A DNA stretch of 61,308 nt from a virus. Position numbers and translations under genes: made by a program. Positions 1 to 61,308 of the stretch are shown one piece after another. Under the pieces are notes generated by a model. It did not search any database. It saw only the letters and a list, made by a program, of their open reading frames with translations, and was not told the origin of the DNA. Positions within the stretch are counted from its first letter, which is position 1, and every line of letters begins with the position of its first letter. Where the stretch lies: positions 1 through 61,308 of the IMG/VR virus record IMGVR_UViG_3300034284_003027. One strand, given 5' to 3'.

Positions 1-1
1 T

Positions 2-352
2 CCAGGCATTCTGAACTGGCTGCTTGCGGGGTTCAGGGACTGGAAGGCCAACGGGTTCATTGAGCCTCAATCGGTCATCAACGAGACCCAGTCGTATCGC
101 GGTAGTTCCGACGAACTCGGTCGCTTCCTAACGGACTGCTGCGATGTCTCTCCCGAGCTCGTAGTCGCCTCGTCAGAGCTTTTTGATGCCTACCGAGTTT
201 GGGGTGGCGACATGAGCCAAGTGCGTTTTTCGAAGCAGATGCAGACCCGTTTTGCGCACTCAAAACGCACCTTCGGAAGGTACCGAAACAAGCAGGTGTT
301 TGAGGGCATTTCTTTGTCAGAAAGTGATGAAATTGCGCAACTCAATGACTAA
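2..352 (+). CDS. P4-family phage/plasmid DNA primase-helicase, C-terminal fragment
   Basis: The window opens inside this gene, so only the last 116 residues are visible and no start is present. Reading from base 2 gives an uninterrupted frame to a TAA at 350-352. The text begins PGILNWLLAGFRDWK and continues with SYRGSSDELGRFL, the pattern found after the SF3 helicase core in P4-type (D5-like) primases. In this family the enzyme primes and unwinds DNA at the phage or plasmid origin. The remainder resembles the winged-helix-like tail of these proteins. Its position at the edge of phage genes fits a replication module lying mostly to the left of the window. Confidence 0.8.
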   Translation, partial: PGILNWLLAGFRDWKANGFIEPQSVINETQSYRGSSDELGRFLTDCCDVSPELVVASSELFDAYRVWGGDMSQVRFSKQMQTRFAHSKRTFGRYRNKQVFEGISLSESDEIAQLND

Positions 353-419
353 CGAAAAACCCTCAAAAACATTGGGATTTTGCAGATTGCGCCGGCTTGT
401 GGTGGGTCACTTCATTATC

Positions 420-443
420 TTCCATATGCGTGCGCGCATGGAA
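420..443. promoter_or_regulatory. 24-bp near-perfect palindrome, operator-like
   Basis: The arms TTCCAT and ATGGAA are perfectly complementary and the inner GCG/CGC triplets also pair; only three of twelve pairs fail. This fits a dimeric repressor operator, but no regulator gene is adjacent, so the function is inferred. Confidence 0.3.
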
Positions 444-775
444 AATAACAAAAGTACTCAACGCACCTGGCGCACTGGGCTCAAAAGCGACCTTCTGACG
501 GTCGATGTTTCGTGCGCGGTTCGCTCCCCGATTGAGTCGCTTCGAACTCGCAGATGTAGCCCATCGATCGACGCTGGACTTCGCTTCCGAACTTCGCGAC
601 TCCAACCTGCGTTCGAGTCTCGCACCACGTTACGCACTGACGCGAGATCTCTACCAAGTCGCCCAACGAGCCGCCCATCGCGCCCATCGCGTCAGTGGGC
701 CAACTGTGGCCCCACGGTGCGTCTGCCAGCATGGCACCCGCGAGCCCCCAGCGGATGGGTCCTCCCCCAAAAACC

Positions 776-808
776 AACGCGTCATTGGGCTGCGGGAAGA
801 GCCGCGTT
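776..808. repeat. Bulged hairpin, possibly attC-like
   Basis: AACGC (776-780) pairs with GCGTT (804-808) and GGCT (788-791) with AGCC (800-803). A 7-nt unpaired bulge lies on one side only, and the apical loop is 8 nt. A folded arm with one-sided extrahelical bases recalls integron attC sites, but the flanking consensus boxes are poor and no integrase is visible. A simple transcription-related hairpin downstream of the minus-strand membrane gene is equally possible. Confidence 0.25.
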
Positions 809-879
809 ATTAACCTCAGTTTGTTTTATTTCGCCGAATGAACTAGCGGAGCCTTAATCGAATGCACAATTCAAATAAA

Positions 880-1398
880 TTAACCCGCGCTAGCTGCAAT
901 CAAAATCGCCATTCCGTACCAAATCGAGATCCCCATTGCCGAGATTATCGCATTGGTGAGGCTTGGTTTGATTGGGTGAGCGGCGGCCAGAGCCGCAGCA
1001 CATGCGATGTATGGAATGGTGAAAAACAAAAGTTCCGACCAGCTTTCACGGGCAATGTATCCAACCGGCCTCCGAAGAATCCAAAGCATTTCTTCTCTAG
1101 CTCCAAAAAGCAATCCCGAGCTTACGAAGAGAACCGCTGGCAGTACAAGCAGAGTTATCAAAACAGTTCCTCGCCACGGAAGCACATAGATGTACAAGAC
1201 ATGCGCAGCGACGCCCGAGGCAATCGCAATCGTCCAAATCACGACAATCGCGAGCGGCTCACGTCGAAAGTCGGAGAGCAGGTAAAGCCACAAGGCAAAC
1301 ACCGCAGTCAATGCGAACAAGCTCCGAAGGCTAATGGGACGGCCCTTGAGATTCCGCTTTTGGCTACTTGCTGTTTCGCATTCGATGTTTTCAAGCAT
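880..1398 (-). CDS. Multi-pass membrane protein, planctomycete 'SLRSLF' type
   Basis: A 172-residue hydrophobic protein. After a polar N-terminus of about 25 residues comes ISLRSLFALTAVFALWLYLL, the signature start of a large paralogous family of small planctomycete membrane proteins. At least four further hydrophobic segments follow (for example IVVIWTIAIASGVAAHVLYI and LITLLVLPAVLFVSSGLLFG). No catalytic motif is visible and the function is unknown. An in-frame GTG two codons upstream (1404) could also be the start; I prefer the ATG. It stands alone on the minus strand between the primase remnant and the methyltransferase. It is one of the better clues to the host phylum. Confidence 0.65.
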   Translation of the reverse strand: MLENIECETASSQKRNLKGRPISLRSLFALTAVFALWLYLLSDFRREPLAIVVIWTIAIASGVAAHVLYIYVLPWRGTVLITLLVLPAVLFVSSGLLFGAREEMLWILRRPVGYIARESWSELLFFTIPYIACAAALAAAHPIKPSLTNAIISAMGISIWYGMAILIAASAG

Positions 1399-1539
1399 AG
1401 TCACATCTTATTGCTCGCGAGGCTGCCGGGCTAACTGAAACGCGAACTCAACTAAAACAATCTAACGAATTCTTGTCCAACGTAACCATCCAACCACCAC
1501 AACCATTCCGTCTCAATGAAATTCCAGGAGGGAAGTATT

Positions 1540-2943
1540 ATGAAAATCGAAATGTGGTTGATCGACCATGTCAAGCCGTACGAAAACAATCCTCGCATTA
1601 ATGATGATGCGGTCGCTTCAGTCGCCGCATCCATTCGAGAGTTTGGATTCCAGCAACCGTTGGTAGTTGATTCTGCCGGCGTCATCATCGTCGGCCATAC
1701 GCGTTTGAAGGCGGCGATCAAACTCGGTCTCGATCGGGTCCCGATCCTGGTAGCCACCAACCTCACGCCGGAACAGGTCCGCGCCTATCGCATTGCCGAC
1801 AACAAGACAGCCGAGCTTGCCGAATGGAATTATGACTTGCTGCCGATCGAACTGTCGGCATTGCAGGAAGCCAACTACGATCTCGGCCTGCTGGGGTTCA
1901 GTGCCGATGAGTTGGCAAAGTTGATGGACACCGGCGTCAACGAGGGGCTCACCGATCCAGATGATGTTCCCTTGCCACCCGACGATGCGATCACACAACC
2001 AGGCGATCTTTGGATTCTTGGAAATCATCGGTTGCTCTGTGGTGACTCGGCTAATCCTGAACATCTCGATCGACTGTTGGCCGGCACACCAATTCATCTT
2101 GTAAACACGGACCCGCCGTACAACGTCAAGGTTGAGCCGCGAAGCAAGAATGCAATCGCAGCCGGCTTGAGTTCGTTTACCAACGATGCCGCATCGTCGA
2201 AGCTGAAGAACGACCAGGGCATGGCAGCGTTTACGCATGCGATCAATCAAAAGAACAAGTCCAAGGCCGGCGCGGCGGCAACGGTGACCGCAGACGCACC
2301 TCGGCAAAAGATGCGAGCCAAGGATCGCCCACTGGCGAATGACTTCGTTTCTGATGACGAATTCGATCGATTGCTCGACGCATGGTTCGGAAACATTGCA
2401 CGCGTGTTAGTCCCTGGCGGCTGCTTCTACATCTGGGGTGGCTACGCCAACTGCGGAAACTATCCACCGTTCCTGAAGAAACATGGCTTGTACTTTAGCC
2501 AAGCGATCATCTGGAACAAGATGCATCCGGTTTTGACACGTAAAGATTTTATGGGCGCTCACGAATGGGCGTTCTATGGATGGAACGAAGGTGCCGGCCA
2601 CAAGTACTATGGGCCGAACAACGAAACCGATTTGTGGAATGTTAAGAAGATCCCGCCACAACAACTTGAGCATCTCACTGGCAAGCCTGCCGAGCTCGCG
2701 GTTCGATCAATTCAGTACTCGTCGCTTCCTGGCCACAACGTACTCGACCTCTTCGGTGGCAGCGGCTCAACCTTGATCGGCGCTGAGCAGACTGGACGCA
2801 ATGCGTTCTTAATGGAACTCGATTGTCCATACGCAGACGTAATCGTTGATCGGTACCAAAGGTTCACCGGCAAGCAAGCGATTCTCGAGCGAACGGGTGA
2901 GTCGCCGATTCCGATGAAGCCGCGCGAGGAGAACATGCGATAG
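1540..2943 (+). CDS. ParB-like domain fused to site-specific DNA methyltransferase
   Basis: The 467-residue protein starts at the ATG at 1540, chosen because AGGAGGG (1526-1532) lies 7 nt upstream; a longer in-frame ATG at 1516 would place this binding site inside the gene. Residues 1-90 form a ParB/Srx-type domain (VKPYENNPR, IREFGFQQPLVVD, IIVGHTRLKAA). The catalytic half follows with DPPY at about residue 190 (motif IV) and LDLFGGSGSTL at about 402 (AdoMet motif I). Motif IV before motif I marks a beta-class amino-methyltransferase making N6-methyladenine or N4-methylcytosine. Such fusions are common in phages, usually without a cognate endonuclease, and none is seen here. The likely role is self-modification against host restriction; the target sequence cannot be read from the gene. 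It converges on the minus-strand array with a 10-nt gap. Confidence 0.9.
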   Translation: MKIEMWLIDHVKPYENNPRINDDAVASVAASIREFGFQQPLVVDSAGVIIVGHTRLKAAIKLGLDRVPILVATNLTPEQVRAYRIADNKTAELAEWNYDLLPIELSALQEANYDLGLLGFSADELAKLMDTGVNEGLTDPDDVPLPPDDAITQPGDLWILGNHRLLCGDSANPEHLDRLLAGTPIHLVNTDPPYNVKVEPRSKNAIAAGLSSFTNDAASSKLKNDQGMAAFTHAINQKNKSKAGAAATVTADAPRQKMRAKDRPLANDFVSDDEFDRLLDAWFGNIARVLVPGGCFYIWGGYANCGNYPPFLKKHGLYFSQAIIWNKMHPVLTRKDFMGAHEWAFYGWNEGAGHKYYGPNNETDLWNVKKIPPQQLEHLTGKPAELAVRSIQYSSLPGHNVLDLFGGSGSTLIGAEQTGRNAFLMELDCPYADVIVDRYQRFTGKQAILERTGESPIPMKPREENMR

Positions 2944-2953
2944 GTGGTCGCGT

Positions 2954-3271
2954 TCAAAGTTTATGACAATGCCAAGCTTGATCCTCGAAAACATAAACGT
3001 ACTCAGTACCACAGTTCCTTGCGAACTCGTGGAGGGCAGCGCGCGTTGGCATGGCGACCGCGTTATTGCCAGCGGTAAATCGCTCCGGACTACCGTCGAT
3101 AGCGAGCGATCGAATATCGCCGCCAGCAACAAGCGTCCGTACCGAATCAATAGCGATGTAGTTTTGTTCGAGAATCTTGCCGGCATGGTCTGGGTAACCA
3201 TCGAAGTGCAGATAGATCGCCGCATACCGACCATCGTCTTGCTTGCAAGCGATCGTGGCTCGTGTAGACAT
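2954..3271 (-). CDS. Small phage protein, 'STRATI' family
   Basis: A 105-residue protein beginning MSTRATIACKQDDGRY, then YLHFDGYPDHAGKIL. I recognise this pattern from small conserved hypothetical proteins of phages and prophages in many phyla; no biochemical role is known to me. The start is an ATG with AAGGAAC upstream. It follows the DUF4314-like gene at 3284-3508 with only 12 nt between them, so the two are probably cotranscribed from the promoter-like element at 3551-3587. The gene ends 10 nt from the convergent methyltransferase. Confidence 0.75.
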   Translation of the reverse strand: MSTRATIACKQDDGRYAAIYLHFDGYPDHAGKILEQNYIAIDSVRTLVAGGDIRSLAIDGSPERFTAGNNAVAMPTRAALHEFARNCGTEYVYVFEDQAWHCHKL

Positions 3272-3283
3272 GTTTTGTGTTCC

Positions 3284-3508
3284 TTACTTCGATGGTTCGT
3301 GATGGTTGGGTTCGACGATCGAGACGCAATCGTCAGGCATCGTCAACATGAGGGTTCGACCGTTGTCCCAATCAACATCGATCTGCGTCCAGTCGCGATG
3401 ATCGTAAACGGCGACAACGGTTCCGAGCGATCCAACGGGAATCGGATCGGGATCCTGCAGCATCGACACCAAACGGATGCGATCGCCTTGCTTCAATCGT
3501 GTTTTCAT
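3284..3508 (-). CDS. DUF4314-like small phage protein
   Basis: A 74-residue protein: GDRIRLVSMLQDPDPIPVGSLGTVV, later IDVDWDNGRTLML. This matches my memory of DUF4314 proteins, small beta-rich accessory proteins of phages and mobile elements with no assigned biochemical role. The ATG at 3508 has AAGGAAC about 9 nt upstream, the same leader as the next gene. First gene of a two-gene unit behind the promoter-like element at 3551-3587. Confidence 0.75.
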   Translation of the reverse strand: MKTRLKQGDRIRLVSMLQDPDPIPVGSLGTVVAVYDHRDWTQIDVDWDNGRTLMLTMPDDCVSIVEPNHHEPSK

Positions 3509-3550
3509 AGTTGTTGGTTCCTTACTGTGAGCGAAGCAAAAAAATACGAA

Positions 3551-3587
3551 CCGTCACAATCAGCCAGCAAGTCAAGAAAACATCAAG
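3551..3587 (-). promoter_or_regulatory. Promoter-like element, degenerate copy E
   Basis: On the minus strand a TTGATG is followed 20 nt later by TGGCTGATTGTGACGG. This is the same spacing as the three strong copies (5634, 6180, 7466), where TTGAGC is followed at the same distance by TGGCTCATGTGTGT. It lies about 45-80 nt upstream of the start at 3508. It is the most divergent copy. Confidence 0.4.
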
Positions 3588-3757
3588 CCGACATCCAAGC
3601 TTGTTTTCTAGATTTCTTGCAAATATGTGGATCCGCCGGAGAAGCTCAGGGTTGCGTTGTGTCGCGTTGCATTTCAGGTTGGGTTTGTGCCCGTATCCAC
3701 GAGGAAAAGCCCACACGTTGCAAACGTTGGGCGATTGGTCTGGGATCCAGCGAAGTA

Positions 3758-4177
3758 TTAATCTCGACTCGGAACCAACACGCATGCTCCGTCACCAGTG
3801 ATTGGGTACTCCTTCAGTTCGCTTGTCCTTGCGAACAACTGGTCGCTTCGACGTATCACGTAGTCAACGTATGCGAAGCACTCGGTATCATCAATCCGCC
3901 TGAGTTGGTACCGAACTCCCGGTTCAGGAACAGCGATCTGTTCGACGTACAGGTCCGAGATGGTCTTCACTTCGTCAATGTAAGGGCCGGCTGGTCGCAA
4001 AATGCCCAGCGTGCTGCGAAACGAAATGCGTTGGCCTGTTGCTTGGTTGGTGGCGATGATATGTGTGGTCTCGCCAGCCTTCGACGGCTGAAAGATCGAT
4101 TCGACCTTGACGATGATCGTCTTACCACAATGGCAAGCGACATACCGCTCGCCAATCCGGATGTCTTTGGCTCGCAT
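3758..4177 (-). CDS. Hypothetical phage protein
   Basis: A 139-residue soluble protein, MRAKDIRIGERYVACHCGKTII at the N-terminus. The opening 'K.I.IG..Y.A...G..I.V.V..I' with 'ATNQATGQRISFRS' resembles the start of the preceding 4181-4759 product ('IGGKYYANVSGN', 'ATNLATGKKILIKS'), so both may share a small beta domain of about 60 residues. No enzyme motif is seen. It begins 3 nt after the stop of 4181-4759 with GGGG upstream, so the two are one transcription unit. Confidence 0.6.
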   Translation of the reverse strand: MRAKDIRIGERYVACHCGKTIIVKVESIFQPSKAGETTHIIATNQATGQRISFRSTLGILRPAGPYIDEVKTISDLYVEQIAVPEPGVRYQLRRIDDTECFAYVDYVIRRSDQLFARTSELKEYPITGDGACVLVPSRD

Positions 4178-4180
4178 GAT

Positions 4181-4759
4181 CTAGCCCCGTACCGTAAAGC
4201 GGCCGCGTTCTGTTTTGACAAACTTGCTGTCGTCGCCCTTGGCCAGGTCGCGAAGGATCGCGCTATACAAGGTCGCGTGCGGAGTCTTGCCCCCAGGACT
4301 CGACCAGTAACCCTTGGCTTCCATCGCGGTAACCAACTCTTGAGCATTCATCGGTTCGGAGGATTCGCCAAGGACCTTCAAAGCCGCCGTGACGCAACTC
4401 AATCGCTTCTCGCTGGCGTCGGCGCTTTCCGTCGCTGTTGCTGCAGTCTTTGCCTTACGAAGCTTCTTTGGAACCGCCCCTACTGTGGATGCTGCTTCTC
4501 CAATCGTCTCGACCGTAGCCGGTTCGTTCTCAACAATCGTGACGTTACCTTCTGTGGTTACCTTCGCGCCTCCGCGCCGCATGCCGACTTCACCCTGCAA
4601 GCGCTGAGCGCTCTTGATCAGGATCTTCTTACCGGTCGCGAGGTTGGTGGCATCCCAGCCACCGCGCGGCTTCTCGGCGTCGATCTGGATCTCACATCGA
4701 TTGCCAGAAACGTTTGCATAGTACTTGCCGCCGATCGTAACTTCTGCCTTCTTCATCAT
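4181..4759 (-). CDS. HARE-HTH domain protein
   Basis: A 192-residue protein. The start is the ATG at 4759, preceded by GGGAGAAAGA; an adjacent ATG at 4756 is equally spaced. A longer frame opens with TTG but lacks a binding site. Residues about 1-60 form a small beta domain (VTIGGKYYANVSG). A low-complexity Ala/Thr/Lys linker follows. From about residue 120 there is a HARE-HTH-like winged helix (AALKVLGESSEPMNAQELVTAM, then YWSSPGGKTPHATLYSAI). HARE-HTH modules occur in chromatin and restriction proteins and in phage DNA-binding proteins, so DNA binding is likely. Promoter D at 5228-5265 probably serves this gene through the upstream gene 4850-5185. Confidence 0.7.
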   Translation of the reverse strand: MMKKAEVTIGGKYYANVSGNRCEIQIDAEKPRGGWDATNLATGKKILIKSAQRLQGEVGMRRGGAKVTTEGNVTIVENEPATVETIGEAASTVGAVPKKLRKAKTAATATESADASEKRLSCVTAALKVLGESSEPMNAQELVTAMEAKGYWSSPGGKTPHATLYSAILRDLAKGDDSKFVKTERGRFTVRG

Positions 4760-4849
4760 TCTTTCTCCCAATTCGTATTCGTGGTTGGCTGCCATCGTCA
4801 GGTCGATCGAACCACCGATCAACTACGCGATTCCGTTCCGCGTTTCGGC

Positions 4850-5185
4850 TTATTTGGAAAAGACCAAGTCGGCCAATCCGGTAGAAAGAAAATCCACAAT
4901 CACCTGAATCTCTGTATTAGCCGCAGGTACATCCAATCCGCGGTCAAAGCTAAAAAGTGTTTTGTGGTCGGCGATTCGTTCGATCCAAAGTTTCGAGATC
5001 TTGCTCTTGCCCAATTCGTAGTCTTCGCTTTTTGCGTGCTCGGCGAAAACCAAAGCGTTGAACTTGTATTGCTCGTTGACCGTTCCAATCACCCAGGTAC
5101 CGCCACCCGTGGTGCGTCGATCGATCTTGGTGATCGTCAGGTCGAGGTCTATGTCGTTTTCCCCGTTGTTGTTTGTCTTTGTCAT
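4850..5185 (-). CDS. Hypothetical phage protein
   Basis: A 111-residue acidic protein. I start it at the ATG at 5185 (MTKTNNNGENDIDLDL), which has GGAGA 7 nt upstream; an upstream in-frame ATG at 5218 lacks one. No family is recognised. The text alternates beta-like segments ('GTWVIGTVNEQYKFNALVF', 'TEIQVIVDFL') with charged turns, suggesting a compact beta-sandwich. It sits behind promoter-like copy D and leads toward 4181-4759. Confidence 0.6.
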   Translation of the reverse strand: MTKTNNNGENDIDLDLTITKIDRRTTGGGTWVIGTVNEQYKFNALVFAEHAKSEDYELGKSKISKLWIERIADHKTLFSFDRGLDVPAANTEIQVIVDFLSTGLADLVFSK

Positions 5186-5227
5186 CTTTGCGTCTCCGTT
5201 TTGAAAAGCTGTGAACATCGTTTTGCG

Positions 5228-5265
5228 TCAACACACAGTTCGCATGCGCTTCGCATTACATCAAG
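5228..5265 (-). promoter_or_regulatory. Promoter-like element, copy D
   Basis: Minus strand: TTGATG, then exactly as in the other copies 18 nt from TTGA to CATG, followed by CGAACTGTGTGTTGA. The GTGTGT core and the spacing are kept, while the middle is degenerate. It lies about 43 nt upstream of the start at 5185. Confidence 0.5.
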
Positions 5266-5320
5266 CGCTGTTGGAAAAGATTCAGATAATTCTTTTCCAC
5301 AGCGCCGCGGTTCGTCGCGA

Positions 5321-5593
5321 TCAGAAATCTCGACACGTCTCCCAAGCTCGTTTGCTGCCGTAGCAGATCTGCCCACCTTCGACGATGTAGACCGTGTTGT
5401 CATCGGCAACGTCTTGGGCATCGTCTTCGTCCGCATCTTCGTCGCTTGCTTCGTTCATGTCGCGGCCGCTGGTCACGCCGCAGATACGGTTCTCGAAAGG
5501 CCAATTCTGCTGAGTCATCAACCGTATTTTGGCGTCGCCTCCGAACTCTTCGCGGTAGTCGTTGAGGATTTCGATCAAGGTGTCGAGGTTCAT
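5321..5593 (-). CDS. Small phage protein, 'L.E.L..Y......I' family
   Basis: A 90-residue acidic protein starting at the ATG at 5593 (MNLDTLIEILNDYREEFGGD), with GGAGAT about 6 nt upstream; an upstream extension to 5644 has no binding site. The sequence 'DAKIRLMTQQNWPFENRICGV' matches a small conserved phage/prophage family I recognise by pattern but not by name. A run of Asp/Glu follows (about residues 50-62), then 'VYIVEGGQICYGSKRAWE'. Monocistronic behind copy A. Confidence 0.65.
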   Translation of the reverse strand: MNLDTLIEILNDYREEFGGDAKIRLMTQQNWPFENRICGVTSGRDMNEASDEDADEDDAQDVADDNTVYIVEGGQICYGSKRAWETCRDF

Positions 5594-5633
5594 GTTCTTA
5601 TCTCCGTTGGAGTGAATGAAAAGTCGTTTTCCG

Positions 5634-5671
5634 ATAACACACATGAGCCATGCGTTTCAAATAACCTCAAG
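5634..5671 (-). promoter_or_regulatory. Promoter-like element, copy A
   Basis: Minus strand: cTTGAGGTT, then CATGGCTCATGTGTGTTAT with 18 nt from TTGA to CATG. It is one of three near-identical copies, each placed 40-70 nt before a minus-strand start (here 5593). The TTGAGN hexamer suits a -35 box, but no good TATAAT follows, so an activator or phage-modified polymerase may be needed. Confidence 0.6.
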
Positions 5672-5800
5672 CCAAGCCCTGCCAATCTTTTGAATGTTTT
5701 TCCGTATTTCTCGGCACCCTCTACGGTGCCCGACGTTTGTACGTGTCGCGTTGTTTTGCAGGGTGGGTGCTTGGTCGACTGGGATGCAATCGATTCGACT

Positions 5801-5855
5801 GTGCGCAAGTGTCGCGATCAAGCGGAAGAACGCCGCGCATCCGTTCGCGGCGTCC
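5801..5855 (-). terminator. Terminator-like duplicated spacer, copy 1
   Basis: Just beyond the stop of 5879-6136 on the minus strand, CGCCGCG (5831-5837) pairs perfectly with CGCGGCG (5846-5852) around an 8-nt loop. The surrounding 55 bases recur at 6479-6533. There is no strong T-run, so intrinsic termination is inferred from position and structure. Confidence 0.4.
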
Positions 5856-5878
5856 ATGGCATTCCGCTGTTTTGTGGT

Positions 5879-6136
5879 TTAGAGGATCTTTCCAAGGCGG
5901 CTGTTCTTCATCGCGTCCAAGGCTTGGACCGCGTTGAAGTGTTCGGTGAGGAGCGGGCCGGCGCTGGGTGTTTGTTGCGCGTCGGCGATCTCAAGGGCTT
6001 CCGACAAGGTCATCAAACCCTCGATCGCTTTGTAGTAGGCTTCGCGGATCTCTTGGGCTTGGCGTGCATCCATCGTCTTAAAGATTTGGCGAAGCGTTGC
6101 GTCGGTCGCTGCGTGTGGGTTGTTTGCATTGGTCAT
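5879..6136 (-). CDS. Small helical phage protein
   Basis: An 85-residue predicted all-helical protein (TLRQIFKTMDARQAQEIREA, LMTLSEALEIADAQQ). The ATG at 6136 has GGAGA 6-7 nt upstream. I do not recognise the family and see no binding or catalytic residues. It is a self-contained unit: promoter-like copy B (6180-6217) before it and terminator-like spacer copy 1 after it, like a phage moron. Confidence 0.6.
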   Translation of the reverse strand: MTNANNPHAATDATLRQIFKTMDARQAQEIREAYYKAIEGLMTLSEALEIADAQQTPSAGPLLTEHFNAVQALDAMKNSRLGKIL

Positions 6137-6179
6137 GTTTGTGTCTCCGTTTCGGAAAAAGGTTTGAATCGTTTACGCA

Positions 6180-6217
6180 ATGACACACATGAGCCATGCG
6201 ATAGGAGAAAGCTCAAG
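6180..6217 (-). promoter_or_regulatory. Promoter-like element, copy B
   Basis: Minus strand: cTTGAGCTT, then CATGGCTCATGTGTGTCAT with 18 nt from TTGA to CATG. It lies 44 nt upstream of the start at 6136. Confidence 0.6.
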
Positions 6218-6547
6218 TCGAGCCTTCGAGAATCTGGAAAAGATTCTGCAGCTTTCTTCCCGGCGCTTCGGCTTTTACAAAAGTTTGCGTATCGAGAGAA
6301 CGTACATGTTGGCTCTCTAATAACTATCTATGCAAAAGAGGTCGAACGAGGTCCCAAAGAGTCGCGCGATATTGTTTTTCGTCGCTTTCTCGCAACCCCC
6401 ATGTCGCACAATGTTTGCGATTGTTGCGTTGTCCCGAGTCTTGGGTACTCGGTCGCATGTAGTGTAAAGAATGCGACAGTGCGCAAGTGTCGCGACCAAG
6501 CGGATGAACACCGCATCTCCGTTCGCGGCGTTCTGAGTGGTTGCGGT
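6218..6547. other. Intergenic spacer with duplicated sequence
   Basis: 330 bases between two minus-strand units with no gene. The part nearest 6548 repeats the spacer at 5700-5855: the 'TTGTTGCGTTGTC..GAG' region loosely and 6479-6533 closely. The spacers therefore seem to have spread with their genes. Confidence 0.5.
6479..6533 (-). terminator. Terminator-like duplicated spacer, copy 2
   Basis: GAACACCGC (6506-6514) faces GCGGCGTTC (6525-6533) with one mismatch, directly beyond the amidoligase stop on the minus strand. It is a close copy of 5801-5855. The stem is conserved while loop bases differ, which favours a structural role. Confidence 0.4.
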
Positions 6548-7405
6548 TTAGGCCGCGCGGTCATATTTGCGGGCGAGGTCGAGGAGTTTAGTTTTGATCG
6601 TCTTCCATTCAGGTTTAGTTTCGCTGACGATCTCTCCGTAGACCTTGTCTCGAAGGGCACCCTTGTACCAGCCTTTGGTCCATCCGAGTCGGTAGAACAA
6701 TCGGTTGAGTTCGGTTTCGCCAAGGCCGGCACCTGGTCGATCCCAGCAACTCTTGGTTCCTTCTTTCTTGGCGTAATCCCAATCGGCGCATCGCTTGGAG
6801 GTGAGGGCAAGTTCAACCAAACCCAAAACCATCATCAGGTATCCGACCACCTTGGTCTTGTTGAGCGTTCCGGCGAAGGCCCGGAACTCGATTCGGTTCT
6901 TGCCTTGTCGAAGGTGGGTCAAATTCAAAAGATGGTAGCGGTCCGATTCACATCGGCACTTCGCGGTGTCTTTGTCGCCGTAGTGTTTGATCTTCTTGGT
7001 GTATACCGCGTGTTCGCGTCGTCGCGATCCGGTCGAGGCGAAGATCGCTCGTTCGTGGTTGCCGACCAAGGAAATCAATCTTGCCAGGGCGGCGGCGTCT
7101 CCGTTGAAGGTCAGGGTTATGTGAAGTCCGCAGCTTGCGTTGACCCGTGCGTCGCGAGTATTTATCGCGTCGATCGCGTTCTCAACCTCTTTCATTCCTG
7201 CGTATCCGACAAGTTTTGGGCTTACAAACTCGCAGCCTTTGCGGCTCATGTTTTCCGGTTTGATACTCGCGTCGCGTTCTGCTTTCCATCCGATGGGCAG
7301 CCAGGGCACTTGTCTTCCACCATGGTAAGGGCCAATCGGTGTGGTGTCGCTGGCAGGCAAGGTGGTTTCAAATTCGATACCGAAGGCAATCTCGTTTGCG
7401 TTCAT
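6548..7405 (-). CDS. Amidoligase-family enzyme
   Basis: A 285-residue protein with the hallmarks of the amidoligase_2 (COOH-NH2 ligase) family. The N-terminal FGIEFE carries the metal-binding glutamates, CGLHITLTF is the conserved histidine strand, and RYHLLNLTHLRQG and RIEFRAFAGTL are the late ATP-grasp-like/GCS-like motifs. By family knowledge these enzymes form amide bonds between a carboxylate and an amine, for example peptide or protein tagging; the substrate here is unknown. It is the largest gene of the minus-strand array and is monocistronic between copy C and spacer copy 2. A role in modifying a host or phage protein is inferred. Confidence 0.75.
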   Translation of the reverse strand: MNANEIAFGIEFETTLPASDTTPIGPYHGGRQVPWLPIGWKAERDASIKPENMSRKGCEFVSPKLVGYAGMKEVENAIDAINTRDARVNASCGLHITLTFNGDAAALARLISLVGNHERAIFASTGSRRREHAVYTKKIKHYGDKDTAKCRCESDRYHLLNLTHLRQGKNRIEFRAFAGTLNKTKVVGYLMMVLGLVELALTSKRCADWDYAKKEGTKSCWDRPGAGLGETELNRLFYRLGWTKGWYKGALRDKVYGEIVSETKPEWKTIKTKLLDLARKYDRAA

Positions 7406-7465
7406 CTATTGTGTTCCTCGTTGTTTGGTTTTGTGGGTCGTTTGCGATGCGTTTTGCATTCGCGT

Positions 7466-7503
7466 ATGACACACATGAGCCATGAGGTTCTAGGAAGCTC
7501 AAG
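7466..7503 (-). promoter_or_regulatory. Promoter-like element, copy C
   Basis: Minus strand: cTTGAGCTT, then CATGGCTCATGTGTGTCAT with 18 nt from TTGA to CATG, 60 nt upstream of the amidoligase start. With copies A and B it defines the consensus. Confidence 0.6.
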
Positions 7504-7512
7504 CGAACAATC

Positions 7513-7617
7513 GCATGTTTCTGCAAGGAATATGCATGTTTTCCAACGGCCAACGTGGACCGCATGTTTTGGCCACGGTGGCGTCCAAACATGCATCGCA
7601 TAACAAGGCGAACATGC
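7513..7617. promoter_or_regulatory. Cluster of five GCATGTT boxes
   Basis: GCATGTT occurs at 7513, 7534 and 7562 on the plus strand and inverted (AACATGC) at 7588-7594 and 7611-7617. Start-to-start spacing is about 21-28 nt. The cluster fills the gap between the divergent early (minus) and late (plus) transcription units, so it is probably a regulator binding array; no other cluster was noticed in the window. Confidence 0.5.
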
Positions 7618-7684
7618 AAACAAAACGCGACTGTGGCGAACGTGTCGCAACCAGTGGCAATTCAACGGATCATGGAGGAATGGG

Positions 7685-7891
7685 ATGAGTGAAGGCAACA
7701 ACCAGGTCGACCCAACGCGACTTTCGATCGAGCAGGCAGGAAAGCTACTTTCAGCTGCTTATCGAGAGCGAATAGAGGTCGCAAAGATTCAGGAAGACAT
7801 CGACGCCGGCGCACCGACCAATGCCGACGGAACGATCAACCTCGTGCACTACAGCGCATGGCAAGCAGAGGAGATGGGACATGGCGAATAG
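7685..7891 (+). CDS. Small phage protein opening the late operon
   Basis: A 68-residue protein, MSEGNNQVDPTRLSIEQAGKL at the start, then 'RIEVAKIQEDIDAGAPTNADGTINLVHYSAWQ'. The binding site GGAGGA sits 7 nt upstream. The position before terminase and the text 'DIDAGAPTNADGTIN' suit a small helix-turn-helix-like packaging accessory, perhaps a reduced small terminase subunit, but I cannot confirm this. The antisense toxin-antitoxin pair separates it from terminase. Confidence 0.6.
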   Translation: MSEGNNQVDPTRLSIEQAGKLLSAAYRERIEVAKIQEDIDAGAPTNADGTINLVHYSAWQAEEMGHGE

Positions 7892-7901
7892 AATCGCGAC
7901 G

Positions 7902-8336
7902 CTAAGAGATTGGAAGAGTCCAGTCTTGGACAGTCAATCCAGGAATTCGCTCATAATCAACTGTATTTCGTGTTATGACAGTCATGTGCTGACTGATCGC
8001 AATCGATGCAATCCGCAGATCCATGGTTGCGACTCGAATTCTATTACGCTTAAAGTCCTCGAATACCTCGGATACCGCGAGGCTGAACGGAAGAACCTGC
8101 GAGCAAGAGAAGTCCTTCAAAACTTGTTCGAGTCGAGCATACCCAGTGACAATCTTTTGAGGGCTATTCGACTGTTTAACATACTTTGTCCAACCTGCAA
8201 CAATCTCGTGAAAAGAGACGATGGTTGTGTACACGTTCGAATCACTAACTACTGCAACTCTTTTGAGAACGTTAGTGCAGTCTTCGCCCCTGTGGCCTTG
8301 CAAGATGCCAAGGTGATCCGTGTCGAGAATAAACAT
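7902..8336 (-). CDS. PIN-domain (VapC-type) toxin
   Basis: A 144-residue PIN-domain ribonuclease. The start MFILDTDHLG carries the first acidic metal ligand, SFHEIVAG the second (Glu), RVATMDLRIASIA the third, and VITRNTVDYERIPGL the C-terminal strand. Family members usually cleave tRNA or rRNA when freed from their antitoxin. I start at the ATG at 8336; a TTG codon immediately upstream (8339) is also in frame. The start lies 5 nt after the stop of 8342-8548, the classic antitoxin-toxin order. The pair is antisense to the surrounding late operon, which suggests a later insertion. Confidence 0.85.
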   Translation of the reverse strand: MFILDTDHLGILQGHRGEDCTNVLKRVAVVSDSNVYTTIVSFHEIVAGWTKYVKQSNSPQKIVTGYARLEQVLKDFSCSQVLPFSLAVSEVFEDFKRNRIRVATMDLRIASIAISQHMTVITRNTVDYERIPGLTVQDWTLPIS

Positions 8337-8341
8337 CAATC

Positions 8342-8548
8342 TTACTCGTCATTCAGAATATCGGTTTGCCGCTCTTCACGCCCCAACCGGAGAATCTCTG
8401 CAAAATCGGGGTCATCTTTGAACGAACCTTCGATTTTGGCGATCCACCCTGGTTTCTTTGCAGCGAGATCGATTTTGCTTGATTGCGAAAGCTTAAGAAG
8501 AGTTACTTCCTTTTCCAATTGCTCAAGTCGTTCTTCAACCGTGGCCAT
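8342..8548 (-). CDS. Antitoxin partner of the PIN toxin
   Basis: A 68-residue protein, MATVEERLEQLEKEVTLLK forming an N-terminal coiled coil, followed by 'WIAKIEGSFKDDPDFAEILRLGREERQ'. The tail pattern with 'IEGSFKDDPDFAEI' is typical of small antitoxin-like proteins paired with VapC toxins in cyanobacteria and planctomycetes. GGGAGA lies 5 nt upstream of the chosen ATG; a longer frame reaching 8656 runs into the terminase start region and is unlikely. The expected role is to bind and block the toxin and probably repress the pair. Confidence 0.75.
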   Translation of the reverse strand: MATVEERLEQLEKEVTLLKLSQSSKIDLAAKKPGWIAKIEGSFKDDPDFAEILRLGREERQTDILNDE

Positions 8549-8625
8549 ATACATCTCCCAGGAATCCAACAAGACACCACGTTCTATTGTACCTTGTAGT
8601 TCATCCAAAGGGAAAGGCCGAAAAG

Positions 8626-10893
8626 ATGCGATCTGATCCAAGGAAACTAAAACCAAGCGAGCTATGCCGACTGCTCAATTCAACACCGCTGGGTGAGGTG
8701 ATCAGCGAGCGACAACTGTATCGGCATCGTCAGCGCGCCGGCGCACGCATTGGTGATAACAAGACCGTTGATTTGCTTCGCTATTGTGCTTGGATGCATC
8801 GCGTACGACACACGCCCCGGGCGACAAGCGGTGTTGATCAATACGATGCGATGAAAGAGCGAGCGCGTGCACGCAATGCAGCACTGGCACTCGCTGGTCG
8901 CGACATTGGTGAACTGCCGGAGGTCGACAACGTTGATCGCAAAGATCGCGCAGCGCGTGACTTCCGCTATTTCTGTGAAACGTATTTTGCATTGACGTTT
9001 CATCTTGCGTGGTCGCCGGACCACATCAAGGTCATGGATAAGATTGAGCAAGCCGTTGTCCATGGGGGATTGTTTGCGCTAGCGATGGCGCGGGGTAGTG
9101 GGAAAAGTTCGATCGCCGAGGTTGCCTGTATCTGGGCAGTTCTATATGGGCATCGCAACTTCGTTTGTTTGATCGGCAGCGATGAAGGCCATGCGTGTGA
9201 CATGCTCGACTCGATAAAAACAGAACTCGACAGCAACGAGTTGCTCTTGGCCGATTTCCCCGAAGTCTGCTTTCCTATTCAAGCCCTCGATGGGATATCG
9301 AATCGAGCTAATGGGCAACTTTATAAAGGCAAGCGAACGCAGATCGGATGGACCGCAAAGGAGGTAGTGCTACCAACGATTGATGGCAGCAGTGCCAGCG
9401 GTGCGATTATCAAAGTGGCTGGCCTGACCGGTCGTATCCGAGGTATGAAGTTCAAACGCCCTGATGGCAGAACGGTGCGTCCAAGTTTAGTCGTGCTCGA
9501 TGACCCACAGACCGACGAGAGTGCTCGTTCGCTATCGCAATGCGCGAATCGAGAAAGCATTCTCGCCGGCGCAGTGCTTGGCTTAGCAGGACCGGGAAAA
9601 AAGATCTCTGGCATCATGCCCTGTACCGTCATTCGCCCGAGCGACATGGCCGACAACATTCTCGATAGGAATCGACATCCCGAATGGAATGGCGAACGAA
9701 CCAAGATGGTTTATGCGTTCCCTAAGAATGAAACGCTGTGGGATCGCTATGCCGAGATCCGTGCCGAAGGAATGCGTAACGGCGATGGTGGCGAATCGGC
9801 CACCGAGTTCTATCGTCAGAACCAAGCCGCGATGGATGAGGGTGCTGTTGTCGCTTGGCAAGAGCGATTCAACTACGACGAACTCTCCGCGATCCAGCAC
9901 GCAATGAATCTCAAGTTGCAGGACGAGGCCGCATTCTTTGCCGAGTATCAAAATCAGCCTCTGCCGGCGGAAACGATTGTCGATGGGATGCTCAAGCCCG
10001 AGGAGGTCGCAAGCAAGGTTAATCGTATGGATCGCGGGTTATTATCGATTGGAGCAAACCAACTCACCGCCTTCATCGACGTTCAGCAGAAGCTTTTATT
10101 TTATGTGGTCACCGCCTGGGAGGATAATTTCACGGGCTACATTGTCGACTATGGCTGTTACCCCGATCAACAGCGTCCCTACTTCACGCTGCGCGAGGCT
10201 CGCCAGACGCTGAGCTCCGAAGCGACTGGAACCGGACTCGAGGGTTCGATCTATGCCGGCCTTGAATCGCTGACATCGAAATTGCTCCATCGTGAATGGC
10301 AGCGCGACGATGGTGCAGCGATGCGCATCGGTCTCTGTTTGATCGACGCTAACTGGGGCCAATCAACGGATGTGGTCTACCAGTTCTGCCGGCAGTCCAA
10401 ACACGCTGCTGTGATCATGCCCAGCCACGGTCGCTTTGTCGGAGCGTCGAGTTTACCGTTCAGCGAGTATCGTCGCCGGCCAGGCGATCGCGTGGGCCTC
10501 AACTGGCGCATCCCCAACGTTAGCGGGAAGCGGGCGATTCGCCACGTGGTTTACGACACCAATTGGTGGAAGTCGTTTGTCAACGCTCGCCTTCGAGTGA
10601 ACATGGGCGATCGTGGTTGTCTATCGCTCTTCGGTATCAACTCCGAAACGCATCGCATGCTCGCCGAGCATCTAACTTCGGAGTACTTCATCAAGACCGA
10701 GGCTCGCGGCCGAAGCGTTGACGAATGGAAGCAGCGACCTGAGCAGCCAGACAACCACTGGTTCGACTGTTTGGTTGGCTCAGGGGTTGCGGCTTCGATG
10801 CAAGGAGCAATTTTATTTGGAACCGAAGCAACACTCGATATCTCTCGAAAACGCATGAGTTTTAAAGAGCTTCAACAGACCCGACGCAAATAA
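8626..10893 (+). CDS. Phage terminase large subunit
   Basis: A 755-residue packaging motor, starting at the ATG at 8626 preceded by AAAGGGAAAGG; an in-frame TTG at 8587 would overlap the antitoxin promoter. The ATPase domain shows Walker A MARGSGKSS at about residue 154 and Walker B LVVLDDP at about 289. The second half has acidic residues of an RNase H-like nuclease (for example AFIDVQQKLLFYVV near 483 and CLIDANWGQSTD near 570). It cuts concatemeric DNA and drives it into the prohead through the portal encoded at 11232-12725. The N-terminal 100 residues are basic and may do the DNA-binding job of a small subunit, since no standard one is seen. Confidence 0.95.
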   Translation: MRSDPRKLKPSELCRLLNSTPLGEVISERQLYRHRQRAGARIGDNKTVDLLRYCAWMHRVRHTPRATSGVDQYDAMKERARARNAALALAGRDIGELPEVDNVDRKDRAARDFRYFCETYFALTFHLAWSPDHIKVMDKIEQAVVHGGLFALAMARGSGKSSIAEVACIWAVLYGHRNFVCLIGSDEGHACDMLDSIKTELDSNELLLADFPEVCFPIQALDGISNRANGQLYKGKRTQIGWTAKEVVLPTIDGSSASGAIIKVAGLTGRIRGMKFKRPDGRTVRPSLVVLDDPQTDESARSLSQCANRESILAGAVLGLAGPGKKISGIMPCTVIRPSDMADNILDRNRHPEWNGERTKMVYAFPKNETLWDRYAEIRAEGMRNGDGGESATEFYRQNQAAMDEGAVVAWQERFNYDELSAIQHAMNLKLQDEAAFFAEYQNQPLPAETIVDGMLKPEEVASKVNRMDRGLLSIGANQLTAFIDVQQKLLFYVVTAWEDNFTGYIVDYGCYPDQQRPYFTLREARQTLSSEATGTGLEGSIYAGLESLTSKLLHREWQRDDGAAMRIGLCLIDANWGQSTDVVYQFCRQSKHAAVIMPSHGRFVGASSLPFSEYRRRPGDRVGLNWRIPNVSGKRAIRHVVYDTNWWKSFVNARLRVNMGDRGCLSLFGINSETHRMLAEHLTSEYFIKTEARGRSVDEWKQRPEQPDNHWFDCLVGSGVAASMQGAILFGTEATLDISRKRMSFKELQQTRRK

Positions 10894-10978
10894 TTTTTGG
10901 GACGTCGTTCGGACAAATTGCATAGTTAGTACTGGAAGAGGCAATCGAGCTTCTTTTTCACTCCTTGGGGGTTTCCAG

Positions 10979-11176
10979 ATGTCAGATAACTTGCAAGACG
11001 CGATTCGCGACAATGCCAAAGCACCCGCCAAGGCGTCAGGTGATGCTGGCAGTGTTGAGCAACATAACCTCAAGGATCAAATTGAAGCGGACAAATACCT
11101 CGCCTCCAAGCGAGCGACCCAAACTAAGAATCGTGGATTGCGATTCAACAAGATCGTGCCACCTGGCGCGGACTAA
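10979..11176 (+). CDS. Small head protein upstream of portal (gpW-position)
   Basis: A 65-residue polar protein, 'IRDNAKAPAKASGDAGSVEQ' then 'DQIEADKYLASKRATQTKN' and 'RFNKIVPPGAD'. This text recurs next to lambda-type portals in other phages and occupies the place of gpW, the head completion protein. Whether it is a structural homologue of gpW is not clear. GGGGG precedes the ATG. Confidence 0.7.
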   Translation: MSDNLQDAIRDNAKAPAKASGDAGSVEQHNLKDQIEADKYLASKRATQTKNRGLRFNKIVPPGAD

Positions 11177-11231
11177 ATAAGCATCTTCGGAAATAGGCTG
11201 TCGGAACAGCGACACTCAAGGAAAGACACGG

Positions 11232-12725
11232 ATGTTCCCATACTTGTCAGGGATCTTTAGCAAAAGACCTCGTCGGACAGTCCGTCCGTCGCGGGGTGGA
11301 AGCTTGTTCCGACAGCCTTTCTCATTCAAACCGCGTGTTGATGCTCGTTATGACGCAGCGGTTACCAACGATGACAATCGAAGACATTGGTCGGCCGCTG
11401 ATGGCTTGTCTGCAAAAACTGCGAACGGGACCAGCATCCGCCGGACCTTGCGTAATCGAGCACGTTATGAAATTGCCAACAATAGCTACGCACGTGGCAT
11501 TTCACTGACGTTGGCCAATGATATTGTTGGTACCGGTCCTCGGCTCCAAATGCTGACCGAAGATCCCATTGCCAATCGCACCATCGAATTGGAGTTCAGT
11601 CGATGGTCCAATGCGATCGGTCTCGCTGAAAAACTGAGGACGATGAAGTTGGCCTGCTGTGGCGATGGGGAAGCGTTCGGCATTATGACCAGCAACCCAA
11701 GCATCCAAACACCGGTTCAACTGGACTTGATGCTAGTCGAGGCGGACCAAGTGACCACGCCATTCGGTGTGAACGGTTTATCCAATTACATCGACGGCAT
11801 CCAATTCGACTCCTTTGGAAATCCTGTCTATTACCATGTGCTTGAGTCCCATCCTGGTGACACCGGCTCCGCATGGGGTGAATTCGAAACCGTTGCAACG
11901 AGCGCGATGTTGCATTTGTTTCGTGTGGACCGACCTGGCCAAGTGCGTGGCATCCCTGAGATCACACCAGCGCTGCCGTTGTTCGCACAACTTCGACGCT
12001 TCACGCTCGCGGTGATTTCTGCCGCCGAAACCGCAGCTGACTTTGCTGGGATTCTCTACACCGACTCCCCCGCCAATGGCGAAGCCGATGCAGCCGAACC
12101 ATTCGAACCGATCGAGCTAGAGAAGCGAACTCTGGTAACGATGCCTGGCGGATGGAAGATGAGTCAAATTCACGCCGAGCAACCAACGACCTCTTATGCG
12201 GAATTCAAGCATGAAATTCTCAATGAGATCGCGCGCTGCCTCAACATGCCATTCAATGTCGCAGCTGGTAACAGTTCTGCTTATAATTATGCTAGTGGGC
12301 GTTTGGATCACCAAACGTACTTCAAATCCATCCGTGTCGATCAGTCGAATATGACACGCGTGGTGCTCGATCGCATTCTATCAGCGTGGCTCAGCGAAGC
12401 CATTCTCATCGAAGGCTTGCTGCCTCAATCCGTTCGAACAACAGACTTCGACGCCTCGCATCAATGGTTCTTTGATGGACACGAGCATGTCGATCCGTTG
12501 AAAGAAGCAAACGCACAAGCAACACGTCTTTCCAATCATACAACGACTCTGGCATACGAGTATGCGCGACAAGGTCGTGATTGGGAAGATGCTCTCTTTC
12601 AAAGAGCCAAGGAATTGGCATTGATGTCTGAACTTGGTCTTGCATTACCTGGCGCACCAGTGCCTGCACTTCCCCCCGATGTCAACGAGGAGTCTCTCAG
12701 TGACCCAGCTGTTAACGATGAATAG
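11232..12725 (+). CDS. Phage portal protein, lambda (gpB) family
   Basis: A 497-residue portal. Recognisable parts are RYEIANNSYARGISLTLAND, VEADQVTTPFG, HLFRVDRPGQVRGIPEITPA and the conserved LNMPFNVAAGNSSAYNYASG. The protein forms a dodecameric ring at one capsid vertex through which terminase pumps DNA and to which the connector binds. The length is normal for the lambda family. AAGGAAAG precedes the ATG. The end overlaps the start of the protease-capsid gene by a few bases. Confidence 0.92.
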   Translation: MFPYLSGIFSKRPRRTVRPSRGGSLFRQPFSFKPRVDARYDAAVTNDDNRRHWSAADGLSAKTANGTSIRRTLRNRARYEIANNSYARGISLTLANDIVGTGPRLQMLTEDPIANRTIELEFSRWSNAIGLAEKLRTMKLACCGDGEAFGIMTSNPSIQTPVQLDLMLVEADQVTTPFGVNGLSNYIDGIQFDSFGNPVYYHVLESHPGDTGSAWGEFETVATSAMLHLFRVDRPGQVRGIPEITPALPLFAQLRRFTLAVISAAETAADFAGILYTDSPANGEADAAEPFEPIELEKRTLVTMPGGWKMSQIHAEQPTTSYAEFKHEILNEIARCLNMPFNVAAGNSSAYNYASGRLDHQTYFKSIRVDQSNMTRVVLDRILSAWLSEAILIEGLLPQSVRTTDFDASHQWFFDGHEHVDPLKEANAQATRLSNHTTTLAYEYARQGRDWEDALFQRAKELALMSELGLALPGAPVPALPPDVNEESLSDPAVNDE

Positions 12726-14835
12726 TCCACTACCAACCGAGCTCAATATCCTCGCGCAGTCGGAGGACAAGCTTCTCAATCTGCAAGCATGCTCGGTTGA
12801 ATTCGAAGCGGCACCCGCGGACGGCAATGAATCCACCCTCCGTCGCTTTACCATGACCGCATACACGGGTGGCCCGATGCAGTTGAACGGCTGGCGTTAT
12901 CCGGTCGTTGTCGATTTGCAAGGGATGCAAATGGGCAAGCAACGACGGCCTATTTTGCTGGACCACATGCGCGATGTCGATTTCGTTGTGGGACAGACGG
13001 ATTCCATCGCTGTGATGAACAATTCGCTCATTGTGGCCGGTCAAGTGATGGGCGATTCTCCCAAGGCGCGGCAAGTCATTTCACTCAATGACAAGGGTTT
13101 TGCTTGGCAGGCTTCCATCGGCGCTCGTGCGGACCAAGTGGAATTTGTGGCCGAGGGCAAGTCCACAATGGTCAATGGCCAGGAAGTCACTGGTCCCATC
13201 AATGTGGCACGGCGATCCATGCTAGGCGAGGTTAGCTTTGTTGTGCTGGGTGCAGATGACAATACGAGCGCACAGATCGCAGCCTCACAAGATGCGACCA
13301 ATATCTCGTCCAGCAGCGATTCACCTGTGGAAAAACCAACCGCTATCGACGCTTGGTTGGGAGTCCATGGATTTGAGACTGAAACCTTAACCGCAGCCCA
13401 AACCCATGCATTGAAGCAAATGTTTGCGGTCGCCCACAGCAAGATCGATTCCGCTCCAGCCCGAACTAGCGAATCCAATAGCGAGCCTGCTCAATCCGCT
13501 TCTGGCCCGGCTGCCGATGCCGTAACTGCGCTACGTGCCTCAATGGCGTCAGAACTCAAACGCATCGCCACCATCCGGACGATTTGCAAGGAGCGGGACA
13601 CATCAATCGAAGCTCGGGCGATCGCAGAAGGATGGGATACCACTCGAACGGAGTTAGAAATCTTGCGAACACAACGCCCACAAGCACCAGCCATCCAGTC
13701 CATCGATCGTTCGGTCAGCGGTGAAATCCTCGAGGCTGCTTGCATGATTGCTTCACGTCACAGCGACGTGGAAACTCTGTATGAACCTAAGACGCTCGAG
13801 GCAGCAACACGTCGCTTCCGGGGCGGGATCACACTTCAAGAACTCATCCTCGAAGCCGCTTGGGCCAACGGATACACCGGTCGCAACTTCCGTGACTCGC
13901 GTGAAGTACTTCGCTTTGCATTCGCGCCCTCGATTCAAGCGGGTCTTTCGACGATTGAAGTCTCGGGCATCCTCTCCAATGTCGCTAACAAGTTTCTGCT
14001 TGAGGGGTTCTTCTCGGTCGAACGCGTGTGGCGCAACATCTGCGCGGTACGAACCGTCAACGATTTCAAGACCATCAGTAGCTATCGACTCATTGGCAAG
14101 GATCAGTACGAACTGGTTGCACCTGGTGGTGAGATTTCCACCGGAACGCTTGGTGAAGAAAAGTATACCAACAAAGCCGATACGTACGGTCTCATGCTAG
14201 CCATCGATCGCAGGGATTTTATCAATGATGATCTTGGTGCTATTACGACCGTGCCTCGGAAACTCGGTCGCGGATCAGGCCTCAAGATTAACGACATCTT
14301 CTGGACAACGTTCCTCAACAATGCTGCATTCTTTGCAGCCGGTAATAGAAACTACATCCTGGGGGCTAATACGAACCTAGGAATTGATGGATTGACGCTT
14401 GGCGAAACGACATTCATGGACCAAGTAGATGCCGACGGCAAGCCAGTTGGCATCATGCCTCAGATCCTGCTTGTACCAACGGCCATTTCGACCACGGCTG
14501 CGCAACTCTACAAGTCCTTGGAAATGCGCGACAACACGGCCAATTCCAAGACGACCACGAGCAACCCTCACCAAGGTAAGTACCGGGTTGAAGTAAGCCG
14601 CTATTTGGGCAATGCAACCTATGCGGGCGCATCGGGCAGAGCTTGGTATTTGCTCGCGGATCCGAACGACCTACCTGTGATCGAAGTCGCATTCCTCAAC
14701 GGCCAAGAGTCTCCCACGATCGAAACGGCCGAAGCGGATTTCAACATCTTGGGCGTGAAGATGCGTGGCTACCACGATTTTGGTGTGGCACTTCAAGATC
14801 CACGCGGCGGATTGAAGTCCAAGGGCGAAGCGTAG
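12718..14835 (+). CDS. Prohead protease fused to major capsid protein
   Basis: A 705-residue fusion. Residues about 15-180 form a capsid-maturation protease (S78/U35-like): catalytic histidine in RPILLDHMRDVDFVVG (about residue 82) and serine in GFAWQASIGA (about 132). An Ala/Ser-rich helical linker (about 185-330) could act as scaffold. Residues about 330-705 are an HK97-fold major capsid protein of the Mu gpT type (DRRDFINDDLGAI, NTNLGIDGLTLG, ILLVPTAIS). The polyprotein would supply protease, scaffold and shell from one gene, with cleavage between them. I begin at the ATG overlapping the portal stop (GATGAATAG); an upstream ATG at 12679 is possible. Confidence 0.88.
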   Translation: MNSPLPTELNILAQSEDKLLNLQACSVEFEAAPADGNESTLRRFTMTAYTGGPMQLNGWRYPVVVDLQGMQMGKQRRPILLDHMRDVDFVVGQTDSIAVMNNSLIVAGQVMGDSPKARQVISLNDKGFAWQASIGARADQVEFVAEGKSTMVNGQEVTGPINVARRSMLGEVSFVVLGADDNTSAQIAASQDATNISSSSDSPVEKPTAIDAWLGVHGFETETLTAAQTHALKQMFAVAHSKIDSAPARTSESNSEPAQSASGPAADAVTALRASMASELKRIATIRTICKERDTSIEARAIAEGWDTTRTELEILRTQRPQAPAIQSIDRSVSGEILEAACMIASRHSDVETLYEPKTLEAATRRFRGGITLQELILEAAWANGYTGRNFRDSREVLRFAFAPSIQAGLSTIEVSGILSNVANKFLLEGFFSVERVWRNICAVRTVNDFKTISSYRLIGKDQYELVAPGGEISTGTLGEEKYTNKADTYGLMLAIDRRDFINDDLGAITTVPRKLGRGSGLKINDIFWTTFLNNAAFFAAGNRNYILGANTNLGIDGLTLGETTFMDQVDADGKPVGIMPQILLVPTAISTTAAQLYKSLEMRDNTANSKTTTSNPHQGKYRVEVSRYLGNATYAGASGRAWYLLADPNDLPVIEVAFLNGQESPTIETAEADFNILGVKMRGYHDFGVALQDPRGGLKSKGEA

Positions 14836-14896
14836 TCTTAATCTAGCCGCATTCAATTCAAGAAGCGTCATTACTCGAAAAGGGGACTCATAACGG

Positions 14897-15244
14897 ATGT
14901 CACACGATTATTTAAAGCATGGCGACGCAATCGATTACACCAACGGAGGTACCGCTCTCGCCGCAGGGGAAATCATTGTTGCCAATAGCAAGCCACTTGG
15001 CATCACACATCGTCCTATCGCAGCCAACGAAACCGCAGGGATCTGCAGAAAGCATGGCGCCGTCTTCAATTGTGACAAAGCGAGTGCGACAACCTTTGCG
15101 GTTGGGGACGATGTCAATTTTGTGACGGCAACAAAGCTTGCCACCAATGCTGTCGTCGGTGCGGGCATTATTGCACTCGGCCGATGTGTCGAGGCTGCCG
15201 GTAACGGGCCTACCAAGGTCAAGGTTGCTATCAACTTCAACTAG
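14897..15244 (+). CDS. DUF2190-like capsid decoration protein
   Basis: A 115-residue protein, HGDAIDYTNGGTALAAGEII, then 'LGITHRPIAANETAGI' and 'GDDVNFVTATKLAT'. This matches DUF2190, small beta proteins encoded directly after the capsid gene that bind the capsid surface and stabilise it. Length and position are typical. Confidence 0.8.
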   Translation: MSHDYLKHGDAIDYTNGGTALAAGEIIVANSKPLGITHRPIAANETAGICRKHGAVFNCDKASATTFAVGDDVNFVTATKLATNAVVGAGIIALGRCVEAAGNGPTKVKVAINFN

Positions 15245-15273
15245 TCAATCCGTCAATGGAATGGGGAACAGAC

Positions 15274-15897
15274 ATGGTTCGAGAGGTGAACGCGACTACT
15301 GGCTGGTGGGTGATGGTGCTCTTGTGGATGAGCATGCTATTCACCGGCTGTGAAGAACAACAATGGAGAGAGCTAGCACATCCTTCTGTGGAAGTTCCGG
15401 CTGCGAACGTGCCACTGGCTCTGCGCCAAAAGAACTGGCCCGACGCGCGCGGATCCGGGTCGTGTGTTATCGCCTCGACCTGTTCAGCACTTCAGTGGCA
15501 CAACAAGCCGGAACTGGCTGAACGCTTTCGTAAGTCCTATTCAGGCGGGCAAACGGAGACCAGCATTAAACAAAAATGGGCTGCCAACGGAATCAAGTTC
15601 ATTGCTCCTGAAAGAGATAACGAATATGGCGATCCCGACTTTCTAGAGTGGGCCAGTCGGACTCGCCGAGCAGCAATCATTTGGTATTTCCCCAATCATT
15701 GCGTGACTTTTTGTGGATTCTCCCTTTGGCAAGGTCGTGAGGTGGCATGGCTGCTCGATAACAATCGCAAAGAGCGGTTTATCCCCATTCCAAAACAACA
15801 GTTTCTGACGGAGTGGCGCGGCTATGGAGGCTTCTGTGCAATCCCACTATTAACGCCAGCCCCGAATCTACCCTTCCAAGCTTACGAGGTGAACTAA
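15274..15897 (+). CDS. Lipoprotein with papain/C39-like cysteine peptidase fold
   Basis: A 207-residue protein starting at the ATG at 15274 (GGGGAA 5 nt upstream). A hydrophobic N-terminus ends in LFTGC, a plausible lipobox with the acylated cysteine at residue 26. The domain has GSGSCVIASTCSALQW (nucleophile cysteine about 64), NHCVTFCGF (histidine about 142) and LLDNN (Asp/Asn about 162-163), the order of papain and C39 peptidases. It would act at the cell envelope. Its place among the head genes is unusual. Possible roles are lysis, envelope modification or superinfection exclusion; an inactive relative cannot be excluded. Confidence 0.6.
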   Translation: MVREVNATTGWWVMVLLWMSMLFTGCEEQQWRELAHPSVEVPAANVPLALRQKNWPDARGSGSCVIASTCSALQWHNKPELAERFRKSYSGGQTETSIKQKWAANGIKFIAPERDNEYGDPDFLEWASRTRRAAIIWYFPNHCVTFCGFSLWQGREVAWLLDNNRKERFIPIPKQQFLTEWRGYGGFCAIPLLTPAPNLPFQAYEVN

Positions 15898-16622
15898 TGT
15901 CCAGAGCAATTGTTGTATCGGTTTCCGTTGGAACGGGCCTGTTCATTGGGTGCTTGGTCTTGATGCTCTGCGTAGCGATTGGTGCCACGCTTTGCATCGA
16001 TAGCACAGAGCCTACGATGGCACCGGCCATCTTCAAGCCAAATTCGGGAGCGATCGGAGACACTGAAAGAGCTATCAACGATTTGAAATATGGTCCCGTC
16101 AATCTGGATGCAGCAAAAGAAATCAAAAATGGCTTGTTTGCAAGGATTCGCGACACTCGGCAATCGAGGATCTGCGCGCCGGTCCAACAGCAAGCATGCG
16201 TTCCCGTTCAAGACACAAGGGTGATCGAGCCTCAGCCGTATGTGATCCAAGCAACTGGTATCGAATCGCCATCAGACGCGTTTAAGGAATACCCCGCGGT
16301 CAATCCGCTCGAGCCTCAAAGCGGAGATTGTCCAACCTGTCGCCCCTCTGTGGAAATAGAAAAGCTTCTTCGCAAGAAAGTATCGCCCCGATCGGAGAAC
16401 AAAACAGGGGCATTCATTTGTTCGCGTTGCAGGAAGTCGCATGTGGGTGAAGAGTGGCATACGGATTGGGCTGCGGACGGTACGCCCATCACCTTCCTCT
16501 GCGAAAGCTGCTATTCACGCATGAGCTCACAGCAGAGGCTGGAAGCATACGAAGCCTACGCTTCACGTCAAACGACGAAGAATGGTCGTGCTGCTCTCTT
16601 ACACCAGGAAATCGGCGAATAA
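15897..16622 (+). CDS. Membrane-anchored protein with C-terminal zinc-ribbon motif
   Basis: A 241-residue protein starting at the ATG of TAATG, overlapping the previous stop. One N-terminal membrane helix (TGLFIGCLVLMLCVAIGATL) is followed by a long polar region and a treble-clef-like cluster: FICSRCRK, about 25 residues, then LCESCYSRM near the C-terminus. Four cysteines in two CxxC pairs probably bind zinc. No catalytic motif is seen. It is translationally coupled to the lipoprotein before it and the next gene (stop/start overlap). Confidence 0.6.
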   Translation: MSRAIVVSVSVGTGLFIGCLVLMLCVAIGATLCIDSTEPTMAPAIFKPNSGAIGDTERAINDLKYGPVNLDAAKEIKNGLFARIRDTRQSRICAPVQQQACVPVQDTRVIEPQPYVIQATGIESPSDAFKEYPAVNPLEPQSGDCPTCRPSVEIEKLLRKKVSPRSENKTGAFICSRCRKSHVGEEWHTDWAADGTPITFLCESCYSRMSSQQRLEAYEAYASRQTTKNGRAALLHQEIGE

Positions 16623-17296
16623 TGAAAAATCTATTATCGATACTCATCGCACTCTGTGGATGTGCTTCACTCGCGGCGGCTGCCGATCTTCCGGCCAATG
16701 ACGCTGGCAAGAATCAGCTTATCATCGTGGGCCAACCAGGTGAAGCGCCCGCGAAATGGTTCAATGAAGTCTCGGAGTTGGTTCAAGTGAAGAATGCGGT
16801 GTCTTTCACGTTGTTCACTCCGACTTCCAAGCTATTTCGAGAGCGATATCAGTCTACGCTTGGTACAGACTTTCCAATCGTTGCGTATCTTCGGTCGGAC
16901 GGTGGGATCGTGTACTTTGCGGACCGTAACACGTTACCGTCCAATGGCGCCAATTTGTTTCAAGAAATGAAAGCGGCAGCATTCCTCGCCAAGAATGCTA
17001 GGCCATCGACGCGCCTCCCTGTGGAAATGGAAGTGCCAAGTGTACTCCAAGCCGATTGCCCGGATGGAACGTGCTATCCCGATCAATCGGTTGACCAAGA
17101 CGTTCGATTCCCGCGACTGAATCCGTTCAAGCAACCGGCGAAAAATCCACTCGACAATATAGTAACTGGCTGGTTTAGCGACTCGATTTCGTCCGGTATC
17201 TGGCTGGTGTTCTCGGTCATCGCCCTCGGATTCGTACTTTTCTTCTTCGTTTTGCTTGTGGGTGCAATGCTAATTGTGCGCATGCTTTGGAGATAG
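16622..17296 (+). CDS. Secreted protein with C-terminal membrane anchor
   Basis: A 224-residue protein with a cleavable-looking signal peptide (MKNLLSILIALCGCASLAAA) and a C-terminal membrane helix (IWLVFSVIALGFVLFFFVLL). The exposed middle 'NQLIIVGQPGEAPAKWFNEV' and 'LRSDGGIVYFADRNTLP' has a thioredoxin-like rhythm but no CxxC redox site. It is coupled to the previous gene by a 1-nt overlap. Together with its neighbours it forms an envelope-directed cluster of unknown purpose. Confidence 0.6.
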   Translation: MKNLLSILIALCGCASLAAAADLPANDAGKNQLIIVGQPGEAPAKWFNEVSELVQVKNAVSFTLFTPTSKLFRERYQSTLGTDFPIVAYLRSDGGIVYFADRNTLPSNGANLFQEMKAAAFLAKNARPSTRLPVEMEVPSVLQADCPDGTCYPDQSVDQDVRFPRLNPFKQPAKNPLDNIVTGWFSDSISSGIWLVFSVIALGFVLFFFVLLVGAMLIVRMLWR

Positions 17297-17340
17297 TCTG
17301 GTCTCCTCACCCTCCTCCTCAAACCATTTAGGTAAATGCC

Positions 17341-17601
17341 ATGGGAACCAGTTTCATTAGCGCTCTGTTTGTGGGAATCACCGTATTGGTCGTATTGATG
17401 ATTCTCTTGTTGGTTCTGTTGTTTGTCGGAGTCGGCGCGTACCGATTGACTGCGACAAGAAAAGAGCTTTCGACAATCGACTTATCCGATGGGCTCGATG
17501 AATCGGAGATTCAAATTATTCGCAATGCACTATTGAAGAAGCAGACGGCGGACAAGGAAGCCGCAGTTAAAGCCAAGGTTGCCGAAGTCGTCAAGTCGTA
17601 G
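17341..17601 (+). CDS. Small membrane protein, holin-like in shape
   Basis: An 86-residue protein: one very hydrophobic helix (ALFVGITVLVVLMILLLVLL, about residues 8-33) followed by a charged helical tail. The size and single transmembrane segment with a polar cytoplasmic tail resemble class III holins, but this is a weak argument. It closes the four-gene membrane/secreted cluster. Confidence 0.55.
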   Translation: MGTSFISALFVGITVLVVLMILLLVLLFVGVGAYRLTATRKELSTIDLSDGLDESEIQIIRNALLKKQTADKEAAVKAKVAEVVKS

Positions 17602-17613
17602 AGGGTGTTGCAA

Positions 17614-18000
17614 ATGACAAATGTGCTCGAGAAAGGCAGCCAATGGCTGAGCGATCAGATCGACCAGTACGCAGCTTCTAGCGTGCTGTATCGTCGTGGT
17701 TCGCTGACGGTCCCAGTTCAAGCGGGCAAGGGACGAACGACGTTCGAGCTAACGGATACGAGCGGAATTCTTATTTCTATCGAGTCGAGGGACTTTTTGA
17801 TTTCGGCTGCCAACCTTTTGCTTGACGATTTCCCAGCCCTGCCGGAAGTCGGAGATCGTATTATTGAATCAATCGGCGGAGCATTGCACGCATTCGAGGT
17901 TAGTAATTTCGGGGCCGAGCAACCGTATCGATTCTGCGATCCGTTCCGACACAAGCTGCGAATTCACACACGCTATATCGGAGTGATTGTCAGCTTATGA
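17614..18000 (+). CDS. Head-tail connector candidate (gpFII-like)
   Basis: A 128-residue protein. The text LYRRGSLTVPVQAGKGRT, DFLISAANLLLDDFPALPEVGD, then FCDPFRHKLRIHTRYIGV fits beta-rich head-tail joining proteins of the gpFII type that I have seen at this place in long-tailed phages. The ATG at 17614 is favoured by AGAGGG upstream; a GTG three codons earlier is possible. It overlaps the fibre gene by 4 nt (ATGA). Confidence 0.6.
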   Translation: MTNVLEKGSQWLSDQIDQYAASSVLYRRGSLTVPVQAGKGRTTFELTDTSGILISIESRDFLISAANLLLDDFPALPEVGDRIIESIGGALHAFEVSNFGAEQPYRFCDPFRHKLRIHTRYIGVIVSL

Positions 18001-20999
18001 GCGCTCCCGTGATTCCAGGCGTGCCAACAGATGGTCTTAAACCAGCGGATTTGCTGTGGGCGAGCATCCTCAGCAAGCCTCTGCTTTTTCCACCGAGTCC
18101 GCATTCCCATGGTAGTGCCGATCTACCTGTAACCGTAGCTCGCACCGATCTGTCGAACACGTTTACTCAGAACCAGCTTTTTCATGGTAACGCAGAAGTA
18201 GCCGGATTGCTAAGTGTCAAAGGCACAGACTACACCACCAGAGCAACTATTAACGGCAACACTGGTGCTTTTGAAATCAATGCAGGCGATTACCAAGTCA
18301 AACTTCATGGAGACGCCAACGGTCCAATCCTCCAAAGTTTTGCATCAAAGCCCCTGCAAATCAATCCAGCCGGAAACGACACTGTATTCCCGTCTTGGTA
18401 TTGGATTCGAGATTCCTACAATCGAATCATGTTTGCTGGGGGTTCATCTACTTATTTAGCTGGACAAGGTACTTACCCTGTTATTCACCGAAACGCTTCT
18501 GGGCAAGATGTGTTTCGAAACCAAGACAATGGAGACCAACTACTTCGTGGAAGTCTTGTTGTAAGCTCTGGCACCAGTGATCCTAGTGGTTCCACAGCAA
18601 CTCCCGCAAAAGCTTTTGTAGATTTCCGAAGTGGGGGTTGGACTTATTCGGCTGGTAGAATTGAAGGAAGAACGTACGCTGCAAACCTCATTTATGGCGA
18701 TCTGGTTCTGTCGGCCAATCCTTCCATATTGATTACAGACGGTAGTAACCTTTCAAACGACTTAGCGATTCGTGGAAATACTGGCAATGTTGAACTTAGC
18801 CGTGCTACTCGTCTCACCTTCCTAGGTCCAAATTCTGGTTATCGCACTGCAATTGAAAACAATTGGGACTCTGGTAGAGCTTTTGCGATTACGGCAGGTG
18901 GATACGATGTAATCAAATGCTCCTCAGATGTGTACAACTCGTTGACCATAGGACATTCGGGAACACAAAACGTAAACTTTCCAGGAGTTAGTACGACCTT
19001 TGCCGGTACTGGGGCGTTTAACGGGCTGATAGCCCATTCCATGTCTGGAGGTTCGATCTCTTCTCCATCTCGTTCTAGGCTGGATTTCTGGAGCGGTAAC
19101 TACTCGTATCGTACTGGAGCGATCTATACCGAAAGCTACGCAAACGACAGTCTAGCCACAAATATGTTGTTGTGTGCTAACCCCAACCTTCTCAACCCAC
19201 CTACGCCTAATATCACGATTGCAGGGGCAACGGGTAACGTAACGTTTTCAAACGGGGCAACGTTTTCCGGTACTGTAAGACTTCCAACCGGAACGTGGCA
19301 CACGAGTACAGAGTCTACACCAAAACAACGGCTTTTCTTTAGCGTAGATGCAACCAGTTACTATCAGGGACATGGATCATTTCCACACATTTTTAGAAAT
19401 GGTGCAGGTACTGATCGTTTAACCATCCGAGACAGCGGTACTACGCTTATAGACGGACCAATGTTTGTTGGTTCTGGGACTGGTAGCGATGGAAGACGAC
19501 TGATATCCCCGAACTACGATGGGTCAGCCAATGGACATTTCGCATCTGGCTTAGTAGCTGAACGAGGATCTATAGCTATTGGGCTTGCCTGGGGCATGTA
19601 TCAAGATAATACAACCAGTTGGTTGTCTGGATGGGACTATGGTGCTTTATCTAGAACTGCCTTGTTGAACGACTTCGCAGGATTACGGTACATAACTACA
19701 GACGCAACCACTGCTGCCCCAGGATCGGTACTACCTTCGCAACCAACAACAAAGTTTAGCGTATCACCAACAGGTGCACTTACGACTACTGGTCCTGCGG
19801 TGTTTGGCGGAACAATGGCCTGCCAGTATGGCATGACCATAACCGAACTCGGCACCTCCACAATGCAATGGTTGCTTTATAAGAATGCGGGCGTAGGACA
19901 ACCACTGTATATCCGAGATATGGTCAACAGTCATAACCATGTGATCATCTACCCTGGAGCTACATCATACGCCTCCACTGTTGGTTTTGAATCCCATGTC
20001 GTTGTGAATCAAGGCTTACAAGTAGCTTCAAACGCTTCCCACATTGGTTTTGATGCGGGACCCAATAACTATCTTGGAGGAATCACGTACTTTAGACCGT
20101 CAATAGGCGGAGCTATTACTGCATCGATAGACGGAACGACAGGAATTGCTGCATTTGGAGGACAAGCCATAGCTGACAGTCTGGCAGTTACTACCTCAGC
20201 TAGGATAGGAGCAGGAGCACTCGGCGGATTGTTGTACTTCGGCAATGGAAGTAATTGGATCTTTCAGGACTCCAATAGTTTCCACATCGATAGCAATGGT
20301 GGAGGAGTTCAATTTCGCAATGCCTTAACGGCACTCCCATATTTTCGTGTTACCGCAGCAGGGCACGTAACTACCTGGGGAGCTATAGACTCAACGGGTA
20401 GCGTCAACTCGAATCGCTCACTCAGCCTGGGTAACGATAACCTTGGTGCAGAAACCATCACCTTTGTAGGAGTAATTCCCGCCTATCGTACGGTCATCGA
20501 AAACAACTGGAACTCGGATCGATCGTTTGCAATCACCAATGGTGGGTACGATGTCTTTAAGTGTTCCAATGGTGGCTACACTAGCATCACTATCGGAAGT
20601 GATATTACGCAAAGTACGATCATCAAGGGTAATCCTCAAGCAGTCGGATTCACTGCTATTGAACCCGGCAAAGGTGCAGCAGCAATAGCAGCAGGTGGGT
20701 TCTCCGGTACAGGATTCTTTGCTTGGTTTAAGCCTGGCGGTACTAGGCAAGGCTATGTTGGATTTGATTCTGGTGAAAACATCGGATTCGTCAATGAGCG
20801 AAGTGGTGGCATATTCACCTTCAATGCCGCAGTAGAGGTTGCTAGTCATGTGACTGCCGGTTTCCAATCCCTGTCTGCCGATCCAACGACCCTAGACCTC
20901 ACCGCAGGTCAATCACGACTCGTGAAAAACACGACATCAGGTTTATTACGTTTGTGGGCCAATGATGGTGGAACCATGAAATCTGTGACCCTTACTTAA
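17997..20999 (+). CDS. Large tail fibre / receptor-binding protein
   Basis: A 1000-residue protein starting with the collar-like 'SAPVIPGVPTDGLKPADLLW', rich in Gly, Ser, Thr and Asn and without hydrophobic helices. It is built of repeated beta motifs: 'VGF', 'NGNTGAFEINAGDY', 'DGTTGIAAFGG'. A block near residues 283-330 (ENNWDSGRAFAITAGGYDV) recurs near 835-880 (ENNWNSDRSFAITNGGYDV), an internal duplication. These features fit a trimeric beta-helical tail fibre. The C-terminal 'SADPTTLDLTAGQSRLVKNT' is a common fibre ending. It overlaps the connector gene by ATGA. Its position before the tail tube and chaperone genes is unusual for a fibre gene. Confidence 0.75.
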   Translation: MSAPVIPGVPTDGLKPADLLWASILSKPLLFPPSPHSHGSADLPVTVARTDLSNTFTQNQLFHGNAEVAGLLSVKGTDYTTRATINGNTGAFEINAGDYQVKLHGDANGPILQSFASKPLQINPAGNDTVFPSWYWIRDSYNRIMFAGGSSTYLAGQGTYPVIHRNASGQDVFRNQDNGDQLLRGSLVVSSGTSDPSGSTATPAKAFVDFRSGGWTYSAGRIEGRTYAANLIYGDLVLSANPSILITDGSNLSNDLAIRGNTGNVELSRATRLTFLGPNSGYRTAIENNWDSGRAFAITAGGYDVIKCSSDVYNSLTIGHSGTQNVNFPGVSTTFAGTGAFNGLIAHSMSGGSISSPSRSRLDFWSGNYSYRTGAIYTESYANDSLATNMLLCANPNLLNPPTPNITIAGATGNVTFSNGATFSGTVRLPTGTWHTSTESTPKQRLFFSVDATSYYQGHGSFPHIFRNGAGTDRLTIRDSGTTLIDGPMFVGSGTGSDGRRLISPNYDGSANGHFASGLVAERGSIAIGLAWGMYQDNTTSWLSGWDYGALSRTALLNDFAGLRYITTDATTAAPGSVLPSQPTTKFSVSPTGALTTTGPAVFGGTMACQYGMTITELGTSTMQWLLYKNAGVGQPLYIRDMVNSHNHVIIYPGATSYASTVGFESHVVVNQGLQVASNASHIGFDAGPNNYLGGITYFRPSIGGAITASIDGTTGIAAFGGQAIADSLAVTTSARIGAGALGGLLYFGNGSNWIFQDSNSFHIDSNGGGVQFRNALTALPYFRVTAAGHVTTWGAIDSTGSVNSNRSLSLGNDNLGAETITFVGVIPAYRTVIENNWNSDRSFAITNGGYDVFKCSNGGYTSITIGSDITQSTIIKGNPQAVGFTAIEPGKGAAAIAAGGFSGTGFFAWFKPGGTRQGYVGFDSGENIGFVNERSGGIFTFNAAVEVASHVTAGFQSLSADPTTLDLTAGQSRLVKNTTSGLLRLWANDGGTMKSVTLT

Positions 21000-21013
21000 C
21001 GCTAGGATAATCC

Positions 21014-21937
21014 ATGCCAGAACTACGATCCGCTTTGCCATACGTCTCTCACTTGCGAGTTACCAAACGACCTACTCGTGATTGGGCTCCGAGTGGATAC
21101 CAAAACAGAGATGGGCAAGACCTCTACCAGCAAGTAACTGATTTGCCAGGGATTGAGTGCGAAATCACTCCGTACATGGGATCGGTGAAAGGTCCAGCAA
21201 GCCAGTTCAAGTTCCCTAGCAAAGCATTCTTCGAGAAGGCTCTTGCTGATTTGAATGCGAAGCCAACAAAGACTGAGCAAGACACTCTGGCAATAACAAA
21301 CATCGAAGCTACGATTGAGCGCAAGGACATTGTTTGGGCGGAAACAATCTTGCTGGCTGGTTCGTTACCAACTCTTGACTCACTTTGGGAAAGTGTCTTC
21401 TCGGATGCACTCGATGAGTTCCCAACCTGGAAGGAACCGGAAACAGCCGTTGGCGGTATTCCGTTGTTCGTGAAAGAAATGCAATGGGATGCTCGAATGC
21501 CGTTCGAATCCTCCAAATCGATCTTGCTCAAGGTGGGGCTCTACAACAACGACCAAGAGCTCGGTAACCCCGAACTATACACGCTCAGTTTCGAGGACTC
21601 CACAACCAAAGCGCAACGGGAATCCTACACTACCCAAATCCAACGACGTATCGACCAACTATCGGACGAGATTGAAGCGATCAAGGATGAACAATCCACC
21701 GCCAAAATTCAAAAGGTACAAGAACTCGCTCGATTCCAATCGGAAAAGTCTCAGCGAGATGCGATTGAAAACGGATTGATGACCGACTTGCTCGAGAATG
21801 TCTCGGTTCAGCAATCGCTACCGGCTTTATTGCTATCGATCATCGGCACCCTAAAAGCCCAGCACTGGCCCGACTTGGATATGAAGGTCGTACAAGAACG
21901 TTTGCTCCTATCGCTGGCGGACATTGCCACCGCTTAG
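21014..21937 (+). CDS. Tail-associated hypothetical protein with coiled coil
   Basis: A 307-residue soluble protein. The N-terminal half is mixed ('MPELRSALPYVSHLRVTKRP', 'DLPGIECEITPYMGSVKGP'). Residues about 200-255 form a charged coiled coil ('QIQRRIDQLSDEIEAIKDEQ') before a helical C-terminus. No family is recognised. It follows the fibre gene within 14 nt, so it may be a fibre-assembly or attachment partner. Confidence 0.6.
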   Translation: MPELRSALPYVSHLRVTKRPTRDWAPSGYQNRDGQDLYQQVTDLPGIECEITPYMGSVKGPASQFKFPSKAFFEKALADLNAKPTKTEQDTLAITNIEATIERKDIVWAETILLAGSLPTLDSLWESVFSDALDEFPTWKEPETAVGGIPLFVKEMQWDARMPFESSKSILLKVGLYNNDQELGNPELYTLSFEDSTTKAQRESYTTQIQRRIDQLSDEIEAIKDEQSTAKIQKVQELARFQSEKSQRDAIENGLMTDLLENVSVQQSLPALLLSIIGTLKAQHWPDLDMKVVQERLLLSLADIATA

Positions 21938-22002
21938 GTGCATTCTATCGACACTATGGATTGTTGTTTGTTTACCCGTTCTATATGGAAAGAGAGCCCA
22001 AA

Positions 22003-22488
22003 ATGGCTAACGAAAAAGTGTTTGAAACAGGCATGGATGAGAGCTTTAAGCAAGCGTCGACCGCTCAGGTTGGTTACACGGCCGAGAACGAAAGGCTCTT
22101 GTATGCCAATTTAAAGCGTACCTACGATGAGTATCAGCAGGAGTCTCTCGAGTCGATCAAGCGGAATCGATCCATTGTTGACAAATTGCTTAGTGATGCA
22201 CAGCAATATGACAACCAGCGGCAAGCGATCGCAAACCAGTCTCTTCAGAATACTGTTGAAACTGCGAACATGGTTGCCAAGAATGCGATTGTGAATATCG
22301 ACGCGCTCCAAAAGCAGCACACTTCCCATCGTGACGTCGCAACTGACAACCTGTGGAATCCAGTGCAGCAAGGGGCTGGGGATGCGGTCACCATGCGATC
22401 GGTAACCCTCGATGATGTATCGCTCAAGTCGCTCGGGGCATCCATTGCGGCGGCTGTGGCAGCTGCGATCAATCCTCCCAAGGTTTAA
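22003..22488 (+). CDS. Hypothetical helical phage protein
   Basis: A 161-residue, mostly helical, polar protein (MANEKVFETGMDESFKQAST; 'YDEYQQESLESIKRNRSIVD'), ending in a short Ala-rich segment 'SIAAAVAAAINPPKV'. The ATG at 22003 has GAGAG close upstream; an in-frame extension to 21961 starts at TTG. The long helix could support coiled-coil trimerisation. No function assigned. Confidence 0.55.
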   Translation: MANEKVFETGMDESFKQASTAQVGYTAENERLLYANLKRTYDEYQQESLESIKRNRSIVDKLLSDAQQYDNQRQAIANQSLQNTVETANMVAKNAIVNIDALQKQHTSHRDVATDNLWNPVQQGAGDAVTMRSVTLDDVSLKSLGASIAAAVAAAINPPKV

Positions 22489-22507
22489 TGGATTGTAGGT
22501 AGAAATC

Positions 22508-23323
22508 ATGATTCCAGTCAGCACAACACGCCCTCCCGGTTTAACGCTCTATGCGTTTCCAGAGGGATTTTCGTTGGCTGACTGGGCGACCTATCGAGTA
22601 TTACTCAGCGAATTGTCTGCTCCCAATTCAGGTTATTATACTGCAGATATCGATGAATCCCTTGCCTCCCTGTGGAGACTGTTCGAGGGAGCGGCGCAGC
22701 CCGTTTCCTGGGGTGAGGCAATTGAGTACTTTCCGCTCAATACAAGCAATGGTGGCTCGGGGGCTTATATCGTAACGGTGGAAGTCACATCGGACAGTCT
22801 ACCTGTTCGTGGCGCCATTGTGACGATCGAGCAGGGTGGCATCACCGTTTTGCATGTTGTTACTAAGTCGCTGGGAGTTGCAGCAGTCGCTCTAGATCCA
22901 GGTGACTATACAGTGACGATTGTGGCGACCGGATTCACATCCATTGTGGATTCGCCGTTCACGGTCGTGGAGGACATGACTCTTGCCCGGAGCGTGACCT
23001 TGGCACCGTTGGATCCGCCAACAGCTGCCGATACGTGCCGTGTAAGTTTGCAAGCAACACGCGGTGCAAGTGGCGAAAGAGTCCGAGTTGTCATTACCAC
23101 CAGTTCGGTGGGGCGGGACCAAGACCTCGCGTTTCTCAATACAGCTTTCGACGGCGAGACCGACGACAATGGCATCCTGTTGGTAGACCTCCCATGGTCG
23201 AGCAGCGCTGGGGTTGGCGCGTATCGATTTAGGCTGATCGATCTAGTATCCGGCAAAATCCTGCATGATCGAACGTGTATTGTCCCAGACGAGGAAAATG
23301 CTATCTATGAGGACCTAGTATGA
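22508..23323 (+). CDS. Tail-region protein with carboxypeptidase-regulatory-like (Ig-like) domain
   Basis: A 271-residue beta protein. Residues about 90-165 form an Ig-like carboxypeptidase regulatory fold (VEVTSDSLPVRGAIVTIEQG, 'DPGDYTVTIVATGFTSIVDS'). A second related unit follows ('RVSLQATRGASGERVRVVIT', 'FDGETDDNGILLVDLPWSSS'). Such Ig-like modules decorate phage particles and assist adsorption. It overlaps the next gene by ATGA. Confidence 0.6.
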   Translation: MIPVSTTRPPGLTLYAFPEGFSLADWATYRVLLSELSAPNSGYYTADIDESLASLWRLFEGAAQPVSWGEAIEYFPLNTSNGGSGAYIVTVEVTSDSLPVRGAIVTIEQGGITVLHVVTKSLGVAAVALDPGDYTVTIVATGFTSIVDSPFTVVEDMTLARSVTLAPLDPPTAADTCRVSLQATRGASGERVRVVITTSSVGRDQDLAFLNTAFDGETDDNGILLVDLPWSSSAGVGAYRFRLIDLVSGKILHDRTCIVPDEENAIYEDLV

Positions 23324-23775
23324 CCGTCCCTCTCATTCTCCAGCTCTGTGACAAGATCGTAACGTTGCTCAACACCGGTTCGCGGAGCGGCACCTATGGA
23401 ATGCGTTTTGAAGCCGTTCGCTACTTTCAGCCAAGGTTTACACTGCCGGAACTGGAAGAAGGAGTAAAAGTCTGTGTTGTGCCAGCGGAAGTCGAACGGA
23501 GCAACTTGAGCCGATCGGTCAATCAGCAGAATTCAACCATTCAAATCGGAGTGCTATCTAGGGTGGATTCGACCGTGGCTGGGATCGATCCCTTTGTGGC
23601 ACTGGTCGATTCAATGGCTTTGAACCTTGATGGTGCGCAGCTGGACAACGTTTCCACAGTCGTCGAAGCCAAGATTGCTCCGATCTTTGACCAGCAATTG
23701 CTACGAGATAACAAGCAATTCACATCGATCCTCTCGATCACGGTGAGGTCTTTCACTGCGAGGTCGTTTCTGTGA
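23320..23775 (+). CDS. Tail terminator / tail completion candidate
   Basis: A 151-residue protein: 'GMRFEAVRYFQPRFTLPELE', 'VKVCVVPAEVERSNLSRSVN', 'IQIGVLSRVDSTVAGIDPFV'. The pattern of a mid-size alpha/beta protein immediately before an HK97 gp10-like gene and the tail tube gene is the standard place of the tail terminator. The sequence 'V.I.P...E.....R.......I.I.V' is characteristic of that group in planctomycete phages. Overlaps both neighbours by 4 nt. Confidence 0.6.
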   Translation: MTVPLILQLCDKIVTLLNTGSRSGTYGMRFEAVRYFQPRFTLPELEEGVKVCVVPAEVERSNLSRSVNQQNSTIQIGVLSRVDSTVAGIDPFVALVDSMALNLDGAQLDNVSTVVEAKIAPIFDQQLLRDNKQFTSILSITVRSFTARSFL

Positions 23776-24395
23776 TCACCCTAAAACCAGCCAAAGCGAA
23801 AGATTTCTTCTTCGACCGAATCCTTGTCACGCAGTACATGGATCGTAAGACAGCCTCGGCTCTTGCCAAAGGGGGCGGGCTCATTCGCCGCATTGCTCAA
23901 AATAGCATGCGCTCTCGAAAGAAGGCATCCGCACCTGGCACGCCCCCATCTAGGCACAGGCCACGCGGTCAGGGTCTCACGTACATCCTTTATGTCTTTG
24001 AGCCTCGAACCAAGTCGGTTGTCATCGGTCCAGTTCTATTTGCAAACACGGTGAATGCTGACGGAACAACAGCGCCGGAAGCCAACGAATTCGGCGGCCG
24101 CGTCAGACGTCGAGCCAAGAGAGCACAAGGCCATGTGTTTTCCATCGGGGAACGTGGTCCGATTCGGGAGATAAGCCAACCTTCGCCCAGATCGAAGCGC
24201 TTCGCAAGACCGATTCTGGTTTCTGCCAAGCAAGTCGAACGGGCTCAGCGGATCCACGATGAGTATGTGCTGTTCCGAATCGCGGCTACGGGCGGCGTCG
24301 CCAATTATCCCAAACGGGCTTTTATGGGACCAGCTCTCGAAGTGGCCAAGCCCAAGTTGCCCGAACTGTGGGCGTCAGCGGTCCAGTCACATTAA
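23772..24395 (+). CDS. Head-tail joining / virion morphogenesis protein (gp10-like)
   Basis: A 207-residue basic protein beginning at GTG, overlapping the previous stop (GTGA). 'RKTASALAKGGGLIRRIAQN', 'RKKASAPGTPPSRHRPRGQG', then 'VVIGPVLF' and the C-terminal 'NYPKRAFMGPALEVAKPKLP' match HK97 gp10-like and phage virion morphogenesis proteins, where R/K-x-F-M-x-P-A at the end is common. It sits at the head-tail junction. Confidence 0.7.
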   Translation: MITLKPAKAKDFFFDRILVTQYMDRKTASALAKGGGLIRRIAQNSMRSRKKASAPGTPPSRHRPRGQGLTYILYVFEPRTKSVVIGPVLFANTVNADGTTAPEANEFGGRVRRRAKRAQGHVFSIGERGPIREISQPSPRSKRFARPILVSAKQVERAQRIHDEYVLFRIAATGGVANYPKRAFMGPALEVAKPKLPELWASAVQSH

Positions 24396-24429
24396 AACCG
24401 GTCGATAAAAAGGAGTTTATAAAAAGATC

Positions 24430-24888
24430 ATGGTAAGACTCGGACTCAAAGCCAAGCTCTATCGAAACACGGGCTCCTACGGATCCCCCGTGTGGAACGA
24501 GGTCAAGAATGTCAAAGACCTAACGCTCACAATCGAAAAGGGTGAAGCGGATGTTAGCACTCGAGGCAACGATGGCTGGCGAGCGCTCATCGGCACACTC
24601 AAGTCCGCTTCGATCGAGTTTCAAATGGTTTGGGATACGGCGGATGATGACCACACTGCCTTTCACACCGCTTTCTTCGCCGATAGTCCCGTAGAGTTCG
24701 CGATCATGGATGGCAAGATGGTCGCAGATTCGGGTGGGGAAGCTAGCCAAGGACTCCGCGCCACTTGCAGTATCTTCAACTTCAGCCGAAACGAAGAGCT
24801 TGAAAACGCCATCATGACCGACGTTTCGATCAAACCCACCTATGCCATCAATGCTCCATCCTGGATCACCGGAACGATAGGACTCTAA
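24430..24888 (+). CDS. Tail tube protein
   Basis: A 152-residue protein. 'KAKLYRNTGSYGSPVWNEVK', 'LTLTIEKGEADVSTRG', 'GWRALIGTLKSASIEFQMVW' and 'FAIMDGKM..DSGGEASQGL' match the small tail tube proteins of siphoviruses. It polymerises around the tape measure protein. It lies directly before the chaperone and tape measure genes, as expected. Confidence 0.8.
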   Translation: MVRLGLKAKLYRNTGSYGSPVWNEVKNVKDLTLTIEKGEADVSTRGNDGWRALIGTLKSASIEFQMVWDTADDDHTAFHTAFFADSPVEFAIMDGKMVADSGGEASQGLRATCSIFNFSRNEELENAIMTDVSIKPTYAINAPSWITGTIGL

Positions 24889-24895
24889 AACCATC

Positions 24896-25345
24896 ATGCC
24901 AAATTTTACCGATGCATTGGGCCGTTCGTGGCCATTGAGCGTATCCTATGCCACCTGCAAAAAGATTCAATCGCAATGCGATATCAACCTACTCGATGTC
25001 GCGCAGATCGATCAAACGATTGGTCGTATGCGACTCGACAATCTTCTGGTAGGAGACATCGTCCTCTGTTTGTGCAGTGCAGAATGTACCGCCAGAGGCA
25101 TTAGCCTCGATAACTTTCAGGACGCTCTCGATGGCGAGGCGCTTGACAGTGCGAGCAGTGCGTTGCTGGAGGGACTTGCTAGTTTTTTCCGGAGAGGTCA
25201 GAAGGGCAGGCTTCTGACCGAAATGATCAGCAAGCTAAAGCAGATGGAACTGACAGCAACCAACCAAGCACTGGCAGACATCGAACGCGAGACGAGTGGG
25301 AGGTCTGGCGATTCGGCTACGGTCTTGCAGGAATCCTCCACGTAG
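24896..25345 (+). CDS. Tail assembly chaperone, short form (gpG-like)
   Basis: A 149-residue protein produced by normal reading. 'FTDALGRSWPLSVSYATCKK', 'LDVAQIDQTIGRMRLDNLLV' and 'FQDALDGEALDSASSALLEG' fit the N-terminal chaperone domain found between tail tube and tape measure genes. As in lambda gpG, most ribosomes should terminate here (TAG at 25343), while a minority shift to the -1 frame at 25183-25189 to make the long form. Confidence 0.8.
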   Translation: MPNFTDALGRSWPLSVSYATCKKIQSQCDINLLDVAQIDQTIGRMRLDNLLVGDIVLCLCSAECTARGISLDNFQDALDGEALDSASSALLEGLASFFRRGQKGRLLTEMISKLKQMELTATNQALADIERETSGRSGDSATVLQESST

Positions 25346-25593
25346 ATCCCGGCCCTTTCACATTGCGTGAATTGGTTTGGATGGTCGAGGAACAGCAAGA
25401 TAATTGGTGGGACCATACGGCTTCCATCCTGGCCATCATTGCCGAAGTGAATCGCGACAAGAAGAAGAATCCAACCCCATTCACGGCCGCCAAGTTTCAT
25501 CCTCGCAAGGCGAAACAGAAGCAGCCACCCGCTGAACAGGTTGACCTCAAAATACTCAAGTCAATTTTTGTGGAGAGGAGGCCACTGCAGTAA
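24896..25593 (+). CDS. Tail assembly chaperone, -1 frameshift product (gpGT-like)
   Basis: The first 98 residues are shared with the short form; after T TTT TTC at 25183-25189 the ribosome slips back one base and reads 25189-25593 in the new frame, giving about 232 residues. The extension has no stop and contains DEWEVWRFGYGLAGI, DPGPFTLRELVWMVEE and 'WDHTASILAIIAEVNRDKKK', text I know as a stand-alone-looking 'T' domain in related phages. Its conserved part begins upstream of any usable start codon in that frame (first candidate TTG 25363), so frameshifting rather than internal initiation is required. The GT form should bind the tape measure protein during tail assembly. Confidence 0.8.
25183..25219 (+). 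promoter_or_regulatory. -1 programmed ribosomal frameshift signal
   Basis: The slippery heptamer T TTT TTC (25183-25189) is in the right phase to the chaperone reading frame. A 6-nt spacer follows, then a perfect 9-bp hairpin: GGTCAGAAG (25196-25204), loop GGCAGG, CTTCTGACC (25211-25219). All three parts of a classical -1 signal are present. Confidence 0.85.
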
Positions 25594-25595
25594 TC

Positions 25596-27674
25596 ATGTC
25601 CGCAAGCAATGTGAGAGCTGGACGAGCGTACGTTGAAATCGCTGCTGATTCGTCACGGTTGGGTCGCGATCTGCGCGCGGCTCAAACTCAAATACGCGGC
25701 TTTGGGGATTCGGTTCGGAACATCGGATTGCAGCTAGGAACGTTATTCTCCGGAGCAGCTCTTAGCGGTGGTATTTTGAATTCAGCCAAGTCGTTCGCGG
25801 ATGCTGGATCGGCACTCGACGATCTTTCACAGCGTTCGGGCGCATCGGTGGAATCCCTCGGTGCATTGTCATTGGCCGCCAAGCTGTCGGATACTTCGTT
25901 GGAGACCTTGGGCAAGGGGTTTGCAAAGATGCAACTTCTTATTGTGAAAGCGTCCAAGGGGAATGACGAGGCTGTGGACGCGATCCAATCCCTAGGTCTC
26001 AATCTGCGAAGTCTAGCGCGCATGTCACCCGACAAACAATTCGAAGCCTTTGCCGGTGCCATTGCGAAACTCCAAGATCCGGCGTTGCGGGCTAACGCTG
26101 CCGTTTCTGTGTTTAGCAAAAGTGGCCTTGAACTCCTGCCTATGCTCATGGAGGGAAAGGATGGCTTGAGGGATTTGGCTAAAGAGGCACGCGATCTTGG
26201 ATTGGTTATGTCTTCGAAGGATGCGGCATCGGCAGCCGTGTTTGGCGACGCACTTGATAAACTGCGGATGTCCTTCGCTGCCGTTTATAACAAAATCGGT
26301 GCAGCGCTGGCTCCGATGCTCAATCGTATCACCAACATTTTTTTTGGAGTGTCCGCGGCTGTTACCAAATGGCTTGAAAAGAATCGCGGGATTATTGCGT
26401 TGGTGGCACCCATCGTGGCTGCTCTCGGTTCCGTCGGGGCTTCTGCGATCGGACTGGGGCTAGCATTCAAGATTGCGGCGATTGCTGTGGGGCCAGCATT
26501 ACTCGCGGCGCTCATCGCTGTGAAGACCGCGATTGTAACTGTCGCGGGGGTGCTGGCTGCAATTGCGATTCCCGCCTTGGCAGTGGCGGCCGCAATTGGC
26601 GGACTGACGGCTACGATGTACGCATTGGGTATAACATGGACCGACGTTGCGAAAACGATTGCCAACGTGTGGGCGGGTGCCATGTCGTTCATTGGCAATT
26701 CACTAAGTCCCATTGGCCAGTTCATCGCGAGCTGGGTTAGTAAGGTTGTCGAGGGCTTCGCCTGGATGTATGACGGAGCGACCCAGTATTTTGGTGCCAT
26801 TGGCAAAGCGCTCGCCGATGGCAACCTTGAAGGGGCAGGCCAAGTTGCAATGGCCGGTCTCACACGTGCCTTCCGTGGCGGATTCAACGTACTCTACGGC
26901 TACTATCTCGCCTTCATCGAGGGTTGGAAGTCCTCATGGGATATGTGGACAACGGGTCTTTCGGATGTCTTTGTCGTCGCATGGACAAGTATCGAATCGA
27001 CTTTCACAGATACCATTTCGTACCTTGGCCAAATGTGGACGCTCTTTACGACCGGCCTAACGATTGCATGGAATTCATCCATCGGGTTCATTCAAAAAGC
27101 TTGGATCCGGCTGAAGGCGATGTTTGATAAGGACATCAATGTTACGGCTGAGACCAATGCTATCGATCAGCGAACATTGGATGCCAATGGAAACGCCTTC
27201 GCGAGCGGTGAGTCTGCGATCGTAGCGCGTGAGAAACAACGACGAGACCGTCAGTCGCAGATCCAAATGGAGCGCGCGACCATGATCGGCACCCTTGAAT
27301 CGGATCGCCAGCGGAGACAGACCGATCGTGCCAAAGCAACCGACAGCCTCATGGGCCAAGCGAACGCAGAGTTCGACACGGCCAAGCAAAGGTACGAAGC
27401 GTCTATCAAGGCAGTTCAGGATTTCAAACCAGATTTCAAAGCACGCAAGAACAAGTTCGGTTTTGATCCCGAAAGTCTCTTAACCGAAACATACAGTCCC
27501 GAAAAGAGTGTCACGGAAGCGAAAACGCGCATCGAATCGAAAGGGACATTTAGCGCCTTTGGAGCACGCGGTCTGCAATCCGACTCGGTAGAAAAATCAT
27601 CGGCTGAGACGGCCAAGAATACAGCCGCCATGTTGCAGTGGATGAAACAAAACCCCGGAGCCCGATTCATATGA
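25596..27674 (+). CDS. Tail tape measure protein
   Basis: A 692-residue protein. The N-terminus 'VRAGRAYVEIAADSSRLGRD' and 'LRAAQTQIRGFGDSVRNIG' is the usual start of planctomycete-phage tape measures. A hydrophobic centre follows (about residues 263-335, several potential membrane helices), then a Trp-rich block and a charged helical C-terminus ('KQRRDRQSQIQMERATMIGT'). Tape measures set tail length and help DNA entry; 692 residues predict a tail of roughly 100 nm. GGAGAGGAGG precedes the ATG. It overlaps the next gene by ATGA. Confidence 0.88.
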   Translation: MSASNVRAGRAYVEIAADSSRLGRDLRAAQTQIRGFGDSVRNIGLQLGTLFSGAALSGGILNSAKSFADAGSALDDLSQRSGASVESLGALSLAAKLSDTSLETLGKGFAKMQLLIVKASKGNDEAVDAIQSLGLNLRSLARMSPDKQFEAFAGAIAKLQDPALRANAAVSVFSKSGLELLPMLMEGKDGLRDLAKEARDLGLVMSSKDAASAAVFGDALDKLRMSFAAVYNKIGAALAPMLNRITNIFFGVSAAVTKWLEKNRGIIALVAPIVAALGSVGASAIGLGLAFKIAAIAVGPALLAALIAVKTAIVTVAGVLAAIAIPALAVAAAIGGLTATMYALGITWTDVAKTIANVWAGAMSFIGNSLSPIGQFIASWVSKVVEGFAWMYDGATQYFGAIGKALADGNLEGAGQVAMAGLTRAFRGGFNVLYGYYLAFIEGWKSSWDMWTTGLSDVFVVAWTSIESTFTDTISYLGQMWTLFTTGLTIAWNSSIGFIQKAWIRLKAMFDKDINVTAETNAIDQRTLDANGNAFASGESAIVAREKQRRDRQSQIQMERATMIGTLESDRQRRQTDRAKATDSLMGQANAEFDTAKQRYEASIKAVQDFKPDFKARKNKFGFDPESLLTETYSPEKSVTEAKTRIESKGTFSAFGARGLQSDSVEKSSAETAKNTAAMLQWMKQNPGARFI

Positions 27675-28498
27675 CGATTCCCAAAGAGTCACCTCTTTGG
27701 CCTGGATTGTCGGGGCCCGGTGACGATGAGATAGTCTGTGTCGAGCGCTTCGACTCTCGGCCGCTGAACAATAGCCGGGACCCATCGATAACTCTCCACT
27801 TCAGCCTGTGGCGCAGCGATGATGAATCGAGAATTGCCGGAAAGCTTGAGGATACAGCGCCAGCGTTGTTCGACGGCCTGGATGCGGACAGCTATACCCT
27901 CGATCCACAGGGTGGCGGTGTGTGGCTGGCTCATGTGAATTACAAAATTCGCAATCAATCGGCCGAATCCTTCGATACGACGGGTGGGACTGTGCATGTC
28001 ACACAGAGCTTTGGGACCAACCGTTTTGGGACGTTGGCTCCTGATTTCCAAGGGGCGATTGGAGTTAGCGACGACAGGGTCGATGGCGTCGATATTACGA
28101 TCCCCGCTTACAAATTCTCCGAGACACACTTCATTCCGAGAATCTTTGTAAACGCTTCGTACAGAAACACGCTCTTTCAAATGACTGGCAAAGTCAATAA
28201 CGCAACATTTAAGAGCTTTGCTGCGGGGGAAGTGTTGTTCCTTGGCTCCACGGGGCAACGCCGCGGGCGCGAGGATTTTGAAATCACTTACAACTTTGCT
28301 GCCAGTCCGAACATTGCGTCGATTGTATTCACGCCGAGTATCACGGTACTCAACAAACAGGGTTGGGATTACATGTGGTTGTATTACGATGACCAAATTG
28401 ATTCTGTCGCGCATCGTATCGTTCGTCGACCTCGAGGCGCATACGTGGAGCGAGTCTACGAACGAGCTGATTTTAGCTTGTTGGGATTGGGTGCGTAA
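27671..28498 (+). CDS. Distal tail protein, hypothetical
   Basis: A 275-residue beta-rich protein starting at the ATG overlapping the tape measure stop. 'PSITLHFSLWRSDDESRIAG', 'GGVWLAHVNYKIRNQ', 'QSFGTNRFGTLAPDFQGAIG' and 'EISYNFAASPN'-like text (here 'FEITYNFAASPN') recur in planctomycete phage tail genes. Its place after the tape measure gene is that of distal tail proteins. No enzymatic motif. Confidence 0.65.
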   Translation: MTIPKESPLWPGLSGPGDDEIVCVERFDSRPLNNSRDPSITLHFSLWRSDDESRIAGKLEDTAPALFDGLDADSYTLDPQGGGVWLAHVNYKIRNQSAESFDTTGGTVHVTQSFGTNRFGTLAPDFQGAIGVSDDRVDGVDITIPAYKFSETHFIPRIFVNASYRNTLFQMTGKVNNATFKSFAAGEVLFLGSTGQRRGREDFEITYNFAASPNIASIVFTPSITVLNKQGWDYMWLYYDDQIDSVAHRIVRRPRGAYVERVYERADFSLLGLGA

Positions 28499-29376
28499 TG
28501 CCACAGCGTGGAGATCCACTTGCAATTAGTGCCCGCGACTGGACGGACATGCAACGCGTGGTCGACAAGTTTCGTAACGGTGGCGAATCGTTTCAAGCGG
28601 AAGCAATGCAGAGCTCGTATCGCAGCCCTGCAATTGTAAAGGTGCTAAACGCTACGGGAACTCCGCTCGAGCATTGTGGAATCGTGGGACTCGGCGAACC
28701 CGTGATTCTACCAACCGACAACGAAATGGAGTTCATCCGGAACATCGCGTTCAGGATAGTGCCCCCCTTGCCTGGTCGATGGGGCGTCCTGCAGTCGCCG
28801 GTTGCGGCCGGTGAGATTACCACCGCGATCGTTGCGGGAGTTGCGGCCTGCAAAATCAACGTCACTTCAGAGATTGGCCTGAATCGATTCGCGGATGCAG
28901 TTGCGCCCGATTTCACAGAGTTGATGGTAAGTGATTCGGTTGGCAATGCTCAAATCCTGTGGCGTGCAGGGGGCACTGGTAGCCAATGGGCGATCGTCCG
29001 GATTGGCAACACAGCATGTACAGAGAGGCTCGAAAAATTCGTAATGCTAAGTGATTGGTCGGACGATGGTCTTGCGGTTGCTCGCTTTACGTTAATGGAA
29101 GCGGTCGCACCGGACATGGTAGGGATAGTCGAAGATCCATTAGGGATATTCGCAGACCAAATCGGACTTGGAAACTCAGGGCTCGCCACAAGAACATGTA
29201 GCGGACGGCATTTTGTGATCCAAGCCGCATGTGAACAAGATGAGGTTGCTCCAAGTGCTCCGCTTGGAAGCTGCGCCTACAGCGATCCGACCGGCAATCC
29301 TGCTTGTTCGATTACGACCGAAGCAGATTGCGAGGCAATTCCTGGCACATGGACTTTGGGAGGAACGTGTCTATGA
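28498..29376 (+). CDS. Distal tail/baseplate hypothetical protein
   Basis: A 292-residue protein starting at TAATG. 'QRGDPLAISARDWTDMQRVV' followed by 'YRSPAIVKVLNATGTPLEHC' and 'WGVLQSPVAAGEITTAIVAG' is text I have seen in planctomycete phage baseplate-region proteins. The C-terminus is cysteine-rich ('LGSCAYSDPTGNPACSITTE', 'TWTLGGTCL'), suggesting a small disulfide or metal-stabilised knot. Overlaps the repeat protein gene by ATGA. Confidence 0.6.
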   Translation: MPQRGDPLAISARDWTDMQRVVDKFRNGGESFQAEAMQSSYRSPAIVKVLNATGTPLEHCGIVGLGEPVILPTDNEMEFIRNIAFRIVPPLPGRWGVLQSPVAAGEITTAIVAGVAACKINVTSEIGLNRFADAVAPDFTELMVSDSVGNAQILWRAGGTGSQWAIVRIGNTACTERLEKFVMLSDWSDDGLAVARFTLMEAVAPDMVGIVEDPLGIFADQIGLGNSGLATRTCSGRHFVIQAACEQDEVAPSAPLGSCAYSDPTGNPACSITTEADCEAIPGTWTLGGTCL

Positions 29377-30590
29377 CCGGTCATCCTTGTTGCTGCGTTG
29401 AGACAAGTTCCTCTAGCTCATCGGTGTCTAGTTCGTCGTCTAGTTCGAATCCAAGCTCATCCGTTAGCTCATCGAGCTTGTCCAGCAGCTCTTTTCCATC
29501 ATCCAGCAATCCCTCGTCCAGTAACCCATCTTCGAGTAACCCATCTTCGAGTAACCCATCTTCGAGTAATCCATCATCCAGTAATCCCTCGTCCAGTAAT
29601 CCTTCATCTAGTTACCCATCGAGTGGCAATCCGTCATCATCGAATCCATCGTCGAGTAACCCTTCGTCGAGTAACTCATCATCGAGTAACTCATCGTCTA
29701 GAAACCCATCGTCTAGTAACTCCTCGTCTAGTAACTCCTCGTCTAGAAACCCATCGTCTAGTAATCCATCGTCTAGTAATCCCTCGTCCAGTAATCCCTC
29801 GTCCAGTAATCCTTCATCTAGTAACTCTTCATCTAGTAACTCTTCATCTAGTAACTCTTCATCTAGTAACTCTTCATCTAGTAACCCATCATCCAGCAAT
29901 CCATCTTCGAGTAACCCATCGAGTAGCAATCCCTCGTCTAGTAACCCGTCGAGCAGCAATCCGTCATCATCGAATCCATCGTCTAGCGATCCATCGTCTA
30001 GCAATCAATCCTCTAGCAACCCTAGCTCTAGCAACCCATCGTCCAGTAATCCATCATCTAGTAACCCTAGCTCAAACAATCCATCGTCTAGCAATCCATC
30101 GTCAAGCTCGTCATCAAGATCATGCCAAGAGCCATGCTGCTTCCCTGGAACATCGCAATTTATCAAGGGCTTTCACGTAACGATAACTGGAATAGTTAGT
30201 AACCAATGCAACTGCGAAGATGTTGAGTTGACAATAAACTTTGGAAATGATCGCTGCGATTGCGTAATGTCCAAGGAAATAGAAATCGCTGGTCCACATG
30301 ATTGCTGGAATGCAGTTAGTAGAATAGGAATGTCTCTGGTTTGCTCAGAAAGTGGCATTACAGTCGATTTAGGATTGTTTCCAGACGATGGGTTGCAAGG
30401 AGAAACGCATTGGACTCAAACACACCCACCTGGAACAGCACCAGGGGATGTGATAATTGACGGGAGTGCTTTCTATAGCCAAGGTGACAACTTGTCTTGC
30501 GATTACCAAAACGCTGTCGTGACCGCTACGCCAATTCTTTCATCGAGTAACGAATGCTGTGATGATCTTGCCGAAGGTCCACCACCATGA
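29373..30590 (+). CDS. Ser/Asn/Pro pentapeptide-repeat tail protein
   Basis: A 405-residue protein with three parts. Residues 1-10 are MTGHPCCCVE. Residues about 11-250 are a low-complexity stalk of some 47 pentads, mostly SSSNP, with variants SSSNS, SSSRN, SSSYP and SSSDP. Residues about 255-405 are a cysteine-rich globular head (SCQEPCCFPG, CNCEDVELTI, RCDCVM). It is encoded with the baseplate genes and overlaps both neighbours by ATGA. A long flexible stalk with a distal head suits an adhesion fibre. The dense serines are potential O-glycosylation sites, and two glycosyltransferase-like genes follow within 0.3 kb. No signal peptide is seen, as expected for a virion part. Confidence 0.7.
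   Translation: MTGHPCCCVETSSSSSSVSSSSSSSNPSSSVSSSSLSSSSFPSSSNPSSSNPSSSNPSSSNPSSSNPSSSNPSSSNPSSSYPSSGNPSSSNPSSSNPSSSNSSSSNSSSRNPSSSNSSSSNSSSRNPSSSNPSSSNPSSSNPSSSNPSSSNSSSSNSSSSNSSSSNSSSSNPSSSNPSSSNPSSSNPSSSNPSSSNPSSSNPSSSDPSSSNQSSSNPSSSNPSSSNPSSSNPSSNNPSSSNPSSSSSSRSCQEPCCFPGTSQFIKGFHVTITGIVSNQCNCEDVELTINFGNDRCDCVMSKEIEIAGPHDCWNAVSRIGMSLVCSESGITVDLGLFPDDGLQGETHWTQTHPPGTAPGDVIIDGSAFYSQGDNLSCDYQNAVVTATPILSSSNECCDDLAEGPPP
29403..30120 (+). repeat. 15-bp minisatellite encoding SSSNP pentads
   Basis: About 47 tandem 15-bp units of the type AGTAAYCCATCGTCT, with synonymous variation between units and stretches of several identical units (for example around 29820-29880). The phase is kept throughout, so changes in copy number alter stalk length without breaking the frame. 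Confidence 0.9.
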
Positions 30591-31063
30591 AAATCAGAAA
30601 GAGCTTGTTGGTAGAAGCAGCCAAGGATAGACCGCAGGGATACTTAGAAGATGTTTATTCTCATGTTGAATCAGAAGACATGGAGTTTGTCTACATCAGT
30701 AACGATAACTACATACTTCTGAAAAACAAATACACTGTTGAGCATGGTTTGCCAGGCACGGAACTCAAGAAGCTGATTTCTTGGTTCTATTCACCCGACA
30801 AAAGGAAGTGTAAATGCGCGACACGAATAGCCAAAATGAACAAATGGGGGCCAGATAAGTGCGAGCAGAGAATGGACACGATACTTCGCTGGCTGAAACA
30901 CTCAGCACGGATCAGCAACATCCCGTACTTCGAGCCAGCCGTGAAGATTCTGGTTCGAAAGGCCATAAAGAACTCACGGTCGCAGTTACAACCGCCCCCC
31001 GCAAAGACTGCACACTTGCCTATTGCCTCGCATCCATCGACTCCTGCGGCTGGACGCCAATAG
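30587..31063 (+). CDS. Phage hypothetical protein with C.C...C motif
   Basis: A 158-residue basic protein starting at the ATG overlapping the fibre stop. 'KRKCKCATRIAKMNKWGPDK', then a helix 'CEQRMDTILRWLKHSARI' and 'AVKILVRKAIKNSR'. The CxC...MN.WG...C pattern marks a family in phages with a neighbouring glycosyltransferase; by analogy it may accompany that enzyme. The final 40 residues are Pro/Ala-rich and overlap the next gene in another frame, so they are probably unconstrained. Confidence 0.6.
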   Translation: MKIRKSLLVEAAKDRPQGYLEDVYSHVESEDMEFVYISNDNYILLKNKYTVEHGLPGTELKKLISWFYSPDKRKCKCATRIAKMNKWGPDKCEQRMDTILRWLKHSARISNIPYFEPAVKILVRKAIKNSRSQLQPPPAKTAHLPIASHPSTPAAGRQ

Positions 31064-31698
31064 TCTTTTCCGAACCTGGCTCAACGGAGACGGACTATCA
31101 AACGATTCAAAACGAAACCAAGCTTGGTATCTGGCACAATTGGCTTAGTTCCTGCCGCTGGTGTCTTGAGCATTCGAGCACCGACTATATCATGACCGTT
31201 CAAGACGATTCGCTATTTCATCCGGATAGTAAATCGTTCGTGGATGCAATGTCCTGGCCGTCCAACTGTGGGTTCGTGTCACTCTATACACCCAAGCATT
31301 ACTCGATTCAAAAGTCTGGCCAATTGCGCACGACCGGCATCAATCGCATCGTTACCAATAGTCTTTGGGGCGCGTGCGCTCTGCTTTGGAAACGATCCGT
31401 TCTATCGCAGGTTCTCGAAACACCGACTTGTAAATACTGGCTCGGTGCCAAGCCGAAGTCAGGTGCAAAGTCAGTCATCGAGAATCGTAGGCTCAATCCT
31501 CACTTGATCGCCAATAGCGACACCGCCATCGGCAAGGCAGTCAACCGACTTGGCTTGTCGATGTACTTTGTGGATCCTTCACCCGTCCATCATGTGGCGA
31601 AGCATTCCACAATTTCACACGGCGACAATTCCGGACGTCGCAATTGCTATCGCTGCGCGGACTTTGAAAAGCCACTTTGGGATCAGGTCTACCCATGA
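30859..31698 (+). CDS. Glycosyltransferase-like phage protein
   Basis: Opening 'LTVAVTTAPRKDCTLAYCLA' and 'SSTDYIMTVQDDSLFH' is the nucleotide-sugar binding face of a GT-A-like fold: a first beta strand with TTAPR and a DD metal motif near residue 113. 'FVSLYTPKHYS' and 'WGACALLWKRSVL' are acceptor-side motifs of the same group. The only in-frame start before this core is the GTG at 30859, which gives a 205-bp overlap with the preceding gene; a start at a non-standard codon further downstream is possible. Likely substrates are virion proteins, with the serine-rich protein at 29373-30590 the obvious candidate. Confidence 0.65.
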   Translation: MRAENGHDTSLAETLSTDQQHPVLRASREDSGSKGHKELTVAVTTAPRKDCTLAYCLASIDSCGWTPIVFSEPGSTETDYQTIQNETKLGIWHNWLSSCRWCLEHSSTDYIMTVQDDSLFHPDSKSFVDAMSWPSNCGFVSLYTPKHYSIQKSGQLRTTGINRIVTNSLWGACALLWKRSVLSQVLETPTCKYWLGAKPKSGAKSVIENRRLNPHLIANSDTAIGKAVNRLGLSMYFVDPSPVHHVAKHSTISHGDNSGRRNCYRCADFEKPLWDQVYP

Positions 31699-32357
31699 AG
31701 TTCATCACTTCCCTCAGTCGTCACCGCATCGAGCGGCAACAGTATTGCCTCAAGACTTGGCAACAGTACGGTGAGATAACAGCCGTACAATCCGCAGCAG
31801 ACATTGAAATACTGACACCCCATTTTCCAGAGGTTCGGTTCGTTGAGACGGACAAAACGGGTAGCCAAAAGTATTGTCTACCAAATCGCGTACGGATCAA
31901 GGCGATGATTGACCAAGGACCAGGCTTATTGATCAATAGTGACATCAAGATCGACTCCAGTCACGAGGATTTCCAAGCAGACTGGGAAACGGAAAGAGGG
32001 CAATTCAACGTTGGGATTCGTTACGACTTCGACGAACCTGGTAAGCCAAAAGTATTGAACCCTTACGGAATCGATGCGTTCCTGATCACAGAGGAGGCGA
32101 TGGAGCTCATTCCCGATGTGGGTTTCGTGATCGGAGTATCGGTCTGGGACTATTGGATTGTATGGCACATGCTCACGGAGCGATTTCGAATCAAGGCGAA
32201 GACAACGCCAGGCCTACTACACTTGCGTCATCCACAGAACTGGGGCGAGCGAGACACCGAAATAGGCCTCTCGATCATGCGATCCGTGTACGGTCTCAAC
32301 GAGCCCAAGAAGATCCTGGACGCAGTGATTCCAATTGCAACTAATCGAAAACGCTAG
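31695..32357 (+). CDS. Second glycosyltransferase-like protein
   Basis: A 220-residue protein starting at the ATG that overlaps the previous stop. 'MKFITSLSRHRIERQQYCLK' at the N-terminus, then 'LINSDIKIDSSHEDFQADWE' and 'NPYGIDAFLITEEAMELIPD' read like a GT-A family enzyme, with NSDI as the metal-binding acidic motif. It is coupled to the glycosyltransferase before it, and the two may act in sequence. Confidence 0.55.
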   Translation: MKFITSLSRHRIERQQYCLKTWQQYGEITAVQSAADIEILTPHFPEVRFVETDKTGSQKYCLPNRVRIKAMIDQGPGLLINSDIKIDSSHEDFQADWETERGQFNVGIRYDFDEPGKPKVLNPYGIDAFLITEEAMELIPDVGFVIGVSVWDYWIVWHMLTERFRIKAKTTPGLLHLRHPQNWGERDTEIGLSIMRSVYGLNEPKKILDAVIPIATNRKR

Positions 32358-32513
32358 AAATGGCAGTGTCTACGATAAATAGCTAAGGCCGGCACTGAAT
32401 TTGCGTCTCTTGAACCTGGAATGATTTGACCAAACGTGTCCCCAGGTCATGCCAGGATTGCAACTGGATATTATCCCATGTTTTCTATCGCTCGCTGTCA
32501 AGGAATTGTCCAA

Positions 32514-33023
32514 ATGCTTACCCGCTGTTTGTTCGTATTATGTGTGATTGGTTCGATTGGTTTTAGTGACAACGTTCGAGCTCAATCTGACGACAGTCGA
32601 AACAAACAACAATGGCCCATTATTCAGTGGTACTCCGCCATCGGTAGCCAAAGTGGTGATCGAACCACCTTCCGTGATGCATCCGGTCGGACGCAAGGTT
32701 CGGCAACACAATTAGGCGGTAAAACCACATTCCGCGATAGTTCTGGTCGAACGGTTGGATCAGCTGACACCTCAGGAAACCGAATAACGATCCGCGACGC
32801 CAGCGGTAGAACGATTGAGACCGCGAGTACGAACCGTGATCGCACGACATTTCGATCATCGAGTGGCAGCAACTTAGGCTCAGCAAGTCAGTCTCGCAAT
32901 CAAACGACATTTCGCGATGCAAGTGGACGGTCGACTGGATCTGCGAGCAACCATAGTAATCGAACAACATTCAGAGATAGCTCCGGGCGGTCGACGGGAT
33001 CAGCGAGTAATAATCGGCGATAG
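32514..33023 (+). CDS. Secreted protein with six 20-residue 'TTFRDSSGRT' repeats
   Basis: A 169-residue protein. The ATG at 32514 has AAGGA 8 nt upstream and opens a signal peptide (MLTRCLFVLCVIGSIGFSDN, cleavage likely after VRA). From about residue 50 six repeats of about 20 residues follow, consensus xTTFRDSSGRTxGSASxxxN. These are polar beta-prone repeats known from secreted proteins in phages and bacteria; function unknown. Longer starts at 32436 or 32478 are possible but would bury the signal peptide. It ends the late gene region. Confidence 0.65.
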   Translation: MLTRCLFVLCVIGSIGFSDNVRAQSDDSRNKQQWPIIQWYSAIGSQSGDRTTFRDASGRTQGSATQLGGKTTFRDSSGRTVGSADTSGNRITIRDASGRTIETASTNRDRTTFRSSSGSNLGSASQSRNQTTFRDASGRSTGSASNHSNRTTFRDSSGRSTGSASNNRR

Positions 33024-33091
33024 TTGCGATCGATCACGTTTCCAAACTTTGGCTAGTATGTTAGGCGCGAGGGAATGTTCTCTATCTAGAC

Positions 33092-33129
33092 AACGGTAGG
33101 GGCAACCGCAGCGATTGCCTCTCGCCGTT
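33092..33129 (+). terminator. Two-part stem-loop, probable late-operon terminator
   Basis: AACGG pairs with CCGTT and the inner GGGGCAA with TTGCCTC (one G-T pair). It begins about 70 nt after the last late gene and is followed by TTTGATCC, a weak T-run. Confidence 0.4.
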
Positions 33130-33243
33130 TGATCCTGCTGACCCTGCGTTTGGGCCCGAAGGCTTCGTTGGTTACTTTTCAATCCAAGGATTCATCGCCC
33201 GAGAGCAGTTTATTCTCGAATTACCCTACCGCAGTGACCTAAG

Positions 33244-33270
33244 TTGTCACTTGCCAAGCTGATATATAAT
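33244..33270 (+). promoter_or_regulatory. Sigma-70-like promoter of csrA
   Basis: TTGTCA at 33244-33249 and a perfect TATAAT at 33265-33270, but with 15-nt spacing; the alternative -10 TAATGT (33267-33272) gives 17. Transcripts would start near 33278 and include the leader hairpin. Confidence 0.45.
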
Positions 33271-33337
33271 GTGTTGGGACGCGGCAGACCAACTATTCCC
33301 GCACTGCCGCAGCAATCAAGCTCACGGAAGAATCAAA

Positions 33338-33547
33338 ATGCTAGTTCTAAGTCGCAAAGTTGGAGATAAGTTAGTTATCGACGGCAACATCACTGTGGAA
33401 GTCGTCAAGATCTCTGGCAACCGAATTTCGCTCGGCATCGTTGCCCCGTCCAATGTCAAAATCCTCCGTGGTGAGTTAAGCGAACAGCAAGCCAAGGCGC
33501 AAATTGTGGAGTTAGTTGTTGAAGATGGCTTGTTGGTTGCTTGCTAG
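33338..33547 (+). CDS. csrA: Carbon storage regulator CsrA
   Basis: A 69-residue RNA-binding regulator. MLVLSRKVGDKLVIDG, VEVVKISGNRISLGI and APSNVKILRGEL are the diagnostic CsrA segments, including the L4/R44-type RNA contacts. It binds GGA-containing hairpins in mRNA leaders and controls translation. The gene's own leader has ACGGA (33324-33328) at the ribosome binding site, which matches the ANGGA core, so autoregulation is likely. A leader hairpin lies upstream. The start at 33338 fits the family; a longer frame from 33269 is spurious. It stands between phage late genes and the defence island, and phage-borne csrA copies are known. Confidence 0.93.
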   Translation: MLVLSRKVGDKLVIDGNITVEVVKISGNRISLGIVAPSNVKILRGELSEQQAKAQIVELVVEDGLLVAC

Positions 33548-33572
33548 ACTCATAAGTGGTTTGAGTAACAGG

Positions 33573-33758
33573 CTAACCACGACCACCTTCGCAGCAAGTC
33601 TCGCAAATCCTGTGACACTTGGAGCATTGCAGCTTCGCGCGGATGTCAATCAGCGATCCGCCGCACACAGGGCAAGCGGGCTGGCATTGTTTCTCTGATT
33701 GCGCCACTTTCACGACTGGATTGGTTTGGCCAGCGTTATTCTGGTTCTCGACTTTCAT
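33573..33758 (-). CDS. Small zinc-ribbon peptide
   Basis: A 61-residue protein: a polar N-terminus, then CPVCGGSLIDIRAKLQCSKC and HRICETCCEGGRG. The two CxxC pairs plus a third CxxC form a zinc-ribbon-like knot. I have seen nearly this C-terminal text in many planctomycete genomes and phages, with no function assigned. It is convergent with csrA, 25 nt from its end. No strong ribosome binding site is visible. Confidence 0.7.
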   Translation of the reverse strand: MKVENQNNAGQTNPVVKVAQSEKQCQPACPVCGGSLIDIRAKLQCSKCHRICETCCEGGRG

Positions 33759-33780
33759 ATGCTTCGTTTTCTACCTTACT

Positions 33781-34050
33781 GTATTGACCTGCCCTAGAAC
33801 AAAAGAGCAGTACATCGGATCAGCGACTGGGGCCGATGGATTCCATGGAAGATGGCTCCAGTATTTCGCGAACCATCACGGAGGTAACAAGGGATTGAAG
33901 TCACGCGAACCAAGTGACTACCAGGTCTCAATACTTGAGATTGCGGGGTCAGCTCAAACGCACGATGAAATCTTGGCAATGGAAGGGCGATGGCAACGAA
34001 AGCTCCGGAGTCGAGAAATGGGACTTAATCGGAACCTTGCCAAGAAGTAG
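33781..34050 (+). pseudogene. GIY-YIG-type nuclease domain, 5'-truncated
   Basis: The frame reads TKEQYIGSATGADGFHGRWL, then 'NHHGGNKGLKSREPSDYQVS' and 'ILAMEGRWQRKLRSREMGLN', the body of a GIY-YIG nuclease (YIGSA strand, arginine helix GRW, glutamate in MEGRW, closing GLNRN). The N-terminal GIY strand is missing; the frame upstream instead runs through antisense of the zinc-ribbon gene and has no credible start. It is therefore probably a remnant of a homing-type or single-domain nuclease at the prophage/defence boundary. Confidence 0.55.
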
Positions 34051-34136
34051 ACTGAGTGAAACAAATATGATGCTGATGGACCCTTTCCAACTCAAATGAT
34101 GGACATTCATAAGTTGATTGACGAATCAACTTTAGA

Positions 34137-36359
34137 TTACTCCGCATTTGGCACTGCAGACTGAGCGACCGATTCGTTGTCATCGTCGTCATCGTCGTCA
34201 TCGCCCTCGTCTTCATCCGTTTCAGCTGCTATAGATTCGAGGTATTCCACTCGAACATCCCGAAGTGATTTCTTGCCTTGCTTTTCTACTAGAAAGAACC
34301 ACCAGCCATTCGTGGCAACACCTGTGAGTGCTTTTGCTGCTTCAGAAGCAGTTGCATAAACGGTCCCGTCAATATCGACTCGTCCGTCCCCAAGCAAGAT
34401 GGCTGCTTTCTGAGAGAACTTCTTTTGCCTTGGAATCAGTGTCATGCCAACTTGAAGGCAGCCCGCGCTTAACAACACACTTAGATCGACGCGATATCGT
34501 GGCCTTGTTTTTTCTGCAGTGAATGCCGATTTGTGACCTTCCGGAGCGGGCCAGATTTCTACGATTAGTTTCGCCAGAGAGTCCGAACGACTGCGGATTT
34601 TTGAGTCGTTCCAATCGGACTCTGCAAACTCTAGGAGTTTACGATTTAGCATAAGGACATCATGTGCCTTTAATCCCTGCATTTTTCCGCTAACTCCGCC
34701 CCACGGACCGTTCGAAACTTTTGAATTGAGTCGTGAAGTGAGTAAAGTCAAATTGCCAATCGTGTGAATTAGTGAATCGCGTTCGCCTTCGGAGCGTGAG
34801 CCTTCAGGTAACGACCAATGCACTTGCCATTTCCGAGGCATTACATGCTCAATCGCGTATTTTCCGCGAAACACTCGCTCGAAGTTGAAACTTACCTGCG
34901 TACCGCACCATCCTCGAAGATGGTCTTCGATTGCTTCGATCACCATTCGAAGTCGACCGCGCCCCAGTCGTCGATACGCTGGCAGGACTCTCAGCTCCTC
35001 TCGTACTTCGTTGTCATCTGGCCAGTAGCGGCTTTCACTAGTTTGGCCCGCGAAAAAGGTTTCAATCGCGTCACCAACTTTGGTTCGATCTTGATTTGAC
35101 AAATGCCGAATCAGTTCCGCAACAATTTGGCTGTAGCTCTTGGTTGTAGCTCTGACGAGCATTCGCCTAACCATCCAGCTCTCAATCACACTCAAAGCCT
35201 TTAAAAGTTGCTCGTTCGGGATGGTTGATTTCTCTGGATCCAAAAGATTGAGGACCAAAGGCTTGATGACTTCGCTTTCCAAAACGCTTGATCGGTACGA
35301 AAAAAGCCCTAGTCGGTCAATCAAGCCGGTGGGTTGCAATCCATCGAGAATAAACGCTCGATATTTTGTTGCGGATCGACTGATCTGCTTTAAAAGCTGC
35401 TGCATCGGCAGCCCTGATTCAATTGCGTAACGTTTAAACCGAGTGAATACTTCGCGAGCGACTACCTCCTCTCCAGTTTGTGCTATTAACCAATGATTGA
35501 GGTAAATGGATGATCGCGGATATCGCATTCGACCAACATTGACTTCAGCTTCCCAGAATGCCGACTCAAAATCTTTCCAGTGTTGAACATAAGCTGTCTC
35601 CACATCCGCACCAGAATCCAGCAACCGTTGAAAGACGAAATTTTTTATCAAGTCGGCAGCGGTCAACTGTGCTCCGCGTGCATTTAGAGTCTCGAATATC
35701 TCTTGTGCATTCTCGTCGACGCCCAAATCGATAACTACCATCTGCAATAGATCGCGGATAACGGTTTCGATTGCCATAGAGCGTGCTGTAATCGACTCCA
35801 CACCATCAGCCTTCAGCCATTGTCGTGCCTGTTCCGCGAAATAACGATGTGCTTGAACCATCCGCTCTTCGCCAAACCCGACAGAATCGTAGTCGACAGG
35901 TTCCGTGGCCGACATCACGGCGTTGAAAGCGGGGCGATCTCGATTGGTTGGCCAAACCTTGAATCGATCTTCCGGCTGTGAACAAAAGGGAGCTGCATTC
36001 ACGACAAGCGTTTCAAGTCGCATCGCTGGAGCAGTGGCACCAACCGCTATGAGTTCAGCGTGCAACGCATCAAACAATAGCTGCAGCGTCGTGAGTCGCT
36101 GTTGCCCATCTATGATCGTTCGTTCCTGCATCGTGCCGACAGAGTTTTGTACCTGTTGCAATACAACCGCGCCGATAAAGTGCGGTTGATGCATAGACGT
36201 TGGTGCCTTCAAGACACGCTCTGTTAAGCGAATCACATCATTCCAAAGAGGCTCCCACTGATTCTCTTCGCTCCACACGTAGGGACGCTGAAATAGAGGT
36301 ACAGTCAATCGCTGTGGGTGCATGAAAACCGTTTGAGGCGTGCGAACTTGGGTTTCCAA
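34137..36359 (-). CDS. GmrSD/BrxU-like type IV restriction protein with RAMA domain
   Basis: A 740-residue protein in three parts. Residues about 8-250: DUF262 (GmrS-like) with DGQQRLTTL at 84-92, the NTP-binding/nuclease-control motif. Residues about 400-590: DUF1524 HNH nuclease, AIEHVMPRKW with the catalytic His near 504, then IGNLTLL. Residues about 625-705: a RAMA domain (LSAGCLQVGMTLI, RVDIDGTVYATASEAAKALT, NGWWFF), a module proposed to read adenine methylation. The tail is an Asp run encoded by a (GTCATC)n tract. GmrSD relatives cut modified phage DNA; BrxU does so beside BREX loci. The start is TTG with GGAG upstream, supported by the usual 'VRTPQTVFMHPQRL' N-terminus. Divergent from the BREX operon. 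Confidence 0.88.
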   Translation of the reverse strand: METQVRTPQTVFMHPQRLTVPLFQRPYVWSEENQWEPLWNDVIRLTERVLKAPTSMHQPHFIGAVVLQQVQNSVGTMQERTIIDGQQRLTTLQLLFDALHAELIAVGATAPAMRLETLVVNAAPFCSQPEDRFKVWPTNRDRPAFNAVMSATEPVDYDSVGFGEERMVQAHRYFAEQARQWLKADGVESITARSMAIETVIRDLLQMVVIDLGVDENAQEIFETLNARGAQLTAADLIKNFVFQRLLDSGADVETAYVQHWKDFESAFWEAEVNVGRMRYPRSSIYLNHWLIAQTGEEVVAREVFTRFKRYAIESGLPMQQLLKQISRSATKYRAFILDGLQPTGLIDRLGLFSYRSSVLESEVIKPLVLNLLDPEKSTIPNEQLLKALSVIESWMVRRMLVRATTKSYSQIVAELIRHLSNQDRTKVGDAIETFFAGQTSESRYWPDDNEVREELRVLPAYRRLGRGRLRMVIEAIEDHLRGWCGTQVSFNFERVFRGKYAIEHVMPRKWQVHWSLPEGSRSEGERDSLIHTIGNLTLLTSRLNSKVSNGPWGGVSGKMQGLKAHDVLMLNRKLLEFAESDWNDSKIRSRSDSLAKLIVEIWPAPEGHKSAFTAEKTRPRYRVDLSVLLSAGCLQVGMTLIPRQKKFSQKAAILLGDGRVDIDGTVYATASEAAKALTGVATNGWWFFLVEKQGKKSLRDVRVEYLESIAAETDEDEGDDDDDDDDNESVAQSAVPNAE

Positions 36360-36426
36360 AGCGTGTTAACTCCTTCAAAATTCTTGGAATTTTTGAGTCC
36401 AGAGAACGCCCCCGAAACGCAAGCCT

Positions 36427-36455
36427 CTGATAGTCTTTTTTTCACATTCGTTCAA
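36427..36455 (-). promoter_or_regulatory. Promoter of the GmrSD-like gene
   Basis: Minus strand TTGAAC, 17 nt, TATCAG, about 70-95 nt before the TTG start at 36359. Confidence 0.4.
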
Positions 36456-36486
36456 AGAAACGAGCGTTTGGCGCTGGTACGACTCA

Positions 36487-36515
36487 TTGGCAAGCATACC
36501 AAACCTTGGTAATGT
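36487..36515 (+). promoter_or_regulatory. BREX operon promoter with palindromic operator
   Basis: TTGGCA (36487-36492), 17 nt, TAATGT (36510-36515). The spacer contains the perfect palindrome TACCAA-ACC-TTGGTA (36497-36511), and a second overlapping pair CCAAAC/GTTTGG spans 36499-36519. An operator placed between -35 and -10 is what MerR-type regulators use, and such a gene follows. Confidence 0.45.
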
Positions 36516-36558
36516 TTGGCTAGTTCGGGTAACCAATTAATTTACCGGGAGACTGGCT

Positions 36559-36780
36559 GTGAACAAACTCAAGGACTTCTTACGAATCACTGAGGCTGCC
36601 GTTTATCTGGGCGTGTCACCAAACACGCTACGGAACTGGGAAAACTCCGGCAAAATCATCGCGCACCGGCATCCTGTGAACGGTTACCGACTATTCAAAC
36701 AGGAAGAGCTCGACACTCTTCTAAGTCTTGCAGAGCGTCCAAGCACGGGCGTTCAAGATTCTTATCGAAGACCTCGTTGA
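36559..36780 (+). CDS. MerR-family helix-turn-helix protein
   Basis: A 73-residue protein: LRITEAAVYLGVSPNTLRNW then HRHPVNGYRLFKQEELDTLL, a MerR/excisionase-type winged HTH with no effector domain. GTG start with GGGAGA 6 nt upstream. It could be the regulator of the BREX operon that begins 66 nt downstream and of its own promoter; type 1 BREX loci usually carry a different (BrxR/WYL) regulator. An excisionase role is less likely, since no integrase is nearby. Confidence 0.75.
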   Translation: MNKLKDFLRITEAAVYLGVSPNTLRNWENSGKIIAHRHPVNGYRLFKQEELDTLLSLAERPSTGVQDSYRRPR

Positions 36781-36846
36781 TAAAAGGAACAAAAGCCGAT
36801 AACGCCCCAAAAAAGTCGTTTCGCCGATACTCACATGGACACGTGC

Positions 36847-37458
36847 ATGAGCAAGACCAGGTTTGCACTTTCGTTTACCGCTGGAGGGCTTCTATACAAC
36901 GAATCCATCGTTGTTGCAGAGGCTCTTTTTAGAAACGAGCGCGATTGGAATTTGACTCTTATCGAAGTCGAAGAGAAGAACCTTCTACAAAGCCGCACGC
37001 CTAGCACTGCGAAACGCAAACTGCGTGAGATCTCTCAGCGTTTGAAGTGCCTCACAGCCGATCAGTTGGCACTGTTGGTCAACGGAACGCGGTTGGAACA
37101 AAAACTCATTCTGTGGTTGGCATGCTGCCTCAAATATCCACTTCTCGCGGAATTGGCACGAGATGTGGTAAGAGCAAAGTTCCTACAGCTCGACTACGCG
37201 ATCGATGCTGGCGATATCGCGAGGTTCATCGAGTCGCAAACACTGTGGCATGAAGAGCTGGATGGACTAACTGCATCAACTATCACAAAACTTCAGACGG
37301 TCATGCTTCGAATGCTTCGGGAGGCGGAATTGGTTTCGAACGAAGGGATCATCTCGGCCCCACTCGTCTCGGGTCGATTTATCAGAGTGCTCAAAGATGA
37401 CTCTTCCAGCGGACTTCTTTATTTCCCGCTTGTAATCGAAAACGGAGGATTGAACTGA
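36847..37458 (+). CDS. brxA: BREX protein BrxA (DUF1819)
   Basis: A 203-residue protein. SFTAGGLLYNESIVVAEALF at the start and the KRKLREISQRLKCLTADQLA and DGLTASTITKLQTVMLRMLR segments are diagnostic of BrxA, a small helical DNA-binding protein of BREX. I prefer the ATG at 36847 because the family starts close to that motif; the ATG at 36835 is possible. It ends 1 nt before brxB. BrxA is required for defence in some systems and dispensable in others. Confidence 0.9.
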   Translation: MSKTRFALSFTAGGLLYNESIVVAEALFRNERDWNLTLIEVEEKNLLQSRTPSTAKRKLREISQRLKCLTADQLALLVNGTRLEQKLILWLACCLKYPLLAELARDVVRAKFLQLDYAIDAGDIARFIESQTLWHEELDGLTASTITKLQTVMLRMLREAELVSNEGIISAPLVSGRFIRVLKDDSSSGLLYFPLVIENGGLN

Positions 37459-37459
37459 T

Positions 37460-38071
37460 ATGGCCAGCGATCTGCAAAAAGCCCCAATCGCAACGCGCTT
37501 TGATCACCTACTGAATGTAATCAGTAGTCAACGCTTCCTACGCATGGAAGGGATTGGCAAAGAGGTTCCGTTCTTTGTCGTTCCCTATTGTCCAACCGAG
37601 CAGACGGAGATCGATACGATTCGCAGCCAGCTCATTAACAAACTTCGCCACAAGGGAATAAGAGTGTTGGAGATCAACCTTTACGACCTCAGTAAGGAGC
37701 TAATGGACGTTGAAGGGGACTGGCAGCACTGGATCGATAACGAGGCGACGACCTCAAAGGTTGATTTGCTAGAGGCTTTGCAAAACCTCACTGACGCGGA
37801 AACCAAGCTCGCGCCGGCAATCGCGACCAAGATCGGTGAGTCCGAGTTTGATGTTCTGTTCCTGTCTGGAGTGGGAGAGGTGTTCCCCTACATCCGGTCC
37901 CACACGGTCTTGAACAACCTTCAGAGTGTTGCCAACTCACATCCAATGGTGATGTTCTTCCCTGGCAATTACTCGCACTCACTTGAAGACGGCGCTTCCC
38001 TGGATCTGTTTGGGCGGCTCCACGACGACAAGTACTACCGAGCGTTTAATATTTTCGAGTTTGGATTCTAG
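37460..38071 (+). CDS. brxB: BREX protein BrxB (DUF1788)
   Basis: A 203-residue protein with FDHLLNVISSQRFLRMEGIG, VPFFVVPYCPTEQTEIDTIR, VLFLSGVGEVFPYIRSH and MVMFFPGNYSH, all typical of DUF1788/BrxB. GGAGG lies 11 nt upstream of the ATG. The last residues ('EFGF') and the stop lie inside a copy of the AT-rich repeat (38060-38129), so the natural C-terminus may have been altered slightly by it. BrxB is part of the BREX core of unknown biochemical role. Confidence 0.9.
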   Translation: MASDLQKAPIATRFDHLLNVISSQRFLRMEGIGKEVPFFVVPYCPTEQTEIDTIRSQLINKLRHKGIRVLEINLYDLSKELMDVEGDWQHWIDNEATTSKVDLLEALQNLTDAETKLAPAIATKIGESEFDVLFLSGVGEVFPYIRSHTVLNNLQSVANSHPMVMFFPGNYSHSLEDGASLDLFGRLHDDKYYRAFNIFEFGF

Positions 38072-38129
38072 ACTTTCGATTGAATCCGAATACCGAACCC
38101 CGAATCCCGAATCGAAAATCCAAAATCCC
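38060..38129. repeat. BREX-island AT-rich repeat, site 1 (inverted pair)
   Basis: Left arm TTTGGATTCTAGACTTTCGATT, right arm AATCGAAAATCCAAA with AATCCCGAATC between. The arms are reverse-complementary apart from a few bases and can fold. It fills the whole brxB-brxC gap including the brxB stop and ends at the brxC ATG. Confidence 0.75.
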
Positions 38130-41100
38130 ATGCAACTGCGCAAATTATTCGAATTTCCAATCGATCGCCCAATTGAAGGTGTTATCAAAGCTGACGATGA
38201 TGCCAGCTTGCGAACCGAGATCGAAGAGTATGTCATTACAGGCGAACTGGAATTGCGACTCGATGAGTTCCTCGATGCCTACATCAATTATGAGAATTCA
38301 AATGGAGCATGGATCTCTGGTTGGTTCGGCTCCGGAAAGTCGCACCTGCTGAAGATGGTGGCCCTGCTTCTGGAGAACCGGAAGTTCGATGGCGTCGATG
38401 TCATGGCAGCCTTCCAAAAGAAATGCGAGAACAAAAACAAGCTTTTGGCTGCAAAGATTGCAAAGGCAGTATCGATTCCGTCTGAGAGCATCCTGTTCAA
38501 TATTGATCAAAAGGCCGATGTGATCAGCAAAAAAGACATCGATGCGCTGCTTGCCGTCTTTGTAAAAGTGTTCGATGAAAAATGCGGCTATTACGGTAAG
38601 CAAGGCTATATCGCGCACTTCGAACGCCAACTGGACGAGGACGGACTTCTCGACAAGTTCAAAATCGCATTCGAAAAACATGCCGCTATGTCCTGGGACA
38701 ACGGACGCGAGCGCGTGATTCGTGTGGGTAGCAGCATAGATAAAGCCTACAACGAGATCACTGGCGAAAACGTCACTGGTGTTATCAACAAGCATCGCGA
38801 CGATTACAAGCTCTCTATTGAGGACTTTGCCGAACAGGTCAAACGGTACATCGATCGTAAAGGTAAGGACTTCCGCCTGAACTTCTTCGTTGACGAAGTC
38901 GGCCAATACATCGCGAAGAACGACAAACTGATGGTCAATCTGCAGACCATCGCCGAAAGTCTAGCAACCAAATGCCGTGGCCGATCTTGGGTTATTGTCA
39001 CCGCTCAGGAAGATATGTCGAAAGTGATAGGCGAGCTGACGAACAGTGAGAGCAATGACTTTACCAAAATCCAAGCACGTTTTAACAATCGGATGAAGCT
39101 GACTAGTACGAACGTGGCTGAGGTCATTCAGCGGCGATTGCTCGCCAAGACAGCGGAAGGCAATAGAGCTTTGTTGCCGCTGTACGAGAAAGAATCTGGC
39201 AACTTCCGAACGCTTTTTGACTTTACAGAAGGACAGAAGTACCGGAATTTTGAGAACGACAATCAGTTTTGTAATTGCTACCCCTTCATCCCGTACCAAT
39301 TCGAACTATTTCAGTTAGCGATTCGAGGGCTATCTGGGCACGGCGCGTTCGAAGGTAAGCACAGTAGCGTCGGTGAACGATCCATGCTCGGCGTCTTCCA
39401 GGAGGTCGCCATTCAGATTGCCGACACCACGATCGGTGAATTGGCGACCTTTGACCTCATGTACAAAGGAATCAGCTCCGCACTCAAGAGTCACCTGTTG
39501 TCCGTGCGGGCTGCAGAAAAAAATCTCGACAACGAACTCGCTGTTCGTCTACTGAAGGCATTGTTGCTGGTCAAATACGTTAAAGAGTTTAAGGCGTCGG
39601 TACCCAATCTCTGTGTTCTGATGATTAGTCGATTCGACCAAGACTTGACCCAGCTTCGCAAGGACGTTGAGGAAGCGCTCAGTCTGCTTGAGAACCAGAT
39701 CTATATCCAACGTAACGGCGAGTATTACGAATTCTTGACTGATGAAGAAAAGGATGTCGAGCAAGAAATCAAGAACACTGAAGTCGATGCTACTGAGGTC
39801 GCTGACGAACTGCACAAGTTCATTTTCGACACTGTTCTGAAGACCAAGAAACTACGTTACGACGCAAACAAGCGAGACTTCTCGTTTACTCGACGTCTCG
39901 ACGACAAGATCTACGGCCGAGAGTATGAGCTAGGCGTTCATGTAATCAGTCCATTCCATGAGCATTCAGGAAGCCCCGACACAGTTCGAATGACGTATCT
40001 TGGTCGATCGGAGTTGACAGTATTGTTACCCGCCGACGATCGTCTGATTCGCGATATCACCTTGATGAAGCAGACGGCCAAATACGTAGGTATCAATTAT
40101 GCCACAGCCAAGAAAGCAAACGTCAAGCAGATCATCGGCAACAAGAACGAAAGCAATCGCCTGTTGCAGGTTCAGATTGTTGAACTGCTGAAGCGACTCA
40201 TGAGCAAGTCCCAACTGTTCGTCGCCGGAGCTGAGGTAGAAAGCACCAAGGAAGATCCGAACCTTCGCATTCATGATGGCTTTGAGAAGCTGGTCGAGAA
40301 AACCTACACCAACCTGCCGATGCTGCGCGGTGTGTCGTTCACGGAAGCTCAGATTGACCAGTGTCTAAATGAGTCAACAGACGGATTGTTTGGCAACGAT
40401 GCAGCCACGATCACGGAACCAGAAACAGAAATGCTTGGTTCCATCAGTCGCAACGTGGCCAAGGGGATTCGTCCCACCATGAAAATGTTGGTTGACGATT
40501 TCGAGAAGCGACCGTTTGGTTGGCCACTACCCGCGATCCAGTGCGTGCTGGCCAAACTTGTGGCACGCGGTAAAGTCGAGGTTCGTTGCGATGGTGAATT
40601 GCTCGAGGACGCAGCACTAGCATCTGCCCTGAAGAATACGCAGAAGCACGGCAACATGGTGCTCGAGCCGCAAATCGAGTTTGGTGCCGGGGCCGTTCGA
40701 AAGCTAAAGGAATTCTTCTCCCAGTTCTTCGACACGCCGGCCAGATCCAACGAAGCTCGGGCGCTTGCAGAAGAGACCGCAGGGGCATTCCAGAAACTTC
40801 ACGGCGAACTGCAGTTGCTCGTCGCACGCAATCGCGAATACCCGTTCCTATCGACACTCTCATCTCATGTCGATGACTTTGCCAAGCTGACTCGCAAATC
40901 GTTCAAGCATTTCCTTGCCGAATTCGATGCCGATTCGGAGCGGCTACTCGACCTCAAAGAGCAGATCCTTGATCCGGTACGTCGTTTCATGGCTGGCCCA
41001 CAAGCCTCACTATACGCGGAAGCGAAATCGTTCTTCGATCACAATGCTACGAACTTTTCCTACCTGGATGGCGATGAGCATACCCAACTAAAGAAGTTGC

Positions 41101-41633
41101 TCGACGATCCTCGCTGCTTTGCCGGAAATGGTATGAAGCAAGTCAAGATTCTCCTCGATAGTCTGCGCAGCCGGTTGGAGAATTTAGCCACCGAGGCTCG
41201 AGCCGCTGCCGAGCAAGCGGTAACTTCGAAAGTTCAGAGACTCGCTTCGATCGAAGGCTACGACAAGCTAACGGACGCACAGAAGCAGCAAATCGAATCG
41301 ATAGTGTATGAGACCATCGAGCAGATCAAGTCCCAACCTTTGATCGCAGTGGTGAAGGAAGCGGCGACTCGCTTTGAGACCAATGGTTACTCTTCAATTC
41401 TCTCTCGCGTCACACAATGGACCGCACCAAAGCCTCCAGTGGTTCCCGACGGAGCTGGCGACACTACTCCTCCCCCTGTGAAGCCGGCGGTTGAGTACAT
41501 CGCGCAAGCCAGTCTAAGAGTCGATTTCGACAAACCTTGGCTTGAAACCAAGGAGGATGTCGAACAATACCTCGATCAAATGCGAATAGCGATGCTGAAG
41601 GTCGTGAACGAAGGGAAGCGGGTGCAACTGTGA
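38130..41633 (+). CDS. brxC: BREX P-loop ATPase BrxC (DUF499/AAA)
   Basis: A 1167-residue ATPase. The conserved N-terminus MQLRKLFEFPIDRPIEGVIK supports the start at 38130; an extension to 37983 is read from brxB and the repeat. Walker A is GWFGSGKSHLLK at about residue 64-75 and Walker B FFVDEVGQY at about 251. The middle 'AEVIQRRLLAKTAEG' region and the long helical C-terminus ('LASIEGYDKLTDAQKQQIES') match BrxC in length and order. BrxC is an AAA+-like motor needed for both BREX methylation and defence. It overlaps the next gene by GTGA. Confidence 0.93.
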   Translation: MQLRKLFEFPIDRPIEGVIKADDDASLRTEIEEYVITGELELRLDEFLDAYINYENSNGAWISGWFGSGKSHLLKMVALLLENRKFDGVDVMAAFQKKCENKNKLLAAKIAKAVSIPSESILFNIDQKADVISKKDIDALLAVFVKVFDEKCGYYGKQGYIAHFERQLDEDGLLDKFKIAFEKHAAMSWDNGRERVIRVGSSIDKAYNEITGENVTGVINKHRDDYKLSIEDFAEQVKRYIDRKGKDFRLNFFVDEVGQYIAKNDKLMVNLQTIAESLATKCRGRSWVIVTAQEDMSKVIGELTNSESNDFTKIQARFNNRMKLTSTNVAEVIQRRLLAKTAEGNRALLPLYEKESGNFRTLFDFTEGQKYRNFENDNQFCNCYPFIPYQFELFQLAIRGLSGHGAFEGKHSSVGERSMLGVFQEVAIQIADTTIGELATFDLMYKGISSALKSHLLSVRAAEKNLDNELAVRLLKALLLVKYVKEFKASVPNLCVLMISRFDQDLTQLRKDVEEALSLLENQIYIQRNGEYYEFLTDEEKDVEQEIKNTEVDATEVADELHKFIFDTVLKTKKLRYDANKRDFSFTRRLDDKIYGREYELGVHVISPFHEHSGSPDTVRMTYLGRSELTVLLPADDRLIRDITLMKQTAKYVGINYATAKKANVKQIIGNKNESNRLLQVQIVELLKRLMSKSQLFVAGAEVESTKEDPNLRIHDGFEKLVEKTYTNLPMLRGVSFTEAQIDQCLNESTDGLFGNDAATITEPETEMLGSISRNVAKGIRPTMKMLVDDFEKRPFGWPLPAIQCVLAKLVARGKVEVRCDGELLEDAALASALKNTQKHGNMVLEPQIEFGAGAVRKLKEFFSQFFDTPARSNEARALAEETAGAFQKLHGELQLLVARNREYPFLSTLSSHVDDFAKLTRKSFKHFLAEFDADSERLLDLKEQILDPVRRFMAGPQASLYAEAKSFFDHNATNFSYLDGDEHTQLKKLLDDPRCFAGNGMKQVKILLDSLRSRLENLATEARAAAEQAVTSKVQRLASIEGYDKLTDAQKQQIESIVYETIEQIKSQPLIAVVKEAATRFETNGYSSILSRVTQWTAPKPPVVPDGAGDTTPPPVKPAVEYIAQASLRVDFDKPWLETKEDVEQYLDQMRIAMLKVVNEGKRVQL

Positions 41634-42829
41634 TACAACGGTTACAACTCGAGAACTTCTCGGTGTTCAAGAAGGCATCAATCGAATTCTCTCCAAAGAT
41701 CAATGTGATTGTCGGCGAGAATGGAACTGGAAAGACGCACCTGCTCAAATCTGCGTACGCATTGAGCTCATGGCAATCACTCTTGGATGGCAACAAGAGG
41801 TCGAAAAGCGATCTGAGTAAGTCATTCACTGAAAAGCTTCTTCGAGTGTTTTTCCCAGGCGAGCAAGATCTAAAGGAGCTTGTCAATCGGCAGTCTCAAG
41901 AGTCAGCATCATTAGACATAGCATTTGCAGATGGACAGAAGAACAAATTTAGCTTTAAGCCACGCGCCAAAAGCGTTTTATTGGAGACACAACAAACGAA
42001 GCTAGCGCCATGTAGTAAGCCTATCTTCTTCCCTGCCAAAGAGGTGTTGTCGTTTTTGCCCGGTATCGTCGAAGTTGGTTTGGATGATAAGGCCGTACTA
42101 AGTTTATTCGATGACTCTTATTTGGATCTTTGCGATGAGCTACTGCGGCGAGACATTAAGGTTGATGTCGACCGAGATCCACGTATTGGAACGCTCTTGC
42201 CGGGAATCACGAATGCTATACGTGGTAAGTATGAAATTAAGGAAAGTCGCCTCAGATTCATTCCGGGAACCTATCAAGAGACCACTGGAAAGCGAAGCAA
42301 ACAGCTTGCGAAGATCGCCCAGAAAGAGCTTTCGGACGGTGAATCCCCTTCGTTGCCGCAAGTGGCAGACGATATTGATACCGTTTTTGTACCAGTAGTA
42401 GGAGGCGAGCAACCTGGGCATATCACGGCAGAAGGTTTCAAAAAACTTGGTGTGCTTCAACAGCTTTTGTCGAACGGCTCTCTATCCCCTGGTAAGTCAG
42501 GAACCTTGTTCTGGGACGAGCCCGAATCCAACGTCAATCCGACTCTGATGCGATTAATTGTTGAGTCAATGCTCGATCTGTCCCGCAACGGCCAGCAGAT
42601 AGTGTTGGCTACGCACGACTATGTGCTGCTGAAGTGGTTCGACCTTCTCGAGGACACAAAACATAATGACGACGTTAGATTTCATGCGCTCTATCGAAAC
42701 CAAAAGTCAGGCGAAGTTTGTGTCGAAACCGCTAACGAGTACCGACTGCTTAATCAGAATGCAATTTCCGATTCTTTCGCTGAGCTCTACGATGAAGAGG
42801 TTCGACGAGCACTTGGAGGTGGTGAGTAA
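41630..42829 (+). CDS. AAA15-type ATPase inserted in the BREX operon
   Basis: A 399-residue SMC/OLD-like ATPase. Walker A GENGTGKT at residues 29-36 after LENFSVFKKASIEFSPKINV; Walker B TLFWDEPESNVNP near 292, and the H-loop ATHDY near 325. There is no TOPRIM domain, so it differs from OLD nucleases. Start GTG overlaps the brxC stop (GTGA), and its stop overlaps the next gene (TAATG), so the pair is translationally coupled and fully embedded in the BREX operon. Relatives pair with nuclease-like partners in defence islands. It is not a core BREX protein. Confidence 0.8.
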   Translation: MIQRLQLENFSVFKKASIEFSPKINVIVGENGTGKTHLLKSAYALSSWQSLLDGNKRSKSDLSKSFTEKLLRVFFPGEQDLKELVNRQSQESASLDIAFADGQKNKFSFKPRAKSVLLETQQTKLAPCSKPIFFPAKEVLSFLPGIVEVGLDDKAVLSLFDDSYLDLCDELLRRDIKVDVDRDPRIGTLLPGITNAIRGKYEIKESRLRFIPGTYQETTGKRSKQLAKIAQKELSDGESPSLPQVADDIDTVFVPVVGGEQPGHITAEGFKKLGVLQQLLSNGSLSPGKSGTLFWDEPESNVNPTLMRLIVESMLDLSRNGQQIVLATHDYVLLKWFDLLEDTKHNDDVRFHALYRNQKSGEVCVETANEYRLLNQNAISDSFAELYDEEVRRALGGGE

Positions 42830-43368
42830 TGGTGAGCAACACTTATCTAGAGAAAGAACTGTTATTCACTTTTGCTGAGGGAACGTCATGGCGAGTGCTT
42901 GATGTACAGGGTGTTCGTCTTCCCGTTGGAATGGCACTCGTTGATTTCGTGATCGAAAGGACCGACGATATTCTGTTCGTGGAAATCAAAGACCCATCGC
43001 ATAGCCAGTCGCCCGATAAAGAGCGAAAGAAGTATCTCAAGCGACTGACTGACGGTTCCGTGCTATCTGAAGAGCTTACACCAAAAGCGCGAGACTCGTA
43101 CGCTCACGAGCACTTGATGGGTAGGGACCATAAACCAATCGTCTATGTCGTTTTGCTCGGTCTGGACGCTTTTGAGCACGAAGTTCAACGCGCAATTCTC
43201 AACAACTTTAGCGATCGACTATACAACAGCCTTCGAACGGAAGGCGAGCTCCCCTGGGTAAGAGAGCATATTAAGCAATGTATCGTACTGTCCGTTGATG
43301 CGTGGAATCAGAAGTTTCCAGAATACAGAGTTAATCGCGTTGAACATCAAGAAGCAATAACCAAATAG
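42829..43368 (+). CDS. PD-(D/E)XK-like partner of the AAA ATPase
   Basis: A 179-residue protein. LVDFVIERTDDILFVEIKDP gives Asp39, Glu52 and Lys54 in the spacing D-(x)12-E-x-K of PD-(D/E)XK nucleases, with the two-strand arrangement expected. The rest is helical and charged ('KERKKYLKRLTDG', 'VREHIKQCIVLSVDAWNQ'). It begins at TAATG right behind the ATPase, so the two probably work as an ATPase-nuclease module. No known family name comes to mind; an inactive nuclease fold is possible. Confidence 0.55.
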   Translation: MVSNTYLEKELLFTFAEGTSWRVLDVQGVRLPVGMALVDFVIERTDDILFVEIKDPSHSQSPDKERKKYLKRLTDGSVLSEELTPKARDSYAHEHLMGRDHKPIVYVVLLGLDAFEHEVQRAILNNFSDRLYNSLRTEGELPWVREHIKQCIVLSVDAWNQKFPEYRVNRVEHQEAITK

Positions 43369-43385
43369 GTCAGGCGACGACGTTA

Positions 43386-46300
43386 ATGGATACCAGCAAA
43401 CTCCGAAAATTCGCTTCATTTGCCAGGTCTGCACTCATTGAGCAAGTGGGTACGCGTTTAAAGACCGTGCTTGCAGAGAAGAGCCTCGCACGCCGTGAAA
43501 GTCCGAAGGTCGTTGAGGAACTCGAAAAAAAGATCAAGGATCTTGGTGAGAGACGATTGCTTGAGACGGTGGCTTACACATGGTTCAACCGTTTCTGCGC
43601 GCTGCGATACATGGATGTAAATCGCTACACTCGCATTGGAGTCTTGTCACCAGCCGATGGTCAGTTTCAGCCAGAAATTCTAGCCGAAGCTAAGATGGGG
43701 CATATCGATGAAGAGTTGGTTCCAGAGGCGACTCGCAAGCACGTTATGCGACTGCTGGATGGTTCCGACAAGAGCGCAGATCCGCAGGGGGAAGCCTATC
43801 GATTGCTGTTAGTGGCGGTCTGCAACTACTACCACTCGCTGATGCCGTTCATGTTCGAGAAGATCGCTGACTATACGGAATTATTGTTGCCGGACGATTT
43901 GCTTTCAGGAACATCGCTTCCCGCTTATACACGGGAAGCATTGCTTCCGATCAATTCTCTACCGCAGTATATAGAAGACTTTAAAGAATCGGTGGAGGTG
44001 ATTGGTTGGTTATACCAATTCTACGTCGCGGACAAAAAAGACGAGGTGTTTGACGGGCTCAAGAAGGGAGCGAAGATCACACCGGAGAATATTCCTGCCG
44101 CAACTCAGTTGTTCACTCCTCACTGGATCGTTCGCTATCTGGTGGAGAACTCGCTCGGTCGATTGTGGATGCTCAACCATCCCGATTCGAAGCTCGTCGA
44201 GCGGATGGACTACTACATCAAGCCTTATGCCGCCGAGACAGATTTCTTGAGAATCACAAGCCCACTTGAGATCAAGGTTTGCGATCCTGCTTGTGGCAGC
44301 GGCCACATGCTTACTTATACTTTCGATCTGCTATACGAGATCTATCGAGAAGAACAGTATCCCGAGCCCGAGATCCCCTCTCTTATTCTGAAGAATAATC
44401 TCTATGGCATCGAGATTGACCCCCGCGCTGGGGCATTGGCTGCCTTTGCGCTCACCATGAAGGCACGCGAGAAAGACAAACGATTCTTTACGCGCAAACC
44501 TCAACCCGACGCATCCGGGGAAGATTCCTTTTCGATCGAAAATTCAAAATCCAGGATTCAGAATCCCAATATCTGTGTGCTAGAGAACATCAACATCGAT
44601 TCCGAAGACCTGTCTGTCTACATGGACAAAGTCGGGCGAGACCTTTTTACTGGAGGCCTCCAAGTCGCAGTGAATCAATGGGAGGAAGCAGACAACTTTG
44701 GTTCGTTGATCCGCCCACAAGTGACAGACGTTCGCGAAGTTTTGGATCTACTTCGCGTGCGTCGAGTAGAACAAGATCTGTTTCTTGCAAATGCTCATCA
44801 GCAAGTACTCAAGGCACTGAAACAATGTGATTACCTGAGCCCCAAATATCATGTCGTCGTCGCAAATCCGCCATATATGGGAGCGGGAGGTATGAACCCT
44901 GCGATGAAAGAGTTTGTAAGACGCGATTTCACAATTGGTCAATCCGATTTGTACGGTGCATTCTTAATTAGAGTAGGCGAGCTCACAAAAACTAGTGGCT
45001 TTTTCGGAATGATAACAATTCCAAACTGGATGTTCCTAAGTTCCTTCGCTGACTTACGCTCGCATGTGTTGAACAATTGGCATATGACTTCGTTGATACA
45101 TAATGGCCGAGGAATGTGGGGTTCTGATTTCGGCAGCTGTGCCTTCGTGATTGGCAAATCGCATAACGATACCGCAATCGCTTGTTACGTCAAACTTTTT
45201 GATAAGCAAGGCAGCGTTTCTACACCGGATGAGATTGAACGTCGATTTCTGCATAGAGACAACACAAATACATTCAGTGTGAGTAGTCATGGGTTCTTGC
45301 CTTTACCCGGATTACCGTTCGCTTATTGGCTCAGTGAGGAAGCTCGTCGAGCATTTGACGAGATGCCGGTATTGGGTGACCTCGCTAAGATTGGAAAGGG
45401 ACTTGACACTGGCGACAACGAGCGATTCATTCGCATGTGGCACGAGGTGAACAAAAATACAAGCAAGTGGCTTCCATGTCAGAAGGGAGGGCCGTTTCGC
45501 CGTTGGTATGGCAACAACGACTTTGTGATTGATTGGGAAAATGACGGAGCGAAATTGAGGGCATTTCCAAAGGCAAATCTCCGTAACGCAGACTACTACC
45601 TCAAGCCAGGTTTAACCTGGACTCGTGTTTCGATTGCTGCACCAGCATTTCGTGCCTTTGATGAAGGAAGCATTTTTGAATCTACTGGGCCATGCATTTT
45701 CGCAGCAATGTCGCATCAAGACAGAATTCTAGGATTCTTGAATAGCAAAGTAGCCACCGAATTTCTGAAAGTGTTTTCTCCGACGTTGGACTTTCAAAGC
45801 GGGCATATTTCTTCGTTGCCATTTGGTATCGATGAGGCCCATGGTGCCAATGAAGTTAACGAACGCGTTCTCGAACTTGTTCAGCTCGCTCGTCACGATT
45901 GGGATTCAATGGAGACTTCCCGCGATTTCAAAAATCTTGAACTGCTTTCAATTCGCGATGGTCTTCTCAAATCGACTTGGCGGCAGTACTTCGTTGCTTG
46001 CGAAGAACGTGTTTGCCGAATGAAGGAGCTTGAGGAGGCGAATAACTCAACATTTATTGCCATTTATCGTTTGTCCGAAAACATGTCTCCAGATGTTGCA
46101 ACGGATGCTGTTTCTCTTTGGTGCAATTCCGCAAGTCGCTATGGATCTGACAAAGTGGAGTCGGAACTTGAAGCTCTCTTTCTTGCGGACACGATGCGAG
46201 AATTTATCAGCTACGCGGTTGGCTGCATGTTCGGCCGCTACTCGCTTGATAAGCCAGGACTGATTCTTGCTAATCAGGGCGAATCTATTGCTGATTATCG

Positions 46301-46946
46301 CGACCAAATCATCGAACCAACGTTTCCACCTGACGAAGACAATGTTATTCCCATTCTTGAGGGCGAGTGGTTTTTGGATGACATCAGTCAGCGGTTTAAG
46401 GATTTCTTAAAGGTCACCTTTGGCACCGAATATTACAATGAGAACTTAGAGTTCCTGGAGAATGCGCTCTATCCAGACAATCCTTCCGCAAAGAGGCGCA
46501 AGACGATCCGCGACTACTTCTTAAAGGATTTCTATGATCATCACCTCAAGATGTACAAGAGGCGGCCGATCTACTGGCTCTTCAGCAGTCCCAAGGGGAC
46601 GTTCAATGCTATGGTCTACATGCACCGCTACCGCCCCGAAACGGTCGGTAAGGTCCTCGAATGTTTGCGAGATTTTCGCGAAAAACTTGCTCACTACTCT
46701 GAGCAGCGCCAAGGAATTGCCGACAGTGCGAGTGAATCGAAGGCAGAGAAGACTAAAGCTGTGAAGGATGTCGCTGCCATTAAGAAGCAACTCAAGGAAC
46801 TCGAAGAGTATGAGAAGAGCCTCTTTGGAGTCGCGAGCCGAATGCGCAACATCGACATCGACCTCGACAACGGTGTCAAACACAACTACCCGCTCTTCGG
46901 CTCTGTCCTCAGCAAGATCCCCGGCCTGAACGCAAAAGAAGATTGA
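43386..46946 (+). CDS. pglX: BREX adenine methyltransferase PglX, first copy
   Basis: A 1186-residue type 1 BREX methyltransferase (BrxX/PglX). The N-terminus (KLRKFASFARSALIEQVGTR) is followed by motif I VCDPACGSGHM at about 298 and catalytic motif IV NPPYMG at about 494, then a variable target recognition region (about 520-880). The C-terminus is a conserved DNA-handling part ('ALFLADTMREFISYAVGCMF', 'HHLKMYKRRPIYWLFSSPKG'). By family knowledge it makes N6-methyladenine at a short non-palindromic site, marking host DNA as self. It carries repeat-derived text 'SIENSKSRIQNPN' between motif I and IV. It is 40-50% diverged from the second copy in the middle but nearly the same at both ends. Confidence 0.95.
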   Translation: MDTSKLRKFASFARSALIEQVGTRLKTVLAEKSLARRESPKVVEELEKKIKDLGERRLLETVAYTWFNRFCALRYMDVNRYTRIGVLSPADGQFQPEILAEAKMGHIDEELVPEATRKHVMRLLDGSDKSADPQGEAYRLLLVAVCNYYHSLMPFMFEKIADYTELLLPDDLLSGTSLPAYTREALLPINSLPQYIEDFKESVEVIGWLYQFYVADKKDEVFDGLKKGAKITPENIPAATQLFTPHWIVRYLVENSLGRLWMLNHPDSKLVERMDYYIKPYAAETDFLRITSPLEIKVCDPACGSGHMLTYTFDLLYEIYREEQYPEPEIPSLILKNNLYGIEIDPRAGALAAFALTMKAREKDKRFFTRKPQPDASGEDSFSIENSKSRIQNPNICVLENINIDSEDLSVYMDKVGRDLFTGGLQVAVNQWEEADNFGSLIRPQVTDVREVLDLLRVRRVEQDLFLANAHQQVLKALKQCDYLSPKYHVVVANPPYMGAGGMNPAMKEFVRRDFTIGQSDLYGAFLIRVGELTKTSGFFGMITIPNWMFLSSFADLRSHVLNNWHMTSLIHNGRGMWGSDFGSCAFVIGKSHNDTAIACYVKLFDKQGSVSTPDEIERRFLHRDNTNTFSVSSHGFLPLPGLPFAYWLSEEARRAFDEMPVLGDLAKIGKGLDTGDNERFIRMWHEVNKNTSKWLPCQKGGPFRRWYGNNDFVIDWENDGAKLRAFPKANLRNADYYLKPGLTWTRVSIAAPAFRAFDEGSIFESTGPCIFAAMSHQDRILGFLNSKVATEFLKVFSPTLDFQSGHISSLPFGIDEAHGANEVNERVLELVQLARHDWDSMETSRDFKNLELLSIRDGLLKSTWRQYFVACEERVCRMKELEEANNSTFIAIYRLSENMSPDVATDAVSLWCNSASRYGSDKVESELEALFLADTMREFISYAVGCMFGRYSLDKPGLILANQGESIADYRDQIIEPTFPPDEDNVIPILEGEWFLDDISQRFKDFLKVTFGTEYYNENLEFLENALYPDNPSAKRRKTIRDYFLKDFYDHHLKMYKRRPIYWLFSSPKGTFNAMVYMHRYRPETVGKVLECLRDFREKLAHYSEQRQGIADSASESKAEKTKAVKDVAAIKKQLKELEEYEKSLFGVASRMRNIDIDLDNGVKHNYPLFGSVLSKIPGLNAKED
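44533..44570 (+). repeat. BREX-island AT-rich repeat, site 2 (inside first pglX)
   Basis: GATCGAAAATTCAAAATCC followed by AGGATTCAGAATCCC, in frame, adding about 12 residues (IENSKSRIQNP) to PglX. The second pglX has a shorter copy at the equivalent position. Confidence 0.7.
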
Positions 46947-46988
46947 AAACTCTAAGCAACCACGCAGATAGAATATTCAGGCCACTTG

Positions 46989-49900
46989 ATGGAAACAAGT
47001 AAACTCAAAAAGTTCGCGTCCTTTGCTCGGTCGGTTCTGATCGAACAAGTAGGTACTCGTTTAAAGTCGGTACTTGCCGACCAAAGTCTGGCGCGACGTG
47101 AGAAAGCGGCGGCGGTTGACGAGCTTGAGAAGAAGATCAAAGAGCTGGGAAAAGAACGAGTCATCGAAATGGTGGCCTACACCTGGTTCAATCGATTCTG
47201 TGCCCTTCGATTCATGGACGTGAATCAATACACAACGATCGGTTCGATATCGCCTGCCGAGGGCTTTACGCAGCCCGAGATATTGACAGAAGCCAAGCAA
47301 GGTGTCATCGACGAAGAATTGAAGGTCGACCGTGCGAAAATCATCGGCTTCCTCGACGGGACACGACCGAGTCAGGATGCTCAAGGCGAAGTGTATCAGC
47401 AACTGCTGATTGCGGTATGCAACAGCTACCACAAGCTGATGCCGTTCATTTTTGAAAAGATCGCTGACTACACCGAACTCTTGTTACCCGAAGATCTGTT
47501 ATCGGACAGCTCTGTTCTGGCCGAGACTCGCAAGGCGTTGACTGTTGAGAATTGTGCCGATGTTGAAGTCATCGGCTGGCTGTATCAGTTCTACATCTCG
47601 GAGAAGAAGGACGACGTCTTTGCGGCCTTGAAGAAGGGCAAGAAGATCACGCCGGAGAACATCCCGGCAGCCACGCAGTTGTTCACGCCGCACTGGATCG
47701 TGCGTTACCTCGTCGAGAACTCGCTGGGCCGGTTATGGATGCTGAACCGTCCCGACTCGCGACTGGTCGAGCAGATGGACTACTACATTCGACCCGAAGA
47801 GCCAGAGACTGACTTCCTGCGGATAGCGAGCCCTGAAGAAATAAAGGTCTGCGATCCAGCTTGCGGCAGCGGACACATGCTGACGTATGCATTTGACCTA
47901 CTGTACGCGATCTACGAAGAGCAAGGCTACCAGGCGACCGACATCCCGCGACTGATTCTCAAACACAATCTCTACGGAGTCGAGATCGATCAACGCGCGG
48001 GCGCTTTAGCCGCCTTTGCCCTCGTCATGAAAGCCCGTGAAAAGGATCGCCGCTTCTTCTCACGCAAGCCGCTCGAAGAAGACTCCTCAACAGCAATCCA
48101 AAATCCAAACGTCTGCGTTCTGGAAAACATATCCATCGACCCCGAAGACCTGTCGGCTTACATGGACAAGGTCGGTCGCAACCTGTTCAGCGACGGCTTG
48201 CAGGGCGTCGTGAATCAGTGGGAGGAAGCGGACAACTTCGGTTCGCTGATCCGGCCATTGGTCACGGATGTGAGCGAAGTGCTGGAGTTACTTCGCGAGC
48301 GTCAGTTGGGCGAAGACCTGTTCCTTGCGGGCGTTCACCAGAAAGTGCTCAAGGCGCTGCGGCAGGCCGATTTCCTGAGTCCCAAGTATCACGTCGTCGT
48401 CGCAAACCCGCCGTACATGGGTGGGAAGGGAATGAACAAAACACTGAAAGCTTTCATTGAAGGAAATCTAAAGGAATCCAAGTCCGATACATTTGGTGCA
48501 TTTATGCTTCGCAACTTGGAGCTATCTTTGTGCGAAGTGGCGATGGTTACTCCCTACGTGTGGATGTTCCTTTCAAGTTTTGAGAAGCTCAGAGAGTCGC
48601 TTTTGAGGCAAGCGTCACTTACCGGACTAGTGCAGCTTGAGTACAACGCATTTGAACCTGCGTGCGTCCCTGTCTGTGCGTTTACGATGGAAAAGCCGAA
48701 TCGTCACGACCTTCAAGGGCAATACATTCGCCTTTCTGAATTTCGTGGACATGAGACACAAGGCCCAAAGACATTAGAAGCGATTCGCAATCCTGATTGT
48801 GAATATCGTTTTAGAACACGCCAACGTAACCTGGAGTTAATTCCCGGATCACCAATTGCGTATTGGTTGTCCGAGAGATTATTGAAAATCTACTCACTCC
48901 CCACATTGGATGTTTATGCAAACCCACGGCAAGGTCTTGCCACCGGCGACAATGACCGTTTTCTCCGCCTGTGGCACGAAATCTCTTTTGGCACATTTAC
49001 GGATCAGTGTGCGTCTTTGGAAGAGGCGCGTGAACGAAAAGAGAAATGGTATCCTGTTAGCAAAGGAGGTGGGTTTCGTAGGTGGTTTGGCAATCGTTAT
49101 TTTGTAATCGCTTTTGACGATGAAAATTACGAACTTCTGCTGAATTCCGGTAATCATCTGCCGTCACGCGACTTCTATTTTCACGCGGGCGCAACTTGGT
49201 CAACTATTACATCGGGGCCGATTTCGTTTAGGTCGGTAAACCACTCAATTTTTGAGACCAAGGGATCCGTATGTTTTTCTCGCGGGCAGGTAACAAAGCA
49301 ATATCTTCTTGGAAGCTTGAATTCATGCGTTACGCAGGCACTGTTAGCTGCAACATCACCTACTCTTGACTATCACGAAGGGCCGCTTCGGCGAATTCCG
49401 TTCCAACTTCTTGAGAATCACGAAGAAATTGAACCCGTCGTCAACGAGATGTTGGAGATTTCAGCGTCAGACTGGAATTCATATGAAACTGCTTGGAGTT
49501 TTTACAAGAATCCTCTAGTTGAAAAACCAATGGAAAGAATTGGAGTAACATACTCAGCGTTGCGAGAATCTCAGATCGAGTGCGTATTTAGACTAAAGGA
49601 GCTTGAAGAGGATAACAACTTATTCTTCGTTCGAGGCTATGATTTAGAAGGCGAACTGGATTGCAATGTCCCGCTGTCGGATCTTTCTTTGCACTGTAAC
49701 CCTGCCTATCGCTATGACTCTGACAAAAGCGAGTCGGAACTGGAAGCCCTTCTTCTTGCGGACACGATGCGTGAGTTCATCAGCTACGCGGTGGGCTGCA
49801 TGTTGGGTCGCTACTCGCTTGACAAACCGGGACTGATCCTTGCCAATCAGGGCGAAACTGCCGACGACTATCGCCAGCAGATCCCCGAGCCGTCCTTCGC

Positions 49901-50516
49901 ACCCGATGAAGACAACGTTATTCCATTGCTCGATGGCGACTGGTTCGAGGACGACATCACCGAACGCTTCAAAGTGTTTCTCAAAGTCACCTTCGGTACC
50001 GAGCACTACGAAGAGAATCTCAAGTTTCTGGAAGATGCCCTCTATCCCGACAACCTGACAGCGAAAAAACGCAAGACCATCCGCGAGTACTTCCTCAAAG
50101 ACTTCTACAACCACCACATCAAACTTTACAAAAAGCGGCCTATCTACTGGCTCTTCAGCAGCCCCAAAGGCACCTTCAACGCCCTGATCTACATGCACCG
50201 TTACCGCCCCGACACGGTCGGCACTGTCCTGCATTACCTTCGGGACTTTCGTGACAAACTGACGCATCACGCCGATCATCAACAGATGCTGGCCGACAGC
50301 GCGAGCGCCTCCAAGTCCGAGAAGACGCAAGCCATCAAAGATGTTGCCGCCATCAAGAAGCAACTCAAGGAACTAGAAGACTACGAGAAGACACTCTTCG
50401 AAGTCGCCGCTCGTAAAATCGACATCGACCTCGACGACGGAGTCAAACACAACTACCTCCTCTTCGGCTCCGTCCTCCGCAAGATCCCCGGCCTAGATGC
50501 AAAGGAAGAAGAGTGA
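46989..50516 (+). CDS. pglX: BREX adenine methyltransferase PglX, second copy
   Basis: A 1175-residue paralogue directly downstream of the first, 42 nt after its stop. Motif I VCDPACGSGHM at about 287 and motif IV NPPYMG at about 473 are intact, so it should be active. N-terminus and C-terminus are close to the first copy ('ALLLADTMREFISYAVGCML', 'HHIKLYKKRPIYWLFSSPKG'), but the segment after NPPY (about 480-850) is clearly different, so a different target sequence is likely. The start is ATG 46989; a TTG codon directly before is in frame. Text 'STAIQNPN' marks a short repeat copy. The stop abuts repeat site 4. Confidence 0.95.
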   Translation: METSKLKKFASFARSVLIEQVGTRLKSVLADQSLARREKAAAVDELEKKIKELGKERVIEMVAYTWFNRFCALRFMDVNQYTTIGSISPAEGFTQPEILTEAKQGVIDEELKVDRAKIIGFLDGTRPSQDAQGEVYQQLLIAVCNSYHKLMPFIFEKIADYTELLLPEDLLSDSSVLAETRKALTVENCADVEVIGWLYQFYISEKKDDVFAALKKGKKITPENIPAATQLFTPHWIVRYLVENSLGRLWMLNRPDSRLVEQMDYYIRPEEPETDFLRIASPEEIKVCDPACGSGHMLTYAFDLLYAIYEEQGYQATDIPRLILKHNLYGVEIDQRAGALAAFALVMKAREKDRRFFSRKPLEEDSSTAIQNPNVCVLENISIDPEDLSAYMDKVGRNLFSDGLQGVVNQWEEADNFGSLIRPLVTDVSEVLELLRERQLGEDLFLAGVHQKVLKALRQADFLSPKYHVVVANPPYMGGKGMNKTLKAFIEGNLKESKSDTFGAFMLRNLELSLCEVAMVTPYVWMFLSSFEKLRESLLRQASLTGLVQLEYNAFEPACVPVCAFTMEKPNRHDLQGQYIRLSEFRGHETQGPKTLEAIRNPDCEYRFRTRQRNLELIPGSPIAYWLSERLLKIYSLPTLDVYANPRQGLATGDNDRFLRLWHEISFGTFTDQCASLEEARERKEKWYPVSKGGGFRRWFGNRYFVIAFDDENYELLLNSGNHLPSRDFYFHAGATWSTITSGPISFRSVNHSIFETKGSVCFSRGQVTKQYLLGSLNSCVTQALLAATSPTLDYHEGPLRRIPFQLLENHEEIEPVVNEMLEISASDWNSYETAWSFYKNPLVEKPMERIGVTYSALRESQIECVFRLKELEEDNNLFFVRGYDLEGELDCNVPLSDLSLHCNPAYRYDSDKSESELEALLLADTMREFISYAVGCMLGRYSLDKPGLILANQGETADDYRQQIPEPSFAPDEDNVIPLLDGDWFEDDITERFKVFLKVTFGTEHYEENLKFLEDALYPDNLTAKKRKTIREYFLKDFYNHHIKLYKKRPIYWLFSSPKGTFNALIYMHRYRPDTVGTVLHYLRDFRDKLTHHADHQQMLADSASASKSEKTQAIKDVAAIKKQLKELEDYEKTLFEVAARKIDIDLDDGVKHNYLLFGSVLRKIPGLDAKEEE
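48093..48111 (+). repeat. BREX-island AT-rich repeat, site 3 (inside second pglX)
   Basis: CAATCCAAAATCCAAA in frame, encoding AIQNPN at the place where the first pglX has the longer version. The common position suggests the insertion came before the pglX duplication, or the linker tolerates it best. Confidence 0.6.
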
Positions 50517-50547
50517 TTTTGGATTCTCGATTTTCGATTTTGGATTG
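50516..50547 (-). repeat. BREX-island AT-rich repeat, site 4 (inverted)
   Basis: Plus-strand text ATTTTGGATTCTCGATTTTC then GATTTTGGATTG is the reverse complement of the repeat core. It starts at the last base of the second pglX stop codon and ends 5 nt before the small ORF start at 50553. Confidence 0.75.
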
Positions 50548-50552
50548 AAAAA

Positions 50553-50939
50553 ATGGATGAAGTTGCAGACACTGAAACGGCTGATGGTGAGCGATGGCGT
50601 CGATGCTATGAGCGACTCCAGGAGATTCGTGCTTACGAATTCGATTGGAACGATGAGGGTGCAAATCCACCGGGGCTCGAAGTAACGGGGCTAGCGGAAG
50701 CGGTTTTGCTCAATCTTCAAACAAACAACCAGCGACCGCCGGATTCTTTTTTTGCAACAGACGAAGGTCATGTCATCCTTAGCTGGGAAAAGGAAGGACA
50801 CTACTTTGAGATAGAAGTTGACGCCATGCTCCAGTGCACGGGGCGTTCGATTCCACCCAGTGCGTTGCGAGCCGCGTCCAATAAAATCCACCAGTCCGAC
50901 CTGGCTCAAATCAGTATACCGATTCACTATTCGATCTAA
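50553..50939 (+). CDS. Small hypothetical protein bracketed by inverted repeats
   Basis: A 128-residue protein. 'IRAYEFDWNDEGANPPGLEV', a helix, 'PDSFFATDEGHVILSWEKEG' and 'HYFEIEVDA' correspond to a widespread short family in planctomycetes and cyanobacteria that reads WxGEG...A...P..G.I.LEW..G...E. Its function is unknown; it often sits near mobile or toxin-antitoxin genes. It is not a BREX protein. Inverted repeat arrays at 50516-50547 and 50947-51008 enclose it, so it may have arrived as a unit or been captured between them. No good ribosome binding site is seen. Confidence 0.6.
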   Translation: MDEVADTETADGERWRRCYERLQEIRAYEFDWNDEGANPPGLEVTGLAEAVLLNLQTNNQRPPDSFFATDEGHVILSWEKEGHYFEIEVDAMLQCTGRSIPPSALRAASNKIHQSDLAQISIPIHYSI

Positions 50940-50946
50940 CGCTCCC

Positions 50947-51008
50947 CCAATCCAAAATCCAAAACCGCATGTCCTCAGTCGAAAATCCAAAATCGAAAAT
51001 CCAAAATG
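50947..51008 (+). repeat. BREX-island AT-rich repeat, site 5 (spans pglZ start)
   Basis: Four core units: CAATCCAAAATCCAAAA, then TCGAAAATCCAAAATCG and AAAATCCAAAAT after a short gap holding the pglZ ATG. The first residues of PglZ (SSVENPKSKIQN) are entirely repeat-encoded. Confidence 0.8.
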
Positions 51009-53479
51009 CCTTGGAACGTCTCTTCAAAAAGCATCGCATAGTCTTTTGGTACGACCAGGAAGAATCCCTGCGCGGAGACTTCGACGCGATTAGCCTTCCA
51101 GGAGTAGAGAAGGTCGAAATCGCAAACAATGAGTTTGGGCTCAAATATCGCCTGCTGCGCGAGCAAGCAGCACAGAAGTTCTTGGTTTTCAAATCCGGTC
51201 CTCAGCCGGAAGATCGCGATAACTGGCTGCTCGATGTCCAGCTTGCTCATTCCGACTTCCGAACCGACAAAGCATCTCTGTGGTTAACTGAGCTCGAGTT
51301 GCCATACGAGTTTCGTCCGATCGTAAATTGCCATGAGTTCTTCTTTAACAGTGCCAAACGGCGCGATCAACTGAAAGATCAAGTTACCAAGACCGATACG
51401 ACGACGCAGATTTGCATCAAAATGCTCAGTGTTTGCGCGGACAGCGATTCTAGAATCGATAGCGTTCTGGAGAACCTGCTAGAAGAGCTAGCGACCGATT
51501 CGACCGCCAAGCGATACGATTTAATCAACAAATGTGGTCTCGATCCGTTTCTGTGGGAGCAAGTTAAGAAGGCCTATCAATACGAGAGCAATGCCCCATC
51601 GGTCAAGGATTTCGCGATCGAGCTATTCAAGTCCTGCTATCAGATGGAATTAGGCGGAACGGGCAAGCTTGGGAACGAGGCGTTAGTATTCCTGAAACGC
51701 TGGAAGGACTCACGCACCCACGAAAAAACTTTTGAAACCCTATCGGACCGGTTCTCCGAAGTTCTGGGCATCCACAACGATCTCGAACGTCGCGAACTAA
51801 AGCAACTCGCTGAGGTGGACTACTTCCGTCTAATCGATCAACGCGTGCTGAGTGAACTAGCAAGCAAAGTCCTGGGACGCACGATCTCCGCCGGCGAATG
51901 CACGCAGGTCATCCGCTCGCGTCGCCGAGGGCATTGGTATCGTGAATACGCCGATCTGTACGAAGCCGTTGGCTATGCCGCTGAGTTACTGCATATGCTC
52001 AACACCCTGTCGCTCGACCTGGCTTCGATCGAGCAAGGCGTCGCAGCGTACGTTGGTTCGCTGTACAAGATCGATCAGGTGTATCGCAAGTTCATCTACC
52101 ACAGCGTGCGTGCTGGCCAAGCGACTTTCTTTGGCCCATTGAACCAACAGGTTTGCAAGATGTACACCAATTCGTTCCTTCTTCCACTCGGTGACCGATG
52201 GCAGGAGCTGGTGGATAAGCTCGAGCGTTGGTCTTTGCCAGGCCAACGACATCAAACGGACTTCTACAAGAGCTACGTTGGGCGTGTGCTGGATAAGAAC
52301 AACAAGATCTATGTGATCATCTCGGATGCGCTGCGATTCGAGATCGGCGAGGAGCTCTGTCGACTCATCCGGGCCGAGGACAAATTCGAAGCCAAGATCG
52401 AGCACATGATATCGGTCTTGCCGAGTTACACGCAGTTGGGGATGGCAGCTCTCCTTCCGCATTCTGAATTACAGATCAACGCCGACAAGACGCCTACCGT
52501 CAATCTGAACGGACAATCGTCCTCCGGTACGGCGAATCGAGAAAAGATCTTGAAATCGGCAACTAAGAATAGCGCGCTTGCAGTCAAGGCGGACGAGCTG
52601 ATTGCTAAGACCAAGGAAGAAGTCCGCGAACTGGTTCGAGATCACGATGTGATCTACGTGTATCAAAACATCATTGACAAACGGGGGCACACTCGCGACA
52701 CCGAACGCAAGGCGTTCGAGGCGACCGAAGAAGCGATGGAAGAGATCGTCAAGCTAGTTCGCAAGTTGACCAGCGCAAATGCGACCAACGTGGTGATCAC
52801 GGCAGATCACGGCTTTATTTACCAGGACGAAGTGGAAGAGAGCGATTTCAGCTCTGCGGAGATCACCGGTAATGAGACGGCGTCAGATCGACGGTTTGTG
52901 GTTGGAAGCCAACTCAAGATCAGTGGTGGTGCGAAGCTCTATACTTCAGCGGAACTCGGGCTCAAAGGAGACTTGGAAGTTGCCGTCCCTAAGTCCATCA
53001 ACCGAATGCGTAAGAGCGGAGCGAGTGTTCGATTTATGCACGGCGGAAGCACATTGCAAGAAATCGTGATTCCGGTCATCCAGATTCGAAAACGGCGAGC
53101 AGCAGATGTAAGCGCTGTCGATGTAGATCTGTTGCCGCCGACAACCAGCGTGATCTCAACAGGGCAGTTGGCGCTCGTCTTCTACCAAACGGCTCCGATA
53201 ACTGAAAAGGTCCAAGCGAGAAAGCTGCGGATCGGATTATATGCTGGCGACGGGGAACTCATTTCAGATAGTCACGAGATCAGCTTCGACTTGTTGAGTG
53301 AGAACCCACGTGAACGAGAACTCAAGCTGCGTCTGGTGCTCTCCAAGATTGCTGACGCTTATAACCAGCAACAAGTTGTCCTCAAGTTGGAGGAAGTGGT
53401 TGCTGGTACGACCCATTACCAGGAATACAAGACAGTGCCGTTTACTTTAAGACGTTCTTTCACTAGTGATTTTGATTGA
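50969..53479 (+). CDS. pglZ: BREX phosphatase-like protein PglZ (BrxZ)
   Basis: An 836-residue protein of the alkaline-phosphatase superfamily. Metal ligands are visible in VIISDALRFEI (Asp near 452) and VVITADHGFIY (Asp/His near 612-613); GSTLQEIVIPV near 690 is a third conserved segment. Residues 13 onward (ALERLFKKHRIVFWYDQEES) match the normal PglZ N-terminus, so residues 1-12 are a repeat-derived addition. BrxZ is essential in BREX and has nuclease-like activity in some systems. A 112-nt gap with a hairpin separates it from brxL. Confidence 0.93.
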   Translation: MSSVENPKSKIQNALERLFKKHRIVFWYDQEESLRGDFDAISLPGVEKVEIANNEFGLKYRLLREQAAQKFLVFKSGPQPEDRDNWLLDVQLAHSDFRTDKASLWLTELELPYEFRPIVNCHEFFFNSAKRRDQLKDQVTKTDTTTQICIKMLSVCADSDSRIDSVLENLLEELATDSTAKRYDLINKCGLDPFLWEQVKKAYQYESNAPSVKDFAIELFKSCYQMELGGTGKLGNEALVFLKRWKDSRTHEKTFETLSDRFSEVLGIHNDLERRELKQLAEVDYFRLIDQRVLSELASKVLGRTISAGECTQVIRSRRRGHWYREYADLYEAVGYAAELLHMLNTLSLDLASIEQGVAAYVGSLYKIDQVYRKFIYHSVRAGQATFFGPLNQQVCKMYTNSFLLPLGDRWQELVDKLERWSLPGQRHQTDFYKSYVGRVLDKNNKIYVIISDALRFEIGEELCRLIRAEDKFEAKIEHMISVLPSYTQLGMAALLPHSELQINADKTPTVNLNGQSSSGTANREKILKSATKNSALAVKADELIAKTKEEVRELVRDHDVIYVYQNIIDKRGHTRDTERKAFEATEEAMEEIVKLVRKLTSANATNVVITADHGFIYQDEVEESDFSSAEITGNETASDRRFVVGSQLKISGGAKLYTSAELGLKGDLEVAVPKSINRMRKSGASVRFMHGGSTLQEIVIPVIQIRKRRAADVSAVDVDLLPPTTSVISTGQLALVFYQTAPITEKVQARKLRIGLYAGDGELISDSHEISFDLLSENPRERELKLRLVLSKIADAYNQQQVVLKLEEVVAGTTHYQEYKTVPFTLRRSFTSDFD

Positions 53480-53488
53480 TCCCCCGCT

Positions 53489-53516
53489 CTAAGCCGTCAA
53501 GAATTTCTGGGCTTAG
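53489..53516 (+). promoter_or_regulatory. Hairpin between pglZ and brxL
   Basis: CTAAGCC (53489-53495) pairs perfectly with GGCTTAG (53510-53516) around a 14-nt loop, followed by TTCG without a T-run. It may lower transcription into brxL or protect the upstream mRNA end. Confidence 0.3.
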
Positions 53517-53591
53517 TTCGAAATTGTAATCCGGGTAGATTGGTGAATCGGATCAGAAAGCAAAGCTAGAAGAAGGAACAAGGGAAACACA

Positions 53592-55643
53592 ATGACTCCA
53601 CTCGACATCAAAATCAACGAGCATTTTGGCGGGCTGGTCGTTCGCAAAGATCTGGTAAAGACGGTGAAAGGCAATGCGATCGTCCCGTCCTATGTTCTGG
53701 AGTATTTGCTGGGCCAATACTGCGCGACGGCTGATGAGGGTTCCATTCAGACTGGCATCGAGACGGTCAAGGATATCCTAGCGAAGCACTATGTGCACCG
53801 GAGCGAGGCTGGGCTTGTTCGATCTCAGATCCGGGAGAAGAAGCTCCGCAAGATCATCGATCGCGTGAGTGTTGATCTCAACGACAAGGAAGACGTGTAC
53901 CAAGCAACGTTCGCCAACCTGGGGATTAACAAGGTCGCTGTACCTGCCAGTACGATCAAGAAACACCAAAAGCTCTTAGTGGGTGGTGTTTGGTGTATAG
54001 CGGACTTGGATTATCAACACGACGAAGAGCAGAAGACGGTTCCATGGATTCTCGAATCGCTCAAGCCCATTCAGTTGTCGCATTTCGACTTGGACAGCTA
54101 CGTTGCCAGCAGAGCTCAATTCAGCACAGACGACTGGATTGACACGCTCATTCAAAGCATAGGCTTCAATCCAGAGTGTTTTGGCCGTAGAAGTAAACTA
54201 CTGCAACTGGTTCGACTGATCCCATTCTGTGAGCGAAACTACAATATCATTGAGCTTGGCCCGAAGGGGACAGGTAAGTCGCACGTTTACTCTGAATTCT
54301 CACCGCACGGGATGTTGATTTCAGGCGGGGAGGTAACGGTTCCAAAACTGTTCGTGGAGAACCGAGCGCCCTACAAAATCGGGCTTGTTGGTTACTGGGA
54401 CTGCGTCGCCTTTGACGAGTTCGCTGGAAAGAGCAAACGCGTTGACAAGGCACTTGTGGATATCATGAAGAACTACATGGCCAACAAGTCATTCTCGCGT
54501 GGTATCGAGACGCTCGGTGCAGAGGCGTCGATGGCCTTCGTAGGCAACACACAGCACACGGTGGCCCACATGTTGCGTCACAGCGATTTATTCGACGAAC
54601 TACCGCCCAATTATCACGATTCCGCATTTTTAGACCGAATCCACTTTTACATACCAGGGTGGGAAGTCGACATCATTCGCGGCGAGATGTTCACCTCTGG
54701 ATTCGGTTTCGTTGTCGATTATCTGGCAGAAGTTCTGCGGAGCCAGCGAAACTTCGATTACTCGCATCTCTACGCGGATCACTTCAGTTTGTCAGAAGAC
54801 ATTTCGACGCGAGATCGGGATGCGATCCACAAGACTTTTTCAGGGCTGATGAAGATTCTCTATCCGCATAAACAGGCAACGGTTGAGGAAATTGAAGAAG
54901 TTCTTCGTTTTGCGATCGAGGGCCGGAAACGGGTGAAAGATCAATTGATGCGCATTGATCAAACGTATGCCGCGGTGCGATTCGCGTTTACATCTCGTGG
55001 TGGACAAGAGTATCTGGTTCAGACGCTTGAGGAGGAACAGTATCCTAAGATCTATCACAAGCACGCCAATACGGAGGATGCTGGTCCACAAGAGGGAGCC
55101 ACTGAACTTTCCGTTGCTACCACAATCGAAAATCCAAAATCGCCAATCGAAAATCTAAAAGAAGGTCATGTGGAGATTAAAGAAAATCAGAAGGGCGTTA
55201 GCTTCGACGACTTGTTTGGTCCTTACTTGCGAGGTTCTTCGAAGATCGTAGTAACGGATGCCTACATACGGAACTTCCACCAAGCCAAGAACCTGATGGA
55301 CTTCCTGGAGACCGTATTTAAGTCGATGGACGAGGCGGGCGACATGGAAGTGCATCTGATTACATGCCAAGACGAGTTCCGGGTCGATCAACAAGAAGAT
55401 TTTTTCACTCAAATGCAAAGGAACTGCATACGCGTCGGTATCAAGTTCACCTGGGAGTACGACAGCACGATACACGCCAGGCATATTGTGACGGACCATG
55501 GCTGGAAAATTCTACTCGATCGCGGCCTCGACGTTTTCCAGCCGTTCGACAGCAAAGATGCGTTTTCACTGGCAGCCAGACTCCAGAGCCAACGTCTTTG
55601 CAAGAAGTTTGAGGTTACTTATTTGAGAACGCCAATCGGTTAG
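53592..55643 (+). CDS. brxL: BrxL-type AAA+ protein with C-terminal MIT_C (PLD-like) domain
   Basis: A 683-residue protein. Residues 1-200 are the BrxL N-terminal region (IKINEHFGGLVVRKDLVKTV, VPSYVLEYLLGQYC). The AAA+ core has Walker A GPKGTGKSH at about 224 and Walker B VAFDEFAGK near 275. Instead of a recognisable Lon-protease end, residues about 537-683 show SFDDLFGPYLRGSSKIVVTD, YIRNFHQAKNLMDFLE, HARHIVTDHGW and RGLDVFQPF, the MITD1 C-terminal PLD-like fold with a degenerate H-x-R/K motif. The join at 512-523 (IENPKSPIENLK) is repeat-encoded. BrxL is a DNA-binding AAA+ ring required for BREX defence. GGAACAAGGG precedes the ATG. Confidence 0.88.
   Translation: MTPLDIKINEHFGGLVVRKDLVKTVKGNAIVPSYVLEYLLGQYCATADEGSIQTGIETVKDILAKHYVHRSEAGLVRSQIREKKLRKIIDRVSVDLNDKEDVYQATFANLGINKVAVPASTIKKHQKLLVGGVWCIADLDYQHDEEQKTVPWILESLKPIQLSHFDLDSYVASRAQFSTDDWIDTLIQSIGFNPECFGRRSKLLQLVRLIPFCERNYNIIELGPKGTGKSHVYSEFSPHGMLISGGEVTVPKLFVENRAPYKIGLVGYWDCVAFDEFAGKSKRVDKALVDIMKNYMANKSFSRGIETLGAEASMAFVGNTQHTVAHMLRHSDLFDELPPNYHDSAFLDRIHFYIPGWEVDIIRGEMFTSGFGFVVDYLAEVLRSQRNFDYSHLYADHFSLSEDISTRDRDAIHKTFSGLMKILYPHKQATVEEIEEVLRFAIEGRKRVKDQLMRIDQTYAAVRFAFTSRGGQEYLVQTLEEEQYPKIYHKHANTEDAGPQEGATELSVATTIENPKSPIENLKEGHVEIKENQKGVSFDDLFGPYLRGSSKIVVTDAYIRNFHQAKNLMDFLETVFKSMDEAGDMEVHLITCQDEFRVDQQEDFFTQMQRNCIRVGIKFTWEYDSTIHARHIVTDHGWKILLDRGLDVFQPFDSKDAFSLAARLQSQRLCKKFEVTYLRTPIG
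55122..55161 (+). repeat. BREX-island AT-rich repeat, site 6 (inside brxL)
   Basis: CAATCGAAAATCCAAAATCG followed by CCAATCGAAAATCTAAAAG, in frame, placed exactly between the AAA+ part and the MIT_C domain of BrxL. Confidence 0.8.
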
Positions 55644-55696
55644 GTGACGGATACCTATCTAACACCTGCTTGGTATGACGTTCACAAATTGCGTTA

Positions 55697-56629
55697 CTAC
55701 GCTGCTCCTTTGCCAACAATTTCGATCGATCGGATTCGCCTGTAACGAGTCGAATTCAATTGAAGATCAGCCCATCTCGATTGGTGAACTTCAGGAGAAA
55801 GCCATGAAACATCAGTTGTTGCATCTCGCTCGGAGTCGTCGAGACCGTGCTCGAAATTCAATGCCGCTAGTTCTGTCATAACGTAACGTGCATGCATGAT
55901 TTCCTTCCCGGGTATTTCATCCCAGAGAACGATTTTCATTTGAAACCCACTTGGTAGTTGTTCTGGCAGTCTCGTTCGGCAATCCTTGTCGAAACGATGC
56001 GACCACGCATCTGCGGTGTCCGCAGGGGACTGTTTAACCTGATTTAAGTTAATTTTGCAATGACACTCGAATCGCTCCGGTTTCTTTCCATCATGGATTG
56101 AATGCTTGACAAGTTGAGCGAGTGATTCGTGATAGCGAGCTTTTTTCGGATCAAAATACGGATCTAGCAAAACGATCTCCTTGCTTATTCTCAATAGAGG
56201 AGCAGCTATGTTTCCGATTGACACTGCATCAATTGGAATTCGGTCGCCCCTTTTGGACTTCCAAGGATCGGTGTCTACAGACAGATCATTGAGCGATATT
56301 CGAGCTGGAAAAATCTCTTTCTCGGTTATTACTGCCTTAAATGGTTGAGACTTATGCTGCTCAAGGGTAGCCTCAATCCATTCTGGGCATTTACTTACGC
56401 GAGAAGGAATCAACCCGTGGCGTCTTTTGCACTGAGTAAGTAGTTCTACAGCACGTCGCGCTCTGTTTGGATCTTTGGCACGAAGCCATTTGAAAACCAC
56501 TTCTTCCCAACGCCGTGATGGCAGATTGGCAATATACCTCCCTTCGGAGATTCCGCATGCTTCGATGATTCGTTGAAACTGTTCAACCGATTCAAAAATC
56601 TCGGGGTCAAGAGAGTATTCTAGTAACAT
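55697..56629 (-). CDS. PLD-fold-like protein coupled to a DUF3696 ATPase
   Basis: A 310-residue protein. The N-terminal half is helical. From about residue 150 the text 'SKEIVLLDPYFDPKKARYHE', then 'KIVLWDEIPGKEIMHARYVM' and 'TELAALNFEHGLDD' follows phospholipase-D-like nucleases, with HARY in place of the HKD-type HxK. The ATG at 56629 lies 1 nt beyond the ATPase stop, so the two are coupled. It converges on brxL with a 53-nt gap. Effector nuclease or nucleic-acid binding is inferred. The sequence before 56629 in the same frame belongs to the ATPase overlap. Confidence 0.6.
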   Translation of the reverse strand: MLLEYSLDPEIFESVEQFQRIIEACGISEGRYIANLPSRRWEEVVFKWLRAKDPNRARRAVELLTQCKRRHGLIPSRVSKCPEWIEATLEQHKSQPFKAVITEKEIFPARISLNDLSVDTDPWKSKRGDRIPIDAVSIGNIAAPLLRISKEIVLLDPYFDPKKARYHESLAQLVKHSIHDGKKPERFECHCKINLNQVKQSPADTADAWSHRFDKDCRTRLPEQLPSGFQMKIVLWDEIPGKEIMHARYVMTELAALNFEHGLDDSERDATTDVSWLSPEVHQSRWADLQLNSTRYRRIRSIEIVGKGAA

Positions 56630-56630
56630 C

Positions 56631-58289
56631 CTAAAGAACCTCGTCCATACGTTCGTCAAAAAAGCCTTCTGGCCATCCTCCGATTAGGTCGCCTGAATTA
56701 GAAATGGGTAAGCATCTAAACTTGGTTCCTTCGTCATCGCTTTCTACAGCGTAAATTCTCAAGTCCTGAGAATTTAGGCGAGGCGCACTAGAATCGCCAG
56801 GAATCTTCGAGGCATTCGTTTCTCGAATTCGACGTAACATGCGAAGTAGCAAGAGTTCACTGTGTGTTTCTATAACTATGGTTCTCTCTTCAGAATGTAC
56901 GCCCACTCGAGGCTCGAACCATCTAGAGAGCCTACCCGTTTGGCTAGCGAAAAGATCTCCCAGCGTTGCTTGCTGTGTCGGGTGAAGGTGCAATTCAGGT
57001 TGTTCAACAAACAAAATTGGTAAGGATTGCTCCTGAGCAGCGACAATTACCGGAATGACTTGCGAAATACCGACCCCCACGTCTTCTAACGATACTAACG
57101 TGTCGGTCCGCGTATCACGAAGCACGATTTCGAGATTTCGCTGTACAGCCCCCTTTGGATCGCCGCCAGTCCACCAATTCTCGCACGTCGTCCAAATGCC
57201 GATACGCTGGACGACATATGGGGCTGAGAGTAGATCTCGGAGATCCAATTCCCAGCTCCTCCAACGCATATCGCCTTTGTGCACCATTAGCCCCACTTTT
57301 GGATTTTCTTCCAAGATGCATTGCCATGCAGCTTGTCCGCGAAACCATGAAAGGCTATTTGTCTTAAACGAGAATCGACGGGACCGTTCAGGAATTTCAC
57401 GGATAGGTCCCAAATGGCCTAAGGATGACAGCAATCGAATCGTATGTTTGGTCGAATCGACAATCACTTGGACGAAGAATTGACTGAAGCGACTAAACAA
57501 TACAGAACGGTAATAATCCTGAATATCATCGATTGTAGTTGTGTCGTCGTCATCGAGAGAACACATCGTTATCATCGATCTGGGTGTCAAGATTGCGCCG
57601 AGTGAATCTAAAACGACTCCGTTCCCGTAGCTCTCTTCTTCTGGGTCGATCTCAAATCGTTGCTTGTCATATCCACACTTTTCCGCAATGAGACTTGCGA
57701 CTGACTTATCGGCTATACGTGCGAAGGCGGGGTGTTCGAGATTGATGCTGCACAAATTTGCAACAGTTCCCTCATCATCACCACTCCAGGAACATCCGGT
57801 GGCTTGACTTCCGACAAGCGAAACGCCGTTGATGTACAGAAAAACTTTCTCCACAAGCGGATGACTAATTCCGTCGACAGGACGGAAATGTGTACCCACG
57901 ACTATTTCGATTCCTATCGACTTCACTCCCTGAATAAGCGGGCCGTTGATGTCGATCCCTGTCAATCGTTTCAATTCTGCTATACTCGCTGGGAGAATAT
58001 CATTATCTATAACCCGAAAATCCGCACGTATTCGGATCTTGCGGCTTTCGTCGTCGTGACCATGAACGAGGTTTGCAAATCCGCCAAGGCGGAGCTCCCC
58101 GTTTGTCGCACGTACTTCGTCGACATCGCCATTTCCCGTTTCCAGAATCTCACGCAAATAATGGAGAGCGTGAATTATTGTACTTTTCCCAGAGCTATTC
58201 GCCCCAAATATCAACGTCAGCGGTGCAAACTCAATTCGTTGTGTTTCACCAATTCCCTTGAAGTTTTCGATTTCGATTGCCGTTATCAT
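56631..58289 (-). CDS. AAA15-type ATPase with DUF3696 C-terminus
   Basis: A 552-residue ATPase. Walker A GANSSGKST at residues 29-37 after IENFKGIGETQRIEFAPLTL; signature-like VSLEDVGVGISQVIPV near 408; Walker B ILFVEQPELHLHP near 430; H-loop ETHSELLLLR near 465. The end 'SGDLIGGWPEGFFDERMDEV' is the DUF3696 tail. Such ATPases act with an effector partner in several anti-phage modules; here that is the PLD-like protein. AGGAATG precedes the ATG. A 115-nt gap separates it from the 224-residue gene. Confidence 0.88.
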   Translation of the reverse strand: MITAIEIENFKGIGETQRIEFAPLTLIFGANSSGKSTIIHALHYLREILETGNGDVDEVRATNGELRLGGFANLVHGHDDESRKIRIRADFRVIDNDILPASIAELKRLTGIDINGPLIQGVKSIGIEIVVGTHFRPVDGISHPLVEKVFLYINGVSLVGSQATGCSWSGDDEGTVANLCSINLEHPAFARIADKSVASLIAEKCGYDKQRFEIDPEEESYGNGVVLDSLGAILTPRSMITMCSLDDDDTTTIDDIQDYYRSVLFSRFSQFFVQVIVDSTKHTIRLLSSLGHLGPIREIPERSRRFSFKTNSLSWFRGQAAWQCILEENPKVGLMVHKGDMRWRSWELDLRDLLSAPYVVQRIGIWTTCENWWTGGDPKGAVQRNLEIVLRDTRTDTLVSLEDVGVGISQVIPVIVAAQEQSLPILFVEQPELHLHPTQQATLGDLFASQTGRLSRWFEPRVGVHSEERTIVIETHSELLLLRMLRRIRETNASKIPGDSSAPRLNSQDLRIYAVESDDEGTKFRCLPISNSGDLIGGWPEGFFDERMDEVL

Positions 58290-58404
58290 TTTTCATTCCT
58301 CATGCTGCAACCCAATAAGTGGGCTGCTTGGGGTTGGATTGTAATGGATGCTAGGTATTCACCGCGAGTACAACATTGCTAGGGAAGCTTGTAAATTGGT
58401 TCGA

Positions 58405-59079
58405 TCAGAATTTGGGTATAGAAATCGATGGTCCATCGCAGAACCACCAAGTTTCGCGGCAGTAAACTCGAGCCAATTTCTCGCTGTTCAGCGAGATTGC
58501 CGCCTTACATGTCATGTTCACGAACAGCGGTTGCAATCCATCCGTGGCCAAATCGCATAATGCGTTGACGATGATCTGTGGGCGGTCGTGCGTGCGCCCG
58601 TTGCCCAACCGCATGGTCCGGGCGTGATGGACCATGCAAGTTGGGTCGAGCAACACAACCATCGAAATGGATTCCATTTCATTAACATTGGAGTTCTCCT
58701 GGGCAAGCTTTGGTAACGCCTCGACTGATGTGAAAATGAGACAGCCGACTTGCCAAGTCACTGGAGGTAGATTGGACCGATCACATTTGCCTGCATCACA
58801 CAGCATGTCATAGATGTACGCTCCTGCATCCTTGCTGGAATAGACAACCGCAATACGACCTAGGTCAGCCTTGTCTGCTAGCGGCACTATGCGACCGAGC
58901 ATCGTTTCCAATCGAAGGAATTTTTCGAACAACAAGCCAACGTTGTCTTCGCGTAGCGAACGAAGGGTATCTGCATCCATACGGAGACGGCCAAGAAATT
59001 TATCTCCTTGACGCGAGATTCGATCGACTGAAAACATAGATTGGGCTCTGACAGGACTCTTCACTTCACACAGCAACAT
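58405..59079 (-). CDS. Unrecognised 224-residue partner of the helicase
   Basis: The ATG at 59079 overlaps the helicase stop by 14 nt and has GAGGAG 7 nt upstream; longer frames run inside the helicase. 'MLLCEVKSPVRAQSMFSVDR' is followed by a helical stretch, then 'RIAVVYSSKDAGAYIYDMLC', 'SISMVVLLDPTCMVHHARTM' and 'RPQIIVNALCDLATDGLQPL'. The alternating beta/alpha pattern suggests a Rossmann-like or nuclease-like fold, but no catalytic motif is clear and I know no family. Coupling to the helicase means they work together. Confidence 0.6.
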   Translation of the reverse strand: MLLCEVKSPVRAQSMFSVDRISRQGDKFLGRLRMDADTLRSLREDNVGLLFEKFLRLETMLGRIVPLADKADLGRIAVVYSSKDAGAYIYDMLCDAGKCDRSNLPPVTWQVGCLIFTSVEALPKLAQENSNVNEMESISMVVLLDPTCMVHHARTMRLGNGRTHDRPQIIVNALCDLATDGLQPLFVNMTCKAAISLNSEKLARVYCRETWWFCDGPSISIPKF

Positions 59080-61308
59080 GGTTTGGCTCCTCAATTCGAT
59101 TGCCACAGTTTGAACAGAACTTTGCGGATGCCGACACGAGTGTTTGGCACTTCGGGCACTCGACTTCAGTCGACATAGATTCGATTCCCGCGTCCGGCCT
59201 TGGGAAGTGCTTCGTTGTTGGATTCTCGCTATCAAGCATGGCAATCAAGCGATTGACTACGAGCAACGTATCTTGCTTGCTACTCGGCGCTTCTCGCATT
59301 GGATCTGCGATGCATCGAACGCATCCGCATTCCACCCCGCAATCGCAGGAGCGAATGCGATCCTCCACTTTTTCGAGCAATGATTTGATGTTGTCGAAAG
59401 CGATCGAGGTGAGATTCACACCGTCGTACACATTGTCGTATAGGTACAACACAAGATCGCCGGAATTCGATTTCTCAATTCCAGACGAGAAATCTTGACT
59501 ATCACAAGGCCCGGCAACGATTGGAAAAAGGTTGGCCATCAACCGCTCAATCGAGCCTAACACCACTTCAATTCGAGTCGTCATTTGAGCTTGAAGCGAG
59601 GCAACCAATCCGGAACGCAATGCTAGAGCGACTCCTTCGGTGGGTAGATAATGCGATGGCATTCCAGTACCTGGTGTGACTCGAATCGTTTTCCCGGACG
59701 CATCTTTTTCCGAAACGGATTGTAGGAATTCGTTGACATCGATCCGAGCAACGGAAAGTGTCGCTTGAGAATACTCTCGAACAGAGAGTGGGTATTTCTG
59801 GCGGATCTTCTTCCGAACAAGGGAAACAGTTTCGTTTCGAGTCCGTTCGGGGCGAAGCCTCACAATCTTCCTGCCTCGAATGACATCCATCACACGATAG
59901 ATCATTCCGTTGTGTCGATAAAGGGATCCTCGAGGTGCTTCACGAAGCAAATGAAAGCTGCCAATTTCTCCAACGGTTTCGTTGTCGCAAACAAGCTGGT
60001 AGTTCGACTCACCTGTGTTGCGAATACTGACATCCATGTGTGGATCTGAACTATAGAACTCTGGACGCGATAGTTTGCCATCGTCTCGAAGCTCTTGGAT
60101 TTTCTGAATCGTCGAGCCTAGGATCGAACACTCCAAAGTTGAATCGCCAGATGCCGTTTCGTGAACTGCACAGGCATAGTGCTGGCAAGCAACGCGTTCG
60201 TTAGCAAGATTGAGGGCCAGTGTTTCGTTATTGCGATTGAATAACTCCTGAGGGTGACGGGCGTAGTAAGCATCCAAAGGTGAATCTCCGGGGATCAAAA
60301 CAATTGCCCCTTCACGACCAGCTCGTGCGACTCTTCCTGCTCGTTGCCACAAACTCATCATGGAGTTTGGCAATCCCATGCAAATCACGACGTCGAGCCC
60401 GCCAATGTCGATACCAAGCTCCAATGCACTTGTCGAGAAAACCAACTTTTTGGAGCCATCTCGCAATTGTGATTCGATTGTCTCTCGTTCAGTGCTCTTA
60501 AGGCCAGATCGATACACGGCTACATAGTCTTCGAGTTCGCCAGACGGCTTTCTCATCTTGGCGAGCATGCGCTCAGCAGCTATCCGGCTTGGGCAAAAAG
60601 CCAAGACGCGCAGGCCCTTTTCAACCAGCGAAATAGCGAGCTTTCGTCCAAACTCGAAGTAGTGCTCGCTACCACCTACCATCCAGAATTTGCGACGCCC
60701 TTGTTTGCTTCCATCTTGGTCTGCGGCGACGAGTTCGAAATCGTCACCAACAAGTTCGCGAAGGTGCGATTGTGGATCGGATACCGTTGCACTTGTTGCA
60801 ATGAAGCGAGGATTGGATCCGTGAGCTTGGCAGATCTGTCGTAACCTACGCAGAATGTAAGACACGTTTGTACCAAAAATACCTCGATACTCATGACACT
60901 CGTCGATAGCAATCAACTTCAGGTTTGCAAAGAATCGAGCCCAATGGGTTGAATGGTGTTGCAAAATACCCAAGTGCAACATGTCTGGGTTTGTGATTAG
61001 AAATTGAACTTGCTCGCGAATCGATTTGCGAGACTCTTGCGCTGTGCTTCCGTCGTACCTGCTGACCAAGTTTGGTTTTGCTTTTTGCATTTGAGCGAGC
61101 TCGGGAACCTGCTCAATTGCGGAAACGAGCTTGGAATACTGGTCGTTCGCTAACGCCTTTTGCGGGTAGAGGAACAGCGCCGTGGAGTCTGAATCACGGC
61201 ACACTGCATCCATTGCAGGTAGTGAAAAGATCAGCGACTTTCCGCTGCTGGTCCTCGTGGCAGCGATTGTGTTGTTGCCATTCAGCACTGACTCGATCGC
61301 TTGTTGTT
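59066..61308 (-). CDS. Hrq1/MrfA-like DEAD/H helicase with zinc-binding C-terminus, 5'-partial
   Basis: The gene enters from the right edge; 747 residues are visible and the true start lies outside the window. Helicase motifs in order: ATRTSSGKS (motif I), IDECHEYRG (II), TSATVSD (III), LVFSTSALELGIDIGG (V), QRAGRVARAGREG (VI). This arrangement and the CDCGVECGCVRC cluster follow the MrfA/YprA-Hrq1 group (DUF1998). A final CPKCQ/CSNCG zinc ribbon ends the protein. MrfA-type helicases act in DNA repair; related helicases also occur in defence systems such as DISARM. Here it heads a minus-strand operon with the 224-residue gene, ATPase and PLD-like protein. Confidence 0.85.
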   Translation of the reverse strand, partial: QQAIESVLNGNNTIAATRTSSGKSLIFSLPAMDAVCRDSDSTALFLYPQKALANDQYSKLVSAIEQVPELAQMQKAKPNLVSRYDGSTAQESRKSIREQVQFLITNPDMLHLGILQHHSTHWARFFANLKLIAIDECHEYRGIFGTNVSYILRRLRQICQAHGSNPRFIATSATVSDPQSHLRELVGDDFELVAADQDGSKQGRRKFWMVGGSEHYFEFGRKLAISLVEKGLRVLAFCPSRIAAERMLAKMRKPSGELEDYVAVYRSGLKSTERETIESQLRDGSKKLVFSTSALELGIDIGGLDVVICMGLPNSMMSLWQRAGRVARAGREGAIVLIPGDSPLDAYYARHPQELFNRNNETLALNLANERVACQHYACAVHETASGDSTLECSILGSTIQKIQELRDDGKLSRPEFYSSDPHMDVSIRNTGESNYQLVCDNETVGEIGSFHLLREAPRGSLYRHNGMIYRVMDVIRGRKIVRLRPERTRNETVSLVRKKIRQKYPLSVREYSQATLSVARIDVNEFLQSVSEKDASGKTIRVTPGTGMPSHYLPTEGVALALRSGLVASLQAQMTTRIEVVLGSIERLMANLFPIVAGPCDSQDFSSGIEKSNSGDLVLYLYDNVYDGVNLTSIAFDNIKSLLEKVEDRIRSCDCGVECGCVRCIADPMREAPSSKQDTLLVVNRLIAMLDSENPTTKHFPRPDAGIESMSTEVECPKCQTLVSASAKFCSNCGNRIEEPNHVAV

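Follow-up and report, generated by a model that had tools for sequence, protein, structure and literature searches.

Through -1 programmed ribosomal frameshifting, a single gene in the window most probably (probability about 0.93) yields two forms of a tail assembly chaperone, the short product G (16.1 kDa) and the fusion G-T (26.0 kDa). The window is the whole stretch of 61,308 nucleotides that was analysed, positions 1 to 61,308 of IMG/VR record IMGVR_UViG_3300034284_003027, a single metagenomic virus contig. Judged from its sequence, the locus is the known lambda/P2 tail-chaperone frameshift in a new phage. A preliminary description of this DNA had likened the design to lambda gpG/gpGT, and this reading is supported by the gene order, the family of the T domain, the close relatives, substitutions becoming fewer at the slip site and homologous heptamers in distant lineages.

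The same 61-kb contig carries genes for a gpA-type terminase, a lambda-type portal, a protease-capsid fusion and a head-tail joining protein. Other genes encode a protein that joins a ParB N-terminal domain to an N6/N4 DNA methylase (1516-2943) and, downstream of the tail genes, a long Ser/Asn/Pro repeat protein made of SSSNP units (29304-30590). G and T follow the tail tube gene and precede that of the tape measure, as in lambda-type gpG/gpGT loci; tail assembly chaperones normally occupy this slot. The locus is composed as follows.

24430..24888, plus strand: tail tube (major tail) protein, PF06199 (E 2e-6) and phrog_1407, upstream neighbour of G
24896..25345, plus strand: gene G, 0-frame product, putative tail assembly chaperone, ATG start, 149 aa, 16.1 kDa
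25189..25278, plus strand: -1 frame linker of the predicted G-T fusion, 30 aa, hydrophilic
25279..25590, plus strand: T domain, -1 frame, stop TAA at 25591-25593, Phage_tail_T PF06223
25596..27674, plus strand: tape measure protein, phrog_8462 (E 6.6e-39), downstream neighbour of T

The preliminary description had placed inside G a phased T_TTT_TTC followed, after a spacer of 6 nt, by a hairpin of 9 perfect bp. All three were found at 25183-25219, and the anatomy of the signal is directly visible in the window. A further element upstream was considered as a candidate.

25168..25173, plus strand: GGAGGG, 9 nt 5' of the heptamer, candidate stimulator resembling a Shine-Dalgarno sequence
25183..25189, plus strand: T_TTT_TTC, slippery heptamer phased with G at codons 96-98
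25190..25195, plus strand: 6-nt spacer CGGAGA, unchanged in relatives
25196..25219, plus strand: hairpin, candidate frameshift stimulator, 9 perfect bp with a 6-nt loop

The G frame reads GCT AGT TTT TTC CGG at this point, and the hairpin pairs GGTCAGAAG (25196-25204) with CTTCTGACC (25211-25219) at -15.7 kcal/mol, with a stability z of -2.7 to -3.5 relative to shuffles in the window and in its relatives L007 and L024. Its distance of 6 nt falls within the 5-9 nt after X_XXY_YYZ at which structures stimulate -1 frameshifting (PMC5009743). Of the 25 XXXYYYZ heptamers that are in phase within 58.7 kb of ORFs, 25183-25189 alone is followed by a perfect stem of at least 7 bp at 4-9 nt. When G was randomised synonymously 20,000 times, 0.7% of the sequences had a phased heptamer with an open -1 frame, 0.005% had in addition a stem of at least 8 bp, and none had one of at least 9 bp. 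Because the signal is unique among the 25 phased sites and was never reproduced in the randomisations, it is not a chance occurrence.

GGAGGG is preserved in the window, L007 and L024 despite changes in nearby codons, and the 16S gene of the metagenome-assembled genome (MAG) that contains L024 ends in CACCTCCTTT, which makes a Shine-Dalgarno-like stimulator resembling that of dnaX possible; the motif is absent at the distant loci L017 and L018, and this suggestion is weakly supported. The E. coli dnaX signal consists of a Shine-Dalgarno-like element, an A-run heptamer and a hairpin (PMC3711429), and would share its architecture with the window if GGAGGG is functional, although gene and purpose are unrelated. 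Two other structures were considered and rejected: a pseudoknot through the hairpin loop, as the loop varies whereas the downstream sequence does not, and a long-range helix between an upstream CTTGCT and a downstream AGCAAG, which is not preserved in L007 or L024.

As had been proposed beforehand, the -1 frame runs into the conserved T text without a stop: a TAG at 25180-25182 closes it immediately 5' of the heptamer, after which it stays open up to TAA at 25591-25593. The earlier claim that no start precedes the T text in its own frame also held, as a scan for ATG, GTG and TTG found none until TTG at 25363 and no near-cognate start appeared until ATC at 25333, both positions lying inside or after the conserved T text (DEWEVW from 25291). 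T thus overlaps G in the -1 frame without a start of its own, as in lambda-type pairs. The fusion would comprise 232 aa with a predicted mass of 26.0 kDa; for G and the fusion, the predicted 16.1 and 26.0 kDa compare with about 16 and 25 kDa anticipated earlier. The T of the window alone matched Phage_tail_T (PF06223) with E 0.0043, below the Pfam curated cut-off, and 10 of 11 aligned T homologues matched the same family at E 0.1 or better (best 6e-20). On this homology T is assigned to the lambda gpT family, an assignment made directly from the matches obtained here. Searching PDB sequences with the alignments of G and of T returned nothing useful, and a BFVD search with T gave weak matches.

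Conservation of the signal was observed directly in a close set of relatives, comprising two metagenome assemblies (L007 and L008; G 97% identical) and a MAG contig (L024) with about 81% DNA identity to the window. All three have retained the heptamer with its spacer and stem as well as both reading frames. Among the window and these relatives, TTT TTC is preceded by AGT, TAT or AAT, and the final T of this codon is always kept, so that the amino acid before the slip varies while the first T of the heptamer stays. Differences within the hairpin are confined to loop bases; the stem is invariant and offers no covarying pairs. In L007 (6309-6315) and L008, the loop differences create a second phased heptamer, G_GGA_AAG, which is the slippery site of lambda. 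Over three distinct sequences (the window and close relatives), 62 of 287 columns vary ahead of the slip, 13 of 156 within the overlap and 53 of 240 where T alone is encoded (Fisher p about 1e-4); no variable column falls within 25183-25206. Variable 0-frame third positions likewise numbered 43/95 before the slip versus 9/52 in the overlap (p 6e-4). Substitutions fall sharply at the slip site and remain low through the dual-coded overlap, the pattern expected of DNA read in two frames. These data also bear on the view that the gene has decayed or that the two frames reflect an error in sequencing; the origin of the window in a single metagenomic record might speak for it. Against it, the layout is identical in L007, L008 and the about 81%-identical MAG contig, with purifying selection in both frames. 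A sequencing error is ruled out because the relatives retain the layout and every element of the signal from heptamer to stem while the preceding codon changes. Of the explanations considered this is the least credible, with practically no chance of being right.

The identity of G was approached through its homologues and a structural model. The G of the window had no family match in Pfam or PHROG, and a tblastn search of the L018 G against named phages found no match; among aligned G homologues, one matches phrog_2115 'tail protein' and one matches Phage_TAC_11. The predicted model is alpha-helical (mean pLDDT 80), and its best viral fold matches are tail assembly chaperones, albeit weak, while a PDB fold search with the model gave noise only. 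In this model, a helix spanning residues 81-97 stops at the slip site, and a second helix at 102-143 follows after the slip in the short form only. The slip lies at codon 98 of 149. As a result of this early position, the short form has its own tail of 51 residues, which is conserved and predicted helical, and the long form reads the same DNA (25189..25278) as a hydrophilic linker. The first 30 residues of the 0-frame tail are 28-29/30 identical between relatives, and the -1 linker from the same DNA is 24-26/30 identical. Short and long products therefore probably have alternative C-terminal parts. In the window, L017 and L018 alike, the linker is hydrophilic, with many G, S, P, D or E residues, and both distant loci show the same plan of an early slip site with, probably, alternative C-terminal parts. 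We offer tentatively, and as a rather doubtful proposal, that the slip sits at a domain edge, which would make the C-terminal parts mutually exclusive, with a disordered linker plus T in the rare form and the helical 51-residue tail in the abundant one; that tail may then give the short form a separate job, for example in G-G or tape-measure packing.

The position of the slip raises the alternative that frameshifting is real but takes place mainly elsewhere in the overlap, closer to the T domain. T homology begins near 25279, about 90 nt past the heptamer, and up to about that point the tail in the 0 frame is conserved; L007 also has the phased G_GGA_AAG in its hairpin loop. However, the overlap of the window contains no phased XXXYYYZ other than T_TTT_TTC, and conservation begins exactly at this heptamer, so another main slip site is very unlikely.

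Slippage at T_TTT_TTC is also consistent with distant lineages. L017 (43% identity in T) has T_TTT_TTC with an 8-bp stem 6 nt downstream, and L018 (42% identity in T) has C_CCT_TTT with a 9-bp stem 6 nt downstream. Both heptamers are at homologous codons (IDFFQP and IPFVPR versus ASFFRR in the window). Their stem sequences are unlike that of the window, and the two hairpins are no more stable than shuffles (z -0.7 and -0.9). Elsewhere the heptamer is A_AAA_AAC (L004 and L022), A_AAT_TTC (L006), C_CCT_TTA (L005), A_AAA_AAA (L011) or, in the Syntrophomonadaceae phage L030, C_CCA_AAC. The alignment of homologues suggested in the preliminary description thus found the heptamer invariant in L007, L008 and L024, and a phased heptamer within the G/T overlap in 9 of 10 tested lineages versus 2.0 expected (P about 8e-7). 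Cyanophage PSS2, an outgroup left out of this count, has a probable G/T pair annotated as two genes (L031:2237-2980) with lambda's heptamer, G_GGA_AAG, phased in the overlap at 2300. L028/L029 keep the -1 G/T layout without a canonical heptamer; the homologous place (L028:2855-2880) reads TCT TTT TAC, which provides only T_TTT_TAC, so that slippage of the P-site tRNA alone would be needed.

Two further explanations are affected by these lineages. T might be translated separately, by re-initiation or from a non-standard internal start after G, with the slippery signal being coincidental. At L017:2986-2989 a T-frame ATG overlaps the G stop (ATGA), from which T could start on its own, and planctomycete start signals are poorly known, which also favours this view. 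Since the window, L007 and L024 have no ATG, GTG or TTG ahead of the conserved T text and the substitution drop begins at the heptamer, separate translation has only a slim chance of being correct. The chance that RNA polymerase joins the frames by slipping on the T run appears slimmer still; T runs can be slippery for polymerases, but those cited are longer than 8 (PMC3711429), while the run here has six T only. The heptamer is also phased for slippage of two tRNAs and followed by a spaced hairpin, and the C_CCT_TTT used in L018 contains no long run. Points that count against ribosomal frameshifting itself are the invariant stem, the L017/L018 z scores, the L028/L029 heptamer and the L017 ATGA, and further the Pfam score of the window T and the lack of a family match for G.

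Under ribosomal frameshifting, most ribosomes would translate G through to its stop at 25345. A smaller share, made to pause by the hairpin while T_TTT_TTC occupies the P and A sites, would slip back one base (tandem -1 slippage) and then read a flexible linker and the T domain in the -1 frame to give the 232-aa G-T. By analogy with lambda, G and G-T alike would cover the tape measure protein, and recruitment of the tail tube subunit would fall to the T part of G-T, the rare long form. We infer the slippage, its efficiency and the chaperone roles from lambda and P2.

Tail chaperone frameshifts are widespread, and the -1 frameshift of lambda gpG/gpGT was reportedly described by Levin (1993) and Xu (2004). 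In lambda it occurs at G_GGA_AAG (PMC5009743, PMC7618472), and in the lambda model both forms bind the tape measure and T recruits the tail tube (reviewed in PMC5009743). The window shares with lambda the place between tail tube and tape measure, the -1 direction, PF06223 and the lack of a separate T start. It differs in using T_TTT_TTC with a downstream hairpin, in slipping at codon 98/149 rather than near the 3' end of G, and in the long conserved tail of its short form. The preliminary description had called the sequence elements different from lambda's, which is correct with respect to G_GGA_AAG; however, T-run slippery sites are known in tail chaperone genes, as T6G in P2 E/E+E' and as T7C in xanthomonad P2-like prophages (PMC3931495), so the elements are less new than was implied. 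With these systems the window has in common a T-run site in a tail chaperone gene and the -1 direction, but its T domain matches the lambda T family, its heptamer is six T followed by C, and its overlap is 163 nt compared to 37 nt in P2. A cluster of HK97-like tail assembly chaperones, from other phages and other hosts, also makes two forms through frameshifting, at 6-7% when tested (PMC3711429).

The assignment to a probable planctomycete phage receives modest support from L024, which lies in a Pirellula-labelled MAG, although the label could be a binning accident. The finding extends the lambda/P2 tail-chaperone frameshift to poorly studied phages probably infecting planctomycetes, with support that is evolutionary and at the level of sequence. 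Standard annotation misses or truncates such T genes, as had been foreseen: in GenBank PV036453.1 (L030), T is annotated at 2615-2827 while its frame is open from 2423 (2423-2827), and the N-terminal part is lost. Across lineages, the position, the direction and a phased heptamer are kept, whereas heptamer identity, stem sequence and overlap length are free to vary.
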